Positions 1-64,000 of a stretch of DNA of 64,000 bases are shown here, piece by piece. Every line of letters begins with the position of its first letter. Position 1 is the stretch's first letter. The notes below the pieces were generated by a model, which saw nothing but the letters and a program-made list of their open reading frames with translations, did no database searches and had not been told where the DNA came from. The position numbers were made by a program, and so were the translations under genes. Source of the stretch: Flavobacteriales bacterium (GTDB taxonomy: Bacteria; Bacteroidota; Bacteroidia; Flavobacteriales_D; Sanyastnellaceae). The stretch lies in the NCBI GenBank assembly GCA_029245065.1, contig JAQWQB010000105.1:62001-126000 (forward strand), written 5' to 3'.

Positions 1-2080
1 AGTAGGTAGCAAAATTGGTCTCCGTAAGTGGTTCCCAATCATCATCTAGTCCAACCAGCTGGTACTGATAACGAATGCGTTCGGGATGGTGAAGATTCAA
101 GCCATTGAAGAAAAACGTAAAATGATTATCAGTATGAGGTACATTGAGTTCTTCAGGCCAACTGCCATAACGGTGATTCGAAATTTTGAGCTTGTTCCAA
201 TCTGGCTTTTCAAGATTGATTCTCACCTCAGCCAAGTGGATTTTAAGTTGCTCCTTCGCACTACTTCTTCTAAAAAATGAGAGGTCAATTCTCGTTAATG
301 CTTCACTGGTGCCGAATAACAAGGCATCATTGGCAATAAGCGTGGCATTTTGATTGGTTTCCAAATAGATTAAACCATCGTGCTTGCCAATGTGCCTCCA
401 AGTAGGGATGTCAACGGTTGCGTTTGCACTGTAGAACAGTCCATCATTTGTGCCCAACCACATGCCTTCGCCCTCTGGCTGGATGAAATTGATATGGTTG
501 GCACCGAAGCCTCCTTCCAATTCAAGTCGTTCAATTTCATTGTTTGCCGTAATCTTACAAAGTCCACTTTCTGTTCCAACCCACAGGTTGTTGTCTGGCC
601 CCAATTCCAAACAGAATACAGAGTTATCTGGAAGTCCTTTGGATTCGTCGAAATAGGTCGTGTTTGAACCGTCAAAAGAGTAAACACCTTTACTGGTGGC
701 GATCCATAACGCACCGCTTTCGCCCCGTAAAATGGACCTTACTTTTACTGATGGGATGAACTCAATTTGAACAAACCGATCGGTTTCCGGCATGTACCGA
801 ACAAGTCCGCGTGCCGTCCCCACCCACAACTTGCCATCATCTTCAGACAATAAGCTAATGACTTGTTTATGCGGCAACCCTGCTGATTTGCCATAGGTCA
901 CGAATTCTTGCCCAACCATTTTGCTGAGACCGCCGGAAGTACCGAACCAAAAGTTACCAGAAGTATCTTTTTCGGAGCACCAAACTCGCGTGCTTTTCAG
1001 GCCGCTTTCAATACCGTAGTACTCAGATTCCGAGCCACTTTTTCGAGTAATGCCATTGTCATAAGTGCTGTACCAAAAAGTGGAATCATTCTCTTGTAAA
1101 ATAGACATGACGATGTTTCCATTCAGTCCGTCGTTGGAGTTGAAATGGGTCACACCATCGCCACAATACTTGGCAATTCCAGCACCATTGGAGCCAATCC
1201 AAATGTCTCCTTCGATTCCCTGGAGAATGGCCCGGATGTCGGCAGTTTGTAATCCGTCAGATTCCCTAAACGAAGTAATCTTGCCTTCCGGATTCATCCG
1301 AGAAAAACCGTCCCTAGATTTAATGAGCAACCCGCCATCTGTTCCCACAGATACCCCAGTAATGTTTTCGCTCACGAGGCCTTCTTCCACAGACCATTGC
1401 GTTTGCTTTCCATCTTTGTAATGAAGTAACCCTTTGCCCACAGTGGCTAGGTAAACGCCTCCTTCACCATCGGGGGCACCGTCCATTACTACTGCGTTGA
1501 TCTGCGATTGATCAATCAAGTTGAACATGGTATCCTTGGTGAGTTGGTAGGTCGAAGATTTCGTAACAACGTAGTGGATGTCGTTTTGCTCAAAAATGCG
1601 CTTCACATGTGCGTCATCGAGTAAAGAAGCGTCTAGGGCTACTTGCAAGCTGTCTTTGTAGACCAAAATACCGCGTTCTGTAGCAATCCACAAGGTGTTT
1701 TTTTCAGCATAGAAATCATTGACTTGAGCATTTCCGATTTCTTTGGGAAAGCTGACGGATTTAAAATTTCGACCATCGTAAAAAGTGATTCCTCCTAGGG
1801 AACCAAAGACAATAGTAGAGTCTCCTACTTCAGAAATGCAATTGACTGGATTTCCGTAGAGGCCATCTTTTCTTGAGAAGTTGTCGAATTCTCTTCCGTT
1901 GAACCTACTAACACCTCCCAGCGTTCCAACCCACAAATACCCCAGGTGGTCTTGATGCAGGCATCGTACCTGAGATTGAGCGAGTCCTTCAGCGGTGTTC
2001 CATTCAATGAAAGGAAGCTGCTGCGCTTGCATCGAAAAGCAGAGGAAAAGGAGACCTAAAAAGGGAATAGTAGCCTTCAT
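1..2080 (-). CDS. two-component propeller sensor, partial (cut by left edge)
   Basis: The frame is open from an ATG at 2080 to the window edge (693 codons). It starts with a signal peptide (MKATIPFLGLLFLCFSMQAQ), then repeated beta-propeller blades of the two-component regulator propeller type, for example HLGYLWVGTLGGVSRFNG. Close to the edge it reads RIRYQYQLVGLDDDWEPL, which is the start of a Y_Y_Y domain. In this family the propeller and Y_Y_Y form a periplasmic sensor, followed by a membrane helix and, next to LytTR regulators, usually a LytS-type His_kinase domain; that part is outside the window and is inferred. The ATG overlaps the stop of the upstream LytTR regulator (TAATG), so the two are translationally coupled. 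The ligand is unknown. Confidence 0.9.
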   Translation of the reverse strand, partial: MKATIPFLGLLFLCFSMQAQQLPFIEWNTAEGLAQSQVRCLHQDHLGYLWVGTLGGVSRFNGREFDNFSRKDGLYGNPVNCISEVGDSTIVFGSLGGITFYDGRNFKSVSFPKEIGNAQVNDFYAEKNTLWIATERGILVYKDSLQVALDASLLDDAHVKRIFEQNDIHYVVTKSSTYQLTKDTMFNLIDQSQINAVVMDGAPDGEGGVYLATVGKGLLHYKDGKQTQWSVEEGLVSENITGVSVGTDGGLLIKSRDGFSRMNPEGKITSFRESDGLQTADIRAILQGIEGDIWIGSNGAGIAKYCGDGVTHFNSNDGLNGNIVMSILQENDSTFWYSTYDNGITRKSGSESEYYGIESGLKSTRVWCSEKDTSGNFWFGTSGGLSKMVGQEFVTYGKSAGLPHKQVISLLSEDDGKLWVGTARGLVRYMPETDRFVQIEFIPSVKVRSILRGESGALWIATSKGVYSFDGSNTTYFDESKGLPDNSVFCLELGPDNNLWVGTESGLCKITANNEIERLELEGGFGANHINFIQPEGEGMWLGTNDGLFYSANATVDIPTWRHIGKHDGLIYLETNQNATLIANDALLFGTSEALTRIDLSFFRRSSAKEQLKIHLAEVRINLEKPDWNKLKISNHRYGSWPEELNVPHTDNHFTFFFNGLNLHHPERIRYQYQLVGLDDDWEPLTETNFATY

Positions 2081-2850
2081 TAAAACCCATTAATTCGGTG
2101 CATGAAATCGGCCAAATTCCTTCTGGAGATGGCAAAGGAAGTGCCATCACTCATAACGGCGTGGTAGCCGTCTTTACGACTGTATTCCACTAAATGATGC
2201 TCAACATTGAGGATGTACGAGCGGTGCGCCCGGAAGAAGATGTTTTCATTCAAACGAGACTCAAAGGCCTTGATGTTTTTCGTGGTTAAAATCTTTCTGT
2301 CCTTGGTGAGGTGAACCATGGTGTAGGCATCGCTCGCTTGGAGGTACATGATTTCATTGTTCGGAACCAACTTGATTCCATCCGTTGTAGGAATAGCTGC
2401 CTTGTCAGAAGAGCCTCCGTGTTTGATGTTCTGGAGAATTTGATTCACTTGTCCCTCGGTAATCAAGCTCTCAGTTTGTTTTTCCACGAGCTCTTCCACC
2501 CGTTTCACTGCGGTCTGCAAATCGTCAATATTGATAGGCTTTTCTAGGTAGTGAATAGCGCGTTCATGAATGGCTCTAAGGGCATGTTCATCATGAGCGG
2601 TGGTGAACACCACTTCAAAATCACGGTCCTCAATGCTCTGAAGAAAGCCAAACCCATCTTGACCTGGCATCATAATGTCTAAGAAAACCATGTCGGGGTC
2701 ATGTTGATCTACCAATTGACGAGCATTCTCAGTAGTGGCCGCCATGCCTGCAACTTGCACTGACGGACAGTACTCATTGATCATTAGTTGGAGGTTTTCT
2801 CGCGCATCTTGCTCATCGTCTACAATGAGGGCAATAATCTTTTGACTCAT
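2080..2850 (-). CDS. LytTR-family response regulator
   Basis: This 256-residue protein has an N-terminal receiver domain (acidic pair D11-D12, phosphoacceptor D58 in VFLDIMMP, conserved lysine in YLEKP) and a C-terminal LytTR DNA-binding domain (about residues 150-250; FFRAHRSYILN motif). It should be phosphorylated by the sensor kinase encoded immediately downstream, to which it is coupled by a one-base overlap. A -7 box TACCTTCG lies 31 bp upstream, so it may have a promoter separate from the paralogous regulator behind it. Family membership is certain; the regulon is unknown. Confidence 0.95.
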   Translation of the reverse strand: MSQKIIALIVDDEQDARENLQLMINEYCPSVQVAGMAATTENARQLVDQHDPDMVFLDIMMPGQDGFGFLQSIEDRDFEVVFTTAHDEHALRAIHERAIHYLEKPINIDDLQTAVKRVEELVEKQTESLITEGQVNQILQNIKHGGSSDKAAIPTTDGIKLVPNNEIMYLQASDAYTMVHLTKDRKILTTKNIKAFESRLNENIFFRAHRSYILNVEHHLVEYSRKDGYHAVMSDGTSFAISRRNLADFMHRINGF

Positions 2851-2880
2851 TCACTATCAATTTGAACTAAGGTAGTGAAG

Positions 2881-2888
2881 CGAAGGTA
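2881..2888 (-). promoter_or_regulatory. -7 box TACCTTCG before LytTR regulator
   Basis: On the minus strand this reads TACCTTCG, one mismatch from the Bacteroidota -7 consensus TAnnTTTG. It lies about 31 bp before the ATG at 2850, inside the 106-bp gap between the two regulator genes. Confidence 0.5.
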
Positions 2889-2956
2889 GAATTTATGCGC
2901 CATCCAATGAGTGGTGGTCTTAACAAAATGAATGGTAGTCTTGAGCCATGGAATGG

Positions 2957-3739
2957 TCAAAATCGTTTGATCATGGTCAAGAATGTAGACAATTTTGCCC
3001 GGGCGATTGGCACAGAAGAGCCATCTGTTAGCACCGCTAGTGCCCCTTCAGAATTGAGGTATTCTTTCAGCTCATTTAAGTTGATGATGTGCGAACGATG
3101 CACCCGGAAGAATTGTTCGGGATCGAGCAGATCTTCATACACTTTCAGGTTTTTTGAATCCAAGAGGTTGGATCCATCTTTCAAATAAAACCGTGTGCAG
3201 GTACCTTCACTTTCCAGTCTTAAAATTTCAGCGGTGTCCACCATTCGAAATCCTTTGGCGTGGTAGATGGTAATTTTAGTTGACTTTCGGTTGGCGCGAA
3301 GCGTCTTGGTTAGCTCCCTGAGGCTTTCTAGGTAAACTGGATGACTTTCGGCTGTGTTGGCAAATGTTTCTTGGTATGCTTGAAGTTTGTTGACCGCAGT
3401 TATGAGGTCATCGACGTCAATGGGTTTGAGGACGTAGTGAATGGCGTTGGCGTTGAAAGCTTGAACAGCGTAATCTTTGAATGCAGTAACAAAAACTACT
3501 TGGAAATCGAGTGTTTCCGTCTGATCCAGAAAGTCAAATCCTTCAGCTCCACTTGGCATTCGGATGTCGAGAAAAACCACTTGAGGTTTGAGTTCCATCA
3601 CTTTCTTCAGTGCCTCTTGCACGCCCCCAGCGCTGCCTACGACCTCAATTTGAGGACAAAAATCTTCCAGAATCATGCGGAGATTTTCTCGTGCATGAAA
3701 CTCGTCGTCAACAATAAGTGCTGTGAGTTTAGCTGCCAT
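2957..3739 (-). CDS. LytTR-family response regulator (paralogue)
   Basis: This 260-residue protein has the same layout as the regulator downstream: receiver domain (D11-D12, phosphoacceptor D58 in VFLDIRMP, lysine in YVLKP) followed by a LytTR domain with FFRVHRSHIINLNEL. The two genes are clearly paralogues (shared ALIVDDE start, ARENL, LDIxMP, FFRxHRSxI) and are separated by 106 bp. Two regulators in front of one sensor suggests either branched output or one serving an unlinked kinase. The DNA targets cannot be read from the sequence. Confidence 0.95.
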   Translation of the reverse strand: MAAKLTALIVDDEFHARENLRMILEDFCPQIEVVGSAGGVQEALKKVMELKPQVVFLDIRMPSGAEGFDFLDQTETLDFQVVFVTAFKDYAVQAFNANAIHYVLKPIDVDDLITAVNKLQAYQETFANTAESHPVYLESLRELTKTLRANRKSTKITIYHAKGFRMVDTAEILRLESEGTCTRFYLKDGSNLLDSKNLKVYEDLLDPEQFFRVHRSHIINLNELKEYLNSEGALAVLTDGSSVPIARAKLSTFLTMIKRF

Positions 3740-3830
3740 GAATTGCTAAAGTAACCAAAACGAAGATGTAACCTTCCATAGTGTCTTTCGTACAAGAAGT
3801 TGGACAACTCAAACTCAACCTAACTAAATT

Positions 3831-4088
3831 ATGGGCTTTTTTACTTTCTTCTATAGATTGAATATTCAGCTTACCGATGACCAACGATTTCTAGAAATCG
3901 AGTACAAATCGGATACCTCAAACCCTCTTTACGACATTTGTGATACCAATGGCCGCATCCTCAAAACGGGGAAATTGAGCGGAAAAGTGGTGCGCGTCGC
4001 AGTGAATGATTTACTGTCGTCGGCGTATGTCTTTTTGGTAATGGATGGCGAGCAAATCAGAAGTAAGCGCTTTACAATTGAGCGCTAG
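3831..4088 (+). CDS. orphan T9SS sorting-domain-like small protein
   Basis: This 85-residue ORF has an in-frame TAA three bases before its ATG, so it cannot be the tail of a larger frame. Its sequence follows the pattern of a type A T9SS C-terminal sorting domain: LNIQLTDDQ, then DTNGRILKTGKLSG, then AYVFLVMDGEQIRSKRF. It lacks the PNP turn normally at the start of that domain and has no signal peptide or cargo. It could be a soluble domain made on its own, or a relic of a lost cargo gene. It overlaps the end of the convergent hydrolase by 17 bp. Expression is not proven. Confidence 0.6.
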   Translation: MGFFTFFYRLNIQLTDDQRFLEIEYKSDTSNPLYDICDTNGRILKTGKLSGKVVRVAVNDLLSSAYVFLVMDGEQIRSKRFTIER

Positions 4089-4836
4089 ATTTCAACCACA
4101 GTCTCAAATAATCGTTGGCCAATTCAGGTGCTTCAACATGCGCCATGTGGCCCATTTTAGGGTCCATGAAATAGTTATTCGGCCCAACAAACTTCATTTC
4201 TTCTAGCATCCTTTCCGGTGGTAGTACGGGGTCATTCGCACCCAAAAAATAACCTACTGGAATGGCAAGGTCGCGGACCAACTCCCTGGAGTCAAGCCTA
4301 TTCCTCATGCCTGTGGTTGCGCCTATGATGGCCGCCTCTTCCATGGCCAATACATCTTCAATGAGTGCGTCAATTTTAGGTTGAAATTGCGCCTTCGTTT
4401 CTTCGGCAAAAAGACCGTTTATCACCGTTCGTAAGTAGCGTGTTTTGTTTTGATTCACCGCATCAATTGACCGGTCTCTTCGATCTTTGAGCTCAGGCGA
4501 ATCAGCGCCCGCAGTAGATTGAAAGAACAACACAGATTTGATTCTTTCCGGTGCCCTTCTGATCATTTCCATCGCCACATAAGCACCCATTGAATGCCCA
4601 ACTACATGCGCTTGCTTGATGTTTAGGTGATCTAGCAGCTCTAATACAGCGTGAGCCATAGCAGACATCGAAAATTCCTTTCTGTCTGTGCTTTTACCAT
4701 GACCTGGTAGATCAGGTACAATGCAATGAAAGTCCTTCAATGGATTGGTCAGTTCTTCAAACATGGCTCCTTGTTCAAGAAAGCCATGTAAGAATAAAAC
4801 AGGTTCTCCGGCGTGTTTCGTTGTGTAATGGATCAT
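4072..4836 (-). CDS. alpha/beta hydrolase
   Basis: This 254-residue protein is a single-domain alpha/beta hydrolase: oxyanion segment FLHGF, nucleophile elbow GHSMGA (S82), acid in GANDPVLP and histidine in GHMAHVEAP. The family includes esterases, epoxide hydrolases and related enzymes; the substrate is not determinable. The start at 4836 is preferred because it falls one base after the metalloprotease stop; a start 72 bp upstream at 4908 would overlap that gene. No signal peptide is seen, so it is probably cytoplasmic. The tight spacing suggests co-transcription with the protease. Confidence 0.88.
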   Translation of the reverse strand: MIHYTTKHAGEPVLFLHGFLEQGAMFEELTNPLKDFHCIVPDLPGHGKSTDRKEFSMSAMAHAVLELLDHLNIKQAHVVGHSMGAYVAMEMIRRAPERIKSVLFFQSTAGADSPELKDRRDRSIDAVNQNKTRYLRTVINGLFAEETKAQFQPKIDALIEDVLAMEEAAIIGATTGMRNRLDSRELVRDLAIPVGYFLGANDPVLPPERMLEEMKFVGPNNYFMDPKMGHMAHVEAPELANDYLRLWLKSSAQL

Positions 4837-4837
4837 A

Positions 4838-6970
4838 TCATGGACAAGCCAACCCAAATCCGCCAAGGAAAATGAGTAAGTCGTCAGATCCTGCCACACC
4901 ACTTCCATTTAAGTCTTCGGCACAATCAGAACAGCCGAAGTTCCCAAGGAAACCAAGAAAATCTTGAATATCTGTGGTGCCATCGCCGTTGAAATCAGTT
5001 GGACAGAAGCACAGAGCCGGCGCTGTGAAGGCGCTGCTAAATGTTGCGGTACAACTAGGATTGTCTGTAAATGAGACGATAACATCGACGGGTAAGCCAT
5101 CGCTGTCGAGGTTGTCTAGTACAATCAATTGCGGACTAGCTCCGATGGCAAAGTCTACGCCGTTCACGGTTATGGAGCCTGTTTCTGGTTCGTTCGTGAA
5201 TTCAACCGCGAGGTTTTGAAGGTAGTTATTGGTCACAGGGTCGCAACTTGTCTGAGTTCCTGTAAACAGGGCGTCAATGCTACACGGAGGAACCGTTCCT
5301 TGCCAGAATTCAACACCGTATTCAGAAGTTCCATCTCCGGTGTAGGAGTACGGTGAGATATTGTCTACAAATGTTCCCGAAGCCCAAATTCCTTTGGCCA
5401 CCGCCACGGGTTCTCTTCCGTTTGGCGAGCTCGACCATTGAACGAAATCCAACATGTCATCTGGATTGGTGTATGATGGTGATGGCAAGTAAAGTGACAT
5501 ATCTGCACCATCAGCGGTGGGCGTCCATGCGTTCCATTGAAGCGTAACTGAAGCGCCATCAGACAGGTTGATGCTACCGCTTTGAACAGGCAACGTGCCA
5601 ACGATTGCACAAAAGAATTCAGAGCACAGCTGGTATTGCGATAAATCTACTGAACACGTGCCGTAGTTGGTTAGTGTAATTTCTTTGTTGTCTACATCCA
5701 CGGCTGTAATTCTAGGAAGCGCACAACATGCTTCAGGTGCGGTGAATAGGTTGTTTGAAGTTACTGTACAGCCCGGATCTTGGGAGAAGAACACCGTTAC
5801 GTCAACAGGTTGTCCGTCCGAAGGGAGGTTGTTCAATGAAATCGTTTGTGGGCTTCCTTGGATGGTGAATAAAGACCCATTTACGTTGATAAGACCGGTT
5901 GCAGGCTGCCCATCGTAATCAATGATAATCTGCTGGTTGTAGCTGTTCGTAGCTGGATTACATGTGGTTTGAGTTCCAGTAGTGATCGAGTTGATAATGC
6001 ATCCACCTAACGAACCCCATCCGATATCGGTGAAGATGCCTTCTACAATTGGTCCGGGGTTGTGATTGGCCTCTGCAGTTCCAATAAAAGGAGTCATCAA
6101 CGAGTTGATGTTTCCGGATCCGTATGTCCCTTCATTCAAGTGAGAATAGCTGGAGCCTCCGTTCCATGTGCCTGGAGCGTACATTCTTGGGCGTGTTCCA
6201 TTGTTATTCGCCAACCCTACGGTTCCATTCCAGTATACTTGATTGCTTGTAAGTGCATCACCCAATGCTGTTGAACCGTTTACAAATGAAGTGATATCCG
6301 TTCCGTCCAACGTTTCTGTATACGTATCGTAAATGATTGGGTCTCCTGACAGGCCAATGAAACCTTGAGAACCACTTACGTTTCCACTACCAATGAAACC
6401 AAGTCCGTGGCAAAGTTCGTGGAGTACTACGGTCACAAAGTCGTATTGTCCGCCGGGTGTGTTTCCATCTGTTCCGAAGTACCAATTTGAGTTTGAGTTG
6501 AAGGTACAGCTCAAGTCAGTTGACCCAAAGTTCAAGTCTTGTCCACGCAACTTATTTGCAAGTGCTGATGGATAGAAAGTATCTGGCTCAGGGGCGTTTG
6601 TGAAGTTTCTGTAGTAACCATCTGCACCGGCAAAACCAAGTGTGCTTCCACCAATAGGCGCCCACGTTGCTTCAATGGCAATAGGAACTGCAGATGTTAG
6701 GGTGCTTGCCCAAATGTCCACGGCAAATTGGAAGGCGTTTTGCGCTGCTACATCAAATCCGTTGTAGGTAACGTTGATGACCACCGCTCTTTCGGCACCA
6801 AATTCGAAGTCTGCAGGCGGTGCAACATAAGAGAATTGGTCTTCGTCTGTTCCTTGCAATCCATGCTCACAACCTGCGTGGTCGTAATTTTGGAGTCCAC
6901 AAACGAGTTGGGCGTGTACCGAAAGTAAACCGAATACAGCGGTAGCAAGTAATAATAGTTTCTTCATCAT
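4838..6970 (-). CDS. secreted zincin-type metalloprotease with lamin-tail-like and dockerin-like domains
   Basis: About 710 residues. A signal peptide (MMKKLLLLATAVFGLLSVHAQ) precedes a catalytic region with the zinc motif HELCHGLGF. The rest of the protein has two similar about 95-residue repeats, beginning near TGTQTTCNPATN and TGTQTSCDPVTN, on either side of a lamin-tail-like domain (ITAVDVDNKEITLTNYG). The C-terminus carries two EF-hand-like loops, DFNGDGTTDIQDFL and DLNGSGVAGSDDLL, as in dockerin type I modules. No T9SS type A tail is present. The upstream in-frame TTG (6973) is less likely than ATG 6970 or 6967. Substrates are unknown; it is probably an exported peptidase. Confidence 0.85.
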   Translation of the reverse strand: MMKKLLLLATAVFGLLSVHAQLVCGLQNYDHAGCEHGLQGTDEDQFSYVAPPADFEFGAERAVVINVTYNGFDVAAQNAFQFAVDIWASTLTSAVPIAIEATWAPIGGSTLGFAGADGYYRNFTNAPEPDTFYPSALANKLRGQDLNFGSTDLSCTFNSNSNWYFGTDGNTPGGQYDFVTVVLHELCHGLGFIGSGNVSGSQGFIGLSGDPIIYDTYTETLDGTDITSFVNGSTALGDALTSNQVYWNGTVGLANNNGTRPRMYAPGTWNGGSSYSHLNEGTYGSGNINSLMTPFIGTAEANHNPGPIVEGIFTDIGWGSLGGCIINSITTGTQTTCNPATNSYNQQIIIDYDGQPATGLINVNGSLFTIQGSPQTISLNNLPSDGQPVDVTVFFSQDPGCTVTSNNLFTAPEACCALPRITAVDVDNKEITLTNYGTCSVDLSQYQLCSEFFCAIVGTLPVQSGSINLSDGASVTLQWNAWTPTADGADMSLYLPSPSYTNPDDMLDFVQWSSSPNGREPVAVAKGIWASGTFVDNISPYSYTGDGTSEYGVEFWQGTVPPCSIDALFTGTQTSCDPVTNNYLQNLAVEFTNEPETGSITVNGVDFAIGASPQLIVLDNLDSDGLPVDVIVSFTDNPSCTATFSSAFTAPALCFCPTDFNGDGTTDIQDFLGFLGNFGCSDCAEDLNGSGVAGSDDLLIFLGGFGLACP

Positions 6971-7319
6971 CAAGGTTATCTAGAGGTACTTAAAGATACC
7001 GATTTTTGAATTGAAATGTTCACGATACCATCAAAGCGGCCTTTGAAAGGTGCGTTTTGAAAAGACTTAATTCGGCGCAAATGAACTGCTTTATCGACAT
7101 CCTTCATTACTATCCGTGCTGTGTTCAATGCTAATCATGTTTTGGAATGCAGCGGGGAAGGAACGTGCAAGATGTTCTACCAGTCCAATCGTGAATAAAA
7201 CATAACATCTGCAAGACATTCGCCGTAAGAATCACAATACCTTTCCTATCAATTGAATGAAATAAGGAAATCAGTTTGGCACTGTCTTTGGAAAGTGCAG
7301 CTTAAACAACACTAATAGA
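6971..7319. other. 349-bp divergent intergenic region
   Basis: This region separates the minus-strand protease from the plus-strand secreted gene. No ORF with coding character or RNA gene is apparent. It contains two similar 12-mers, TGCAAGATGTTC at 7166 and TGCAAGACATTC at 7210, 44 bp apart (about four helical turns), which could be binding sites but could be chance. Confidence 0.4.
6991..6998 (-). promoter_or_regulatory. possible -7 box TATCTTTA before the metalloprotease
   Basis: On the minus strand the sequence is TATCTTTA, one mismatch from TAnnTTTG, 21 bp before the start codon. Weak on its own. Confidence 0.35.
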
Positions 7320-8522
7320 ATGACAAGATTATTACTACTATTTGGAGCAATTCTACTCTCAACACTAAGTTTCGCTCAAAATACCAAAGCAAACACGGCT
7401 GAAATTGATTTCAAGAAATCCCCGACTATTCCAGTGGAAGGATTAAAAACACTGGGGATTCAGGTCTACACGGCCGACATGCCATTTAACAAAGACACAC
7501 TGCGTTTTTACTTAAACAACCTGGACATGATGATGTCTGATGCGGAACAAGCCGGTAAGATCAAAAGTGAGTCGCTCGAAGAATTCAGCATCGTTGGTGG
7601 AGAGGGAGACGTAACCGTAAATATGGCCCTCGGAATGCCGTTGGTTGTTGCGAAAGAATTGAAAACATCTTCTTGCATGGGACGAAAAAGCGAATGTACG
7701 CAGTACTACTAAAAGGTGAAATACTACTTACCAGCGGTAGTTCAAATTCGAAAAGCGGGTAAGCTTTATGGAACGTGGGACCTAAACCCAGAGCTGGATC
7801 TGAAGTTTGGGAATGATCAAACCGAAACTCAGTATGAATCAGCAGAAGGAACTACTACTTCCATTAAGGTTACTGAATACCGGAGCGAAGCAGATTTAGA
7901 AATTGCTTTCAACTCGCCTGATAACGGAAGCTTAGCTCGCCAAGCTATATTGAAGCAAATTTCTGAAATGGCAGATGTCATTTATGAACAGGTCTTTTTC
8001 AATGATTCTAAACTGAAATTGGACATTGCTTATGGTGCTGGAAAGGCGGCTGATTATACTGAAACAGTTACTGCAGCTGAAAATGCGGTTACCGCTTTAG
8101 AAGGAAAGCAGTATGAGGCCCTGACCAACCCGATTGCTATTTGGGAGAATTGGTTGGCCAAACACGATGCTACGAATAAAAAGGCTGCGGTGAATAACAA
8201 AGTGGCAAAAGGCCTGCATGAAAACCTCGCGATTGCCTATGCGTTTCAAGGGAACTACCCAAAAGCCACTGAGCACATAACGCAAGCGTTGGAGTTGGCG
8301 AATACAGGAAACAAAAATTTGAATGAGATCAACAGGCTCACAAAATTCCAACAGTTTATTGCAGAGAAGGAACAGGCGGAATTAAACAACGCCAATGTGG
8401 ATGTTTCAGCGTTGAAAACGGCACCGAACATTAAGAAGTTGCTCGGGAAAAGAAAGCTCAATGCTGAGATTGACTTTTTATTTGCAGAAGATAAATACCA
8501 AGAGATGAAAGACAATCAGTAG
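7320..8522 (+). pseudogene. secreted TPR-like protein gene interrupted by one in-frame TAA
   Basis: One continuous frame runs from ATG 7320 to the stop at 8522 except for a single TAA at 7710-7712. The first 130 codons encode a signal peptide (MTRLLLLFGAILLSTLSFAQ) and a beta-rich segment; the following 269 codons continue without another stop and include TPR-like helices (HENLAIAYAFQGNYPKA). The stop sits in TAC TAC TAA AAG GTG AAA TAC TAC, so replacement of a tyrosine codon by TAA would explain it. A GTG at 7716 could restart translation, but without export signal. It may be a fresh nonsense mutation, a sequencing error or, less likely, readthrough. The function is not recognised. Confidence 0.7.
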
Positions 8523-8574
8523 TCTTTCTAGTCTTACTGAACTAATTTCTGGTCAACGAATGGCCGATGAAAAG

Positions 8575-8599
8575 AGGGGCTGTGAAGCCCCTTTTTTTT
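8575..8599 (+). terminator. intrinsic terminator
   Basis: A stem GGGGCT/AGCCCC with a GTGA loop is followed by eight T residues. It lies 53 bp after the interrupted secreted-protein gene and should end its transcript. Confidence 0.9.
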
Positions 8600-8696
8600 G
8601 TTTCGTACTAAGCTGATCGAGTCAAGAGGTGATTCATAAATCTCAACACACTTCAAAATTTGCCATTCCTATTAGCATTATCATTATTTTAGCCAA

Positions 8697-9464
8697 ATGG
8701 CATCAATGATTGCAAAGAACATCAAGAAACTTAGGGGCGAAAAAAACCTCACTCAATCGCAACTCGCTGATAAAATTGGGCTCAATAGATCTGTTATCGG
8801 CGCGTATGAAGAAGGACGAGCCGAACCAAGAATGACTACCCTCATCACCATGGCGAGCTACTTCGATGTGTCGCTAGACGACCTGGTCTTGAAAGACCTT
8901 ACATCTGGAAGCTCAAAAGCGAAGTTTTCCGACGATTCAGCGCTTCGCGTCTTACCCATTACAGTTGATAGAGCAACCGATAAAGAATTGATCACCATGG
9001 TGCCCGTAAAGGCTGCCGCCGGATACCTCGATGGTTATGGAGATGTAGACTATATTGAAAACCTCCCACGTTTTTCCATGCCCATGCAAGAGCTTCCACA
9101 AGACCAAAGCTTGCGCCTATTTCAAATTGCGGGAGATAGCATGCTTCCGTTGCCAGATGGTGCGTATGTGTTGGGCTCCTTTGTTGATGACATTGCTTCT
9201 GCAGGAGGAGGAGATCCACATATCGTTGTAACACAAAATGATGGAATCGTCTTCAAGCGACTCGAAAATAGGGTCCACAACAAGGGGACGTTTAGAATGA
9301 TCTCTGAAAACACGGTGTTCGAACCCTATGACTTAGCTGTGGAAGAAGTGGTTGAGCTGTGGAAAGCACGTGCGTACATCCTCTTCGACCTCCCAAACAC
9401 AACAGTGGATCGCTTCAAAGAAATTCAAACTACTCTTGACCGAATAGAGTCCAAGATCTCCTGA
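8697..9464 (+). CDS. XRE-family repressor with S24 self-cleavage domain
   Basis: This 255-residue regulator has an N-terminal XRE helix-turn-helix (residues about 5-65, LTQSQLADKIGLNRSVIGAYE) and a C-terminal LexA/CI-like S24 domain. The self-cleavage features are present: an Ala-Gly site at A108-G109 (KAAAGYLDG), nucleophile S148 in AGDSMLP and general base K187 in IVFKRLE. Such proteins repress targets until cleavage, for example after DNA damage. No phage genes or SOS genes are adjacent, so it is a solitary chromosomal regulator. It is monocistronic, with a terminator before it. The inducing signal is unknown. Confidence 0.92.
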   Translation: MASMIAKNIKKLRGEKNLTQSQLADKIGLNRSVIGAYEEGRAEPRMTTLITMASYFDVSLDDLVLKDLTSGSSKAKFSDDSALRVLPITVDRATDKELITMVPVKAAAGYLDGYGDVDYIENLPRFSMPMQELPQDQSLRLFQIAGDSMLPLPDGAYVLGSFVDDIASAGGGDPHIVVTQNDGIVFKRLENRVHNKGTFRMISENTVFEPYDLAVEEVVELWKARAYILFDLPNTTVDRFKEIQTTLDRIESKIS

Positions 9465-9566
9465 TACTTTCTCAGTAAATAGATTGGTTGAGCGCGCATA
9501 AGACACGGATGACCGCTTGCGTTCGTCCTTCAGATCGCTCGTGCTCGTCCAAAAGCCAGAAATGCT

Positions 9567-10205
9567 TTAAGCCTCCTGAGCCACCACTTCTTCAACCTGA
9601 GGAATGTGCGTCTTCAAGAGGTTTTCAATTCCCCCTTTCAACGTTTGCATCGAGCTCGGACACCCGCTGCAAGCACCTCTCATTTGTACGAACACTTTTC
9701 CGTCCTTGAAGGCCGTAAAGTCAATGGCGCCTCCGTCTTGCTCCACTGCCGGACGAACAAATTCATCCAACAAACGCTTGATTTGCTCATCGAATTCAGA
9801 TGGAACAACGTCGGATGCATTGATAAACGCCTCGGTATCGCCTGGTTGAGGCATGGCAGAAGGAGTAGCTTGTGGTTGTGCGCTTTCTGGAACGAATTTC
9901 ACCGCTTCCATATGATCCATGAGCCATTCACGGATGTATTCGCGAAGCTGCTGAATAATCATTTCCCAGCCCAACGACTCATCTTTCGTAACAGCCACAA
10001 AATTCCCGCTAATGAACACATTCGTAACGAATGGAAAGTTGAACAACTCTTCTGCCAAAGGCGAAGCTTCGGTAGCCTGTTCCTTCGAAGTAAACTCAGC
10101 TTGTTCCCCATTCAAAATCAACGGTCTATCAACCACAAACTTCATTACTGCGGGGTTCGGAGTCATCTCAGCATAAACAGCAGTAGGTATTTTCTTCGTT
10201 TCCAT
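9567..10205 (-). CDS. NifU-family Fe-S scaffold or carrier protein
   Basis: This 212-residue protein has an N-terminal Nfu-type domain (about 10-100; TPNPAVMKFVVDR) and a C-terminal NifU-like domain with the cluster-binding CxxC in GACSGCPSS. Proteins of this design carry 4Fe-4S clusters to apoproteins. A strong -7 box lies 20 bp upstream. It is not in an operon with suf or isc genes here. Confidence 0.93.
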   Translation of the reverse strand: METKKIPTAVYAEMTPNPAVMKFVVDRPLILNGEQAEFTSKEQATEASPLAEELFNFPFVTNVFISGNFVAVTKDESLGWEMIIQQLREYIREWLMDHMEAVKFVPESAQPQATPSAMPQPGDTEAFINASDVVPSEFDEQIKRLLDEFVRPAVEQDGGAIDFTAFKDGKVFVQMRGACSGCPSSMQTLKGGIENLLKTHIPQVEEVVAQEA

Positions 10206-10225
10206 TTTTTAGCGCTTTAACGGTA

Positions 10226-10233
10226 CAAAGGTA
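10226..10233 (-). promoter_or_regulatory. -7 box TACCTTTG of the NifU-family gene
   Basis: The minus-strand sequence TACCTTTG matches TAnnTTTG exactly. It ends 21 bp before the ATG at 10205. Confidence 0.7.
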
Positions 10234-10285
10234 CATCGCAATTTGTCTTGATGAAACAGAACTTCCACTTGCTTGTTCATTATGT

Positions 10286-10293
10286 TAACTTTG
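10286..10293 (+). promoter_or_regulatory. -7 box TAACTTTG of the amidohydrolase operon
   Basis: It matches TAnnTTTG exactly and lies 22 bp before the ATG at 10315. Transcription from here would begin after the TTG at 10273 and the ATG at 10282, so those cannot be the start codon. Confidence 0.65.
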
Positions 10294-10314
10294 CTGACTT
10301 CCAGAATGCTATTT

Positions 10315-13300
10315 ATGAAACCACTACTGCTCGCTGCCCTCCTTGTTTGTGCTTTGTTTACCACGGCTCAGACTACTTTTCCTGTCAACGGAACGGTTGA
10401 AAAGGATGAGGTGCTCTACCTCTTCGAAAATGCAACTATTCACGTAGATGCTTCCACAGAATTAAACGGTAGCCTCCTGGTCAAAAAGGGGCGAATTGTG
10501 GCCGTAAATCCTGCTTTACCTCCTGTTGAAGGTGTGGTGAGAGTGGATCTCGAAGGAATGCACGTTTATCCTTCATTTGTTGAGAGTTATTCTTCATTTG
10601 GTGTACCGAAATTGGAACGCCCAAAGTGGGAGCCAGGACCTCAAACAGAATCGAACAAGAAAGGAGCATTCGGATGGAATCAGGCCATCAAACCGGAAAT
10701 TGATGCTGCAGACATCTACACCTATGATGCGAAAGCTGCTGAGGGATATATAAAAGCAGGGTTTGGTGCCATGTTTACACATCAATCTGATGGTATTTCA
10801 CGCGGCACAGGAGCGGTTATTACCCTCAATCCAAATGAAAATTTAGGGTTGCTGTTGCCACGCTCCATGGCGGTTCATTCTTTTCAAAAAGGAAGTAGCA
10901 GACAAGATTACCCAAGTTCATTGATGGGAGCCATTGCATTGCTACGTCAAACATTTTACGACGCACAGTGGTATGCCGAAAATGGAGAACGATTGGAAAC
11001 AAACCTGAGTTTGGAGGCGTTCAATGCCAATGCGGTGTTGCCCCAGCTTTTCGTTACCCGTGACCGATTGGACGTGCTCAGAGCAGACTTGATTGGCGAC
11101 GAATTCGAACGTCAATTTATCTTTAAAGGAACTGGCGATGAATACCAGCGATTGGACGAGTTGAAAGCAACAAACGGCGCCTTCATCGTCCCGGTCAATT
11201 TCCCGGCAGCCTACGACGTTTCTGACCCCTACTTGACGCGATTAATTCCACTTTCGGAATTGAAGCATTGGGAGATGGCACCAGCCAATTTGGCGATGAT
11301 GGAAGAAGCGGGGATGACCTTTGCAATTACGTCTGATGGATTAAAGAAACCATCGATGTTGCTTGCCAATGTGCGCAAGGCCATCAGCTACGGACTGTCT
11401 GAAGAAATGGCCTTGAAAGCACTGACAGAGATTCCTGCAGCTTTGATTGGGGCAGACGAATTCGTGGGTACGCTGGAAGAAGGAAAAGAAGCGAATTTCA
11501 TTGTCACTGACGGCCCACTATTCCATAAAAAGACCAACATTATTGAGCATTGGATCCAGGGAAATCCAACCGTAGTGAAAGACCGAAGCTTGAAAGATAT
11601 TTCAGGTGTATATGCACTCACCTTCGACGATGAATCACTTTCTGTGAACGTGAATAAAGACGGAGATAATTACAAGGCGAGCTTCGACCTAATTAGAGAA
11701 GGTAAAGAGGGAGCCGACACCACGAAAGTGAAGGTGAAGTTAGCTCAGGAAGGAGAAATGGTGAACATGAAGTTCGGCCCCGTTGATAGCCTATACAAAG
11801 GAGTTTACTTGCTATCTGGAAACGTTTTCGCTGAAAGCAGAATTTGGGAAGGACAGGGCCAAGCACCCAACGGAAAATGGTTTGACTGGGCCGCTGTGCG
11901 TAGTGAAGACGCCAAAAAGAAAGACAAGCCCGGTTCCATGGATTCACTGATGGTGGAAGGGAAGGTGATTTATCCGTTCCTGGCGTACGGACAAGAAACG
12001 AAGCCAGAATCACAAAACGTGTTGATTACCAACGCTACCATTTGGACCTGTGAAGAAGAGGGCATTATTGAAGGCGGACAGCTGTTGGTGATTGACCGGA
12101 AAATCAAGGCTGTAGGGAAGAAGCTTGACTTGGAGTCGCTGTTTGGAAAAACAACGCCAAGCTTTGAAGTCATTGATGCCAAAGGGAAACATGTTACACC
12201 AGGTATTATTGATGAACATTCGCACATTGCCATCAGTCGTGGTGTGAACGAAGGTACGCAAGCCAGTTCAGCCGAAGTGAGCATTGCTTCCGTCGTCAAT
12301 TCTGAAGACATCAACATCTACCGTCAACTAAGTGGCGGAGTTACTTGTTCGCAATTGCTTCACGGCAGTGCCAACCCAATTGGTGGACAAAGTGGAATCA
12401 TCAAACTTCGCTGGGGACTCACTCCAGAAGAAATGAAAGTGGAAGATGGAACGCCATTTATCAAATTTGCATTGGGCGAAAATGTGAAGCAGTCGAACTG
12501 GGGACAATTCTACCAAGAGCGTTTCCCACAGACCCGAATGGGCGTTGAACAAGTGTTTTATGATCACTTCATTCGCGCCAGAGAATATGGTGAAGCATGG
12601 GATGCCTACGACGCATCCATGTCGTCTTTATCGCGAAAACAAAAGCGAAGAGGAGATGTCCCAGTTGCACCAAGAGTAGACTTGGAAATGCGAACGATTT
12701 TGGAAATTTTGGAATCGGAGCGATTTGTGAGTTGCCACAGCTATCGCCAAGATGAGATCAACATGCTGATGCACGTAGCAGACTCCATGGGCTTCACATT
12801 GAATACGTTTACCCACATTCTGGAAGGATACAAGGTAGCGGATAAAATGGCCGAGCACGGAGCAGGCGGTTCAAGCTTCTCCGATTGGTGGGCTTACAAG
12901 TTCGAAGTGAAGGATGCCATTCCATACAATGGAGCAATTCTATGGGAACAAGGAGTGACTACTGCTTTCAACAGTGACGATGCCGAGATGGCGAGAAGAC
13001 TGAATCAAGAAGCGGCCAAAGCGGTTAAGTACGGCGGGGTTCCTGAAGAAGAGGCGTTGAAATTTGTAACACTGAACCCTGCAAAACTACTTCACCTAGA
13101 TGACCAAATGGGCTCTTTGAAGGTCGGGAAAGATGCTGATTTCGTGATTTGGACTGACCATCCTTTGACCATTTATGCGAAGGCAAACGCAACGTACATT
13201 GATGGCAAATGCTACTACAGCATAGAAAAAGACTTGGAAGCTAGAAAGGCGATTCAAGCTGAACGCGCTCGCTTAATTCAATTAATGATGGATGGTTCCG

Positions 13301-13377
13301 GGGCGAAGAAAGGCAAGCCAATGGAGAAGATGCCACAACACTACCACTGTGATTCAGAAACCGATGAAATTAGATAA
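10315..13377 (+). CDS. secreted amidohydrolase, two-domain (about 1020 aa)
   Basis: The protein has a signal peptide (MKPLLLAALLVCALFTTAQ) and two amidohydrolase-like halves. The N-terminal half keeps the fold signature HVYPSFVESYSSFG but lacks the HxH metal pair. The C-terminal half looks active: HSH in PGIIDEHSHIA, later histidines in VSCHSYRQDE and FTHILEGYK, and the aspartate in FNSDDAE. Family members are zinc enzymes hydrolysing cyclic amides, imines or dipeptides; the substrate here is unknown. Start at ATG 10315 is chosen for the signal peptide and the promoter position; ATG 10306 is an alternative. The next amidohydrolase gene begins one base after this stop. Confidence 0.85.
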   Translation: MKPLLLAALLVCALFTTAQTTFPVNGTVEKDEVLYLFENATIHVDASTELNGSLLVKKGRIVAVNPALPPVEGVVRVDLEGMHVYPSFVESYSSFGVPKLERPKWEPGPQTESNKKGAFGWNQAIKPEIDAADIYTYDAKAAEGYIKAGFGAMFTHQSDGISRGTGAVITLNPNENLGLLLPRSMAVHSFQKGSSRQDYPSSLMGAIALLRQTFYDAQWYAENGERLETNLSLEAFNANAVLPQLFVTRDRLDVLRADLIGDEFERQFIFKGTGDEYQRLDELKATNGAFIVPVNFPAAYDVSDPYLTRLIPLSELKHWEMAPANLAMMEEAGMTFAITSDGLKKPSMLLANVRKAISYGLSEEMALKALTEIPAALIGADEFVGTLEEGKEANFIVTDGPLFHKKTNIIEHWIQGNPTVVKDRSLKDISGVYALTFDDESLSVNVNKDGDNYKASFDLIREGKEGADTTKVKVKLAQEGEMVNMKFGPVDSLYKGVYLLSGNVFAESRIWEGQGQAPNGKWFDWAAVRSEDAKKKDKPGSMDSLMVEGKVIYPFLAYGQETKPESQNVLITNATIWTCEEEGIIEGGQLLVIDRKIKAVGKKLDLESLFGKTTPSFEVIDAKGKHVTPGIIDEHSHIAISRGVNEGTQASSAEVSIASVVNSEDINIYRQLSGGVTCSQLLHGSANPIGGQSGIIKLRWGLTPEEMKVEDGTPFIKFALGENVKQSNWGQFYQERFPQTRMGVEQVFYDHFIRAREYGEAWDAYDASMSSLSRKQKRRGDVPVAPRVDLEMRTILEILESERFVSCHSYRQDEINMLMHVADSMGFTLNTFTHILEGYKVADKMAEHGAGGSSFSDWWAYKFEVKDAIPYNGAILWEQGVTTAFNSDDAEMARRLNQEAAKAVKYGGVPEEEALKFVTLNPAKLLHLDDQMGSLKVGKDADFVIWTDHPLTIYAKANATYIDGKCYYSIEKDLEARKAIQAERARLIQLMMDGSGAKKGKPMEKMPQHYHCDSETDEIR

Positions 13378-13378
13378 G

Positions 13379-14674
13379 ATGAGAAAAGGACTACTACTTG
13401 GAGCATGCCTATTGCTCGTTTCGCTTTTCACATTTGCCCAAACGCCAGGTGATAAGCAGTCAGAATCTATTCTGATTATTGGAGCTACTGCCCACCTGGG
13501 TACAGGTGATAAAATTGAAGATAGCGCCATCGGGTTTGAAGATGGAAAAATAACCTTCGTAGGTGCCCGTCTTCAAGTGAATGAACAAGATTGGTCGAAG
13601 GTAATTGATGCTAGCGGAAAGCATGTTTACCCGGGATTTGTGGCGCCAAATTCAACCCTTGGCCTTCAGGAGATTGGTGCCGTTCGTGCCACCCGAGATC
13701 AATACGAGGTAGGAACTTTCAAGCCGAATGTACGTGCGGTAATTGCCTTCAATACCGATAGTGATGTCACACCTACAGTAAGAACAAATGGAGTATTAAT
13801 TGGTCAAATTACGCCACGTGGAGGTGTGATTTCTGGATCAAGTGGTGTGGTTCATTTTGATGGGTGGAACTGGGAAGATGCTGCCATGAAAGAAGTGGAT
13901 GGAATTCACTTGAACTGGCCATGGATGCACCACAGACACCGCGAAGGTGGGAAAATTGATGTCAAGAAGCGGAAATCGTATGATCAGCAAAAGCATGAAT
14001 TAACGCGTTTTTTCGATGAAGCAGCGGCTTATGCGAACATACCAGCACCAAAGATTCAGGAATTGCGCTATGAAGCCATGCGCGGATTATTTGACGGAAC
14101 TCTTCGCTTGTATGTGCATGCGAATGACGTGAAGCAAATTACGGAGGCGGTGCATTTCAAGCGTAAATATGGCATTGAGCATGTGGTAATTGTTGGAGGT
14201 TCAGACAGCCATTTGGTTGCTGACTTGCTTCGCGAAAACAATATTTCAGTCATGGTACAACGCGTCCACGAACTGCCTAGGTTCGCCGAAGACGATGTTG
14301 ATTTGACGTACAAATTGCCAAAACTATTGTCAGACGAAGGGGTGTTATTCTGCCTAGAGAATGCAGGAGACATGGAACAGATGGGAACACGAAACCTTCC
14401 GTTCTACGCTGGAACGGCCATGGCATATGGGTTGACGTATGAAAATGCTGTGAAGTCCATTACGCTGAATCCGGCAATTATGTTAGGAATAGATCACTTG
14501 GTTGGATCCCTTGAAAAAGGAAAGGACGCCACCCTGTTTGTCTCTTCAGGTGACGCCCTTGATATGCGCAGTAACGACGTGACGCATGCCTTTATCCAAG
14601 GACGAATGATCGAACTGGATAATCGTCAGATGCAGCTTTATAGAAAGTACAAGGCGAAATATGAGAAGCCGTAA
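13379..14674 (+). CDS. secreted amidohydrolase-like protein, probably lacking metal ligands
   Basis: This 431-residue protein has a signal peptide (MRKGLLLGACLLLVSLFTFA) and an amidohydrolase fold (start HVYPGFVAPNSTLGLQ, end SITLNPAIMLGIDHLVGS). Where active relatives have HxH it has PNS, and the catalytic aspartate region is not evident (FCLENAGDME). It resembles the N-terminal half of the enzyme upstream, from which it is separated by one base. It may act as a non-catalytic partner subunit. The start was chosen by the signal peptide; ATG 13364 would overlap the upstream gene. Confidence 0.8.
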   Translation: MRKGLLLGACLLLVSLFTFAQTPGDKQSESILIIGATAHLGTGDKIEDSAIGFEDGKITFVGARLQVNEQDWSKVIDASGKHVYPGFVAPNSTLGLQEIGAVRATRDQYEVGTFKPNVRAVIAFNTDSDVTPTVRTNGVLIGQITPRGGVISGSSGVVHFDGWNWEDAAMKEVDGIHLNWPWMHHRHREGGKIDVKKRKSYDQQKHELTRFFDEAAAYANIPAPKIQELRYEAMRGLFDGTLRLYVHANDVKQITEAVHFKRKYGIEHVVIVGGSDSHLVADLLRENNISVMVQRVHELPRFAEDDVDLTYKLPKLLSDEGVLFCLENAGDMEQMGTRNLPFYAGTAMAYGLTYENAVKSITLNPAIMLGIDHLVGSLEKGKDATLFVSSGDALDMRSNDVTHAFIQGRMIELDNRQMQLYRKYKAKYEKP

Positions 14675-14703
14675 AACACGGTCACCTCTTATTCATCTTA
14701 TGA

Positions 14704-16602
14704 CTATTCAAGACGCATATACTGCCCTTTCGGATAACGCACTTCGTACTTCAATTTCATGTCTTTAGATTTCCCTGAAGCCACGTCGAGTTCCCAGGTA
14801 ACTTGTCCGGTTTCTTCCGTTATACGTGCCCCATTGGATGTTTCTGATTCAATTTCGACCTCTTCAGACGTCGTAACGGGAATCTGATCTTCAATTTGAA
14901 TGGAGATGCTTTCACGTTTGTTGTTTCGCACTTCAATTTTCCATTCGCGGATGTCTTTCTGCATGCCTGCAATGACTTGTTTTTTGTGATCGGCTTTCAC
15001 GCGTTTTCTTCGTACTTCGATGCCCGGGTCAGCGCCAAGAGAAAGGTTGAGGGTGTCTTGCACACTGTTTAAGCGCAAGGCCGTTTTCCCGACATAGCTA
15101 TCTTCGAAATAGATGTTCAAGTCGCCATCTAATAAGTTGAAGTCTTGCCAATCGGTAATACGCGCAGTGAGGTACGCTTGCGGGTCCAGTTTAGGAGCAC
15201 ATTGGTAAATGAAATTGGCATCCACTTCGATGTCTTGAACCTTCACGGCGTGGTGTGTTCCATCTGAAGGAATGTTGTACTTCGCATCGATTTTGAATTG
15301 AGTTTGGGTAGGAGTATAACTCACCGCAACAGGCGCGTAGAAGGCATCTTCGTCTTCCCTAGCCATGTCAAAACTACTTCTTACCCGAGCTGATTTAGAT
15401 GCAGTCACTTCGATTTCATCTAACGTAATAGTGTTGCCCATCATCACCACGTTCATGTTTGAAGCGCTTACAGGAACCACAATGGGATTATAACCCACAT
15501 ACGAGTATTGGAGCTGGGAATACCCTGCTGGAATCGTCAAATTGTAATTGCCATTGACATCAACAGAAGCACCTGTTGAGGTGCCCGCAATGACCACGGT
15601 GGCGCCAATGAGTGCATTGCCATATTGATCAGTTACCCGTCCTTGGACATTTCGAATGTTGCCGTTGTAGGGTTGTTGCTTCAACCATGCATTCGGGTCA
15701 CTCTCGTTATTGTTTCTGTAATTCCTTTGAATGGGCGCCGGAGCATTTACATACCAAGGCGTGAGGTTTGGCTTCATTGAGCGCTGTTGTGGCTGACCAG
15801 TACTTACGGTCACTTTTACATTGTCCCAATCTTCACCAGAGCTTTGGTAGACAAAAGCATTGTAAGTCAATTCCAGTGGTTCATTGACAGAGTTCACATG
15901 CGCGTCGTACCCAGGATACCATCCGGCACCGGCTACCTGGTGGGTTAATGAGAACTGTCCAGAGACCGATTTCTTCGCATTCACACGCACAAAAAATTGC
16001 AATTCAGTGGTGGTTTGAATGCCGGTAAGCTTCGCCATGGATAAGTCGATGGCGGTTATTTTTCCTTGGAGCTCTGCAATTCTGTCTTGAATGGCTAGGC
16101 GGTTGGCACGAATGTCGAGGTAGCGCTCTCGAATGAACACGGCAGCTTCCTTCAGTTTTGCAACTGCGATACCGTCTTCCTTCGAACCAAAAAGTTGATT
16201 GGCTTGAAGCATTTGTTCTTCCCGGTCGTAAATGCTCAACCATCCTTGTTCGCGCGAAATTTCGGTTTGGAGTGCATTTCGTTCCAATTGGAGTGATTCA
16301 CGTTGTTTAGCGACGCCCCATCCAGCAATGGTGTCTACTTTGTAGCGATAGGAAGTGGAAAGAACAGTGAAATCTCCTTTTCCGTTGAACCTGATTTGTG
16401 AGCCATTTATGCTACTGTTGAGTTTATGAAAAACCAATAAACTGGTTCCTGCGGGAACGGTTCCTTTGGCTGATCGGGTCACTTGAGCTCCTTGTTGGAA
16501 GACCGTTACCTTTTCGATTTTACTAGAAATGAGTGTTTCTTTTTCTTTTGCGTTCACGGTAAAACCAGCGAAGAGGCAAAGTAGGATAAGCATGCGTTTC
16601 AT
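14704..16602 (-). CDS. MuiA-like DUF4139 protein with carboxypeptidase-regulatory-like insert
   Basis: This 632-residue exported protein begins with a signal peptide (MKRMLILLCLFAGFTVNA). It has an N-terminal DUF4140 region (VTVFQQGAQVTRSAKG), a coiled-coil stretch about residues 95-190, and a C-terminal DUF4139 beta region (VEVRRKRVKADHKKQV-like). Between them lies a CarboxypepD_reg-like domain (VQGRVTDQYGNALIGATVVI). Proteins of this layout are annotated 'mucoidy inhibitor MuiA family' in Bacteroidota, but that name comes from a weakly supported enterobacterial phenotype. The real role is unknown. It is convergent with the amidohydrolase operon, with 29 bp between stops. Confidence 0.85.
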   Translation of the reverse strand: MKRMLILLCLFAGFTVNAKEKETLISSKIEKVTVFQQGAQVTRSAKGTVPAGTSLLVFHKLNSSINGSQIRFNGKGDFTVLSTSYRYKVDTIAGWGVAKQRESLQLERNALQTEISREQGWLSIYDREEQMLQANQLFGSKEDGIAVAKLKEAAVFIRERYLDIRANRLAIQDRIAELQGKITAIDLSMAKLTGIQTTTELQFFVRVNAKKSVSGQFSLTHQVAGAGWYPGYDAHVNSVNEPLELTYNAFVYQSSGEDWDNVKVTVSTGQPQQRSMKPNLTPWYVNAPAPIQRNYRNNNESDPNAWLKQQPYNGNIRNVQGRVTDQYGNALIGATVVIAGTSTGASVDVNGNYNLTIPAGYSQLQYSYVGYNPIVVPVSASNMNVVMMGNTITLDEIEVTASKSARVRSSFDMAREDEDAFYAPVAVSYTPTQTQFKIDAKYNIPSDGTHHAVKVQDIEVDANFIYQCAPKLDPQAYLTARITDWQDFNLLDGDLNIYFEDSYVGKTALRLNSVQDTLNLSLGADPGIEVRRKRVKADHKKQVIAGMQKDIREWKIEVRNNKRESISIQIEDQIPVTTSEEVEIESETSNGARITEETGQVTWELDVASGKSKDMKLKYEVRYPKGQYMRLE

Positions 16603-16660
16603 GAGACTGTGTTTTTTATTTACGATGTCTCACCGTACACGTTTCCATAAAAAAAGTTCA

Positions 16661-16686
16661 TCCGCCTTCGCTGAAGCTTCGGCGGA
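16661..16686. repeat. palindromic intergenic repeat
   Basis: Arms TCCGCC and GGCGGA enclose a core containing GAAGCTTC. A related fragment (TCCGCCGAAG) occurs at about 16778 and a larger related palindrome at 22096-22139. It lies between the MuiA-like gene start and trpS stop. Such GAAGCTTCGGCGG elements look like dispersed REP-type repeats. Confidence 0.6.
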
Positions 16687-16809
16687 AGCCCTTCTAAAAA
16701 CATATATAGCTGTTAGGTTGTAAGAGGAGGTGGCTGAGTTTATCGAAGTCTATTTCCTTCAGAAAGATTTCAGTTTCCGCCGAAGGTGGGGGCAGGGGAG
16801 GAATGTGAA

Positions 16810-17781
16810 TCAATACCCCGTTTTCGCTCTTGTGCGCTTCAACACATCTGACGCTACTTTCCGTGCTTTTTCAGCTCCTTTCGCTAGTTCGCGATCAATC
16901 TCATCGGTGTTTTCCATGAGGTAAGCGAAACGCTCACGCTGCGGTTGGAAATGGGTGACAATGGCATCCAATAGGTCTTTCTTCGCATGACCCCATCCGT
17001 AGCCACCTTCGCGAAGCTTTCGTGCCATTTCATCGCACTCTTCTTCGGTTGCCACGTACTTGTACAGCTGGTAAACGATGGCAGAATCCGGATCCTTTGG
17101 GGCTTCTAGGGGAGTATCATCGGTTACAATCTGCTTGTTGATGACCTTTTTCAATTGCTTTTCAGGAAGAAAAATATTGATCGTATTCCCACGAGATTTA
17201 CTCATCTTATTTCCATCAGTACCCAAAATATACATGGTGTTCTCTTGGGTTGTTGCTTCTGGTACAACGAAGGTTTCGCCCATCTGATGATTGAAGCGAG
17301 AGGCTACATCACGCGTCATCTCAATGTGCTGAAGCTGGTCTTTTCCAACGGGCACTTGCTCTGCGTCATACAGCAAGATATCAGCCGCCATCAGCATCGG
17401 GTACACGAAAAGACCAGAGTTAACATCTTCTAAACGGTCTGCTTTGTCTTTGAATGAGTGCGCTAAGGTCAAGCGATTGTAGGGGAAATAGCACGATAAA
17501 TACCACGCTAATTCAGTTACCTCAGGGATGTCAGATTGGCGATAAAAAACAGTTCGTTCTGTATCCAAACCAAATGCTAACCAAGCGGCAGCCGTTGCAT
17601 ACGTGTTGGTTCGAAGGGTCTCTCCATCCTTGATTTGCGTCAATGAATGCATGTCGGCAATGAACAAGAAAGACTCATTGGCGGAATTACTCGCCATCTC
17701 AATTGCCGGACGAATTGCACCTAGAATATTTCCGAGGTGCGGAGTTCCTGTACTTTGGATACCTGTTAGTATGCGTGCCAT
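16810..17781 (-). CDS. trpS: tryptophanyl-tRNA synthetase
   Basis: This 323-residue class I synthetase charges tRNA-Trp. The HIGH-type motif is in GTPHLGNILGA near the N-terminus and the KMSKS motif is in GNKMSKSRGN. Length and the AEQVPVGKDQLQH segment fit bacterial TrpS. A -7 box lies 19 bp upstream, giving a very short leader. It is divergent from the GT2 operon. Confidence 0.98.
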   Translation of the reverse strand: MARILTGIQSTGTPHLGNILGAIRPAIEMASNSANESFLFIADMHSLTQIKDGETLRTNTYATAAAWLAFGLDTERTVFYRQSDIPEVTELAWYLSCYFPYNRLTLAHSFKDKADRLEDVNSGLFVYPMLMAADILLYDAEQVPVGKDQLQHIEMTRDVASRFNHQMGETFVVPEATTQENTMYILGTDGNKMSKSRGNTINIFLPEKQLKKVINKQIVTDDTPLEAPKDPDSAIVYQLYKYVATEEECDEMARKLREGGYGWGHAKKDLLDAIVTHFQPQRERFAYLMENTDEIDRELAKGAEKARKVASDVLKRTRAKTGY

Positions 17782-17799
17782 AGTTCAATCCTTGGAGGG

Positions 17800-17807
17800 C
17801 AAAAGTA
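17800..17807 (-). promoter_or_regulatory. -7 box TACTTTTG of trpS
   Basis: The minus-strand sequence matches TAnnTTTG exactly and ends 19 bp before the trpS ATG. Confidence 0.7.
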
Positions 17808-17852
17808 ATGAATCAAGAGGCACAGAGGTAGCTTATTGCGCAACGGATTGTT

Positions 17853-17860
17853 TACATTTG
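17853..17860 (+). promoter_or_regulatory. -7 box TACATTTG of the glycosyltransferase operon
   Basis: It matches TAnnTTTG exactly, only 7 bp before the ATG at 17868, so the mRNA would be leaderless or nearly so. Confidence 0.7.
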
Positions 17861-17867
17861 CACGCTT

Positions 17868-18602
17868 ATGAGACTTCGGAAGCTGTCTATTCTTATTCCT
17901 GCCTACAATGAGGAAGCTACCATTGAGGCTATTCTTCATGCTGTTGTTGGGGTGGAATTAATCCACAATGTGACGCGGGAAATCGTTATTGTGAACGACT
18001 GTTCGGCAGATCAAACAGTAGCAAAAGTGGAGGCGTTCATGGCGGCTCATCCTGAGGTAGACATTCAATTGTTTAGCCAAACCGTGAACCAAGGGAAGGG
18101 GGCGGCTATTCACAAAGCCATCGAATTGGCGTCTGGCGATTATTTTGTTGTGCAAGATGCTGATTTGGAATATGACCCTGAAGAATTCAACCTGCTCATT
18201 AAGCCCGTCTATAAAGACGATGCCGATGTTGTTTACGGTTCTCGTTTCATAGGAGGCAATCCGCACAGAATTTTATTCTTCTGGCATTCACTTGGGAATA
18301 AATTCTTGACGTTTTTATCCAATATGTTCACGGATTTGAATTTGACCGACATGGAAACATGTTACAAATTGGTGCGCTTGGATTATGCAAAACGGTTGGC
18401 ACTGAAGGAGAAACGCTTCGGGTTTGAGCCTGAATTAACGGCACGCCTTTCACGTGTTCCAGACATCAAGATCTATGAGGTAGGGATTTCGTACTACGGA
18501 AGAACCTACGCAGAAGGAAAGAAAATTGGCTGGAGAGACGGATTTAGAGCAATCTATTGCATCTTGCGGTACAATCTTTTCGATCGCAAGTCATTCAAAT
18601 GA
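17868..18602 (+). CDS. GT2 family glycosyltransferase (polyprenyl-phosphate type)
   Basis: This 244-residue protein has the GT-A signature ILIPAYNEEATIEA at the start and the DxD-type motif in VQDADLEYDPEEF. It resembles dolichol/undecaprenyl-phosphate sugar transferases, which make lipid-linked sugars at the inner face of the membrane. It has no membrane segments of its own. The downstream GT-C gene overlaps it by four bases (ATGA) and is the expected user of the lipid-linked sugar. Confidence 0.9.
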   Translation: MRLRKLSILIPAYNEEATIEAILHAVVGVELIHNVTREIVIVNDCSADQTVAKVEAFMAAHPEVDIQLFSQTVNQGKGAAIHKAIELASGDYFVVQDADLEYDPEEFNLLIKPVYKDDADVVYGSRFIGGNPHRILFFWHSLGNKFLTFLSNMFTDLNLTDMETCYKLVRLDYAKRLALKEKRFGFEPELTARLSRVPDIKIYEVGISYYGRTYAEGKKIGWRDGFRAIYCILRYNLFDRKSFK

Positions 18603-20218
18603 AACCTGTTTTACAACAGCTTACATCCAACGGATTAGGAATTACCTTCTTGTTACTCATGCTACTGAGCTTGCTCTATGGCAATTTAGGCGTACTTGAT
18701 GAAAACCCGCATGCCGTTCATTCGTGGCGACAAAGCGATTGCCTTTCTATTACCGATAATTACTTTGACAATGGAATGGTTTTCAGCGAGCCGGCCATTC
18801 ACAACTACATTTCAGAAGAAGGAAAAAGTGGTAAAACTGCGGGGGAATTCCCAGGTTACTACTACGTACAAGCGGCGGTTTGGAAGGTATTTGGTAAAAG
18901 TGAATTCTCTTACCGACTGATTACTTCGGTGCTTTTTATTCTTGGTCTTCTGGCGCTACAACAAACGGTTTTCTTGTTGTTTCGAAGTCGTTTTTGGAGT
19001 GTGGGAGCCGCGGTATTCTTGTACAGCGCTCCGGCGTTGGCTTATTACGGGTTTGGATTTTTGTCTAACATTCCGGCGCTGTCATTTGCCCTGATTGGCG
19101 CATGGTTTTTCACGCGGCATTTTGTTGAACAACGGTTCAAATGGGTGTGGTTTGCTGCCTTGTTTTTCGCGTTAGCAGGACTCTTAAAAGTAACCGCACT
19201 TCTCCTTTATTGCACGCTAGGTGCCTTGTGGGTGCTGGAATTGCTAGGGGTGAATTTAGGTGTAGGTCGAAAGGTGTTCGAAAAGCCTTTGCGGTATATA
19301 TTCCCTTTCGCCCTGGTCCTGATACCGAATTTTATTTGGTACAGTTGGGCAGCAGAGTACAACGCTACCTATGGCGGCAAGTACACGTTTAACGACCTCT
19401 GGCCTATTTGGGAAGCCGATGCTGACTACCGCGCCTGGCTGTATGAGGAAGTGAAGAAATTCACGGCGCGACAGATCTATGCGCCTATTTCGTGGTTGCT
19501 CATGCTCCTCTCTTTTGGGTTCATCTTGGTTCAAGGCCTTCGGAAGCGTATTCCGAATTTGGTGTGGATGGGAGTGGTCATTTTGGCGGCAGGAAGTTTC
19601 GTGTATTCCATTCTGTGGTTTCAAGCGTGGAAAGACCATGACTATTATTTCCTCAATGTATATGTATTGCCAGCTGCTATTTGGGCCGCGTTGGGTTATA
19701 CGCTGCATATTTCATGGTCACAGATAAAACCAACGTTTCAGGCCGGGCTCATTGGATTTGGAGCGGTGATTATGAGTTACAACATTTGGTACTGTCAAGA
19801 ACATTTAGCGCTTCGTTACCATGCCAAGGGCGATAAGGATTACAAGTCTGTTGCGGAAGAAGAGGAAGGCCATTTGAAGTACTTGTTTTGGGATCACGGG
19901 CGTCATGAAAAAGCGTTGGATTCCATAGAGCCTCATTTAGAAAAAATAGGTGTGTCAGAAGACCAGTTGGTTATTTCAATTCCAGATGCCAGCTTCTGTA
20001 TTACGTTGTATGCCATGGACCGAAGAGGGTTCACCAACATGGGCGATGCCAATAGAGACGCAGAAAGCATTCAAAAGCACATTGACTTAGGAGCCAATTT
20101 TCTAGTGATAAACGAGCCCGAATATGAGAAGGAACATCCATTTGTGCTTCCTTTTATGAAATACCCGTTGGAAGGATATCAGAACATTAGGATATTCGAC
20201 CTACGTTCATTCAAATAG
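18599..20218 (+). CDS. GT-C type membrane glycosyltransferase
   Basis: This 539-residue integral membrane protein has about ten hydrophobic segments and an N-terminal extracytoplasmic loop with DENPHAVHSWRQSD, typical of ArnT/PMT-like enzymes that use polyprenyl-phosphate sugars as donors. The ATG overlaps the TGA of the GT2 gene (ATGA), so translation is coupled. The pair probably adds a sugar to a surface glycan or lipid; the acceptor is unknown. Confidence 0.82.
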   Translation: MKPVLQQLTSNGLGITFLLLMLLSLLYGNLGVLDENPHAVHSWRQSDCLSITDNYFDNGMVFSEPAIHNYISEEGKSGKTAGEFPGYYYVQAAVWKVFGKSEFSYRLITSVLFILGLLALQQTVFLLFRSRFWSVGAAVFLYSAPALAYYGFGFLSNIPALSFALIGAWFFTRHFVEQRFKWVWFAALFFALAGLLKVTALLLYCTLGALWVLELLGVNLGVGRKVFEKPLRYIFPFALVLIPNFIWYSWAAEYNATYGGKYTFNDLWPIWEADADYRAWLYEEVKKFTARQIYAPISWLLMLLSFGFILVQGLRKRIPNLVWMGVVILAAGSFVYSILWFQAWKDHDYYFLNVYVLPAAIWAALGYTLHISWSQIKPTFQAGLIGFGAVIMSYNIWYCQEHLALRYHAKGDKDYKSVAEEEEGHLKYLFWDHGRHEKALDSIEPHLEKIGVSEDQLVISIPDASFCITLYAMDRRGFTNMGDANRDAESIQKHIDLGANFLVINEPEYEKEHPFVLPFMKYPLEGYQNIRIFDLRSFK

Positions 20219-20222
20219 AAAA

Positions 20223-20248
20223 AACGGCCGCCTCTCACAACGGCCGTT
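20223..20248 (-). terminator. intrinsic terminator, minus strand
   Basis: Perfect 8-bp stem AACGGCCG/CGGCCGTT with a 10-base loop. Read on the minus strand it is followed by a run of six T residues. On the plus strand no T-run follows, so it would only weakly end the GT-C transcript. See the unexplained stretch up to 20397. Confidence 0.7.
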
Positions 20249-20329
20249 AACCACATTGTACAGTAACCCAAACTTGCCTCGTTCGGCAACTTTCGATACC
20301 CGAATGTACATGTTCATAGGGGTGGTTTA

Positions 20330-20368
20330 ACAACCGTTTTGTAAGCGTATAGAAGAACTTTGTAGTCG
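20330..20368. repeat. 36-bp element with 21-bp-phased direct repeat, copy A
   Basis: This contains TTTTGTAAGCG at 20337 and CTTTGTAGTCG at 20358, a direct repeat with a 21-bp period. The block from 20330 to 20365 matches 53157-53192 at 29 of 36 positions without gaps. It lies between two convergent genes and between two minus-strand terminators. It could be an operator; two direct half-sites two helical turns apart is the layout bound by LytTR regulators. Confidence 0.55.
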
Positions 20369-20396
20369 TTCGTTTTCGTATCCAGAAGGCACAAAA

Positions 20397-20428
20397 AAAG
20401 CGGCTTTCTCTTTCGAAATAGCCGCTTT
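20397..20428 (-). terminator. intrinsic terminator of the bacilliredoxin gene
   Basis: Stem AAAGCGGCT/AGCCGCTTT; on the minus strand it is followed by a T-run (seven T residues counting the stem end). It lies 27 bp after the bacilliredoxin stop. Confidence 0.9.
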
Positions 20429-20454
20429 CAATCAAAGTCGATTTTCAATCAAGC

Positions 20455-20868
20455 TTATGCACAAAATTCGTCGAAAGCCATTTTGAGGTTGTCAGAAATC
20501 ATTTCTGCTGTCTTGCCTTCAATATGGTGACGCTCAATCATGTGTACCAATCTTCCGTCTTTGAAAAGAGCGATAGCTGGAGATGATGGAGGGTATGGCA
20601 ACATAAACTTACGCGCACGTTCAACAGCTTCTACGTCGAAGCCAGCGAATGTGGTTGTCAATTGCTGTGGTGTTTTTGAATGCTGCACGGCCAATTTAAC
20701 GGCCGGACGCATGGAGCCTGCGGCACAACCGCAAACACTATTTAGAACCACGAGTGTAGTGCCATCTTGATTGATCGCATTGTCTACTGCGTCTGGTGTT
20801 GTGAGTTCTGAGAACCCTACGTTTACCAGTTCATTTTTCATGGGAGTTACGAGCTCTGCTGGATACAT
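20455..20868 (-). CDS. BrxA/BrxB-family bacilliredoxin
   Basis: This 137-residue thioredoxin-fold protein has the CGC active site of the YphP/YqiW (BrxA/BrxB) family: C46 and C48 in NSVCGCAAG. In Bacillus these proteins remove bacillithiol from proteins after oxidative stress; Bacteroidota homologues are assumed to act on low-molecular-weight thiol mixed disulfides. A -7 box lies 16 bp upstream and a strong terminator follows. Confidence 0.93.
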   Translation of the reverse strand: MYPAELVTPMKNELVNVGFSELTTPDAVDNAINQDGTTLVVLNSVCGCAAGSMRPAVKLAVQHSKTPQQLTTTFAGFDVEAVERARKFMLPYPPSSPAIALFKDGRLVHMIERHHIEGKTAEMISDNLKMAFDEFCA

Positions 20869-20884
20869 ATTTCAAAAGTTTCGA

Positions 20885-20892
20885 CAAAGGTA
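20885..20892 (-). promoter_or_regulatory. -7 box TACCTTTG of the bacilliredoxin gene
   Basis: Exact match to TAnnTTTG on the minus strand, ending 16 bp before the ATG. Confidence 0.7.
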
Positions 20893-20961
20893 ACAAAGAA
20901 CCTGCTTCGCGGTTCGCTTTCATAATGTTAAACAATGTCATGAAGGTTCAGAACAAATTGT

Positions 20962-20969
20962 CAACTTTG
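20962..20969 (+). promoter_or_regulatory. possible -7 box CAACTTTG
   Basis: One mismatch from TAnnTTTG, 17 bp before the ATG of the substrate-binding-like gene. Confidence 0.45.
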
Positions 20970-20986
20970 TAGCTTCCCTTTTAAGA

Positions 20987-21856
20987 ATGGCGAAAATGAG
21001 AACAATTAAGTGCATCGGCGTACCAGAACATTTTAACCTTCCGTGGCTGTTAGCCATTGGTGAAGGTGATTTTGAGGCAAAAGGTATTCAAGTAATATGG
21101 GAAGACTACCCTGGAGGAACGGGCTCCATGAGTAAGGCACTTTTTGAGGAAGAGGCAGACTTGGCACTATTGCTTACGGAAGGAGCACTTACTTCTATTT
21201 CCACTGGAAATCCGTGTAAAATTCACTCTTTCTTTGTAGACTCTCCTCTTCGTTGGGGGGTGTTCACGGGCATCAAAAGCACGTTCGAAGAAGGTGGGGA
21301 TTTTGAAGGAGCTACCTTCGCCATAAGTAGATTTTACAGTGGTTCTCACCTAATGGCCTTTCATTATTGCGATGTGAACGGATGGGAAATTGAAAAAGAT
21401 CAATTCAACCTGGTAGGCGGACTGACAGGGGCTCGTGCCTCGTTAGCTTCCAAACCAGACCAACTGTTCATGTGGGAGAAATTCATCACCAAACCGTTGG
21501 TAGATGAAGGGGAATTCAAGTTGGTAGATGAATGCGCCGCACCGTGGCCAAGTTTTTCAGTGGTTGTTCGCGAAGCTTTTCACAATGAAAACCCAGGCTT
21601 GGTAGATGAGGTGATGGAAATTGTTCGCGCTAAGTCAGCTGATTTCTTTCAACGTGAAGAAGCTGCAGAAGTCATCGCTTGGCGTTATGGCCTCAAGTTA
21701 GGCGATGCCGAAGAATGGTTACGTCAAGTAAAATGGAGCGCAACAGCTTCTGTTGACCCAACGATTCTGATGCATGTGAGTGAGGTGTTGACCAAGTTGG
21801 AAATCATGGATAAACCATTGTCAATGGACGATGCGGTTGCTTTAACAGTGAAGTAA
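20987..21856 (+). CDS. soluble substrate-binding-protein-like (NMT1/SsuA type)
   Basis: This 289-residue protein resembles the periplasmic binding protein type II fold of NMT1/SsuA/ThiY-like proteins: start IKCIGVPEHFNLPWLLAIGEG, ligand-cleft-like PGGTGSMSKAL and EEEADLALLLTEGA. It has no signal peptide or lipobox, and no transporter permease or ATPase is adjacent, so it is probably a cytoplasmic ligand-binding protein or enzyme rather than a transporter component. The ligand is unknown. ATG 20996 is an alternative start. Confidence 0.75.
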   Translation: MAKMRTIKCIGVPEHFNLPWLLAIGEGDFEAKGIQVIWEDYPGGTGSMSKALFEEEADLALLLTEGALTSISTGNPCKIHSFFVDSPLRWGVFTGIKSTFEEGGDFEGATFAISRFYSGSHLMAFHYCDVNGWEIEKDQFNLVGGLTGARASLASKPDQLFMWEKFITKPLVDEGEFKLVDECAAPWPSFSVVVREAFHNENPGLVDEVMEIVRAKSADFFQREEAAEVIAWRYGLKLGDAEEWLRQVKWSATASVDPTILMHVSEVLTKLEIMDKPLSMDDAVALTVK

Positions 21857-22095
21857 ACGGAGTCGGTAAATCGAAGTTAAAAGGCTCAACCATTTGTGGC
21901 CTGACAGGGACGCCCCGCTTGTATGCGTCCTCCTAAACGGTTGCACCCTGCGGATTGAAAAAACGTACACAAAATAATCCTAGACGTTGGTAAAGTTGTT
22001 GTTGAGTGAACAAGGTTTGTTCGGAGCTTTGCACAGGGAAGGGGCTGGTGATATCCTACTATATAGTTACGTTATGTAGTTAACTAAGGTGGTCG

Positions 22096-22139
22096 CGCCT
22101 ACGCTCCAACTACGCTGAAGCTTCGATGGAGCTTGGGCG
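22096..22139. repeat. palindromic intergenic repeat, related to the 16661 copy
   Basis: Imperfect arms CGCCTACGCTCCA (22096-22108) and TGGAGCTTGGGCG (22127-22139) surround a core GCTGAAGCTTCGA shared with the element at 16661-16686. Confidence 0.6.
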
Positions 22140-22147
22140 GATGAGAT

Positions 22148-22210
22148 GTTCAACTCAACTTGACGGGCGTTCAACCCAACTTGGTGGACGTTCGCTCCAT
22201 TGAAACCAAT
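22148..22210. repeat. 21-bp imperfect tandem repeat, two to three units
   Basis: Units at 22148 and 22169 both begin GTTCAAC and share CAACTTG and GG; 16 of 21 positions or more match. A third, degraded unit starts at 22190. It ends next to the radical SAM stop codon. Confidence 0.55.
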
Positions 22211-22223
22211 GAATTTAGGCGGT

Positions 22224-24395
22224 TTACACCCGAATTCGCCAGATAACCTCATTGCGCCACTTCCGCCACCATTGCTGTGTCACCACCGCGTCCCATTTCA
22301 ATGATGTCAACGATTCAACTTGCGCAAGGCACTTCTCAAGAGCCATTCCACCTTGTCGCAGGTCAAATTCAGCTTGATTCTCCATCATCCAATTCGCCAA
22401 CACATGCGGAAACGCAATAAGTGAACTGCCGGTGGAAGAAACAAATAGCAACGTGGTGGTATTGGCTGTTTTTTCAACCTCCTGCACCCCCACTTCATTC
22501 CACATCAAACGGAAAAACGCGCTGTTTTCAAGTTCATCTGGAATGCCCTTGATGGACTTTCGAATCAAATGTGGCGATACGGTGGTGCGCGGAATCTTGA
22601 AATCGAAAAACTCTCGGAGATCCAAATCAAAACCGTTGTCGTGCATGTAATTGTACAAGGCCTTGCTCAAGCCTTCGCTGTACTTCTGATGGTCAGCACC
22701 CGTAGGGTCTTTGTGGTAAAGATCGTTGTTGGCAAAGCCTTCAAACGTCGGGCCAATACGTTCTACTTGGTACTTTTCGGGATTCATTCCAACCGGACTG
22801 TGAACGGTCATGGCGAATTGGTGCCAGAAACCAGAGTGGATGAGTCCTTCTTCAAACAACTGGCGAACCACGTCTAATGAGTCAACGGTTTCTTGATCTG
22901 TTTCAGTTGGGAAACCGTACATGAGGTAGGCGTGTACTAAGATGCCACTATCGCGAAAGCCTTTGCAAACACGCGCTACTTGTTCCACCGTCACGCCCTT
23001 TTCCATCAGTTTGAGCAAGCGATCACTCGCCACTTCCAATCCGCCAGTAACGGCAATGCATCCGCTAGCAGCAAGTAATTTGCATAGATCCGGTGTAAAT
23101 GTTTTTTCAAAGCGAATGTTCGTCCACCAGGTGACTTGCAATCCGCGTTTGAGAATTTCCAAGGCCAAATCGCGCATGGCCAATGGCGGTGCTGCTTCGT
23201 CTACGAAATGGAAACCTGTTTCACCCGTTTCGGCGATGAGTGCTTCCATTTTATCTACCAATTCCTTGGCGGGCGATTGCTCGAATCGGCCGATGTAGTC
23301 CAGTGAAACATCGCAGAAGCTGCATTTTTTCCAGTAGCACCCATGGGCAATGGTGAGTTTGTTCCAACGCCCGTCGTTCCACATGCGGTGCATCGGGTTG
23401 GGCATGTCAAACATCGATAAATAGTCGGCGGTGCGAAGTCCTTTGTACGAAGGTGCGGGAAGTGTTGAATGTCCGAATTCTCCACCGATCACATCGTTCT
23501 TGTACACCACTTTCCCTGCTTCGCGAAGGAAGGTGCGTTTCAAGTTAGGGTGCGCCACGGGGTCTTCGATATGGTTCTTCAAGGCTAAAATGGGGCCTTC
23601 TCCATCGTCCAATGTGATGTAGTCAACGTAATTGAAAACGCGTGCATCGGACAGATCGCGCAGTTCTGTATTGGCATATCCACCCCCTAAAAGCACTTTT
23701 GTATTGGGATGGTCTTTTTTAATCCACTGCGCTACTTTCAACGCGCCATAGAGGTTGCCACCAAATGGAACCGTGAATCCCACAATGTGAGGAACGTCGT
23801 TTTCGAAGTAGGTTTTCGCCACTTCAATAAGCTGTGTATCGATGTAATTGGCAGGTGCTTCCAGCGCTTGGTCAATTGGGCCGAATGACGTTGCTGTTCG
23901 TGCAATGCGCTCAGCATATTTCGAAACACCGAAGTACGGTCCAACAGTTGCGGCAATGAGATCTACCAGGTCTTCCAAGTACAACGAGCAGAGGTAACGC
24001 GCTTGGTCTTGAATGCTATTGGTGCCGAAGTACCAGGCGAGGTCTTCGATAACCTCAAATCGCGGTCCTTCCGGAAGGTAGCTACGCTTGGAGATCCTGA
24101 ACGCGATGGTTGTTTCTTTGTGTTGCAGGAACCGAATAACCGTTTCCACACTGCTGATGTAGGATCGCTTGTTGAGCACCATCTCGGTCAGCCCTTCCTC
24201 GAGTTGGAATTCGCCCTGCTCAATTTCATTGAAAACTGAAGTCAACCCATCGGATGTAAATACCTTCAGAAAAAGATCCAATCCCAGATCACCTTGCTGC
24301 GCCTCAATTCCTTGTGCATCAAGAAAGCCTTTGAGGTAGGCTGTAGCCGGGTAGGGCGTGTTGAGTTGTGTGAGTGGTGGGATGAGTAGGAGCAT
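22224..24395 (-). CDS. B12-binding-type radical SAM protein
   Basis: This 723-residue protein has an N-terminal cobalamin-binding-like domain (opening LLLIPPLTQLNTPYPATAYL; VLLGGGYANTE) without the usual histidine motif, then a radical SAM barrel. The cluster motif is GCYWKKCSFC, giving CX4CX2C rather than the standard CX3CX2C. Barrel signatures VTGGLEVASDRLL and YLMYGFPTETDQET follow. The reaction is unknown; relatives include methyltransferases and methylthio enzymes. A -7 box lies 5 bp before the ATG. Its C-terminal region (after about residue 520) has no recognised domain. Confidence 0.85.
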   Translation of the reverse strand: MLLLIPPLTQLNTPYPATAYLKGFLDAQGIEAQQGDLGLDLFLKVFTSDGLTSVFNEIEQGEFQLEEGLTEMVLNKRSYISSVETVIRFLQHKETTIAFRISKRSYLPEGPRFEVIEDLAWYFGTNSIQDQARYLCSLYLEDLVDLIAATVGPYFGVSKYAERIARTATSFGPIDQALEAPANYIDTQLIEVAKTYFENDVPHIVGFTVPFGGNLYGALKVAQWIKKDHPNTKVLLGGGYANTELRDLSDARVFNYVDYITLDDGEGPILALKNHIEDPVAHPNLKRTFLREAGKVVYKNDVIGGEFGHSTLPAPSYKGLRTADYLSMFDMPNPMHRMWNDGRWNKLTIAHGCYWKKCSFCDVSLDYIGRFEQSPAKELVDKMEALIAETGETGFHFVDEAAPPLAMRDLALEILKRGLQVTWWTNIRFEKTFTPDLCKLLAASGCIAVTGGLEVASDRLLKLMEKGVTVEQVARVCKGFRDSGILVHAYLMYGFPTETDQETVDSLDVVRQLFEEGLIHSGFWHQFAMTVHSPVGMNPEKYQVERIGPTFEGFANNDLYHKDPTGADHQKYSEGLSKALYNYMHDNGFDLDLREFFDFKIPRTTVSPHLIRKSIKGIPDELENSAFFRLMWNEVGVQEVEKTANTTTLLFVSSTGSSLIAFPHVLANWMMENQAEFDLRQGGMALEKCLAQVESLTSLKWDAVVTQQWWRKWRNEVIWRIRV

Positions 24396-24399
24396 GGGG

Positions 24400-24407
24400 C
24401 GAAGGTA
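24400..24407 (-). promoter_or_regulatory. -7 box TACCTTCG of the radical SAM gene
   Basis: One mismatch from TAnnTTTG, ending 5 bp before the ATG on the minus strand. Confidence 0.5.
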
Positions 24408-24516
24408 CGAAGGATGGGTTAACTCGAAAGCCCTCTTAATCTTGCCTTTTATCTTTAGTAATCCTTATTGATTTGCTCCCTTGAACTTCAATCTGTTTAG
24501 TGCTCTTGTCTGGAGT

Positions 24517-25254
24517 TTAAATCCGAAACCCAACTCCAAAAAAGAGTTCTGGTGGAGTGATTGTTGTTTTTCGATACTTGTTTTCCCACTCCCAAACTGG
24601 TTCATTCGTGAATTGAGGTTCTTGGATTAAAATGTTTGTCACGGTATTCCCTCCAACATCGAACTTCACTATTCCAAAGGATACATTTGATAAAAAGAAC
24701 AATTTTGGTGTAATAAACCATTTCAGTGATGAAGTGCTATTTACCCCAAATGCGCTACCTCCTGTTGTCACTTCCTCTGTATGATACATTCGGATGGGGT
24801 CTTCTTGTTTGTATGTTTTCTCACAGTTGGACAAAAGGTAAAAAGGGATTTCTAAACCAGTGGAAAATTGAATTTTTTCATTCGTCCATGCATAGCGAGA
24901 ACCAAGTGCAAAAGCGAGATAAGTTTGGTGCTCCTTTCCAGTAGGGGGAATACCTGGTTGATTGCCGATCACATATTCTTCCTTTCTATGGCCATATCCA
25001 AAAGTACCTGAGAAGATGAGGTTTTTCTTGGTTTTAAACTCATAATGGAAATTGAATTTTAAAATGCGTTGATCAAAAGAAAGCACATCATCAGATGGAT
25101 TGTAAGAGTCTGGTTCGAAATAGAAATCGTCTATTACCTCTTCAAGCTGACCATTGTTACTCAAGGTTAAGTAAAAGAAATGTTCTGTTTCTTGACTAAA
25201 AACCAAATTAAGCCATATAACGGCAGAAAGAGTCTGAATAAGCCTTGATTTCAT
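24517..25254 (-). CDS. exported outer-membrane beta-barrel-like protein, unknown
   Basis: This 245-residue protein has a signal peptide (MKSRLIQTLSAVIWLNLVFS), alternating hydrophobic strands such as LIFSGTFGYG and TYLAFALGSRY, and a C-terminus LFFGVGFRI that fits an outer membrane beta-barrel end. No specific family is recognised. It lies in a short AT-richer accessory stretch together with an IS remnant and other unrecognised genes. Confidence 0.65.
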   Translation of the reverse strand: MKSRLIQTLSAVIWLNLVFSQETEHFFYLTLSNNGQLEEVIDDFYFEPDSYNPSDDVLSFDQRILKFNFHYEFKTKKNLIFSGTFGYGHRKEEYVIGNQPGIPPTGKEHQTYLAFALGSRYAWTNEKIQFSTGLEIPFYLLSNCEKTYKQEDPIRMYHTEEVTTGGSAFGVNSTSSLKWFITPKLFFLSNVSFGIVKFDVGGNTVTNILIQEPQFTNEPVWEWENKYRKTTITPPELFFGVGFRI

Positions 25255-25440
25255 AAGAGTAGTTTTTTTCAGAGTGAATGCCGTTTGTATCTAAGTTAGA
25301 TTTTCTTCTGTAGTTTGTGGTTTGTTCTTTCCCAAGAAAAGGGAAGTTAAGGACTTTGTTCCTTGTTCTAAGCAAACAATGTGCTTGAGTGCTCAACTAG
25401 GAAAAACAGACGTTTAAGAACACGAACAACCTTTCATTGA

Positions 25441-25620
25441 CGGATTGAAGTGCAGTTCGCTCAACTTTGCGATCAGTTTAGGATAAAGTTGAACTACGCT
25501 AAGACTTTTGGAGGATTCTTGGTTCGAATGGCTTCAAAACTCGCTGCGATCGCTGTACTTCAGAAAGTTAACCTTGAAAAAGGAAGATCTTTAAACCACA
25601 TCAAGCATGCGTGGAGTTAA
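25441..25620 (+). pseudogene. C-terminal remnant of an IS982-type transposase
   Basis: The plus strand encodes a 59-residue frame beginning RIEVQFAQLCDQF, then NYAKTFGGFLVRMASK, and ending SLNHIKHAWS with a stop at 25618. This matches the conserved C-terminal part of IS982-family transposases (RIExxFxQLCDQFxIxxNYAKxFxGF). Upstream in the same frame is an immediate TGA, and the preceding segment seems to continue in another frame for only a few codons, so the gene is dead and truncated. Its stop overlaps the end of the gene on the other strand. No terminal inverted repeats were identified. Confidence 0.8.
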
Positions 25621-25878
25621 TAGCACAACGCGTTTCTTATTATTCTTAAAGCTGGAGGGAGAAAACAGACTGGCAAATCTATTTCCAAAAGAATATCTCA
25701 ATTCCCTAAAATCGAAGATTATGCTTTGAATCGAATGGTGTTTTTGAAACTCACTCTTTGTCCTCTGAATAATAAAATCAGCATCTGAATTTCCTTTAGA
25801 ACCAATTCCACAAACCCCTTCAAACTTTAAAAGCAGGTGATTCTTTATTCTTTCTATTTCGGTTAATTCGATGTTCAT
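25591..25878 (-). CDS. small protein with STAS-like features, unknown
   Basis: This 95-residue ORF begins MNIELTEIERIKNHLLLKFEG and contains SIIFDFRELRYSFGNRFASLF and KRVVLLTP, which suggests an alternating beta-alpha fold somewhat like STAS domains. No family is firmly recognised. It has no signal peptide. Its end overlaps the transposase remnant by 30 bp, so the C-terminus may have been altered by the insertion. Confidence 0.5.
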   Translation of the reverse strand: MNIELTEIERIKNHLLLKFEGVCGIGSKGNSDADFIIQRTKSEFQKHHSIQSIIFDFRELRYSFGNRFASLFSPSSFKNNKKRVVLLTPRMLDVV

Positions 25879-25930
25879 TTTAACCCACTAGCCCCTATGT
25901 TTTCTTAGTCTTTGTTGTGCAATCGCACTT

Positions 25931-26497
25931 TTATTTTTTTACTTCAAAGTGTCCACCATTTGGATGTTGGCCTCTACAGTCACAACTTGAAAAGTTGTAA
26001 TCAGAAACCCAAATTAAGTTTTCTCGGTATCTCCTAAGCCAGTCCTGAACAGCTTTTTGAAATTTCAGTCTGTTCTCTCGTCCTTGCCGAAGATATTGCC
26101 AATAAGAACAGTAACCACAGCCAGAAGCATCAAACTCAACAGGCAAGAGATCGAAGGTTGGAATGCCGTGAATTATTTCTTGCAAGGTCGCATAAGAAAT
26201 ATCGCCTATTGTCCAATGTCCACCAAAATTTGGAACAAAAGCTTTTGATTTGGTTGTGTCAGCTAATCTTTCAATCAGTGGTTCGATGGCTTGTTCTTTC
26301 ATTTGAACTACATTCCAAAAAAGTGTATCGCCACAGCCAAATTTTCCAACTGCGAATTTTCCTTCGCAGATGTATCCCATATCTTCAATTTCTTTGAAAT
26401 TTTCAATTTGTGAATCAATGTCACCTTGAGCAAAGATGAGAAATGGGACTATCGTGAATATGAGAGTAAACTTTTTCAATGATAGGTTCTTTTGCAT
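25931..26497 (-). CDS. exported cysteine-containing protein, unknown
   Basis: About 188 residues, beginning MQKNLSLKKFTLIFTIVPFL and a probable signal peptidase site after IFAQ. The mature part has several cysteines (ICEG, GCGD, GCGYCSYW, CDCRG) that could form disulfides or bind a metal. The segment MKEQAIEPLIERLADTT looks like a single HEAT-like helix pair. Function unknown. The upstream TTG at 26506 is less likely than ATG 26497. Confidence 0.65.
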   Translation of the reverse strand: MQKNLSLKKFTLIFTIVPFLIFAQGDIDSQIENFKEIEDMGYICEGKFAVGKFGCGDTLFWNVVQMKEQAIEPLIERLADTTKSKAFVPNFGGHWTIGDISYATLQEIIHGIPTFDLLPVEFDASGCGYCSYWQYLRQGRENRLKFQKAVQDWLRRYRENLIWVSDYNFSSCDCRGQHPNGGHFEVKK

Positions 26498-26900
26498 GTT
26501 GCACAACAGTTGTGCATTTACCCGTCCGTCTATTCAACTTTTGTTTCAAAAGTAAGCACATCCTCAACAAGTTACACCTCTCCTTCCAATCCCACACCAC
26601 CCTAAAGAGTGATTTTCACCGTCCCAATCCAAGAAACCCCCATTGTTGTTGCCCAAGAACAAAAACACCTACAAACTCAACCGCTACGCCTAGACATTTC
26701 TGGGTGTTTTAGATGGGGGCGGGCCCGCGAGGGCTCCACAAGCAATAAACGCTAATCCTGTATATCCAGTCTGTTTTGCGTTTTATCCTGAAGCGATTAA
26801 CCAGCTTTTTAAAGTGCACTAAAATTTCAAGGCCGTTTACACATCCCTTCTCCATGAGCACCCGAACATCCCCCGTAGCTTTAGCGAAGACGGGGGCAGA
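26498..26900. other. 403-bp intergenic region without a recognised gene
   Basis: It contains a short GC-rich stem (GCCC/GGGC around 26723-26736) and the palindrome at 26870-26896. No coding or RNA gene is supported. Confidence 0.4.
26870..26896. repeat. CCCCCGT/ACGGGGG palindrome downstream of aspS
   Basis: Perfect 7-bp arms (26870-26876 and 26890-26896) around AGCTTTAGCGAAG. It lies 4 bp after the aspS stop on the minus strand. It may act as a transcript-end hairpin, although no T-run follows, or be a dispersed repeat. Confidence 0.55.
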
Positions 26901-28646
26901 CTACTTCCCTAACTTCAACTCCAATTCCTTCAACTGCTCACCATCAATCACAGCGGGTGCATCAATCATGACATCTCTACCACTGTTGTTTTTCGGGAAC
27001 GCGATGAAATCACGGATGCTATCGCTTCCTCCAAACAATGAACACAAACGATCAAAACCAAGTGCTAGTCCACCGTGTGGAGGAGCTCCGTACTCAAAGG
27101 CATTCATCAAGAAACCAAACTGCGCCAATGCCTCTTCTTTGGTGAAACCAAGAAGGTCGAACATGCGTGACTGAATTTCTCGGTCATGGATACGAATTGA
27201 TCCACCGCCAATTTCAACACCGTTAATCACCATGTCATATGCATTGGCATTCACCTTTCCAGGATCAGACTCAAGCATGTGCATGTGTTCTGGTTTCGGG
27301 GATGTGAACGGGTGGTGCATAGCGTGGTAACGCTCAGTATCTTCATCCCACTCCAATAACGGGAAGTCAATGACCCACAACGGTGCAAAAACATTCGGGT
27401 CACGCAATCCAAGTTCTTTTCCTAAGTGCAAGCGAAGCTCGTTAAGTTGCTTACGTGTTTTGTCCAAATCGCCACTCAAAATCAAGATCAAATCGCCTGG
27501 CTTCGCACCCGTGTGGGCGGCCCAGGCTTGCTGATCTTCCGTAGAGTAGAATTTATCTACGCTTGACTTGAAAGAGCCATCTTCGTTCACCTTGCAGTAA
27601 ACCAGGCCTTTCGCTCCAATTTGCGGACGACGAACGAAGTCGGTCAACGCGTCAAGTTGTTTTCGGCTGTAAGTAGCACATCCTTCAGCAACAATACCAA
27701 GAACAGCTTCAGCACCATCAAAAATGGCGAAGCCTTTGTCCTTCGTTACCGATGCCATGTCTTGAAACTTCATCCCAAAACGAATATCTGGCTTGTCTGA
27801 GCCGTAGTGTTCCATGGCGTCAGCATAGGTCATACGAGGAAATTCAGCCACGTCTACATTCTTCACCGTTTTGAACAGGTGACGCGCCATGCCTTCAAAC
27901 GTGTTCAAGATATCTTCCTGTTCTACAAATGCCATTTCGCAGTCTATCTGAGTGAACTCAGGCTGACGATCCGCACGTAGATCTTCATCTCGGAAACATT
28001 TTACAATTTGATAGTACTTGTCGTACCCAGAAACCATCAACAACTGCTTGAAGGTCTGTGGAGACTGTGGCAATGCGTAGAATTGACCTGGGTTCATTCT
28101 ACTTGGTACCACAAAATCACGCGCTCCTTCAGGAGTGGACTTGATCAAGTAGGGCGTTTCAACCTCCAAGAATCCAATTGAATCTAGGTATTTACGCGAC
28201 TCAATAGACATACGGTGACGCAACATCAAGTTGTTCATTACCGGCTTTCTACGAAGATCCAAGTAGCGGTACTCCATTCGGATATCTTCTCCTCCGTCAG
28301 TGTCATCTTCAATGGTAAATGGAGGCGTTTTAGCGGCATTCAACACTTCCAATGCAGAAACTTCAATTTCAATTTCTCCAGTTGGAATGTTCTTATTCTT
28401 GCTACTTCGCTCAATGATCTTTCCAGTTGCTTTTACAACGAACTCACGTCCGAGCTTTCTGGCAGCTTCGCACAACCCGGCATTGGTATCCATATTGAAG
28501 GCCAATTGCGTCATTCCGTAGCGGTCACGGAGATCAATGAATGTCATTCCCCCCAAGTCACGAGAGCGCTGTACCCAGCCACTCAATGTTACTTCTGTTC
28601 CTACGTGTTGGATGCGGAGTTCTCCGCAGGTGTGCGTGCGATGCAT
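26901..28646 (-). CDS. aspS: aspartyl-tRNA synthetase
   Basis: This 581-residue class II synthetase charges tRNA-Asp. It has the N-terminal OB anticodon-binding domain ([20 protein letters not shown]), motif 2 ([18 protein letters not shown]), the bacterial GAD insert, and motif 3 ([20 protein letters not shown]). Full length for the bacterial type. A -7 box lies 21 bp upstream. Confidence 0.98.
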
Positions 28647-28666
28647 ATCGTTGTTTTTAAGCGTCG

Positions 28667-28674
28667 CGAAGTTA
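28667..28674 (-). promoter_or_regulatory. -7 box TAACTTCG of aspS
   Basis: One mismatch from TAnnTTTG on the minus strand, 21 bp before the ATG. Confidence 0.5.
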
Positions 28675-28935
28675 ACGAAAGGAGGCGGGATTACGAACCA
28701 AAGAGAGAATGGAAATTGCGTTGAAGTGACATGTTAATTGAAAATCTATGAGACTGCTCTGATCATTTGGATAGGATGACGATGGGTCCTGCGCTTCCCG
28801 TTCAGGACTGGAACTGCGAACCTGAACTCAAAGTCATTCCAATAATCAGCAAAATTCCATTTGTATCCACAGGCTGAACTGTGTAACTTATACCTCTTGT
28901 TTCGTATACCTAAATGCAATTACGCAACTTGCACT

Positions 28936-31900
28936 ATGCGCGCAGTTTATCTTGTCATATTCACCTTGCTTTTTAGCGCTGCTCAAGCCCAATTGGGAAA
29001 TGAGTGGATTGACTATTCACGTCAGTATTGGCGCTTTCCGGTGAGCGAAAATGGAATGTACCGCATAACCTATCAAGAACTTCTCTCAAGTGGATTTCCT
29101 GTTGAGCAAGTCAATCCGGCGGCGGTGAAATTATTTGGTAGGGGCGAAGAACAATATATCACTATCCAAGATGGAGGAGATAGTAGTTTTGACGAAGGGG
29201 ATTATATTGAGTTTTGGGCGAAGAAGAATGATGGTTGGCTCGACAAGCAAATCTATGATGATCCAACCCATCAAGTGAACGAACAGTATAGCCTCTTCAA
29301 TGATACAGCTTCCTATTTTTTGACATTTGCTGCTGGGAACGGACTTCGAACTGAAGCATATACGCCGGTTAATGACCCGAGTGAATTGCCAGCACTTCCC
29401 TATGTAGATTTCAAGTACAGAGAAAATTATACCGAAGAGTACCTTATTGGAAAACAAGATGTCAATAGCATTTCATTGCCTTGGTATGAAGAGGCAGAAG
29501 GGTGGTTTGATACCCGTTTTGCCATGGGGCAAACACGAAGTAAAACCATTGAACATCCGTTTTTATACTTGGGTGGAGATGCACCCAATGCTACTTTTAG
29601 AGCTACTTCTGCAAGTGCATCGCTCGCGGCGGGGTTTGTGAATCACCATCTTCAGGTAGGGTATGGAAGCCCCTTCCAACAAGTGGTGGATAGCATTTAT
29701 TACGGCTATCAATTCAATGATTTTAGCTGGCAGGTGCCCGTGAATGAATTGGTAGGGAATTCCACGGTGGTAATCCACCGATCTCAAGATGATTTGAACG
29801 TAGCTGCCGATTGGCATGCGGTGGGGTGGATTGAGATTTCGTACCCAAGGATAGCTAACTTCACAGCGCAGCAAACCGCTTTCAAGGCTGTTAACCTTTT
29901 CGCCCAAACAGAAGGGAAATTGGAAATTACGTCACAACTGACAAACCCACGGTTGTTCGAAGAAGCAAATGGTTTGCTACGCGAATTCGATGTTACAGTA
30001 CAAGGAGAAAATTTCCAAAGCATCGTTTCATTTCTAACCACTCCAAACATCACAAATTTGGTGTTGGTTGATGCAAACGACTTCACCGAAGTGACCAATC
30101 TCCAACCTGTTACAACCACTGGGTATTTCGAAAATTATGCAGCAACTAACCTGGATAGCGCCTTTGTGATCATCACGGCGCCGCCATTGATGGACGCCGC
30201 CAATTCCTATGCGTTTTACAGAGAAAACGAAGGAATGGATGTTCTCTTGGTAGATGTAGAAGAACTGTACATGCAATATGGGGCGGGCATTTGGAAGCAT
30301 CCATTGAGCATTCGTCGCTTTTGCGATGACCTCCTTCAAAGCTGGGATTCAAAACCATCTCACCTCTTTTTTATTGGGAAGTCCATCTTCGAAATGAAGA
30401 TCAGTGCCACCGTGGGCGCGCGCGACAATCCCATCAACTACCAAAACAACTTAGTTCCCAGCTGGGGCTACCCAACGAGTGATCTGGTGTTCACTTCTGG
30501 ATTGGACGGGACGCTTTCTGAAGTGGCTATTCCAACCGGACGACTCAGTGCAAAATCACCTGAAGAAGTCTTGAACTACCTCAACAAGGTGGTGGAGTTT
30601 GAAGCGCAAGAGCCCGCACCTTGGATGAAAAGAGTTATCCATTTCGGAGGAGGGGGAAACCAGTTCGAGCAAACACTTTTCGCCACCTACCTGAACAACT
30701 ATTCTTCAGTGGTACAAGACACGTGCTTCGGCGGAAAAGTATCTAGCTTCTTCAAGACAACCACTGACCCGATTCAGTTAAATCTATCTGATAGCATTTC
30801 CTACCTCATCAGCGACGGAGTGAGTTTGATGACTTTTTTCGGACACGCTAGTAGCACAGGGTTTGATGTGAATATTGACTCACCTTCGAGCTATGACAAC
30901 CAAGGAAAGTACCCGCTCTTGATTGGGAATAGCTGCTACACCGGGAATATCCATTTGCCAACTGACTTTAGCACCAGTGAGACTTTCGTCTTGGCTCCCA
31001 ACGCCGGTACAATTGGATTCATTGCCAAGGCCGACTTAGGTGCACCTTCTTACCTGAATATCTGGACCGATAACTTCTACAGGCAAACTTTTCAAGCGAA
31101 TTACGGCGGATCCATCGGCCAGAACATGAAACGAGCTGTGCAGCAATTTCAAAGTGAGACACAAAATTTAATTACCGAAAATACCGCCCTCACGTTTAGC
31201 TTGCATGGGGACCCGTCTATTGTGCTCAATTCATTCGAAGAACCAGATTTCACCGTTTCGGTTGAAGACATCATCTTCGAACCTGAAAATGTGACTTCCG
31301 ACTTGGAATCATTCCAGATGAAAGTAGCCGTTACCAATATTGGTAAAGCAGTGAATGAACCCTTTGGAATCGAACTCGTTCGTCATTTACCAAACGGACA
31401 AGACACTTCCCTTGTGGTTGATCTTGCGAGCCTCTATTTCAGAGATACTGTTGTTTTCGAACTTCCGATAGATCAGTTAAATGGCGTCGGATTGAACTCG
31501 TTTGATGTATTGGTAGACTTTCCAGGTGATCAGGTGGATGAGCTGGAAGATTTGAGCAACAACACCGTTTACGGGAAAGAGTTGTTTGTAACCAGTGGAG
31601 ACTTAATTCCCGTTCACCCATTTAATTTCGCAATTGAACCAGCGAACAGCGTACTGCTGAAAGCCAGCACAGGTGACCCGCTGGCACCTGCTCGAACGTA
31701 CATCATGGAATTGGATACCACTGACCAGTTCAATAGCCCATTGCTGCTAACCACCAGTGTAACGCAGTCAGGCGGCGTAGTAGAATGGGATGTGCCAGTT
31801 ACAGCGGTCAATGAACGTGTTTATTACTGGCGAACAGCGGCTCAACCAGATGCGGGAAATGATCCCCGATGGCGTATGCACAGCTTTCAATACTTGGAAG

Positions 31901-33948
31901 ATGAACGTGGATTCGGGCAGTCTCATTTTGAACAATTTAGAGACAATGCGTTCATTCAAATGGTTTTTGATGATGCCGACAATGAAGTAGAATTCACCAC
32001 CGGAGAGGTAGACTTGAAATGTACGGTGTACGGAAACCCGAACAACAGTTTCGAGATTAACGCTACACGGTATCAGATTGATTTGGAAGTCATGGACTAC
32101 GCCGGATGCGGCAATCAAGCAGCTATTCACATTGCTGTGCTTGACCCAGTGACATTGGCCCCATGGGAATCGAATTACGATGACCTCTATCCTGAGAATG
32201 ATTTTGACAACTTAATGAGTTGCGCTGAAGGAAGAGCACGTCCAGAAAAGTACTTCATCTTCCGTCAGAACAATGCCACAGAACTCGCGGGCCTAGCTAC
32301 TATGTTAGATGCGGTCCCAGATGGGCACTACATTTTGGCCTATTCTTGGAAGTATGTCAACTACGATGGGTGGGACGCCAACGGCCCTGAATTGTACGAT
32401 GCCTTTGCAGACTTAGGTGCGTTGCAATTGGGTGCAGCACAAGACAGTGTTCCATTTATTTTCTTCGTCGAAAAAGGCTTGCCTGCTTCGGCCCAAGAGA
32501 TCTACGGAACAGCGCAAGATGAACTAATTGAATTCGAAACATCACTTTCTGGAGCCTTTGGGATTGGTAAAATTCGCACGCCGAAATTTGGACCGGTTAG
32601 CGAATGGGAAGCGTTGTTTTGGGACATTGAATCTGAAGAAGGTGATAGCACACGAATTAAGGTAGCTGGGGTGAATGCCGAAGGGAATGAGTGGATTTTG
32701 AACGACCTTCCTTCCATCGACGAAGAATGGCAAACTCTCGGAACTGAAATAGAAGCCTCTGCATATCCATACATCCGTTTGCAAGGAGACTACTTCGACC
32801 CAGAAGAACAAACTCCAGCTCAGTTGGACTATTGGCGACTCATCAGCGATCATGCTCCGGAATGTGCGTTGAATGCGGCTGAAGGATTCTTCTTTCCATC
32901 GGACACCGTGCAACAAGGAGAGCCGCTTCCTTTTGCGATTGCCATTGAAAACATCGGTGAGTTTGACATGGATAGCTTGCTGGTGAGGTACACCGTGCAG
33001 CGTTCAGGATCTCCTGCAATGGAAGTGGAGTATGTGAGACAAGATAGTTTGAGGGTGGGCGAAACACTCTTGGATACCCTCTTCATTTCAACCAACCTGT
33101 TCTCAGGTGATATGGTCTTGAAGGTTGAAGCCAACCCACGAGATGAGAATGGCGTAGGTGACCAATTGGAGCAATTCCATTTCAACAACGTAGCCGAAAT
33201 GCGCTTCTTCGTTCAAGATGACAACATCAACCCGTTGCTAGATGTGACGTTTGACGGACAACACATCCTTCATGGCGACATTGTTTCTGCGCAACCCTAC
33301 ATTCGCATTGCGTTGGACGATGAAAACCCATTCATCCTGATGGATGAGCCTTCAGATACGGCCCAATTCAAGGTGTTTGTTACTTGGCCAGATCAATCCC
33401 AACATCCGGTTTATTTCTCAGATCCGAACATCATTAATTTCTATCCGGCAACCAGTTCAGCAAACAGGTGTTACATCGAGTACCGTCCGGTGTTTGAGGC
33501 TGATGGAGCTTATGAATTGTTGGTGCAAGCGCAAGACAAAAGTGGCAACGCCTCAGGTGATCTTGACTACCGCATCGGGTTTGAAATTTACTCCAAGCCT
33601 AGCATCACGGAAGTGCTGAACTATCCGAACCCATTCAGCACACGCACGCAATTTGTGTTCACGTTAACAGGCGTTGAGCCCCCTGATGAGGTGCTTATAC
33701 GTATCATGACCATCAGCGGAAGTGTGGTGCGTGAAATTAGGAGCGATGAATTGGGCCCATTGCAAATTGGGCGAAATCAAACAGATTTTTGGTGGGATGG
33801 AACCGATCAATTCGGGGATCAACTCGCAAATGGAATTTACTTGTATTCTGTTCAAGCAAGGCTACGCGGACAAAACCTCGATTTAAGCGCCACAAATGCA
33901 TCGCCATTTTTCAAGAATGGCATTGGTAAAATGTATCTCCTTAGATAA
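28936..33948 (+). CDS. C25-family cysteine peptidase of the PorU2 kind (T9SS-associated)
   Basis: This about 1670-residue protein has a signal peptide ([19 protein letters not shown]), a long N-terminal region, a gingipain-type C25 catalytic domain with H637 in FFGHASS and C667 in [13 protein letters not shown]-like beta domains in the middle, and a FlgD-like domain at the C-terminus ([14 protein letters not shown], ending NGIGKMYLL). PorU, the T9SS sortase, has the same catalytic domain but is shorter; the long form is usually called 'putative sortase PorU2'. It probably cleaves or attaches secreted proteins at the cell surface. ATG 28936 is preferred over the upstream TTG 28861. Confidence 0.82.
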
Positions 33949-33983
33949 GGTCACTTCGGCCTGAAAGAAATCGTCAATTCTCC

Positions 33984-33991
33984 TATCTTCG
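33984..33991 (+). promoter_or_regulatory. -7 box TATCTTCG of the acyl-CoA carboxylase gene
   Basis: One mismatch from TAnnTTTG, four bases before the ATG at 33996, giving a leaderless or nearly leaderless mRNA. Confidence 0.5.
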
Positions 33992-33995
33992 TACC

Positions 33996-35531
33996 ATGAA
34001 ATTCGAAGAGCTCGATAGTAAAATCGCTAAGGCGAAACTGGGTGGAGGTGAAAAGCGCATCGAATCCCAACACAAGAAAGGAAAACTCACAGCAAGAGAG
34101 CGTGTAGAATACTTATTGGACGAAAATTCGTTCGAAGAATTGGGTATGCTCGTTACACACCGGTCCACGAATTTTGGTTTGGAAAAGCAGAAATTCTTAG
34201 GAGATGGAGTGGTTACCGGTTTCGGTACCATTGACGGAAGACTGGTGTATGTGTTTTCACAGGATTTCACCGTAATGGGAGGTTCGTTAGCGGAAGCGCA
34301 CGCAGAGAAGATTTGCAAAATCATGGATCTTGCCATGAAAAATGGAGCCCCTGTTATCGGGTTAAACGATTCAGGTGGAGCGCGAATTCAAGAAGGTGTT
34401 GTATCCTTGGGAGGGTACGCAGATATCTTCTACCGAAATGTGAAAGCAAGTGGTGTAGTGCCGCAACTTTCAGCAATCATGGGCCCTTGTGCCGGTGGTG
34501 CGGTTTACTCACCAGCGCTTACTGATTTCATCTTCATGACCGAAGGAACGTCGTACATGTTTGTAACGGGTCCTAACGTAGTGAAAACAGTAACCCACGA
34601 AGAAGTAACAGCGGAAGAATTAGGAGGAGCTTCGACCCATAGCACGAAAAGTGGTGTCACCCACTTCAGCTGTGAGAATGAAATTGCGACCTTAAACGCA
34701 CTTCGCACGGTATTCGGGTACATTCCACAGAACTGTGAAGATGATGTCCCATTTGTAGCCTATAACGCTACTGATGAGAACCGTCCGCACTTGGATGAGA
34801 TCATCCCGGAAAGTGCCAACCAACCATACGATATCAAGTCGGTCATCAATGGCGTAATTGATGAAGATAGCTTCTGTGAAGTACACAAAGATTACGCAGA
34901 AAACATCGTTGTAGGATTCGGTAGACTTGCCGGAAAAAGCATAGGTATTGTTGCGAACCAGCCAGCTTATTTAGCGGGTGTTTTGGACATTGATGCATCC
35001 AATAAAGCGGCGCGTTTTGTGCGTTTCTGTGATGCGTTCAACATTCCACTTCTTGTGTTCGAAGATGTGCCTGGTTTCCTTCCAGGGACAGACCAAGAAT
35101 GGAACGGAATCATTTCAAATGGAGCGAAACTACTTTATGCGTTCTCTGAAGCTACTGTTCCTCGTATTACGGTTATTACCCGTAAAGCATACGGTGGTGC
35201 GTACGATGTGATGAATTCGAAGCACATTGGCGCAGACATGAACTACGCGTGGCCAACTGCTGAGATTGCTGTAATGGGGGCGAAAGGAGCTGCTGAGATT
35301 ATCTTTAAGAAAGAAATTAAGGAAGCAACTGATCCTGAGGCGAAGTGGAAAGAGAAAGAAGCAGAATATGCTGAACTTTTTGCGAATCCATACAATGCTG
35401 CAGCCCGCGGATATGTTGATGAAGTGATCAAGCCGCATCAAACAAGAGCGAAGCTCATCAAGGCATTCGACATGTTGAAGAACAAGGTTGAACACCTTCC
35501 GAAAAAGAAACACGGCAACATTCCACTATAA
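33996..35531 (+). CDS. acyl-CoA carboxylase beta (carboxyltransferase) subunit
   Basis: This 511-residue protein is the carboxyltransferase of a propionyl-CoA or methylmalonyl-CoA type carboxylase. Signatures are [11 protein letters not shown] (N-terminal crotonase-like half), [13 protein letters not shown] and the C-terminal [10 protein letters not shown] and [10 protein letters not shown]. It transfers CO2 from carboxybiotin to acyl-CoA. The biotin carboxylase and carrier genes are not adjacent, so the partner subunits lie elsewhere. A bidirectional terminator follows. Confidence 0.95.
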
Positions 35532-35550
35532 AGGAAATACTACCGCATAA

Positions 35551-35582
35551 AAAAAGGCCCGAGATTATCTCGGGCCTTTTTT
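35551..35582. terminator. bidirectional intrinsic terminator
   Basis: Stem GGCCCGAGA/TCTCGGGCC with a TTA loop, flanked by A- and T-runs, between two convergent genes. It works for either strand. Confidence 0.95.
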
Positions 35583-35597
35583 CGTTAGAAGTGATGT

Positions 35598-36242
35598 TTA
35601 CTTCGCCATACGCTTAATACTACATCCCATTGGGCGCGTAGATGGCGTTGGAATTTCTTCACCAGCTGAACACGCCTGAAGCGCATTTGCTAGCCATGGT
35701 TCTTTCACTTCCTTAGAAGAATCAACGTTGTCATCAATAGCTCCTTTGTATACAAGCTTCATTTCCTTGTCGAAAAGGTAAACGTGCGGTGTGGTACGTG
35801 CACCCATAGCGTCAGCCAATGCATGGTTTTCGTCCACTACGTAAGGCATCTTGTATTTTGATGTTTTCGCATGCTTCTTCATCGCATCCAATGAATCGTC
35901 ACCTTCGCGTTTCGCTTCATTTGAATTAATCAACACCATTCCGAATCCGGCTTTTGCAGCAACGTCGTAAACATCGTTGTAACGTCCTTCCCATCCTTCG
36001 CTTTTTCCTTCACGTCCAACTACAAACGGACAAGTATTACAAGAAAAAACAACGAGCAATCCGTTGTCTTCGGCAAGGGATTTCAGGGTGTGAGATTTAC
36101 CATCTACACCAACCATTTTCGCATCCATCATTGGAGCTTCTGAACCAATAGCTAATGATTCAGGATCACTTTCGCCTGCCATAAAAGCAGAGCCAATAAG
36201 CGCTACCATCAATGATGCAGCTATAAAAATTGATTTTTTCAT
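35598..36242 (-). CDS. exported thioredoxin-fold (redoxin) protein
   Basis: This 214-residue protein has a signal peptide (MKKSIFIAASLMVALIGSAF) and an AhpC/TSA-like redoxin domain with the active site CNTCPFV (CxxC), cis-proline loop ARTTPHVYLF. It likely handles thiol exchange in the periplasm. The substrate is unknown. A further cysteine pair near the C-terminus (ACSAG, MGCS) may be structural. No partner genes are adjacent. Confidence 0.88.
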   Translation of the reverse strand: MKKSIFIAASLMVALIGSAFMAGESDPESLAIGSEAPMMDAKMVGVDGKSHTLKSLAEDNGLLVVFSCNTCPFVVGREGKSEGWEGRYNDVYDVAAKAGFGMVLINSNEAKREGDDSLDAMKKHAKTSKYKMPYVVDENHALADAMGARTTPHVYLFDKEMKLVYKGAIDDNVDSSKEVKEPWLANALQACSAGEEIPTPSTRPMGCSIKRMAK

Positions 36243-36555
36243 TTTTCGGGTTTTTAATAGAACAGCGCAAAGTAGAAAATGTTGTCTTTCTAAACTTCAC
36301 GGAAGTGTGTTCAATTAGTTAATGAATGTTAGGGGTGAGACTGGTAGCTTTCAAAATAGTTTAAAACACCAAAAAGGCCACCCCGTTGGACGGCCTTCGT
36401 TGGTAAATAAATGAAAACAATTAAACTATCTAAATATCTCTACATGAGAACTTACATGATGGTTTAACGCCAGAAATGCAATTCGGTTACGATTAAAGGC
36501 GAAAAAAACACGAAGAAATCATAAGTGACTGAAAACTAGCTGAAAAAAGAGTGAA
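36243..36555. other. 313-bp intergenic region
   Basis: It contains an AAGGCC/GGCCTT hairpin (about 36375-36396) with five T residues after it on the minus strand, a possible terminator 160-180 bp after the TM2 gene. A plus-strand 18-codon ORF (MKTIKLSKYLYMRTYMMV) starts near 36411; no evidence that it is used. Confidence 0.45.
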
Positions 36556-36978
36556 TTAATTCCCTCCCCACATGATAAGCTGTTCATTTTGATAGTAAGG
36601 CGAAATGTCTTTGACGAAACACAAGTGCAGGAAGTCAATGACCGGGAGAATCCCTAGTCCGCCACCGAGTGTTAATGTATAGAATACGGGGATGTAATCT
36701 TCCGTTCCCAAGTAAATCCTGTGTGCACCAAATACCCCTAATGTGAGTGTCAAACAAATGGCAACGGCTCGGGTATCTTCAACAGGAGCTATCTCAGGCA
36801 TATCTTGCGTAGCACTTACCGTCCTTTTCTTAAAAAGAACGCGCACAAAGTCCTTTACAACACGCACTTCTTTATGTCCGCGAAGATCTTCTGAACGGGG
36901 AGAACTTGAAGCATCATGTTGCGCTTGCAAACCAAGGCAAGAGGATAGCAGAACAAGAAATATGAAAATTACGCGCAT
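36556..36978 (-). CDS. TM2-domain protein
   Basis: This 140-residue protein has an N-terminal export signal (MRVIFIFLVLLSSCLGLQAQ, which includes an LSSC that could be a lipobox) and a C-terminal TM2 domain: LTLGVFGAHRIYLG followed by a hairpin of two hydrophobic helices. TM2 proteins are small membrane proteins of mostly unknown function. The signal is oddly combined with the membrane hairpin; both are seen in Bacteroidota members. Confidence 0.75.
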   Translation of the reverse strand: MRVIFIFLVLLSSCLGLQAQHDASSSPRSEDLRGHKEVRVVKDFVRVLFKKRTVSATQDMPEIAPVEDTRAVAICLTLTLGVFGAHRIYLGTEDYIPVFYTLTLGGGLGILPVIDFLHLCFVKDISPYYQNEQLIMWGGN

Positions 36979-37021
36979 GATATACTAACGTTCATAGCGC
37001 AAGTTTAGGATATTCTACTGA

Positions 37022-38071
37022 TTAAAGAATCAACATCGCATCACCGTACGCATAGAAGCGGTACTTCTCCTTAATTGCTGTTTGGTAAGCTTCCTGAATC
37101 AAATCGTATCCCCCGAATGCAGACGCCATCATCAACAAAGTAGATTCTGGTGTGTGGAAGTTCGTAATCATTGCATCCGCAATTTTGAACTCATATGGAG
37201 GGAAGATGAACTTGTTCGTCCACCCATCGAAAGGCTTCAGACGGTTGTAAGTGCTCACAGAAGATTCAATTCCGCGCATAGACGTTGTTCCAACAGCGCA
37301 AACTTTACGCTTGGCGTCCTTCGCTTCATTCACTTTATCAGCTGTGTTCGCAGGAATAATCACCTGCTCACTGTCCATCTTGTGCTTAGTTAGATCTTCT
37401 ACTTCCACCGGACGGAAAGTACCCAATCCTACGTGTAGTGATATTGTTCCGAATTCGATTCCCTTCAACTCAAGACGCTTCAACAATTCTCTACTGAAGT
37501 GGAGTCCAGCGGTAGGAACAGCAACGGCTCCTTCGTTCTTAGCGTAGATCGTTTGGAAACGCTCTGCATCAGAAGGCTCAACATCACGATCAATGTACTT
37601 TGGAAGAGGCGTTTCACCCAACTGATACACCGTCTGCTTGAATTCTTCATGCGTCCCATCAAACAAGAAACGAAGTGTTCGTCCTCTTGATGTGGTGTTG
37701 TCAATTACTTCAGCAACCAACTCATCGTTGTCTCCGAAGTAAAGCTTGTTTCCAATACGAATCTTTCTCGCCGGATCAACCAATACATCCCAAAGAAGGC
37801 TCTCACGATTCAACTCGCGAAGAAGGAAAACCTCAATAGTTGCTCCAGTCTTTTCTTTGTTTCCGTACAATCTTGCCGGGAACACTTTCGTGTCATTCAA
37901 CACCATGATGTCGCCTTCGTCAAAATAGTCAAGAACGTCCTTGAACATCCGGTGCTCAATCTTTCCTGTGTCACGATGGATAACCATCAACCTTGACTCA
38001 TCACGATTGTCTTTTGGATGTTGTGCAATTAATTTCTCTGGCAATTCAAACTTAAACTGTGAAAGCTTCAT
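37022..38071 (-). CDS. queA: S-adenosylmethionine:tRNA ribosyltransferase-isomerase
   Basis: This 349-residue protein makes epoxyqueuosine in tRNA during queuosine synthesis. Signatures include [12 protein letters not shown] at the start, [13 protein letters not shown] and the C-terminal FIFPPYEF and [12 protein letters not shown]. Full length for the family. A -7 box lies 37 bp upstream. truB ends 104 bp behind it. Confidence 0.97.
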
Positions 38072-38107
38072 GTATGTGGTGTTTTAATAGCCTTAAAAAA
38101 GGGTTGG

Positions 38108-38115
38108 CAAAAGTA
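38108..38115 (-). promoter_or_regulatory. -7 box TACTTTTG of queA
   Basis: Exact match to TAnnTTTG on the minus strand, ending 37 bp before the ATG. Confidence 0.6.
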
Positions 38116-38174
38116 GTGAAAAATGACGTAAAAATCCAGTTAGTAAAGACATTCAATGACTTGAGGCGCTGTGT

Positions 38175-38933
38175 TCAGCCTTGAGAGGAGGCTTCCTCGG
38201 GAGCTTCGTAAGGTTCCATTTTGGCTACCATGGCCTCAAATTCTTCAAGCGTCAATGCGTTGTCAATATGGTAATCGCCGCTCGCATATCTTCTCAAGGC
38301 ATTCAAATAGCCTCCACTCTCTACTTTTCGACCTAAATCAAAAGCCAAAGAGCGGATGTAGGTTCCCTTGCTACAAACCACGTCAAAATCAACTTCAGGC
38401 ACACGAATGTCGGTCAAGTCAAACTTGAATAGTTCAATGGCACGTGGTGCAATCTTAGGGTCAATTCCTTGCCGTGCAGAGAGGTAAGCGCGCTTGCCAT
38501 TTATTTTCTTGGCCGAAAATGCCGGGGCAATTTGATCGTATCCTGGAAGAAAAGAAGCAGCGGTCTCATGCAGTTGCTCAGCAGTAAGGTGTTCCGTTGG
38601 AAATTGAGCGTCTTCCTCTGTCTCCGTGTCATAAGACGGAGTGGTAGCACCCAATACCATGGTGCCCGTGTACGACTTGTTTTCAGCCTGTAAGTACTGA
38701 ATTTGCTTGGTCATTTTCCCAGTGCAGATGACCAATAAGCCCGTGGCCATTGGGTCCAATGTTCCTGCGTGTCCTACTTTGATTTTCTTCCCTAATTTCA
38801 AGTTCCATCTGAGTTGGTTACGCACCTTATTGACCACGTCAAATGATGTCCAACCTTTGGGCTTGTCAATGAGCAAGAGGGTCCCTTCTTTGAAATCGGC
38901 AGCTACCGCGAAGCTATTTGGTATCTTCTCCAT
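38175..38933 (-). CDS. truB: tRNA pseudouridine-55 synthase
   Basis: This 252-residue protein makes pseudouridine 55 in tRNA. It has the N-terminal DKPKGWTSFDVVN and the catalytic motif GHAGTLDPMATGLL with the essential aspartate. The start at ATG 38933 is preferred over the in-frame TTG just upstream. It is transcribed toward queA, another tRNA-modification gene. Confidence 0.96.
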   Translation of the reverse strand: MEKIPNSFAVAADFKEGTLLLIDKPKGWTSFDVVNKVRNQLRWNLKLGKKIKVGHAGTLDPMATGLLVICTGKMTKQIQYLQAENKSYTGTMVLGATTPSYDTETEEDAQFPTEHLTAEQLHETAASFLPGYDQIAPAFSAKKINGKRAYLSARQGIDPKIAPRAIELFKFDLTDIRVPEVDFDVVCSKGTYIRSLAFDLGRKVESGGYLNALRRYASGDYHIDNALTLEEFEAMVAKMEPYEAPEEASSQG

Positions 38934-38979
38934 GGGGCGCAAATTAGGAATTGATATTTCACCTTCTAGGGAAAAGCAG

Positions 38980-38987
38980 TATTTTCG
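38980..38987 (+). promoter_or_regulatory. -7 box TATTTTCG of the Kelch gene
   Basis: One mismatch from TAnnTTTG, 16 bp before the ATG at 39004. Confidence 0.5.
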
Positions 38988-39003
38988 GGAAAATCATTTA
39001 CCA

Positions 39004-40335
39004 ATGAGAACTGCTTACTCACTCCTGTTTCTGTGCTGGACCGTCGCACTTTCTGCTCAAGTATCAACTACGGAATTACCATTGATGAATGAATATAGAT
39101 TCAACCATCAAGCTGCCTCATTGGGTGATTCAAGAGCTTTGGCTGCGGGTGGTTGGAACCAGAATGAGGTGCTCAACTCAGCAGAGGTGTATGATCAACT
39201 CCTAGAAATTTGGGACTTTACAGATCCAATGAGTGTTCCGAGAACAAATTTTACGATGTGTGACTTGAATGCCAACTGCGTTATTGCTGCAGGCGGTTGG
39301 GACGGTGCAACCAGCAACCACGCCTCAACAGAGATTTACGATTACGAAGATCAAATGTGGATGGTTGGGCCTGATCTTTCGGTAGGAAGGTCGAACCTGA
39401 AAAGCACGAAATTACTAGACGGTAGAGTATTGTTCACCGGCGGTTACGATGGTACTGTCGATCAGGCAGCAGCTGATATTTACGACCCTATTACCAACAC
39501 CATGGCTGCGGCAAGTACCATGGCTTCCGCAAGATCTTCTCACGCCTCAGTGTTGCTACAAAATGGAAGTGTCATGGTCATTGGAGGATTCAATCCCGAT
39601 CTCAATTTCCAAATGACTGAATGCGAAATTTACGACCCATTCCTAGACGAGTGGACATCTGTGGCACCAATGAATATTGGAAGAGATAACCTCGCTGCTA
39701 CAGTGCTTCAAAACGGAGATGTATTGGTTACTGGCGGACGAATGTTCAATGGAGATTTGAACTTGTTCGAAGGACAAGTGGTTGCTGAGATTTATTCAAT
39801 TGAAAACAATACTTGGACGGAATTAACCACCCAGCAAGGACAGTCTTATCACCAGTTGCACGCATTTGGGTCAGCTGTTTTTTCAATCGCCGGAGCAGAT
39901 AACACAGGAAGTGGAGTGACGGTGACTTACTCCGAAACACAAGAATTCAATCAATCGGGTCTTGAAGGAGCTTTTGATGAAAATACAGATGTGAATCGCT
40001 ACCGCTACGCTTCTTGCCAACTAGGAACGGGCGTTTTAGTTTGTGGAGGCGATGAAGAAATGGTTGGTTCGGCTTCCTGGTGGAACGCAGCTTCATCGGT
40101 AAGCGAAACGCCAGCAGATCAATTTATGGTGTATCCCAATCCGGCCATTGACAATGTCTTCATCAATGGTCCGAACTTGGACTACTGGAGAATGTACGAC
40201 ATGAAAGGAAACCTTGTACTCGAGGGAAAAACAACTATTTTCTCTGTTTCCTCACTTCAAACAGGAAGATATATACTTGAAATTCATCACGCTGACTTTA
40301 CCTCAAGGCAAGGTCTACAACGCATAAAACAGTGA
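39004..40335 (+). CDS. Kelch-repeat protein with T9SS type A sorting domain
   Basis: This 443-residue exported protein has a signal peptide (MRTAYSLLFLCWTVALSAQ), Kelch blades with GG pairs such as FTGGYDGT and VIGGFNPD, forming a beta-propeller, and a C-terminal sorting domain starting VYPNPAIDNVFING and ending LQRIKQ. It is expected to be secreted through the T9SS and anchored to the surface. The ligand is unknown. The start is chosen by the signal peptide; the long upstream extension overlaps truB on the other strand. The downstream lipoprotein overlaps it by four bases (GTGA). Confidence 0.9.
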   Translation: MRTAYSLLFLCWTVALSAQVSTTELPLMNEYRFNHQAASLGDSRALAAGGWNQNEVLNSAEVYDQLLEIWDFTDPMSVPRTNFTMCDLNANCVIAAGGWDGATSNHASTEIYDYEDQMWMVGPDLSVGRSNLKSTKLLDGRVLFTGGYDGTVDQAAADIYDPITNTMAAASTMASARSSHASVLLQNGSVMVIGGFNPDLNFQMTECEIYDPFLDEWTSVAPMNIGRDNLAATVLQNGDVLVTGGRMFNGDLNLFEGQVVAEIYSIENNTWTELTTQQGQSYHQLHAFGSAVFSIAGADNTGSGVTVTYSETQEFNQSGLEGAFDENTDVNRYRYASCQLGTGVLVCGGDEEMVGSASWWNAASSVSETPADQFMVYPNPAIDNVFINGPNLDYWRMYDMKGNLVLEGKTTIFSVSSLQTGRYILEIHHADFTSRQGLQRIKQ

Positions 40336-40826
40336 AAAACACACTACTCTTTTTCGGAATATGTTGTTGCATCTTGCAGTCGTCTTGTACCTCTAGATCA
40401 GAGGCTGCAGCCGAATACAACAAGCAGGTCATTGATGAACAAGTTGAAATCGTTCGGTCGTTCAATGAAGTAGATTCTACGTTGAATGAGCTCGATGCGG
40501 AATCAATAGATGACGCGTACCATATTTTGCGCGGCAAGATCAAAGGTGGAATCAGAAAATTGGACTCCATTGGTGGGTTCAAAGGAGATGAATCACTGTT
40601 GCTGGCAAGCAAGGAATTGTTCCGAGGTTATGATAGCCTAGTTGATGGCCCTTACCAAGAACTCATTGTGCTTTTGGAATTGCCAGACAGCCTGTTCACT
40701 TCAGAAGAACAGTTGAAAGCATTCAAACTAGAAGATCAAATCATTGCCGAAATACACGGTTTGCATGAGGCCTATGAAGTAAAGCAATTGGCCTTCGGCG
40801 AAAAGTACAACCTGGTGTTGGAGTAG
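40332..40826 (+). CDS. small lipoprotein, unknown function
   Basis: This 164-residue protein starts with GTG, overlapping the Kelch gene stop as GTGA; no ATG is available near the signal. A lipoprotein signal (FGICCCILQSSC) is followed by helical, charged sequence. It is similar in style to the lipoprotein at 55015 (short, helical, after a SC lipobox), though not clearly homologous. Co-translation with the Kelch protein suggests a related envelope role. Confidence 0.75.
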   Translation: MKNTLLFFGICCCILQSSCTSRSEAAAEYNKQVIDEQVEIVRSFNEVDSTLNELDAESIDDAYHILRGKIKGGIRKLDSIGGFKGDESLLLASKELFRGYDSLVDGPYQELIVLLELPDSLFTSEEQLKAFKLEDQIIAEIHGLHEAYEVKQLAFGEKYNLVLE

Positions 40827-40827
40827 A

Positions 40828-43800
40828 TTAACTGCCTCGCAGTTGTTTCAAAATATTGATGGCTTCTTCAACAGATGCTACATTGGCGAAACTCATGCGC
40901 AATGATCCATTTTTTTCATACATCTTTCCGCGGTTTGGATTGTGCTTGATGAAGTCCAATACCGTCGTGAACTTCTTACTTTGATAGTAAGGAGATTCTT
41001 GATTCGATACAAAATACCCAATCATTTTGTCGCTCTTCAAAATGAGCTTTTCGAAACCGATGTCGTTCGCAATCCTCCGCAATCGGATAGACGTGAGCAG
41101 GTCTTCCGTTTCTTGAGGAATCGGACCGAAACGGTCTTCTAACTCTCGTTTGAACTTGTCTAACTCCTCATCGTTAGGCGTATCGTCAAGACTTCTGTAG
41201 AGCTGAATTCGTTCACTGATGCTAGAAACATATTCATCTGGAATCAGCATCTCCAAGTCCGTTTCCAAGTTAGTTTCAGCAACGAACTGTTGCGTTTTTT
41301 CTTGCTCTTCCGACACCATTCCTTGGAATTCGGCTTGCTTCAATTCTTGAATGGCTTCATTCAAAATCTTCTGGTACATGTCGAAACCAATGTCGGTGAT
41401 GAAACCGCTCTGTTCGCCGCCAAGCATGTTCCCGGCTCCACGAATATCTAGGTCACGCATCGCAATGTTCATCCCGCTTCCCAAATCGCTGAATTGCTCT
41501 ACCGCTTGAAGACGTTTTCGAGATTCGTCTGGTAACGCATGCAATGGAGGGGAAAGGAGGTAACAAAATGCTTTTTTATTGGAACGACCAACACGACCTC
41601 TTAGTTGGTGCAAATCACTCAGTCCAAAGTTTTGTGCGTCATTAATAATCATGGTATTAGCATTCGAAACATCAATACCAGATTCCACAATGGTGGTGGC
41701 CACAAGCACGTCAAAACTGCCATCCATAAAGTTGGCCATTACTTCCTCCAGCTGCGGTCCGTCCATTTGGCCGTGCCCAATTCCAACGCGCACATCAGGA
41801 ACCAGCCGCTGAATCATACCAGCCACTTCTTTGATATTCCCAACACGGTTGTGGACGAAGAAGGCCTGTCCACCACGTTGAATTTCGTAGCTAATGGCAT
41901 CTCGAATCACTTCTTCATTGAAAGAGGTCAATATGGTCTCTACCGGATGCCTGTTAGGTGGGGGTGTATTGATGATAGACAAGTCACGGGCTCCCATCAA
42001 CGAGAATTGCAACGTTCTCGGAATTGGAGTTGCCGTTAGCGTTAGCGTATCTACATTGGCACGAAGGGTTTTCAGTTTGTCTTTAACCCCCACACCAAAT
42101 TTCTGCTCTTCATCAATGATCATCAACCCAAGATCTTTGAATTGAACTTGTTTACCTACAATTTTGTGTGTGCCAATGACAATGTCAATAGAACCGTCTT
42201 TGATGCCTTCCAACGTAGCTTTAAGCTTGTTTCCTGTCTTGAATCGGTTGAGGTAATCAACCTTAACAGGGAATTCTTTCAAACGCTTTTTGAAGCTGTT
42301 GTAATGCTGCAATGATAGAATTGTAGTGGGAACGAGCACGGCAACTTGCTTTCCATCAGTGGCTGCTTTGAATGCGGCGCGAATGGCAATTTCAGTTTTC
42401 CCAAATCCTACATCACCACAAACCAATCGGTCCATTGGTGCTTCGCTCACCATGTCTTCTTTGACCGCTTGGGTCGCCGTCAACTGGTCAGGTGTGTCTT
42501 CATACATGAAAGAAGCCTCCAACTCATTCTGCAAGTAGCCATCAGGTGTGTATGCAAAGCCTTTGCTGGCCTTTCTTTTGGCGTACAGTTTTAGTAAATC
42601 GTACGCAATTTCCTTGACGCGTTTCTTCGTCTTGTTCTTGGTGTTCTGCCACGCCGGACTGCCCAATTTGTTAATCTTCGGCAACTTCCCTTCCTTTCCT
42701 GAAAACTTGGATATGCGGTGTAAGGAGTGAATCGAAACGTATAAAATGTCACCACCTTGATACGTCAGGCGGATGGCTTCCTGCTCCTTCCCGTTCACAT
42801 CAATTTTTTGCAGTCCTCCGAAGGTGCCAATGCCATGGTCTATGTGCACTACAAAATCTCCCGGCTCGAGGTTGTTGAGCTCTTTGAGGGTGAGCGCTTC
42901 TTTGCTTTTCCGATAGCCTTCCTTCAGCCTAAAGCGGTGGTAACGCTCAAAAATCTGATGGTCTGTGTAACAGAGAATTTTGCGCTCCTTGTCCACAAAC
43001 CCTTCACTAATCTCATGGTTGAGTGGGTGAAATGGCGCATCTTCTCCACGGTCTTCGAAGATGTCATACAAGCGCTCAATTTGCTTGGGTTGACCAGCGG
43101 CAATGAGTGTGATGTATTGCTGTTTGTGGTTGTTCCGAAGATTGGTCCCGAGCATTTCAAAATTCTTGTTGAAACTCGGCTGGGGAGTCATTTCGTACCC
43201 AATATGAATGCTTTCTGGAAAGAACCCTTCTGCATCAAACTCAACTGTTTTGAAGTCGGTAATTACTTTCACAAAATGATCTGGATCCAAGAACAATGCT
43301 TCCGGTGGCAAGTGCTTCGTCAAACCCTTAAGCTTGTCGAAGTGATGCTGTGCTTTCTCAATAGAGGAGCGAAGTTCTTCTTTGCAATGCGCTATATCAG
43401 CGAACCAGATAGACGTGTCTTTATCGATGAAATCGAAGAATGATTCTTGCGATTCTTGAAGCAGTTGTTTCCCAACGTTCGGAACAATGGTAGCACGAAC
43501 CATTTTTCCTGTAGAAAGCTGAGACGAAGGGTCGAATTTTCGAATGGAATCAATCTCATCACCAAAGAACTCCAGTCGGTATGGTTGCTCAAAACTGTAG
43601 GAGAAAATATCTACAATGCCTCCGCGAATGCTGTACTGTCCTGGTTCGTAAACATAGTCTACCTTTTCAAAATGATAGGTTTGCATCAGGTCGTCAATGA
43701 ATTCCATGGAGTATGACTCTCCAAGGTTCACATCGAAGGTGTTCTCTTCGAGTTTCTTTTTGGTGACAACAACTTCTGAAAGCGCCTCAGGAAACGATAT

Positions 43801-44163
43801 GGTGATGGTCTTCCCCTTGTGTTTACTGAGTTCATTCAGCACCTCAGCACGCATTGCGATATTCGCATTTTCCGTGGTCTCAGTTTGGTAGGGTACCCGA
43901 GCAGAACGCGGGTAGAAAAAGAGCTTCTCATTCGGAAGAAGCACTTCCAAGTCATTCAGAAAGTACGCCGCTTCTTCTTTATCTCTCAGGACGAAAAGGT
44001 AATCTCCTTTGTTCCGCTCAATAACGGCCGCTGCAATTAATGCAGTTGCAGATCCAACAGTGCCTTTGATGACCGCTTTGGCATGATCGTGCACAAGAAT
44101 ATCAGCCAGTTGATGGCTTTTCCTGTCTTCAACGTATACGTTCTTGAGTTCTTCGAGTGTCAC
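40828..44163 (-). CDS. mfd: transcription-repair coupling factor
   Basis: This 1111-residue translocase removes RNA polymerase stalled at DNA lesions and recruits UvrA. It has the N-terminal UvrB-like module, the RNA-polymerase interaction domain (GDFVVHIDHGIGTFGG), the RecG-like helicase with Walker A GDVGFGKTEIA, DEEQKFG and TATPIPRTLQ, and the C-terminal D7 region. The start is GTG: an in-frame TAG immediately precedes it, and a -7 box is 18 bp upstream. The stop is two bases from the convergent lipoprotein stop. Confidence 0.98.
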   Translation of the reverse strand: MTLEELKNVYVEDRKSHQLADILVHDHAKAVIKGTVGSATALIAAAVIERNKGDYLFVLRDKEEAAYFLNDLEVLLPNEKLFFYPRSARVPYQTETTENANIAMRAEVLNELSKHKGKTITISFPEALSEVVVTKKKLEENTFDVNLGESYSMEFIDDLMQTYHFEKVDYVYEPGQYSIRGGIVDIFSYSFEQPYRLEFFGDEIDSIRKFDPSSQLSTGKMVRATIVPNVGKQLLQESQESFFDFIDKDTSIWFADIAHCKEELRSSIEKAQHHFDKLKGLTKHLPPEALFLDPDHFVKVITDFKTVEFDAEGFFPESIHIGYEMTPQPSFNKNFEMLGTNLRNNHKQQYITLIAAGQPKQIERLYDIFEDRGEDAPFHPLNHEISEGFVDKERKILCYTDHQIFERYHRFRLKEGYRKSKEALTLKELNNLEPGDFVVHIDHGIGTFGGLQKIDVNGKEQEAIRLTYQGGDILYVSIHSLHRISKFSGKEGKLPKINKLGSPAWQNTKNKTKKRVKEIAYDLLKLYAKRKASKGFAYTPDGYLQNELEASFMYEDTPDQLTATQAVKEDMVSEAPMDRLVCGDVGFGKTEIAIRAAFKAATDGKQVAVLVPTTILSLQHYNSFKKRLKEFPVKVDYLNRFKTGNKLKATLEGIKDGSIDIVIGTHKIVGKQVQFKDLGLMIIDEEQKFGVGVKDKLKTLRANVDTLTLTATPIPRTLQFSLMGARDLSIINTPPPNRHPVETILTSFNEEVIRDAISYEIQRGGQAFFVHNRVGNIKEVAGMIQRLVPDVRVGIGHGQMDGPQLEEVMANFMDGSFDVLVATTIVESGIDVSNANTMIINDAQNFGLSDLHQLRGRVGRSNKKAFCYLLSPPLHALPDESRKRLQAVEQFSDLGSGMNIAMRDLDIRGAGNMLGGEQSGFITDIGFDMYQKILNEAIQELKQAEFQGMVSEEQEKTQQFVAETNLETDLEMLIPDEYVSSISERIQLYRSLDDTPNDEELDKFKRELEDRFGPIPQETEDLLTSIRLRRIANDIGFEKLILKSDKMIGYFVSNQESPYYQSKKFTTVLDFIKHNPNRGKMYEKNGSLRMSFANVASVEEAINILKQLRGS

Positions 44164-44180
44164 CTATTCGCAATGGGGTG

Positions 44181-44188
44181 CAAAGGTA
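44181..44188 (-). promoter_or_regulatory. -7 box TACCTTTG of mfd
   Basis: Exact TAnnTTTG match on the minus strand, 18 bp before the GTG start. Confidence 0.7.
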
Positions 44189-44226
44189 ATATGAATAATG
44201 GAGAAGTTGTTCACTCGAATTCAGGC

Positions 44227-45255
44227 TCACTTCGCCTTTTCTACTTCTTTCTCAGGAGCATCATGTTCCTCCAACATGGCAAGTGCTTTTTCAACCATGT
44301 TTTTCGACCCAATGTACAACGGAACACGCTCATGAAGCTCAGATGGGTTGATATCCATCACGCGTTGTTTTCCGTCAGAAGCAATTCCACCAGCTTGTTC
44401 TACTAAGTAAGCCAATGGCGAACATTCGTACAATAAGCGAAGCTTTCCATTGGGAGCAGACTTGGTAGAAGGGTAGATGTAAATTCCCCCTTTGATAAGG
44501 TTTCTATGGAAATCTGCTACCAAAGAACCGATGTACCTCGCTGAGTACGGTCGATTTGTGGAAGCATCAGCCTTTTTGCAGTATTCAACGTACGCTTGAA
44601 CACCTTTGCTTGTTGAGTTCAAGTGTCCTTCATTGATGCTGTATACCTTTCCGTCCTCAGGAATATTCATGTTCGGGTGCGACAAGCAAAATTCGCCTAT
44701 GGAAGGTTCCAGTGTAAATCCGTTTACGCCGTGGCCAGTTGTGTATACCAACATGGTTGATGATCCGTAAATGACGTAACCAGCTGCTACTTGCTCATCA
44801 CCTTTTTGTAAAAAGTCGTTGATATTCGCCGTGTCTCCAATGGAAGATGTTCTTCTGAAAATGGAGAAAATGGTACCAATACTAACGTTCACATCGATGT
44901 TCGATGAGCCGTCTAAGGGGTCAAAAAGAACAACGTATTTCCCTTTTTTCGAAAGTGGACGGTCAAAGGCCACGTATTCGTCGTTCTCTTCACTTCCGAT
45001 TCCGCAAACTTCACCACCTCGTAAAAAAGAGTTGATGAATACTTCGTCTGCGTACACATCTAGTTTCTGCTGTGCTTCACCTTGAACGTTGGTCGTTCCT
45101 TCGGCGCCCAGAATGTCACCCAAACCGGCCTTGTTAACTTGTTGGTTGACAATTTTAGCGGCAATGCCAATGTCTTGAAGCAACCTGGAAAGGTCGCCTG
45201 AAGCGTAAGGGAAATCGGCTTGGCGATCAATAATAAATTCGCTGAGTGTTATCAT
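44227..45255 (-). CDS. fbp: class 1 fructose-1,6-bisphosphatase
   Basis: This 342-residue gluconeogenic enzyme converts fructose-1,6-bisphosphate to fructose-6-phosphate. The metal site [14 protein letters not shown] and the C-terminal [20 protein letters not shown] are typical of class 1. A -7 box lies 26 bp upstream. It stands between mfd and rsmA with separate promoters. Confidence 0.97.
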
Positions 45256-45280
45256 GGCGCTATGACAGCTGTTTCTGCGT

Positions 45281-45288
45281 CAAAGATA
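45281..45288 (-). promoter_or_regulatory. -7 box TATCTTTG of fbp
   Basis: Exact TAnnTTTG match on the minus strand, ending 26 bp before the ATG. Confidence 0.65.
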
Positions 45289-45306
45289 TCAATGTTTGTA
45301 GATGAT

Positions 45307-46089
45307 TCAGGATTTTTTAGGAAAGAGGTGTGTTGCAAGCGCTACAAACTCTTCTGGACTGAGTTCCTCTGGACGTCTGGACCCAATTTCTTCAGGAATC
45401 TCTTTCCCTTCTGGTACGATGCTTTTCAATGAGCCACGGAGCATTTTTCGACGCTGATTGAAGCCAACTTTCACCACCTTCACGAAGTCTTTTATCTCAC
45501 ATGAAACAGTTGTAACATCATTTCTTCTTAATCGAATGACACCAGATTCCACTTTCGGTGGCGGAATGAATTCATCAGCCCCAACTGTAAACAAGTATTC
45601 AATGTCGTAAAACAATTGAAGCAACACAGAAAGGATCCCGTACTGCTTGTTCCCCGGTCCTGAGGCAATTCGCATGGCCACTTCCTTTTGAAACATGCCT
45701 ACAACTTCAGGAACATGATCTCGTTCATCAAATACGCGAAAGAGAATTTGAGTGGAGATGTTGTAGGGGAAATTTCCAACTACGCCGTACGTCTCACCTA
45801 AAATTTCTCCAAGATTTGCGTGCAAGAAATCGGCCTCAATAATGTGGTCATTGGCAATGAAATCAGCCTCTTTCAGAAAGGCAATTGAGTCCCTGTCAAT
45901 GTCCATAACTTGTAAATCGGTATTGGGGTGAGCTTCCAACAAACAAGTGGTGAGCGCTCCCGTCCCAGGGCCAATTTCAAGTAAATCTGTGTAACCCCTG
46001 TGGTGGGTTACGCTCTCTGCAATACGCATTGCTACACCTCTGTTTCTCAAGAAGTGTTGACCGAGCGATTTTTTAGGTTTTACATTCAT
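45307..46089 (-). CDS. rsmA: 16S rRNA adenine dimethyltransferase
   Basis: This 260-residue enzyme dimethylates two adjacent adenines near the 3' end of 16S rRNA. It has QHFLRNRGVA, the SAM site LEIGPGTGALT and the catalytic GNFPYNIST. Its ATG overlaps the stop of the DUF4286 gene by four bases, so the two are coupled. fbp follows with its own promoter. Confidence 0.97.
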   Translation of the reverse strand: MNVKPKKSLGQHFLRNRGVAMRIAESVTHHRGYTDLLEIGPGTGALTTCLLEAHPNTDLQVMDIDRDSIAFLKEADFIANDHIIEADFLHANLGEILGETYGVVGNFPYNISTQILFRVFDERDHVPEVVGMFQKEVAMRIASGPGNKQYGILSVLLQLFYDIEYLFTVGADEFIPPPKVESGVIRLRRNDVTTVSCEIKDFVKVVKVGFNQRRKMLRGSLKSIVPEGKEIPEEIGSRRPEELSPEEFVALATHLFPKKS

Positions 46090-46400
46090 TTGGTCTGGTG
46101 ATCAATGACTTCCAATACCGTTCGGAATGCACCGAATTTACCAGCAAATTTTTTGGAGTGTTCTGCTTGAAGTGCAGGCGCAAATTCCTCTTGATAGCGA
46201 TCATAGCTAGCCTGATCTGGAGCCAAGTACTGCAAAGCGTACGAAATGCCTCCTTCAGAGAAGCCATCAATTTTGCAGATTTTACTCTCTACGAACATGC
46301 CTGTATTCATTACGTCCGGAACGTGAACTTCTTTCATCCACTTGAGCCATTCGTCATGAACAGAATCATCAATATTGACAGTCACATTGTATAGAATCAT
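46086..46400 (-). CDS. DUF4286 family protein
   Basis: This 104-residue protein begins MILYNVTVNIDDSVHDEWL and contains WMKEVHVPDVMNTGMF, the usual DUF4286 signature; the fold is a dimeric alpha/beta barrel. No function is established. It is the first gene of a pair with rsmA and overlaps it by four bases. Confidence 0.85.
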   Translation of the reverse strand: MILYNVTVNIDDSVHDEWLKWMKEVHVPDVMNTGMFVESKICKIDGFSEGGISYALQYLAPDQASYDRYQEEFAPALQAEHSKKFAGKFGAFRTVLEVIDHQTK

Positions 46401-46414
46401 GCTGAGATTTTAGA

Positions 46415-46422
46415 CAAAGGTA
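46415..46422 (-). promoter_or_regulatory. -7 box TACCTTTG of the DUF4286-rsmA operon
   Basis: Exact TAnnTTTG match on the minus strand, 15 bp before the ATG. Confidence 0.7.
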
Positions 46423-46495
46423 CGTAGCCTAAAAAGATTGGCCATAAGAAGTCAAAATTGAATCCTTTGTGATAGGTGCGCATAATAAATGTGGT

Positions 46496-46503
46496 TACAT
46501 TTA
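46496..46503 (+). promoter_or_regulatory. -7 box TACATTTA of the ether-lipid gene pair
   Basis: One mismatch from TAnnTTTG, four bases before the ATG at 46508. Confidence 0.45.
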
Positions 46504-46507
46504 GGTA

Positions 46508-47746
46508 ATGAAATTTGACCCGGTCATATTGAGTATCCCCATTTTCTTCTTCCTCATTGGAGTAGAATTAGTCATTGACGGAATTCACAAGAAAAAATCC
46601 GGAAACTCCACCTACCGATTGAACGATGCTTTCACAAACATTTCGTGTGGAATTATAGATCAGACCACCGGTGTTTTTGCGAAGGTGCTGACGGTAGCCG
46701 CTTACGCCGCCGTATTCTCACTCTTCGAATTCAAGACGCCTTGGACGATTGAACCGTCGTGGTATGCATATGTCATCTGCTTTGTAGCTGTTGATTTGGC
46801 CTACTACTGGTCGCACCGTTTAAGTCATCAAGTCAACCTTTTCTGGACGGGTCATGTGGTACACCATCAAAGTGAAGACTACAACCTTTCGGTGGCCCTT
46901 CGGCAAGGAGCTTTTCAAAAAATGCTCATGTTCTGGGTGTACCTTCCTCTAGCTATTATTGGTTTTCCGCCTGAATGGTTTCTGTTGAGCATTGGCTTCA
47001 ATTTGCTGTATCAATTTTGGATTCACACGGAGTACGTGTCGAAAATAGGTTGGTTCGAATGGATACTCAACACGCCTTCTCATCACCGTGTACATCATGG
47101 GCGAAACCCAAAATACATCGATAAGAACCACGCAGGCGTCTTCATCATTTGGGACAGGTTTTTTGGGACGTTCCAGGAAGAGGAGGAGAGGCCGACTTAT
47201 GGCATCACCAAGCCGCTCGAAACATTCAACCCGGTTATGGCACATGTTAGACCGTTTACAGAATTGTACCTCGAGACAAGTAGAGTTCCAGGTATCATCA
47301 ATAAAGTGCGATTCTTATTTGCTCCTCCAGGGTGGTACCCGGCCAGCATGGGAGGATTTCAATCAGCGCCAGAAGTAAAGTCTACTGATGGGAAATACAA
47401 CAAGACCTTACCGTTGGGAGTGAATATCTATTTACTCGTGCAGTATGCCCTGGTCATTGGTATAACGGCTACGTTTTTGTTTGGATTGGATGCGTATACT
47501 TCCATCGGTCAAGGGGTTTTTGTAGCGTTTATTTTGATCCAGATTTTCACTATTGGCAGTATCTTTGACCAATCAAACAGAGGGAAATTAATTGAGTGGT
47601 TCAGGATAGCAACGCTATTTATCTTCGCCATTTGGTTAGGGTTAGTTGCCAACCAAGCACTTATAGGAGGAGCCGTCTTTAGTGTCGGTCTCACAGCTGC
47701 TGCATGGTTCGCAATATTGATTAAGAGAAATGAAAAATTCATTTAA
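46508..47746 (+). CDS. fatty acid hydroxylase family membrane protein resembling alkylglycerol monooxygenase
   Basis: This 412-residue membrane enzyme has the eight-histidine di-iron pattern of the family: HRLSH, GHVVHHQSEDYN and HRVHHGRN. The stretches HHQSEDYNLSVALRQ and ILNTPSHHRVHHGRN, IDKNHAGVFIIWDRFFGTF closely follow the animal alkylglycerol monooxygenase (AGMO/TMEM195), more so than sterol desaturases. AGMO cleaves the O-alkyl ether bond of glycerol ether lipids with tetrahydrobiopterin and oxygen, releasing a fatty aldehyde. Whether this one uses that cofactor is not shown. The next gene, a lysoplasmalogenase-like protein, overlaps by 17 bp. Confidence 0.85.
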   Translation: MKFDPVILSIPIFFFLIGVELVIDGIHKKKSGNSTYRLNDAFTNISCGIIDQTTGVFAKVLTVAAYAAVFSLFEFKTPWTIEPSWYAYVICFVAVDLAYYWSHRLSHQVNLFWTGHVVHHQSEDYNLSVALRQGAFQKMLMFWVYLPLAIIGFPPEWFLLSIGFNLLYQFWIHTEYVSKIGWFEWILNTPSHHRVHHGRNPKYIDKNHAGVFIIWDRFFGTFQEEEERPTYGITKPLETFNPVMAHVRPFTELYLETSRVPGIINKVRFLFAPPGWYPASMGGFQSAPEVKSTDGKYNKTLPLGVNIYLLVQYALVIGITATFLFGLDAYTSIGQGVFVAFILIQIFTIGSIFDQSNRGKLIEWFRIATLFIFAIWLGLVANQALIGGAVFSVGLTAAAWFAILIKRNEKFI

Positions 47747-48422
47747 GGGCAAAGCCTTAATTGGTGTTTACGCCATTTGGGCCATCATCGAAATTTACCT
47801 CGAGACAATTCGATGGGATTATGAATTAATTCACTTGCTGTTCAAAGGAGGGCTCATGCCTATTTTGATGGCGTTCGTAGTTGTCAATAGAGCCATTCTA
47901 CCTAAAAACATCATTGGCTTTCTCATGAGCGCTTTGGCTTTTTCATGGATTGGTGATTTGCTGTTAACTCAAGGTGAAAACCCCAATTATTTCGTTTTTG
48001 GTCTAGGTGCTTTCTTGGTTGCTCACATTCTGTATGCAATGACCTTTACCAAGGCAATGCAAAAGAATCATGAACTCCTATTGATCAAGAAGTACCCAAT
48101 GATTATTGTCTTATTAGTAGGTGCATCAGGATTCATTTTTAAGGTGCTATTCCCGTACTTAGACGAGATGATTGTACCTGTTGCGTTATATACATCTGTC
48201 ATTACCGCCATGTGTTTGGCTGCCGTTGCCCGCAAGGAGAAAACACCATTCAAAAGTTGGTTGTTGGTCACCATAGGCGCGTTGATTTTTATGTTCTCAG
48301 ATAGTTTAATAGCCTTCAATAAGTTCCACGAACCCATTGCGTGGGCATCAATCATGATCATGTCGACTTACATTTTGGCGCAAGCGCTGATTGTAGTGGG
48401 TGTAATGAATCACGAGGCCTAA
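47730..48422 (+). CDS. YhhN/TMEM86-family lysoplasmalogenase-like membrane protein
   Basis: This 230-residue protein has about eight hydrophobic helices and the conserved family segments SWIGDLLLTQG, NYFVFGLGAFLVAHILY and FMFSDSLIAFNKF, the sites of conserved aspartates. Family members (animal TMEM86A/B and bacterial YhhN) hydrolyse the vinyl-ether bond of lysoplasmalogens to a fatty aldehyde and glycerophospho-base. The gene starts inside the end of the AGMO-like gene (17-bp overlap), so both are made together. It points to a shared role in ether-lipid metabolism. Confidence 0.85.
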   Translation: MKNSFKGKALIGVYAIWAIIEIYLETIRWDYELIHLLFKGGLMPILMAFVVVNRAILPKNIIGFLMSALAFSWIGDLLLTQGENPNYFVFGLGAFLVAHILYAMTFTKAMQKNHELLLIKKYPMIIVLLVGASGFIFKVLFPYLDEMIVPVALYTSVITAMCLAAVARKEKTPFKSWLLVTIGALIFMFSDSLIAFNKFHEPIAWASIMIMSTYILAQALIVVGVMNHEA

Positions 48423-48427
48423 AAAAA

Positions 48428-48448
48428 GGCAGTGCTTTGCGCACTGCC
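48428..48448 (-). terminator. intrinsic terminator
   Basis: Stem GGCAGTGC/GCACTGCC with a five-base loop; the minus strand continues into seven T residues. It ends the transcript of the large T9SS protein gene. Confidence 0.9.
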
Positions 48449-48455
48449 TCTTGAA

Positions 48456-51400
48456 TCACCGGATAATCAAACGTTCGTGCCATTTGTGTTGGCCGTCATC
48501 TGCCATGACGACGTACACGCCTGGAGCCAAACTTGCCGTGTTCACGTAGTAACGTTCGAACCCATCGAAAAAATGGTGTCTCTCTAAACAACACCTCCCT
48601 TGGGTATCGAACACGCTGATCACGGTTTGACCATCTAGTTGATCATTGTTCAGGTAAAAAGAGTCAGAAGCTGGATTGGGTGAAATGCGGAACACTGGGC
48701 GCTTTGAAGTGCTTTTTTCAAATGGAGCTTCGCCACAAAACGGATAGGTGATATCACCTGGAGCTTGAATGTGCGCACCGAAAGAGGCTGTTTCGGGTAA
48801 CCACGCCTCCGGCTGATCGAGTGGAAACTCCGGTGGCAGTTCAAAAACACTATCGGTTTCGTAGTATAGTTCAGTGAAGGCTAATCGAGCTAGATGATTG
48901 TCTAAGCGCGACACGTGTTCAAGCACACAAGATTGCTCTATGGCATCCAAACCGCATGCATCTGAAGATTCCAAGATATCCATTGCATCGTCATAACGAA
49001 GAGACGAAAGCGCAAATCGCACTTTATCTATTTCATTTAGAAACTGCTGCCGGTAATTCGGAAGATTGATGCTGGAGGCAGTTAATTTATTCATGGCTTG
49101 CTTTGTTAAATCCAAGGTCAAAGGAAATAGGACATCTTGTTCCGCATCGAACTGGACTATATCTCGTTCTAGCAGGACTGTTGATGAAATGAGTAGGTTT
49201 TTTCGAGCAGCATTCTTAACGCGTTGTACAAGTGGGTCGCTCAGATCATGGTCGTAAATGATTAATTCTGACAACAATGTAACAGCCAGTTCTTCATCTG
49301 GATTTTCGCCATAGTAGCTCATAAAACCCATGGCAACGTGCAGTGCATCAAGAATAGAAACCCCGTCGAAATGCTCACTAAAAATGAGCGGGTAATTCGA
49401 AGAGTTGCTTTTAACGGTCTCCACTTTTCCGGGTTTAATCGGGTCGTTTAATCCACAGCTAACAGTTGAAATCGGGTTTTTATCGACGAGTTTTAAATCA
49501 CAACCATCAAACATGATAATGGGTGTTGCGTAATCGCATTCGACATCAATCTGTTGGATGTCGTAGTGGTAGGAAAGAATGTTTCCCCCGTTTGGCCAAC
49601 CGTTCCGGTGTACGAACGATTTTGCTTTGCACTCCTCATTGCAATCTCCCAGAACACTACCCTCAAATAGAACCGCTGATGCGGTACCGAATTGATTGTG
49701 GCCGTTGAGCAAATCAAATGAAGCCGCGGCCGTCATTTTGATATGGATGTCGTTATTTGAGAAAACATTAAATCCGGCCCCTAAATCAGTACTTAGGTTA
49801 AGTTCGGTATAGGGGAATACTTCCACGGCGATGTTGTTTTGTGTAAACTCAGTGCATTTCAAGCGTACTTCGCCACCTTCTTTCTGAATGGCTGTATCAT
49901 AATTGTCGAAAACGCTTTCTCGTGCAAAGAGTGTCACATCTGAAATATCTGTGATCCCGTTTCCATTGCTATTCCCTTCAAACGTTGTTTCCAGAATATG
50001 AACGGTAAGACCCAAATTATCGGAAAACACATGTGAATTGATCATCTCACATCCGAAAAGACGGTACCCGCCTCCATGAACTTCAATGGTGGTTTCGGTG
50101 GCTTTGGAATCGACGATACGAAGTAGATCTGTTTCATAGGTACACGCAATCTCAAGCTTATGCATGGTGCAGTCAGAAAGGTGCGCACCGTCTGACAACC
50201 ATATGTGGTGTGAGTTATCAACCGCTTGCATCCGGACCTGGTCGAGCGACAGGTACGCGTTGGAGGTAATCAAGGTGTTCGACTCTAAATTGATAATACC
50301 TTCTTTAATGGTTAGTGCACCAAGGGTCCAATTCGTACGCATGCTACCTCCATCTTCAATGATGATGAGTTCTTGGGCTGCATGTGTGCCTGAGATAATC
50401 AATTCAGAAGAATGCGCTCCATGGATACTGAGCCCAGGGTTTCGGAATAGAAGTACACCGTTGTCATCGCCTACCATTCTTATTTCTGCTGTTAATTCTT
50501 CGGCAATACGGATCTCCCCTTCAATTTCTATGGTTGCTCCCTCGTGCACTTTGAAGATGGTCATGGCATTGAATAGCAAGTTGGCACCCTCTTTAATGAT
50601 AAGTCGGCTCCCTGGCAGCATTTCAAACGTTCCTCCATCCAATATGAGTTGACTACTTCGATCCAATTGAAGCGTGCTATTTGTATTCAGAACAATGGTG
50701 CCATTGGTACAGCTCATTGTGGCTGAATGGGGGGCAACGAGTCTTGCAGTTCGGTTAGATAGAGAACTGCCAATTTCCAACGCGCCTCCTTGGTGTATGT
50801 TCAGCTCATTGCCACAACCGGTGAGGCGTGCATTGAAGTGTGATGGGTTTTCAGAGATGGTATCTTCATCTTCGCCGAAGCCTAGAGGCTGGTCACCATT
50901 TATGTGGAGTAGACCGCCATCTTGGACGATTAAATTCGGAATTACAGGATACAAGTCTCCCGCTAAATTGAAGCTACCATTGTTGATGTCACTTGCGTCC
51001 AAACTTGGCCCTTCCAGCCCATTGGTTTGATCCAATTCGTTCAAAATAAATTCAATGGTTTCCCAAGTGATTTCACTGTGCTGCGAATTGTAGCTATGGG
51101 AGAGCCAATTGTCAAATGGACATTCGTCAGGGTAGCTATCCAAATGATCATCTACATGCAAATAATAAGCGCCTGTTGTTAATCCAAGTGCACTCGTAGA
51201 AGGAATGAAACAGTGCAATGTCTCGTATTCGTCAGGACTGATATAGCTATCACAATTAATGATCTCGTGTTCTTCCAGAGTGGCCAATTCGACATTGAGT
51301 TCATCCACCAATTGTTTCATTGAATTCCGTGTACCACCTGGAGCGTTGTCAATATGGGGTAAGTTGTTTGAGACTTGTGCTACAGCGCTAAATCCGTTGT

Positions 51401-53078
51401 TCGAAAATAGCCCACCAATAATGCAGAACAAGTCGTTTCCACATTCTACAATTGAGGAATATTCTCCTTCGAAAATGACATTGTGAGTTGGTGAAGCGAG
51501 GTCGTGGTAAGCATCGCCTGGCGCGGCGACGATGCGCATTTTGAACAAGCTTTCTCCCAAGAAGGTGCATTCATAATCCAATAAAGAGGAACCGGAGTTG
51601 ATGTCTAGTAATTCTGCAGACCCACTGCCATTCGCAATAGCTAAGTTGCGCGTATAAGCAGGAAACCCAAGGTCGTTTAGTTCGGATAAATAGGCTTCAT
51701 GGGGTTCATTTCCCAACACGTGGGCAATGAGTAATTCCCGAGTAGCTGGACGTTCGAGGTAGTACTGCACAAAGGCTTGTGCTCCTTGGTTAAATTCATT
51801 GGCGTAGTAAAGCGCATGTTGAAGTCCAAATGGAAGGTTAGCACCAGCGTGAGGAGAGTCAAGCGATATATAGTGGCTACTGCAGTGTGGAATCCCTTGT
51901 TTTTCCATTTTTGCCAAGGCCATACGGCAAATTTGGCCTCCCATACTTGCTCCTGCGATCACCGTTTCATATGCACCAGTTCGGTGCTCATTAATGCGTT
52001 CAATTAAATCAATTAGCAGTTGGCTATTTTGACTTATGGAAGCCGCGCCATCTTCAAAATCCAATAGAATCAGGTCAAAGCCTCTTGCCCTTAAGTCATC
52101 TAACAAAACGGGCATGTTGGCAAGAAAAGGATAGTTGATAGATGCACCACTTGTGAATTCATACCAGCCAAACTGACCATTCCGCAACACGTTGATTTCT
52201 TGCCCAAAGTCGATTCCTTCGACAAACACAAAAGGCCGATCGAAAATACCATCGTCACTCATTAACGTGTAGGCATTACCACGCATCACTTCGCCCTCAG
52301 CTTCGGAACTAAACTGCCAAGGGAAAGCGGGGTTGTTATAAGACCAAGGAGGTAGTTCCGGATTCGGAAATGAAGAAGCACCACCAGCCGATTTTAATTC
52401 TAAAAAAGTGGTGAATTCTTCGCCATTTCTTTCACCCTTGATACGAATGGTCTTCGCAGACATGTCATCGTTGTACGAAACGCCAATGGTTTCTCCCACG
52501 TTGAAAGAGCGGTAACCAAAACCATCGTCTGGATCAATTTGAATGTTCGTTAAGCTTTCGGTCCTATTCGAAATGTAATTTGAAGGGGGAAGTGTAAAAA
52601 GGTAGTCGCCTCCGTTGTGGTCCAGTAAGTCAATGTACCCAAAGAATGCTCCTTGAACCACATAGGGATTTCCTTCTCCACTTTCATCAGAGTAGGCTTC
52701 TTCGCCTGCTACAATCATGCCCGAAGAAAATGCCGTTTCTGAAAAAGTGGTGTAGTCAATATCGGCGAGAATCAACGGAATGCTTGTAGAAGATTGCTTG
52801 ACTGTTTTTCCAGCTTCGTCCAATGCAATCATGGTTTGGAAAAAAGCATTCGTGAAGTCGGCTTTTTCGAATGAAAACAACAGTTGACGTTGTTCATTTC
52901 GTGTTAGAATGGGTATTTCATTCAAGCCATTAGGTGGTGTGCCTTTTGCCATGGAAGCTGGCCAAAACAGCTCTGTTTGAAAATCGGTAGACGGTAAATT
53001 TTCAAATGGAGCGGGTAGTTGCGCCGTTCCTGCCAAATGAAAAAGCATGGCAAAAAGGAGGAAGGGTGTTCCTTTCAT
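48456..53078 (-). CDS. giant T9SS-secreted protein: alpha/beta-hydrolase, beta-helix, sorting domain
   Basis: 1540 residues. A signal peptide (MKGTPFLLFAMLFHLAGTAQ) is followed by an alpha/beta-hydrolase-like domain whose nucleophile elbow is GASMGG with S378, preceded by the oxyanion-region segment FVFVEGIDFG. Then comes a long stretch of short repeated strands (LILDGGTFEM, LIIKEGANLLF, IEIEGEIRIAEE) typical of right-handed beta-helices, a helical segment, and a type A sorting domain at the C-terminus (RISPNPASDSFYLNN). The first domain suggests lipase or esterase activity; the helix may bind polysaccharide. The substrate is unknown. A 36-bp repeat element lies 79 bp upstream of the ATG. Confidence 0.82.
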   Translation of the reverse strand: MKGTPFLLFAMLFHLAGTAQLPAPFENLPSTDFQTELFWPASMAKGTPPNGLNEIPILTRNEQRQLLFSFEKADFTNAFFQTMIALDEAGKTVKQSSTSIPLILADIDYTTFSETAFSSGMIVAGEEAYSDESGEGNPYVVQGAFFGYIDLLDHNGGDYLFTLPPSNYISNRTESLTNIQIDPDDGFGYRSFNVGETIGVSYNDDMSAKTIRIKGERNGEEFTTFLELKSAGGASSFPNPELPPWSYNNPAFPWQFSSEAEGEVMRGNAYTLMSDDGIFDRPFVFVEGIDFGQEINVLRNGQFGWYEFTSGASINYPFLANMPVLLDDLRARGFDLILLDFEDGAASISQNSQLLIDLIERINEHRTGAYETVIAGASMGGQICRMALAKMEKQGIPHCSSHYISLDSPHAGANLPFGLQHALYYANEFNQGAQAFVQYYLERPATRELLIAHVLGNEPHEAYLSELNDLGFPAYTRNLAIANGSGSAELLDINSGSSLLDYECTFLGESLFKMRIVAAPGDAYHDLASPTHNVIFEGEYSSIVECGNDLFCIIGGLFSNNGFSAVAQVSNNLPHIDNAPGGTRNSMKQLVDELNVELATLEEHEIINCDSYISPDEYETLHCFIPSTSALGLTTGAYYLHVDDHLDSYPDECPFDNWLSHSYNSQHSEITWETIEFILNELDQTNGLEGPSLDASDINNGSFNLAGDLYPVIPNLIVQDGGLLHINGDQPLGFGEDEDTISENPSHFNARLTGCGNELNIHQGGALEIGSSLSNRTARLVAPHSATMSCTNGTIVLNTNSTLQLDRSSQLILDGGTFEMLPGSRLIIKEGANLLFNAMTIFKVHEGATIEIEGEIRIAEELTAEIRMVGDDNGVLLFRNPGLSIHGAHSSELIISGTHAAQELIIIEDGGSMRTNWTLGALTIKEGIINLESNTLITSNAYLSLDQVRMQAVDNSHHIWLSDGAHLSDCTMHKLEIACTYETDLLRIVDSKATETTIEVHGGGYRLFGCEMINSHVFSDNLGLTVHILETTFEGNSNGNGITDISDVTLFARESVFDNYDTAIQKEGGEVRLKCTEFTQNNIAVEVFPYTELNLSTDLGAGFNVFSNNDIHIKMTAAASFDLLNGHNQFGTASAVLFEGSVLGDCNEECKAKSFVHRNGWPNGGNILSYHYDIQQIDVECDYATPIIMFDGCDLKLVDKNPISTVSCGLNDPIKPGKVETVKSNSSNYPLIFSEHFDGVSILDALHVAMGFMSYYGENPDEELAVTLLSELIIYDHDLSDPLVQRVKNAARKNLLISSTVLLERDIVQFDAEQDVLFPLTLDLTKQAMNKLTASSINLPNYRQQFLNEIDKVRFALSSLRYDDAMDILESSDACGLDAIEQSCVLEHVSRLDNHLARLAFTELYYETDSVFELPPEFPLDQPEAWLPETASFGAHIQAPGDITYPFCGEAPFEKSTSKRPVFRISPNPASDSFYLNNDQLDGQTVISVFDTQGRCCLERHHFFDGFERYYVNTASLAPGVYVVMADDGQHKWHERLIIR

Positions 53079-53156
53079 GTTCAGTAGGTTTAAGTTTAAT
53101 TTGAAGCATCAGATGTGCTTCTCCTACCGAAAGTATGAGTGATAAATTCTCGTCCG

Positions 53157-53195
53157 ACAACGGTTTTGTAGACGACTGAAAGAACTTTGTAGACG
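53157..53195. repeat. 36-bp element with 21-bp-phased direct repeat, copy B
   Basis: Contains TTTTGTAGACG at 53164 and CTTTGTAGACG at 53185, a 10-of-11 direct repeat with a 21-bp period. The block matches copy A at 20330-20365 in 29 of 36 positions. It lies 79 bp upstream of the ATG of the large T9SS gene (on the opposite strand), and so could act as an upstream operator. Confidence 0.6.
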
Positions 53196-53197
53196 GG

Positions 53198-55018
53198 CTA
53201 TTTTATGACATCACCCCGTAGCGCACGGAATCTTTTTCGCGCTTCAACCACGTACAAGCTACCTGGGTATTCAACCAAAAGGCGCTCATAGTATTCTTGC
53301 GCTTTCAACTCATCTAGGTATACATAATGGTGCAGTTCAGCCAATTGGAAAAGGGCGTCATCCGCAAGAATGTCCATGAAATGAAGGGATACGATTTCTT
53401 CAAGGAGGGTTTCCGCTTTTGAATGATCACCCACGCGCATGGCCATGTCGCTCTTAAGCATAAGAATTTCGTCCTTCAACGTATGAGCGGGCCACACTTC
53501 TAACAAAGAATCAACCTTGGCCAGTGCTTCATCATACCTGTTTTGAAAAGATAGTAAGTCCGCTTGAGCGTATAACATCATGGGTACCACGGTGGTGTCC
53601 ATGTTGAAATTATCGGTAATCAGCAAGCTCAGATCAATCGCATCATTTGAGATCAACTTTGTAGTACTAGCTTTGAGAACGTCTAGTTGAGCTTGTGCCC
53701 ATTCAAAATCGCCAGTGAAATAAGAGATGCGCGCGTTTCGGAATTTCGCTTCATGCCCTAAAGGGTCTTCTTTGAATTGGAGTTCTACTTGTGAGTACAG
53801 CAACGAAGCATCCCAAATATCTCCCTCGAGCAGTTGAATATCTGCTAACTCCAGTTTACACACAGCCTGGATTTTTCCGTAGAGACCAGGCACTTGAATT
53901 GCTTCCTCAAGCGTGGTCATGGCTTTTTCTGGGTCACCAAGGTTGAACGCGTATATGTGCGACAACTCCTTCATCATTATGGCAGTGTCAGATGTCTTAC
54001 CTAATTCAGTCAATGATTGTTCATACTGGGCTGCAAGTGCTGCGAATGCCTCTTTATCAGGAGTGGGCTCATCGTTTAACTCAGCTAAACGGGCTTCCAA
54101 CATTTCTGAAATGGCCGTTGTGTAGTACTCGTTGGATGGTCCTTTAGCGGCTACATACTCATAGGCTTCTCGAGCTGTGCGGTAGTCTGCACTTCCGCGA
54201 GCCATGTTTCCGATTTCCATTACCCGCAAACCCGTTTCGTTCAACCGTTTGTCCAAGGCTTGCGCTTGAACTAATGACGAAGCAAAATCTTTGCGTTGGT
54301 TGAAAATCCAGATTAACAGTTCATTGTAAATGGTCTGGTCTGGAAAGCGTTGAATTCGCTTGATGAGTTTAACACGAAGCATGTCGTAGTTCTCATCGTT
54401 CGAGTGGACGCTCAAATTTCTATTGAGGGAGTTTTGAACGGTTTGGATGTAACGCGGACTGGTAATCAAGAGATCCATGAAAGAATCAACCATCTCCTCG
54501 TAATTCCCCATCATTCCATTGACATTGGCGATTTCGTAGTTGAACTCGTAGCCGTCAGCGGTATTCTTTCTGCCCTTGTTGTAGGTCGCCAGGGCGTAGT
54601 CGTACATAGATAATTTGATGAAAGCATTGGCCAACTGAATGGTTGGGCTTCGGCCAGGCTGTAGCGCTTTTAACGCATCGTCGAATTCTTCTTGAGCCTT
54701 TTCATCGTCATTGAATTGAAGGTAAAGTGAGCCGAGATCAACATGTGCGTTTGCTGTGTTGTTCTTACTTCGAAGTTTTTTCTTCACGAGTTTTTCAGCC
54801 GCTTCAAATTCATTTAATGCGACCAATGTACCCAAATACTTCTCGTACACCTTGTTGGACTGATTGCTCTTCCAAATCTTGTCGTAATAGAGTTTGGCAG
54901 ATGAATACTCGCCATTTTTATAGTAGTATTCGGCCAGCTCTAAATCTGACTGTGCAAAGCTCGTAACGCTGACGAAGAGCGCTAAAATGAGGGTGATATA
55001 GTTGATGTGTTTTTTCAA
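53198..55018 (-). CDS. exported TPR-repeat protein
   Basis: This 606-residue protein has a signal peptide (residues 1-22, KKHINYITLILALFVSV) and many TPR-like helical repeats (AEYYYKNGEYSSAKLYYDK, AQEEFDDAL, YDEALAKVDSLLEVWP, AQEYYERLLVEYPGS). TPR proteins act as protein-protein scaffolds; the partner may be the lipoprotein encoded just upstream. The start codon is TTG, overlapping the upstream stop as TTGA; no ATG or GTG lies in the signal region. Function otherwise unknown. Confidence 0.85.
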   Translation of the reverse strand: MKKHINYITLILALFVSVTSFAQSDLELAEYYYKNGEYSSAKLYYDKIWKSNQSNKVYEKYLGTLVALNEFEAAEKLVKKKLRSKNNTANAHVDLGSLYLQFNDDEKAQEEFDDALKALQPGRSPTIQLANAFIKLSMYDYALATYNKGRKNTADGYEFNYEIANVNGMMGNYEEMVDSFMDLLITSPRYIQTVQNSLNRNLSVHSNDENYDMLRVKLIKRIQRFPDQTIYNELLIWIFNQRKDFASSLVQAQALDKRLNETGLRVMEIGNMARGSADYRTAREAYEYVAAKGPSNEYYTTAISEMLEARLAELNDEPTPDKEAFAALAAQYEQSLTELGKTSDTAIMMKELSHIYAFNLGDPEKAMTTLEEAIQVPGLYGKIQAVCKLELADIQLLEGDIWDASLLYSQVELQFKEDPLGHEAKFRNARISYFTGDFEWAQAQLDVLKASTTKLISNDAIDLSLLITDNFNMDTTVVPMMLYAQADLLSFQNRYDEALAKVDSLLEVWPAHTLKDEILMLKSDMAMRVGDHSKAETLLEEIVSLHFMDILADDALFQLAELHHYVYLDELKAQEYYERLLVEYPGSLYVVEARKRFRALRGDVIK

Positions 55019-55578
55019 TTAACTAGGGTGTCTCCGAGTATTGTACGTACAGATCCTTCCAAACGTTCGAATTCTGAAGTAGCTTCTTCTGCGTAACCAA
55101 TCGTGGAATTAATTTGTTCAATCAATGCACTAGCAACACGAGATTCTACCGCGTACTGTTTCGAAACGTATTCTGCGTTGATTTCATTGCCCATGCCATC
55201 TTCCGTAGCAGCTGTGTTCAATGCTTCTTTGAATTGAGTCAGCTGGTTCAACGTTCGTTCTGTTTCTCTAAGAATCTGTGTATTGCGTTTCGGGAAGTCT
55301 TTAATCAAACGCTTTGCGCTGTTGTATTCACTGAACACAACAGCATCTTCTTCAGACATTTGACCTTTAAATTTCATGGTCATTTTACTCATGTCTTCTT
55401 TGATGATGCCCAATATCATTTCTGTTCGCTGAGCGTCCAATTGCGCGTAACGCTCTTGAGCAGACAACACTTCTTGGTGCAACGAATCAATCTGCTTTAC
55501 TTCTGTTGTAAAACGATTGGTGTTGGTGGAACACGATGCGAGGCACCAAACGAAAAGCACTAGAATTATTCCCTTCAT
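55015..55578 (-). CDS. small lipoprotein, unknown function
   Basis: This 187-residue protein has a lipoprotein signal (VLFVWCLASC) and a helical, coiled-coil-prone body (EVLSAQERYAQLDAQRTEM). It overlaps the TPR gene by four bases (TTGA), so the two are probably co-translated and may form an envelope complex. No specific family recognised. Confidence 0.75.
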   Translation of the reverse strand: MKGIILVLFVWCLASCSTNTNRFTTEVKQIDSLHQEVLSAQERYAQLDAQRTEMILGIIKEDMSKMTMKFKGQMSEEDAVVFSEYNSAKRLIKDFPKRNTQILRETERTLNQLTQFKEALNTAATEDGMGNEINAEYVSKQYAVESRVASALIEQINSTIGYAEEATSEFERLEGSVRTILGDTLVN

Positions 55579-55662
55579 TTTGACTTGTTAGAATGAGCAT
55601 GGAAGATACGCATTCAGCTGTTTAAGTGCAGCAATGTGCATGCCAAAAATTCGGAAATACGT

Positions 55663-56934
55663 TTACGAAATGTAGTCGAATCCAGTATACGGACGTAACG
55701 CTTCAGGAATTCGAATTCCCTTTTCATCTTGATTGTTTTCAAGAAGAGCTGCAACAATTCGTGGCAGGGCAAGAGCACTTCCGTTCAACGTGTGTACCAA
55801 ATGCGTTTTTCCATCTTCCCCTTTGTACCTCGCTTTTATTCTGTTTGATTGGTAGGTTTCGAAGTTAGAAATTGAAGAAACTTCTAGCCAACGGCCTTGT
55901 CCAGCTGACCAAACTTCTAAATCGAAGGTAAGGGCAGAAGCGAAAGTGAGGTCTCCACCACAAAGGCGAAGTGTGCGGTAGGGCAGCTCCAATTTTTCGA
56001 GCAATCCTTGCACATATTCTATCATGGTCTTCTGCGTGTCATATGAGTTGTCAGGGTGCTCAATAGCAACGATCTCGACCTTGTCAAACTGATGGAGTCT
56101 ATTTAAACCTCTTACGTCTTTACCATAAGAGCCTGCTTCTCTTCGGAAACAAGGAGTGTATCCTGTGAGTTTGATTGGAAAGTCTCCCTCTTTGAGGATG
56201 ACATCTCTGAACACATTCGTCAACGGAACCTCTGCTGTTGGGATGAGGTATAGGTCATCTGCTGGCATGTAATACATCTGACCTTCTTTGTCAGGAAGAC
56301 TACCTGTGCCAATCCCAGAAGCTTCGTTCACTAGAAGTGGCGGCATGTATTCTGTATAGCCCGCATCCGTAGCGTTGTCTAGGAAAAATTGAATCAACGC
56401 ACGTTGAAGTTTTGCTCCTTTCCCTTTGTACAAAGGAAATCCAGCGCCAGTGATTTTCACGCCAAGTTCAAAATCGATTAAACCGTAACGCTCCGTTAAT
56501 TCCCAATGAGGAACTGCGTTGTCAGCAAGCACGGGCTTGGTGCCCCATTCACTTTCCACTTGGTTGTCTTCATCAGACATTCCGAGGGGAACAGATGGGT
56601 GAGGAACATTTGGTAGCTTGTACAGCAGCTGTTTAAGCTCTTCGTCAATTTGACCCTGTTTCTCTTTTAGTTCGTGAGAGCGTTCTTTGAGGTCAACTGT
56701 TTTGACCTTCATCGCCTCAGCTTCTTCACGCTTTCCAGACTTAAATAGGTTCCCAATTTCTTTCGAAATGGAGTTGCTTTCAGCAAGTACAGCATCTAAC
56801 TCTGATTGACACGCTCTGCGGTTTTCGTCCTCCTTGAGAATGGCATCGAGTGTTTCGCCTGCTTGCAAGTTTCTCTTCGCAAGGGCTTTTTCAATTTCAT
56901 CGCGTTTGTTGCGAATATCTGTTAGCGTAAGCAT
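55663..56934 (-). CDS. serS: seryl-tRNA synthetase
   Basis: This 423-residue class II synthetase charges tRNA-Ser. It has the N-terminal tRNA-binding coiled coil (about residues 30-110), motif 2 (FRREAGSYGKDVRGLNRLHQ) and motif 3 (LNGSALALPRIVAALLEN). Full length. No clear promoter is seen immediately upstream, so it may be read from the ribosomal protein operon. Confidence 0.97.
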   Translation of the reverse strand: MLTLTDIRNKRDEIEKALAKRNLQAGETLDAILKEDENRRACQSELDAVLAESNSISKEIGNLFKSGKREEAEAMKVKTVDLKERSHELKEKQGQIDEELKQLLYKLPNVPHPSVPLGMSDEDNQVESEWGTKPVLADNAVPHWELTERYGLIDFELGVKITGAGFPLYKGKGAKLQRALIQFFLDNATDAGYTEYMPPLLVNEASGIGTGSLPDKEGQMYYMPADDLYLIPTAEVPLTNVFRDVILKEGDFPIKLTGYTPCFRREAGSYGKDVRGLNRLHQFDKVEIVAIEHPDNSYDTQKTMIEYVQGLLEKLELPYRTLRLCGGDLTFASALTFDLEVWSAGQGRWLEVSSISNFETYQSNRIKARYKGEDGKTHLVHTLNGSALALPRIVAALLENNQDEKGIRIPEALRPYTGFDYIS

Positions 56935-56967
56935 AGTAGGGGAATTCTAAAAGTTGCTGGAAATGAC

Positions 56968-56995
56968 AAACTCCCAACCGAAAGGAAGGGAGTTT
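56968..56995 (-). terminator. possible terminator hairpin after rpmA
   Basis: Stem AAACTCCC/GGGAGTTT with a 12-base loop. The T-run after it on the minus strand is short (GTCATTT), so termination is probably partial. Confidence 0.45.
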
Positions 56996-57020
56996 GAAAA
57001 ATGCTATTTATAGTCGAAGT

Positions 57021-57284
57021 TTAGTTTACTTCGAACGGCTTAACCGTAACGAAACTGCGATCATTGCGCTTCTTGCGAAACTCAACTACACCGTCTGTAA
57101 GTGCATACAATGTATGATCCTTCCCGATTCCAACATTGTCACCTGGGTGATGCTTAGTACCACGCTGACGAACAATAATGTTCCCAGCAAGACAAGCTTG
57201 ACCACCAAAGATTTTCACTCCAAGTCGTTTCGACTCTGATTCACGTCCGTTCTTCGAACTACCTGCTCCTTTCTTGTGTGCCAT
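57021..57284 (-). CDS. rpmA: 50S ribosomal protein L27
   Basis: This 87-residue protein begins [20 protein letters not shown] and contains [20 protein letters not shown], diagnostic of bL27, whose N-terminus reaches the peptidyl transferase centre. It lies 11 bp after rplU in the usual L21-L27 order. Confidence 0.98.
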
Positions 57285-57295
57285 GTTCTTTCAGT

Positions 57296-57997
57296 TTACT
57301 TTGTTTCACGACCTCCGTCTAGCTCGTCTTGCCAAACCTTAAGCTCATCCCATTTACCGTCAGCGGCAAATTGAGCTTGTTTTGGCCAAGTAGTAGGATC
57401 ATGTGATTTATAACGATTTCCTGCCTCAGCAAGGATTTCTTTAATCTTTTCAACGTCCATCTTAGCAAGATCAGCGTAACTTCCAACACCTGCGTTGCCT
57501 AAAATCTCAGCGATTTTTGGCCCGATGCCTTCCATTTTCGTCAAATCATCACCTTTTGCTGCCGCCTTCTTTGGAGCTGCTTTAGCTGCTGGCTTCTCTG
57601 CCGGAGCCGCTGCTGCTGCCTTAGGAGCTGCTTCTTTCTTAGGAGCTTCCTCTTTTTTAGGAGCTGCCTTAGATGGCTTCGCACCGCTTGCTACGATGCT
57701 CTCAATGCGAATCTCAGTAAGACTTGCACGGAAACCATTCTTCTTACGGTAACCTTTACGACGTTTCTTCTTGAAGATAATTACTTTATCTCCTTTAAGG
57801 TGTCTTTCAACCTTTGCGGCTACTTGAGCGCCGCTGATAGCTGGGGCGCCAACTGAAATTGCTCCGTTGTTGTCTAGAAGGAGAACTCTATCAAAAGTTA
57901 CTTTAGATCCTTCGTCTGCATGCAAACGGTTCACAAAAACCAATTGGTCTTTCTGTACTTTGTACTGGTGCCCTGCTATTTCTACTATAGCGTACAT
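57296..57997 (-). CDS. rplU: 50S ribosomal protein L21 with long C-terminal extension
   Basis: Residues 1-103 are ordinary bL21 (MYAIVEIAGHQYKV, KKRRKGYRKKNGFRASLTEI). A further 130 residues follow: an Ala/Lys/Pro-rich linker (residues about 105-150), then a helix-hairpin-helix-like module DDLTKMEGIGPKIAEILGNA, and a C-terminal segment ending ELDGGRETK. Standard bL21 is about 103 residues; extended forms are known in Bacteroidota. The extension may bind RNA or DNA. ATG 57997 is chosen; the upstream TTG lies within the -7 box. Confidence 0.93.
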   Translation of the reverse strand: MYAIVEIAGHQYKVQKDQLVFVNRLHADEGSKVTFDRVLLLDNNGAISVGAPAISGAQVAAKVERHLKGDKVIIFKKKRRKGYRKKNGFRASLTEIRIESIVASGAKPSKAAPKKEEAPKKEAAPKAAAAAPAEKPAAKAAPKKAAAKGDDLTKMEGIGPKIAEILGNAGVGSYADLAKMDVEKIKEILAEAGNRYKSHDPTTWPKQAQFAADGKWDELKVWQDELDGGRETK

Positions 57998-58018
57998 AAC
58001 TTTACTTATTTGGGTCGG

Positions 58019-58026
58019 CAAAGATA
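58019..58026 (-). promoter_or_regulatory. -7 box TATCTTTG of the rplU-rpmA operon
   Basis: Exact TAnnTTTG match on the minus strand, 22 bp before the ATG at 57997. Confidence 0.7.
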
Positions 58027-58042
58027 GTGAAAGTTTTCAACA

Positions 58043-58951
58043 TCATCCAACATTTCGCTTGCCTAGATTTACTAAGTACACGCCAAATAGAATGACAATC
58101 GCGAAAACGGCATGCATCCATTCCAAATGTTCGCCGTAAACCCATCCCCAAAAGGCTGCAAAAACAGGTATGACATAGGTTACTGAACTAGCGAATAGAG
58201 CATTCGTTTTTTGAATTATTTTGTTGAAGAGTACGAGCGCTCCAGCCGTGCCAATTGCGGCAAGCACTATGATGGCGCCTAGTCCAATCCAGCTTTCATC
58301 TTTGGTGGCCAACGTAGTGGACACATCGCTGAACAGTAAAAGGATACTACAAGGAATAGCCATCATACCCAACGACATGCCCGCAATGGTGACACTCGGC
58401 AAGTGACCCAACTTATTTCGAATAATGTTTACACTGAAGGCATACATCACAGTGGCCATCATCACCAACAAAGCACTAAACATGTGCACTTCGCCTGAAT
58501 CATCTTTGAGGGTAATCATTCCGATTGCACCAGCGAAACCGATGAGCAAACCAACCAACTGAATGGCTTTGTACTTCGTCCCAAAAATAAGTGCGGCGAC
58601 CCCAAGCGTGAAAAGAGGCGTAAGGCTGTTCAACATTCCGGCTACACTGCTGGCTAAGTGAACTTCAGCAGTGGTGAAAAGAAAGGCAGGAATGGTGTTT
58701 CCAATCAGGCCAACTAGGGCCAGCCAAAGCCAATCGTTGGTCTTAATTTTTTTGATCCTTGGAAGCGAAAAGGGTAGTAGGACAAGGCCAGCTATTGCAA
58801 TGCGCATGGTGGCTACTTCCCACGGTAAAAACAACACAGCATCCTTAGAATTGAATAGCCCGAGCTTCATTAAAATGAACGAACTCCCCCAAACAAACGC
58901 TAACAGCAGAATTATTGGGAAATACCCAAGTGACGAAGTCCGTTTTTCCAT
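58043..58951 (-). CDS. EamA/DMT-family transporter
   Basis: This 302-residue protein has ten hydrophobic helices in two EamA-type halves (AFVWGSSFILMKLGL at the start, a second half beginning near MMATVMYAFSVNIIRNKLG). Family members export metabolites such as amino acids or drugs; the substrate is unknown. A -7 box lies five bases before the ATG. Confidence 0.88.
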   Translation of the reverse strand: MEKRTSSLGYFPIILLLAFVWGSSFILMKLGLFNSKDAVLFLPWEVATMRIAIAGLVLLPFSLPRIKKIKTNDWLWLALVGLIGNTIPAFLFTTAEVHLASSVAGMLNSLTPLFTLGVAALIFGTKYKAIQLVGLLIGFAGAIGMITLKDDSGEVHMFSALLVMMATVMYAFSVNIIRNKLGHLPSVTIAGMSLGMMAIPCSILLLFSDVSTTLATKDESWIGLGAIIVLAAIGTAGALVLFNKIIQKTNALFASSVTYVIPVFAAFWGWVYGEHLEWMHAVFAIVILFGVYLVNLGKRNVG

Positions 58952-58955
58952 TTGG

Positions 58956-58963
58956 CAAAATTA
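58956..58963 (-). promoter_or_regulatory. -7 box TAATTTTG of the EamA gene
   Basis: Exact TAnnTTTG match on the minus strand, four bases before the start codon; the mRNA would be leaderless. Confidence 0.6.
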
Positions 58964-58998
58964 ACATTCACCAGCTCATTATTGTTGTAATCCTTCTG

Positions 58999-59006
58999 TA
59001 ACTTTG
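58999..59006 (+). promoter_or_regulatory. -7 box TAACTTTG of the metal-binding lipoprotein gene
   Basis: Exact TAnnTTTG match, 38 bp before the ATG at 59045. Confidence 0.6.
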
Positions 59007-59044
59007 TGTATTCATATTCGTCTTGTTGTCGAATAGCTTAAAAA

Positions 59045-59533
59045 ATGCACATCATGAACATTCGAAATGCACTTTTCCTTTGCCTAGCAGTATTCATTTT
59101 TGCTTGTACAAGTGAGACCAGCGTAGAAATACAGCACTCTGAACAAACGGCTGCTGTAGAGAAGACTGTTGCTAAAATCGCAGTTGATGGAATGATGTGT
59201 GAAATTGCATGCGGAGGAAAAATTAGAAAGGAACTTTCTGAAATGACGGGTGTTGCGAGCGCAACCATTGACTACACAGATGGAGCCGACGTAAATTACG
59301 CATTGGTTGAATTCAATCCTGATATGGTAAAAGAAGATCAATTGATTGCGTGCATCAACACCATTTCTGATGGAGACCTGTATGCGGTCAAAAAAGTAGA
59401 AGTAATCCATTTCACACCTACAGATGATTCTGGAAGCGGTGCGCAGGATGACCATGTTGAAATGAATGACTCGTCGTTCAAATTGCCAGGTATTTCAAAT
59501 CTGATTCAACGCGTTTTTAACTCATTGCTGTAA
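59045..59533 (+). CDS. heavy-metal-associated (HMA) domain lipoprotein
   Basis: This 162-residue protein has a lipoprotein signal (ALFLCLAVFIFAC) and a heavy-metal-associated domain with the metal site GMMCEIACGGKI. The CX3C spacing differs from the usual GMxCxxC and is seen in some Bacteroidota copper or mercury binding proteins. The second half is low-complexity and ends in a hydrophobic helix (ISNLIQRVFNSLL). It lies beside heme A synthase, for which copper-related delivery would be plausible but is only inference. The in-frame ATG at 59054 is an alternative start. Confidence 0.78.
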   Translation: MHIMNIRNALFLCLAVFIFACTSETSVEIQHSEQTAAVEKTVAKIAVDGMMCEIACGGKIRKELSEMTGVASATIDYTDGADVNYALVEFNPDMVKEDQLIACINTISDGDLYAVKKVEVIHFTPTDDSGSGAQDDHVEMNDSSFKLPGISNLIQRVFNSLL

Positions 59534-59554
59534 GTACATCAGTATTGCAGACAG

Positions 59555-59578
59555 AAAGGGCACTATGCCCTTTTTTTT
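59555..59578 (+). terminator. intrinsic terminator
   Basis: Stem AAAGGGC/GCCCTTT with an ACTAT loop and eight T residues, 22 bp after the metal-binding lipoprotein gene. Confidence 0.9.
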
Positions 59579-59623
59579 ATGCGTAAAAGTTGAAATTTCC
59601 GCACGTTGAAAACGGTTGTGATG

Positions 59624-59631
59624 TACATTTG
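59624..59631 (+). promoter_or_regulatory. -7 box TACATTTG of the heme A synthase gene
   Basis: Exact TAnnTTTG match, four bases before the ATG at 59636; this rules out the upstream in-frame TTG and ATG as starts. Confidence 0.65.
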
Positions 59632-59635
59632 CAAC

Positions 59636-60655
59636 ATGACAGCTTTGGAAAAGAATATCGTCCGTTTTGCCTGGATTAGTTTGGTATTAGTACACCTGGT
59701 AATTCTAGCGGGAAGTGTGGTTAGAATGACCGGTTCAGGAATGGGGTGTCCAGATTGGCCGCAGTGCTTCGGTTATACCATTCCGCCTACCGACGTTGAA
59801 CAGGTTACTTGGAAGCCTGATCACGCTTATCAAGAGGGACAAATGATTGTCTTCGAAGAAGAACTGCTGGTGGCGCAGCGCGATTTTAATTCCGCGCAAG
59901 TCCTGGAAATAAACAATTGGAAAGCTTACGAAAAGCATGATTATGCTACATTCAATCCATTTCACACCTGGGTTGAATTCATTAACCGATTAATAGGCGC
60001 TTTAACAGGATTGCCTGTGTTGATATTGGCATTTATGACTTTCTTGTACGCAAGGAGAACGAAGAATTGGACCATCTTCGCCTTGGGGTTTGCAACGTTA
60101 TTTATGTTGGGGTTTGAAGCTTGGTTAGGCAAACTGGTAGTAGATGGAAACCTAGTGCCGGGCTCTATAACCATTCATATGTTCGGTTCTATTCTCATTG
60201 TATTTTTATTGCTGTCAATAATCCGCATGTTGAAGCCGAAAAAGGTGGCGACGGAAAACCGGTACATTCGTCCGCTTGCAATTGGCTTTATTGTTTTAGG
60301 CCTGTTACAAGTCTTCCTGGGAACTCAAGTAAGGGAAGAGGTAGACGCTTTGATTCATAGCGGAGTGCTTGACAGAACAAGCTGGGTGTATAATCTATCG
60401 TGGATTTTCATTGTCCACCGAAGTTTCTCATGGGTCATCCTCCTTGTCTCAGCAGTGCTACTGTTCTGGCTGAAGAAAGAACGAATAGTATTCAAACTGA
60501 ATATGGGTATTCAGGCATTGGTGATCTTTCAGATGATCTGTGGGATCTTGTTAGCTGAATCCTTCCCACTGTTTGTACAACCGGCCCATTTGATGGGAGC
60601 TATTATCCTCCTGGGAACCCTTTGGTCATTGCAGTTTAGGCTGAAAAAAGCTTAA
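59636..60655 (+). CDS. ctaA: COX15/CtaA-type heme A synthase
   Basis: About 339 residues with eight membrane helices. It hydroxylates the methyl group of heme O to give heme A for aa3-type oxidase. The conserved family segments are GSVVRMTGSGMGCPDWPQCF, FNPFHTWVEFINRLIG (heme ligand histidine), ITIHMFGS, FIVHRSFSW and FVQPAHLMGA. A long loop follows the first helix. It starts at 59636. The stop overlaps the convergent PorV/PorQ gene by four bases. Confidence 0.93.
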   Translation: MTALEKNIVRFAWISLVLVHLVILAGSVVRMTGSGMGCPDWPQCFGYTIPPTDVEQVTWKPDHAYQEGQMIVFEEELLVAQRDFNSAQVLEINNWKAYEKHDYATFNPFHTWVEFINRLIGALTGLPVLILAFMTFLYARRTKNWTIFALGFATLFMLGFEAWLGKLVVDGNLVPGSITIHMFGSILIVFLLLSIIRMLKPKKVATENRYIRPLAIGFIVLGLLQVFLGTQVREEVDALIHSGVLDRTSWVYNLSWIFIVHRSFSWVILLVSAVLLFWLKKERIVFKLNMGIQALVIFQMICGILLAESFPLFVQPAHLMGAIILLGTLWSLQFRLKKA

Positions 60656-61734
60656 TTCTGCTTGTAGATATTTAGTTTAAGAGAAAAAATATTGGAATAC
60701 AACGCCGTGGACTGATCTCCGATGTCTGTTAACGCGTAGTCTAAGTAGATTCGCTTAATGCGAAGCCCAATTCCAATGTTTGGCTGATAAGTCAGTTTAC
60801 GAGCACCATCAATTTCTGTGATGTACTGCAAATTTCCTATTCCACCTCGAACGAATAGCGTTCCTTCATAACCCAGCTCTAAACCGAAGGTTGGGTCAAC
60901 ACTAATGGGGTCACTAGCTATAACCGTATTCCTTTTACCATCCGTGGTTACATTGAAATCGATGGCCGTTATCAAGTCAAGTTTTTCACCTATTTCGAAG
61001 GAACGAGCGGCACTCAGCACCAACCGTGGTAAGGTGAGTTCGAGGTCGTTTTCGGGCAACTCATTTCCGGTCAAAAGAAAGGTCTGTTGCGTCTGCTCAT
61101 CAAGCGTAATGTTCCAAGCATTGAACGTTGAAGTGACGTCTCGTGCCATCAACCCAAAGCGCCATTGCCCTCGTTCATACGTGGCACCTGCATCTATTCC
61201 GAATCCCCAACTTGTAGCAAAGTCACCGATTTGACGGTAGATGATCTTGGCTGATGCACCCACATTTAATCCAGGTGTCTTGAGCTTTCGAGCATAACTG
61301 AAAATGAAAGCGTAATCTGCGGCTGAGAAAGACGTGATTCGATCGTAATTGATGTTGCCATCTGCATCTATAAGCTCCGTTGTGTTGGGAATGTTATCTA
61401 CTCCGAAACGAATGACAGAAAAACTACCGGCAGAAACACTATCAATTCCTTTTCCGATGGCGGCATAGTCGTATTGTGCAATGTTTGCGAAGTAGTTCGC
61501 ATGCATACCTGCAATCTGTAGGTCGCTTTTAATCCCTAACAGACCGGCGGGATTCCAGTACCCGGAAGTCACATCATTTACCACTGCACCTTGCGCGTTG
61601 GACATTCCCAATGCACGCGCTCCAACTCCAATGGATAGAAACTCATTGCTGTATTTAGGCGCTGAATTCTGCGCGAAAACTGTTCCGCAGAAAAGTAGGG
61701 TGATGAGTGTAAATAAAAACTTAGAATATGACAT
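60652..61734 (-). CDS. PorV/PorQ-family outer membrane protein
   Basis: This 360-residue protein has a signal peptide (MSYSKFLFTLITLLFCGTVF) and a 14-strand-type outer membrane barrel: IGVGARALGMSNAQGAV, SGYWNPAGLLGI, and many alternating strands, ending FSLKLNIYKQN. PorV shuttles cargo to the T9SS attachment complex and PorQ is its relative; which it is here cannot be settled. It is unlinked (27 kb) to the PorU2-like gene. ATG 61734 is chosen by the signal peptide; a longer form would begin at 61815. Confidence 0.8.
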   Translation of the reverse strand: MSYSKFLFTLITLLFCGTVFAQNSAPKYSNEFLSIGVGARALGMSNAQGAVVNDVTSGYWNPAGLLGIKSDLQIAGMHANYFANIAQYDYAAIGKGIDSVSAGSFSVIRFGVDNIPNTTELIDADGNINYDRITSFSAADYAFIFSYARKLKTPGLNVGASAKIIYRQIGDFATSWGFGIDAGATYERGQWRFGLMARDVTSTFNAWNITLDEQTQQTFLLTGNELPENDLELTLPRLVLSAARSFEIGEKLDLITAIDFNVTTDGKRNTVIASDPISVDPTFGLELGYEGTLFVRGGIGNLQYITEIDGARKLTYQPNIGIGLRIKRIYLDYALTDIGDQSTALYSNIFSLKLNIYKQN

Positions 61735-61801
61735 GTGTCGTTCTGGTTGTTGCGAAGGTCGCACGAAATTTTGGGATAATGTAATGTACATTCCCCTTTT
61801 C

Positions 61802-62452
61802 CTAACTGCGTTCAATGGAAAAAATTGTATCCAAAATTCCTTCTTGCGTGTAATCCTTAGATATCATTGCCTCAATATTGGCATCCTTCAGGGCTTTCTT
61901 CGTCTTTTCTCCTAGGGCAATTACACTTGCTCCGGAGGCAATTTCATTGTCAATCAAAAAGCTATCTACGTTTGAAGGACTCGAAAAAACATAGATATCA
62001 TGGGCACCTACCGCCTTTGGGTTAGCATGTGTTTCATAACAAACAAAATTCAGTACTGCCTGTTCATTAAGGCCTTGTTGAATCGTTTGCAGGCTTTGGT
62101 TGCCAATTGGGAATAGGGTAGTCATTCCTTGGGCGAAGGACGCATATTGAGCCGCCACTTCTGATGTAGTGCCCTCCCCTTGAAAGTGAGGGGTTGCTCC
62201 AATCGGTAAAACGGCACTTGTACCTGGTCCTAATGTGCAAACAGAAGCTGTTGGCAAGCCGTAGTTCGCATAAAACTGACGAACAGCTGTAGGAGAGGAA
62301 AAGAAAATATAGTCGAAATGGGTGTCCGGAATACTTGCGCCCGTAGGTAGGTGATGTATGAGCGAAACGGCATTTAATGTCCAGCCAACTTCTCGCGCTT
62401 TCGTTACGAGAAGTGATGTCTGGTCAAGATTTCGGCTAATAAATACTTTCAA
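61802..62452 (-). CDS. hemD: uroporphyrinogen-III synthase
   Basis: This 216-residue enzyme closes hydroxymethylbilane to uroporphyrinogen III. The family is divergent; the opening VFISRNLDQTS, FFSSPTAVRQFYANYG, FSSPSNVDSFL and VIALGEKTKKAL support the call, as does the position after hemC. The start codon is TTG: hemC ends CTG AAG TGA G TTG AAA GTA and no ATG lies near. Spacing from hemC is one base. Confidence 0.9.
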   Translation of the reverse strand: MKVFISRNLDQTSLLVTKAREVGWTLNAVSLIHHLPTGASIPDTHFDYIFFSSPTAVRQFYANYGLPTASVCTLGPGTSAVLPIGATPHFQGEGTTSEVAAQYASFAQGMTTLFPIGNQSLQTIQQGLNEQAVLNFVCYETHANPKAVGAHDIYVFSSPSNVDSFLIDNEIASGASVIALGEKTKKALKDANIEAMISKDYTQEGILDTIFSIERS

Positions 62453-62453
62453 C

Positions 62454-63332
62454 TCACTTCAGATTTTTAATCGCTTTGGCCACAAGGTCGTCGCCGTTTG
62501 GTCCTTCCCACTTTTGAAATGCAACTGGTGCAGATGAAGTAGGTTGATACATGGTATGAAGTACGTAGCCTTCTGCTTTTTCTTGGCAAAATGCCCCGAA
62601 AGCGATTTGACAACCACCTCCTAGCGAGCGAAGCACGCTACGTTCAATGGTCACACAACCTTTGCTAGGATGATTGAGTTTAGCAATTTCAGCCGCGATC
62701 GGATCACCTTCTCTTGTTTGAAGTGCTAGTGCGCCTTGGGCAGGGGCGGGTACAAAAATGGTAGGGTCCATATCCACAACGTGTAGATCAGACAAGTCTA
62801 GTTCCAACCTCGCCATTCCTGCTTTTGCCAGAACGATGGCGTCATAGTTTCCATCCCGAAGTTTATTAATACGCGTGGGCACGTTTCCTCTGAGGTCGTT
62901 GATGGTAGCAGAAGGAATATGATGTGTGAGCTGTGCTTTTCTTCGTGCGGAAGAGGTGCCGATGATGGCATTTTCTTTCAATTGAAAAGACGCTGTAGCA
63001 TCAACACATTCTTTTCGAATAAGCAAGGTGTCTTCTACAAAACTGCGTTCGGGAACAGCGGCGATGGTTAGCCCGTGTGGTTGAGTGGTCTCAAGATCTT
63101 TATGGGAATGGACTGCTAAATCTACTTTTCCAGTGAGCAGTGCTTCTTCAATTTCCTTGGTGAAGAAACCTTTGCCTTCCATTTTATCAAACCCTAAATG
63201 CTGGATCTGATCTCCTTTCGTTTTGATAATATGGATTTCTGGTTCTAGGCCAATTGATCTGAGTAGATCAGATACGTGGTTGGCTTGCCAAAGAGCTAAG
63301 TCGCTTCCACGTGTTCCAATTCTGACGGTCAT
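62454..63332 (-). CDS. hemC: hydroxymethylbilane synthase (porphobilinogen deaminase)
   Basis: This 292-residue enzyme joins four porphobilinogens. It has the N-terminal IGTRGSDLALWQA, SSARRKAQL and DLRGNVPTRINKLRDG, and the dipyrromethane cofactor cysteine in LGGGCQIAFGAF. Its ATG overlaps the hemA stop (TAATG), so the two are coupled. Confidence 0.98.
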   Translation of the reverse strand: MTVRIGTRGSDLALWQANHVSDLLRSIGLEPEIHIIKTKGDQIQHLGFDKMEGKGFFTKEIEEALLTGKVDLAVHSHKDLETTQPHGLTIAAVPERSFVEDTLLIRKECVDATASFQLKENAIIGTSSARRKAQLTHHIPSATINDLRGNVPTRINKLRDGNYDAIVLAKAGMARLELDLSDLHVVDMDPTIFVPAPAQGALALQTREGDPIAAEIAKLNHPSKGCVTIERSVLRSLGGGCQIAFGAFCQEKAEGYVLHTMYQPTSSAPVAFQKWEGPNGDDLVAKAIKNLK

Positions 63333-64000
63333 TAGTTGTTCCTTGTATTTTCTAAGATCACTTTCTTAGCTAGTTTCATAGGAACAGAAATGTACTTCTT
63401 TTCCATGTAGCCAAGAATTTTCTCGAGTACCTGTTTGGATGTTTCGTCCAATTGATCAAGTTCTTTGGCAAACACTTCGCCCATGGCTGTGTCTTTAATA
63501 TCCTTGATCGTTTGAGGGATTTCGCGCATGGCAACTTCCAACTTGCGTTGTCTTACCTGCTCATCAAACTGAACGATGGCTTCATTGAGAATTGCCTCAC
63601 ACGCGTCTATTTCTTGAGCGCGAATTTCTAAGTTCTTCGTTGCCTCAGCTTGCAATTCTTGCATTCCGATGAACGACACATTTGACATTTCAACCACATC
63701 CGTACTGACGTCTGATGGCAGGGCCATGTCTATAATCGAAAGCGGTGAAGACAAGGCAGCGCCGAGAAAATCAGAAGTAATGATTGGAAGTTCACTACCC
63801 GTGCATGTAACAATGACGTTGAAAGAATCAATCTTAGGAATGTGGAAGAGCTGTACAGCTGACCATCCTGTTGTATCTGCAACAAGTGTAGTTGCTTTTT
63901 CAATGCTTCTATTCGCAACTGTTACGTTCGAATATCCTCCCTTTTTGAGGAAGCGGGCAAAGTTCGTGTTGGTTTGACCAGCACCAATTAATAAAATGGG
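63332..64000 (-). CDS. hemA: glutamyl-tRNA reductase, partial (cut by right edge)
   Basis: The frame runs from the window edge to a TAA at 63332, 222 residues of the C-terminal part. The NADPH-binding region ILLIGAGQTNTNFARFL is followed by VTVANRS, VIVTCTGS, and the helical dimerisation domain (EIRAQEIDACEAILNEA). The enzyme makes glutamate-1-semialdehyde from Glu-tRNA, the first step of heme synthesis. It is the upstream gene of the hemACD operon. The catalytic N-terminal domain is outside the window. Confidence 0.96.
   Translation of the reverse strand, partial: PILLIGAGQTNTNFARFLKKGGYSNVTVANRSIEKATTLVADTTGWSAVQLFHIPKIDSFNVIVTCTGSELPIITSDFLGAALSSPLSIIDMALPSDVSTDVVEMSNVSFIGMQELQAEATKNLEIRAQEIDACEAILNEAIVQFDEQVRQRKLEVAMREIPQTIKDIKDTAMGEVFAKELDQLDETSKQVLEKILGYMEKKYISVPMKLAKKVILENTRNN

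Follow-up and report, generated by a model that had tools for sequence, protein, structure and literature searches.

Genes at the locus

The window analysed here is a stretch of 64,000 nucleotides from a Flavobacteriales bacterium (contig JAQWQB010000105.1, positions 62,001 to 126,000 of the forward strand). Two genes stand alone on the + strand of the window, between positions 46508 and 48422. Gene 1 (46508-47746, + strand, ATG start) encodes a putative AGMO-like membrane di-iron monooxygenase of 412 amino acids. Gene 2 (47730-48422, + strand, ATG start) encodes a membrane protein of 230 amino acids that belongs to the YhhN/TMEM86 family by its match to PF07947 and is a putative lysoplasmalogenase. 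Both reading frames share 17 bp (47730-47746, + strand), as would fit a unit of two translationally coupled genes, which may also be co-transcribed. Upstream of the pair lie a divergent DUF4286 gene and a second gene, rsmA/ksgA as judged from its sequence, and downstream lies a convergent gene with a large protein product. Scans of the locus for promoters and terminators returned signals at chance level only. An earlier note on this DNA had already placed two reading frames with a 17-bp overlap at these positions, and this was confirmed. It had also described them as 'fused in an operon'; the overlap of the genes agrees with that wording, but the proteins are two separate products.

Relationship of the first protein to AGMO

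Protein 1 matched the Pfam family FA_hydroxylase (PF04116) with 101 bits (E 7e-29). Its C-terminal helical region (residues 305-373; 47420-47626, + strand) matched the AGMO C-terminal domain AGMP_C (PF24858) with 21.5 bits, below the cut-off of 28.3, and the same domain was matched by 23 of 77 bacterial homologues at E <= 0.001 (best E 1.4e-6). The human AGMO query was a reconstructed sequence of the correct length, 445 residues, which agreed with the published residue at each of 16 positions compared. Protein 1 showed 38% identity to this reconstruction across 367 residues (263 bits), and a profile of the 77 bacterial homologues matched it over nearly the full length with 409 bits. The other two FA_hydroxylases of the genome, in turn, scored about 47-51 bits against protein 1. 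Within this comparison, which covered human AGMO and the two FA_hydroxylases of the genome, the distance between the scores argues against a sterol or carotenoid hydroxylase. When the same two FA_hydroxylases served as outgroup in a tree, the bacterial AGMO-like proteins grouped together with human AGMO (99/98), with a warning from the program that the human sequence and the outgroup are long branches meeting. In databases such genes usually go by 'sterol desaturase family protein', which masks this much closer relation to AGMO.

The AlphaFold model of protein 1 had a pLDDT of 94.1. Neither protein 1 nor protein 2 had a solved relative in PDB sequence searches, whether the query was a single protein or a profile, and Foldseek gave no significant match to the model of either. 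Residues 16-227 of protein 1 were aligned by VIA-align with the Scs7p hydroxylase (4zr0) at Z 5.0 and an rmsd of 6.1 over 181 aligned residues, a match below the reliable level.

As a member of the FA_hydroxylase superfamily, protein 1 could instead hydroxylate a membrane lipid that the cell itself makes and that has no ether bond (for example ornithine, glycine or sulfono-lipids), much as the ornithine-lipid hydroxylase OlsE does, in which case the pairing with YhhN would reflect general membrane-lipid remodelling. The superfamily, which OlsE and protein 1 share, is broad, Bacteroidota produce amino- and sulfonolipids, and the OlsE model (NCBIfam NF052566) was matched weakly by all 77 homologues. 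However, protein 1 reached 62.3 bits against that model, far from its cut-off of 475, as compared with the 263 bits obtained with the reconstructed human AGMO, with which it shares 14 of 16 functional residues. Simple hydroxylation would moreover leave the aldehyde dehydrogenase neighbour described below unexplained, and this explanation is regarded as unlikely.

A scan of species genomes found AGMO-like proteins in several phyla. Short AGMO-like proteins of about 300 amino acids (L200, L207 and their relatives), many of them from Flavobacteriaceae, lack the C-terminal helical region and form a separate, well-supported clade. Pseudomonas, Delftia and Caballeronia plasmids (records H1-H5) also carry AGMO-like genes, with 33-37% identity, which, where annotated, are named 'sterol desaturase family protein'.

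Active-site residues of the first protein

The residues were checked in an alignment with 80 homologues, 46 of them paired with YhhN and 34 unpaired, using the human numbering (PMC3617469; PMC7911779). The nine catalytic histidines listed for AGMO (H132, 136, 145, 148, 149, 201, 221, 224 and 225; PMC7911779) were kept in protein 1 and in 80 of 80 homologues. His boxes 1 and 2 lie within residues 103-133 (HRLSHQ...HVVHHQSEDYNLSVALRQ; 46814-46906, + strand), and His box 3 with the essential residues that follow it within residues 193-216 (HRVHHGRNPKYIDKNHAGVFIIWD; 47084-47155, + strand). The earlier note had recognised AGMO-like di-iron histidine motifs in this protein and had singled out the segments HHQSEDYNLSVALRQ and ILNTPSHHRVHHGRN; both segments are present as quoted, and the conservation of all nine histidines together with the FA_hydroxylase match upholds that reading. 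Q162, D233, N235, W243 and D244, which are essential in AGMO, were likewise all kept.

Two positions differ. Tyr236, essential in human AGMO, is replaced by His in protein 1 (H208), as it is in 43 of the 46 paired homologues. Glu137 is needed for BH4 binding in human AGMO, where the change E137A raises the Km 18-fold, and has been reported missing from other FA_hydroxylases (PMC3617469); protein 1 has Gln at this position (Q108). Of the 46 paired homologues, 33 have Glu at position 137, 7 have Gln, 5 have Val and 1 has Ile, with Val or Ile occurring in another paired lineage, and Glu is found in 29 of the 34 unpaired homologues. Because of these two replacements, the protein is labelled here AGMO-like and not strictly AGMO; it probably works like AGMO, as far as its sequence indicates. 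Further differences from the animal enzyme (AGMO/TMEM195, EC 1.14.16.5), to which it is similar in length, are its bacterial origin, the overlap of its gene with a YhhN gene and the sub-cut-off match of its C-terminal region.

The second protein

Protein 2 matched the Pfam family YhhN (PF07947), scoring 146 bits where the cut-off is 25.6, in agreement with the family named in the earlier note. Eight catalytic residues have been proposed for TMEM86A/B (K43, G81, D82, H104, G182, S189, D190 and Y213 in TMEM86A numbering; PMC11994398), and protein 2 has all eight (K39, G75, D76, H99, G183, S190, D191 and Y214), with the residues counted over 45 homologues. Its AlphaFold model (pLDDT 89.5) is a helical bundle, which VIA-align related to the GPCR/rhodopsin/ceramidase-like bundle, a common arrangement. 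Lysoplasmalogenase activity (EC 3.3.2.2) is established for the human, Legionella and Mycobacterium tuberculosis members of YhhN/TMEM86 (PMC9052158). Protein 2 resembles these enzymes in its family, its eight residues and its fold, and is a putative lysoplasmalogenase; unlike theirs, its gene is coupled to an AGMO-like gene.

Conservation of the pair

The pairing was surveyed in 395 genomes of the same class, in which 104 homologues of gene 1 were found at E <= 1e-80, distributed over 88 genomes. A YhhN gene was located within 5 kb of 51 of these 104 loci, always downstream and on the same strand, whereas gene density alone would be expected to yield about 0.3 pairs by chance. One of the 51 (in genome G348) has a YhhN match below the cut-off and 3 kb away. 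The paired genomes belong to 12 families. Among 47 measured pairs, the reading frames overlap in 28 and are at most 60 bp apart in 33. The pair from which the earlier note had proposed a module recurs in the class in one order and on one strand, and the module idea survives this comparison with other genomes. A second phylum has the opposite order, with YhhN directly upstream of the AGMO-like gene in the Gammaproteobacteria Dyella japonica, D. acidiphila and D. flagellata. The two genes overlap at the Dyella loci L189, L191 and L201, around 4970. At another locus (L121, genome G317), two YhhN genes follow the AGMO-like gene in a row, and that genome also has a PEDS1/CarF homologue.

Adjacency might be an inherited accident without a functional link, as many of the pairs may stem from a single ancestral arrangement in the class. 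This sits poorly with the spread of the pair over 12 families at constant strand and order and with frequent overlap. Further, in a tree of 159 proteins the pairing label requires 12 changes, at least 8 of these changes being forced by well-supported branches, with gains not separable from losses, and the pair is reversed in Dyella. An accidental origin is for these reasons hardly credible.

No prior description of the AGMO-like/YhhN pairing was found in the open-licence PMC papers covered, which is weak evidence of absence, and no paper there brings together 'lysoplasmalogenase' and 'sterol desaturase'. The two families were already known; what was not found in that literature is the conserved bacterial AGMO-like/YhhN unit, its association with ALDH3 in some lineages and the variation at the pterin-binding Glu.

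Linked aldehyde dehydrogenases

When the neighbouring genes were clustered, a class-3 aldehyde dehydrogenase (ALDH) was the next commonest after AGMO and YhhN, at 12 loci, 8 of them with the pair; some of these loci share one genome, and two have only a distant ALDH on the opposite strand. About six pair-bearing genomes from three families (f22, f39 and f25) have the linked gene. It completes the order AGMO-YhhN-ALDH in one set of lineages and lies directly upstream of AGMO in another. Among the solved relatives of the linked ALDH are ALDH3A1 and, at 452 bits, the human fatty aldehyde dehydrogenase (4qgk). Because a fatty aldehyde is the expected product of both AGMO and YhhN, this linkage lends independent support to the proposed chemistry. 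It is restricted to a minority of lineages and absent from the window; the source genome has an ALDH homologue with 38% identity that is unlinked to the pair. In mammalian ether-lipid breakdown, AGMO or TMEM86 acts first and ALDH3A2 follows. The same three types of enzyme adjoin in several bacterial lineages, whereas the animal genes form no operon and the ALDH3-type gene of the source genome stands apart.

Four loci (L083, L100, L112 and L120) present a wider neighbourhood, comprising an Abhydrolase_2 carboxylesterase, a Cbp1-type lipoprotein, an FAD-linked lactone oxidase, ALDH3 and the AGMO-like gene, and in some of them also a subtilase and YhhN. The esterase of that neighbourhood could supply a deacylation step.

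Pterin cofactor and origin of the lipids

The earlier note had pointed to tetrahydrobiopterin synthesis genes as relevant to an AGMO-like function, and such genes are present, though not specific. In the source genome, GTP cyclohydrolase I (GCH-I) directly follows a PTPS gene with the motif CxxxxxHGH, which is of the biopterin type (PMC5041015); the best relatives of this PTPS with a solved structure are of the mammalian type. The genome also has a pterin dehydratase (PCD) and a Biopterin_H aromatic hydroxylase. Nearly all of the genomes sampled, the controls among them, have PTPS-II-type genes, and PTPS was for that reason rejected as a specific marker of AGMO carriers. Since pterin genes are so common in the sample, BH4 use is permitted, not proven. 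No support was obtained for a link between loss of pterin genes and Gln or Val at position 137 (PCD and Biopterin_H compared between Glu and non-Glu, p = 0.25 and 0.08). At one locus (G067:C22:15151-17030), an AGMO-like gene that does not adjoin YhhN is immediately preceded, on the same strand, by a Biopterin_H aromatic hydroxylase gene.

No PEDS1/CarF homologue was found in the source genome, nor was DUF2229, taken here to mark the anaerobic (PlsA-type) enzyme of plasmalogen synthesis. This makes exogenous ether lipids the likelier substrate, unless gene 1 supplies the vinyl ether for gene 2, and the substrate is probably exogenous. Of the two sources envisaged in the earlier note, lipids taken from the environment are accordingly the likelier, and lipids made by the cell are weakened by the missing markers. 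Another genome of the survey (G100) combines the three-gene set with a PEDS1/CarF homologue and DUF2229 matches, and that organism might make its own plasmalogens.

A supply of vinyl ether by gene 1 would amount to a sequential route. The AGMO-like enzyme would desaturate an alkyl ether, or hydroxylate and dehydrate it, to a vinyl ether, and YhhN would then hydrolyse this lysoplasmalogen intermediate of the cell's own making. Desaturases are among the members of the wider membrane di-iron superfamily, the two genes are tightly coupled, and YhhN has no evident native substrate in a genome with neither PEDS1/CarF nor the PlsA-type marker. Moreover, Glu137 and Tyr236 are altered in many paired proteins, and an enzyme with altered pterin-side residues might make vinyl ethers or draw on an electron donor other than BH4. 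If true, this would be an aerobic bacterial route of ether cleavage through a lysoplasmalogen intermediate, and would account for YhhN in organisms that make no plasmalogens. On the other hand, protein 1 is close to human AGMO (the reconstructed sequence), whose chemistry is direct cleavage, and the class-level survey also found YhhN genes without an AGMO-like partner. A sequential route is on balance judged quite unlikely, and the same doubt attaches to the altered pterin side as its source of vinyl ethers or as a sign of another electron donor.

A proposed coupled unit for ether-lipid cleavage

The reading favoured here, with moderate confidence, is that the pair forms a coupled unit that would cleave the sn-1 ether bond of exogenous lyso-ether lipids, of both the alkyl and the vinyl type. 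Using O2, a di-iron site and a reduced pterin, the AGMO-like protein would hydroxylate alkylglycerols or lyso-alkyl phospholipids at the carbon of the alkyl ether, and the resulting hemiacetal would give a fatty aldehyde and glycerol or a glycerophospho-base. The YhhN protein would hydrolyse lysoplasmalogens at their vinyl ether, with products of the same kinds. A class-3 aldehyde dehydrogenase, whose gene is linked to the pair in some relatives but stands apart in the source genome, would then oxidise the fatty aldehyde. The known AGMO reaction is the hydroxylation of saturated alkyl ethers in lipids whose sn-2 hydroxyl is free, and AGMO cannot use vinyl ethers (PMC3617469). YhhN enzymes hydrolyse the vinyl ethers of lysoplasmalogens, again with a free sn-2 hydroxyl (PMC9052158), and the known ones are described as lysoplasmalogen-specific (PMC9052158; PMC9131029). 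Both together would therefore cover both types of ether.

The substrates would most likely be eukaryotic or detrital ether lipids, serving as nutrients or removed as toxic lysolipids. Protection might even be the whole purpose of the module, which would then not be catabolic and would clear toxic lyso-ether lipids derived from a host or prey. A protective role has been argued for M. tuberculosis YhhN, which has lysoplasmalogenase activity in an organism that makes no plasmalogens (PMC9052158). Such a proposal departs from the favoured view in physiology only, and no stress or transport genes are prominent around the pair; a purely protective module appears improbable.

In conclusion, comparison of sequences suggests that the pair is a bacterial pathway of ether-lipid breakdown, one that the current annotation 'sterol desaturase family protein' conceals. 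To our knowledge, ordinary lipases cannot break ether lipids. A review of AGMO describes its gene in animals, and the enzyme has resisted purification (PMC3617469). Bacterial homologues of about 40% identity, accompanied by a gene of the lysoplasmalogenase family, would offer a tractable system for this notoriously unstable enzyme, and as the pterin glutamate is naturally replaced by Gln or Val in some of them, its role can be tested directly. The pair would also explain the presence of YhhN proteins in bacteria without plasmalogens and would mark a route of ether-lipid recycling in common Bacteroidota.
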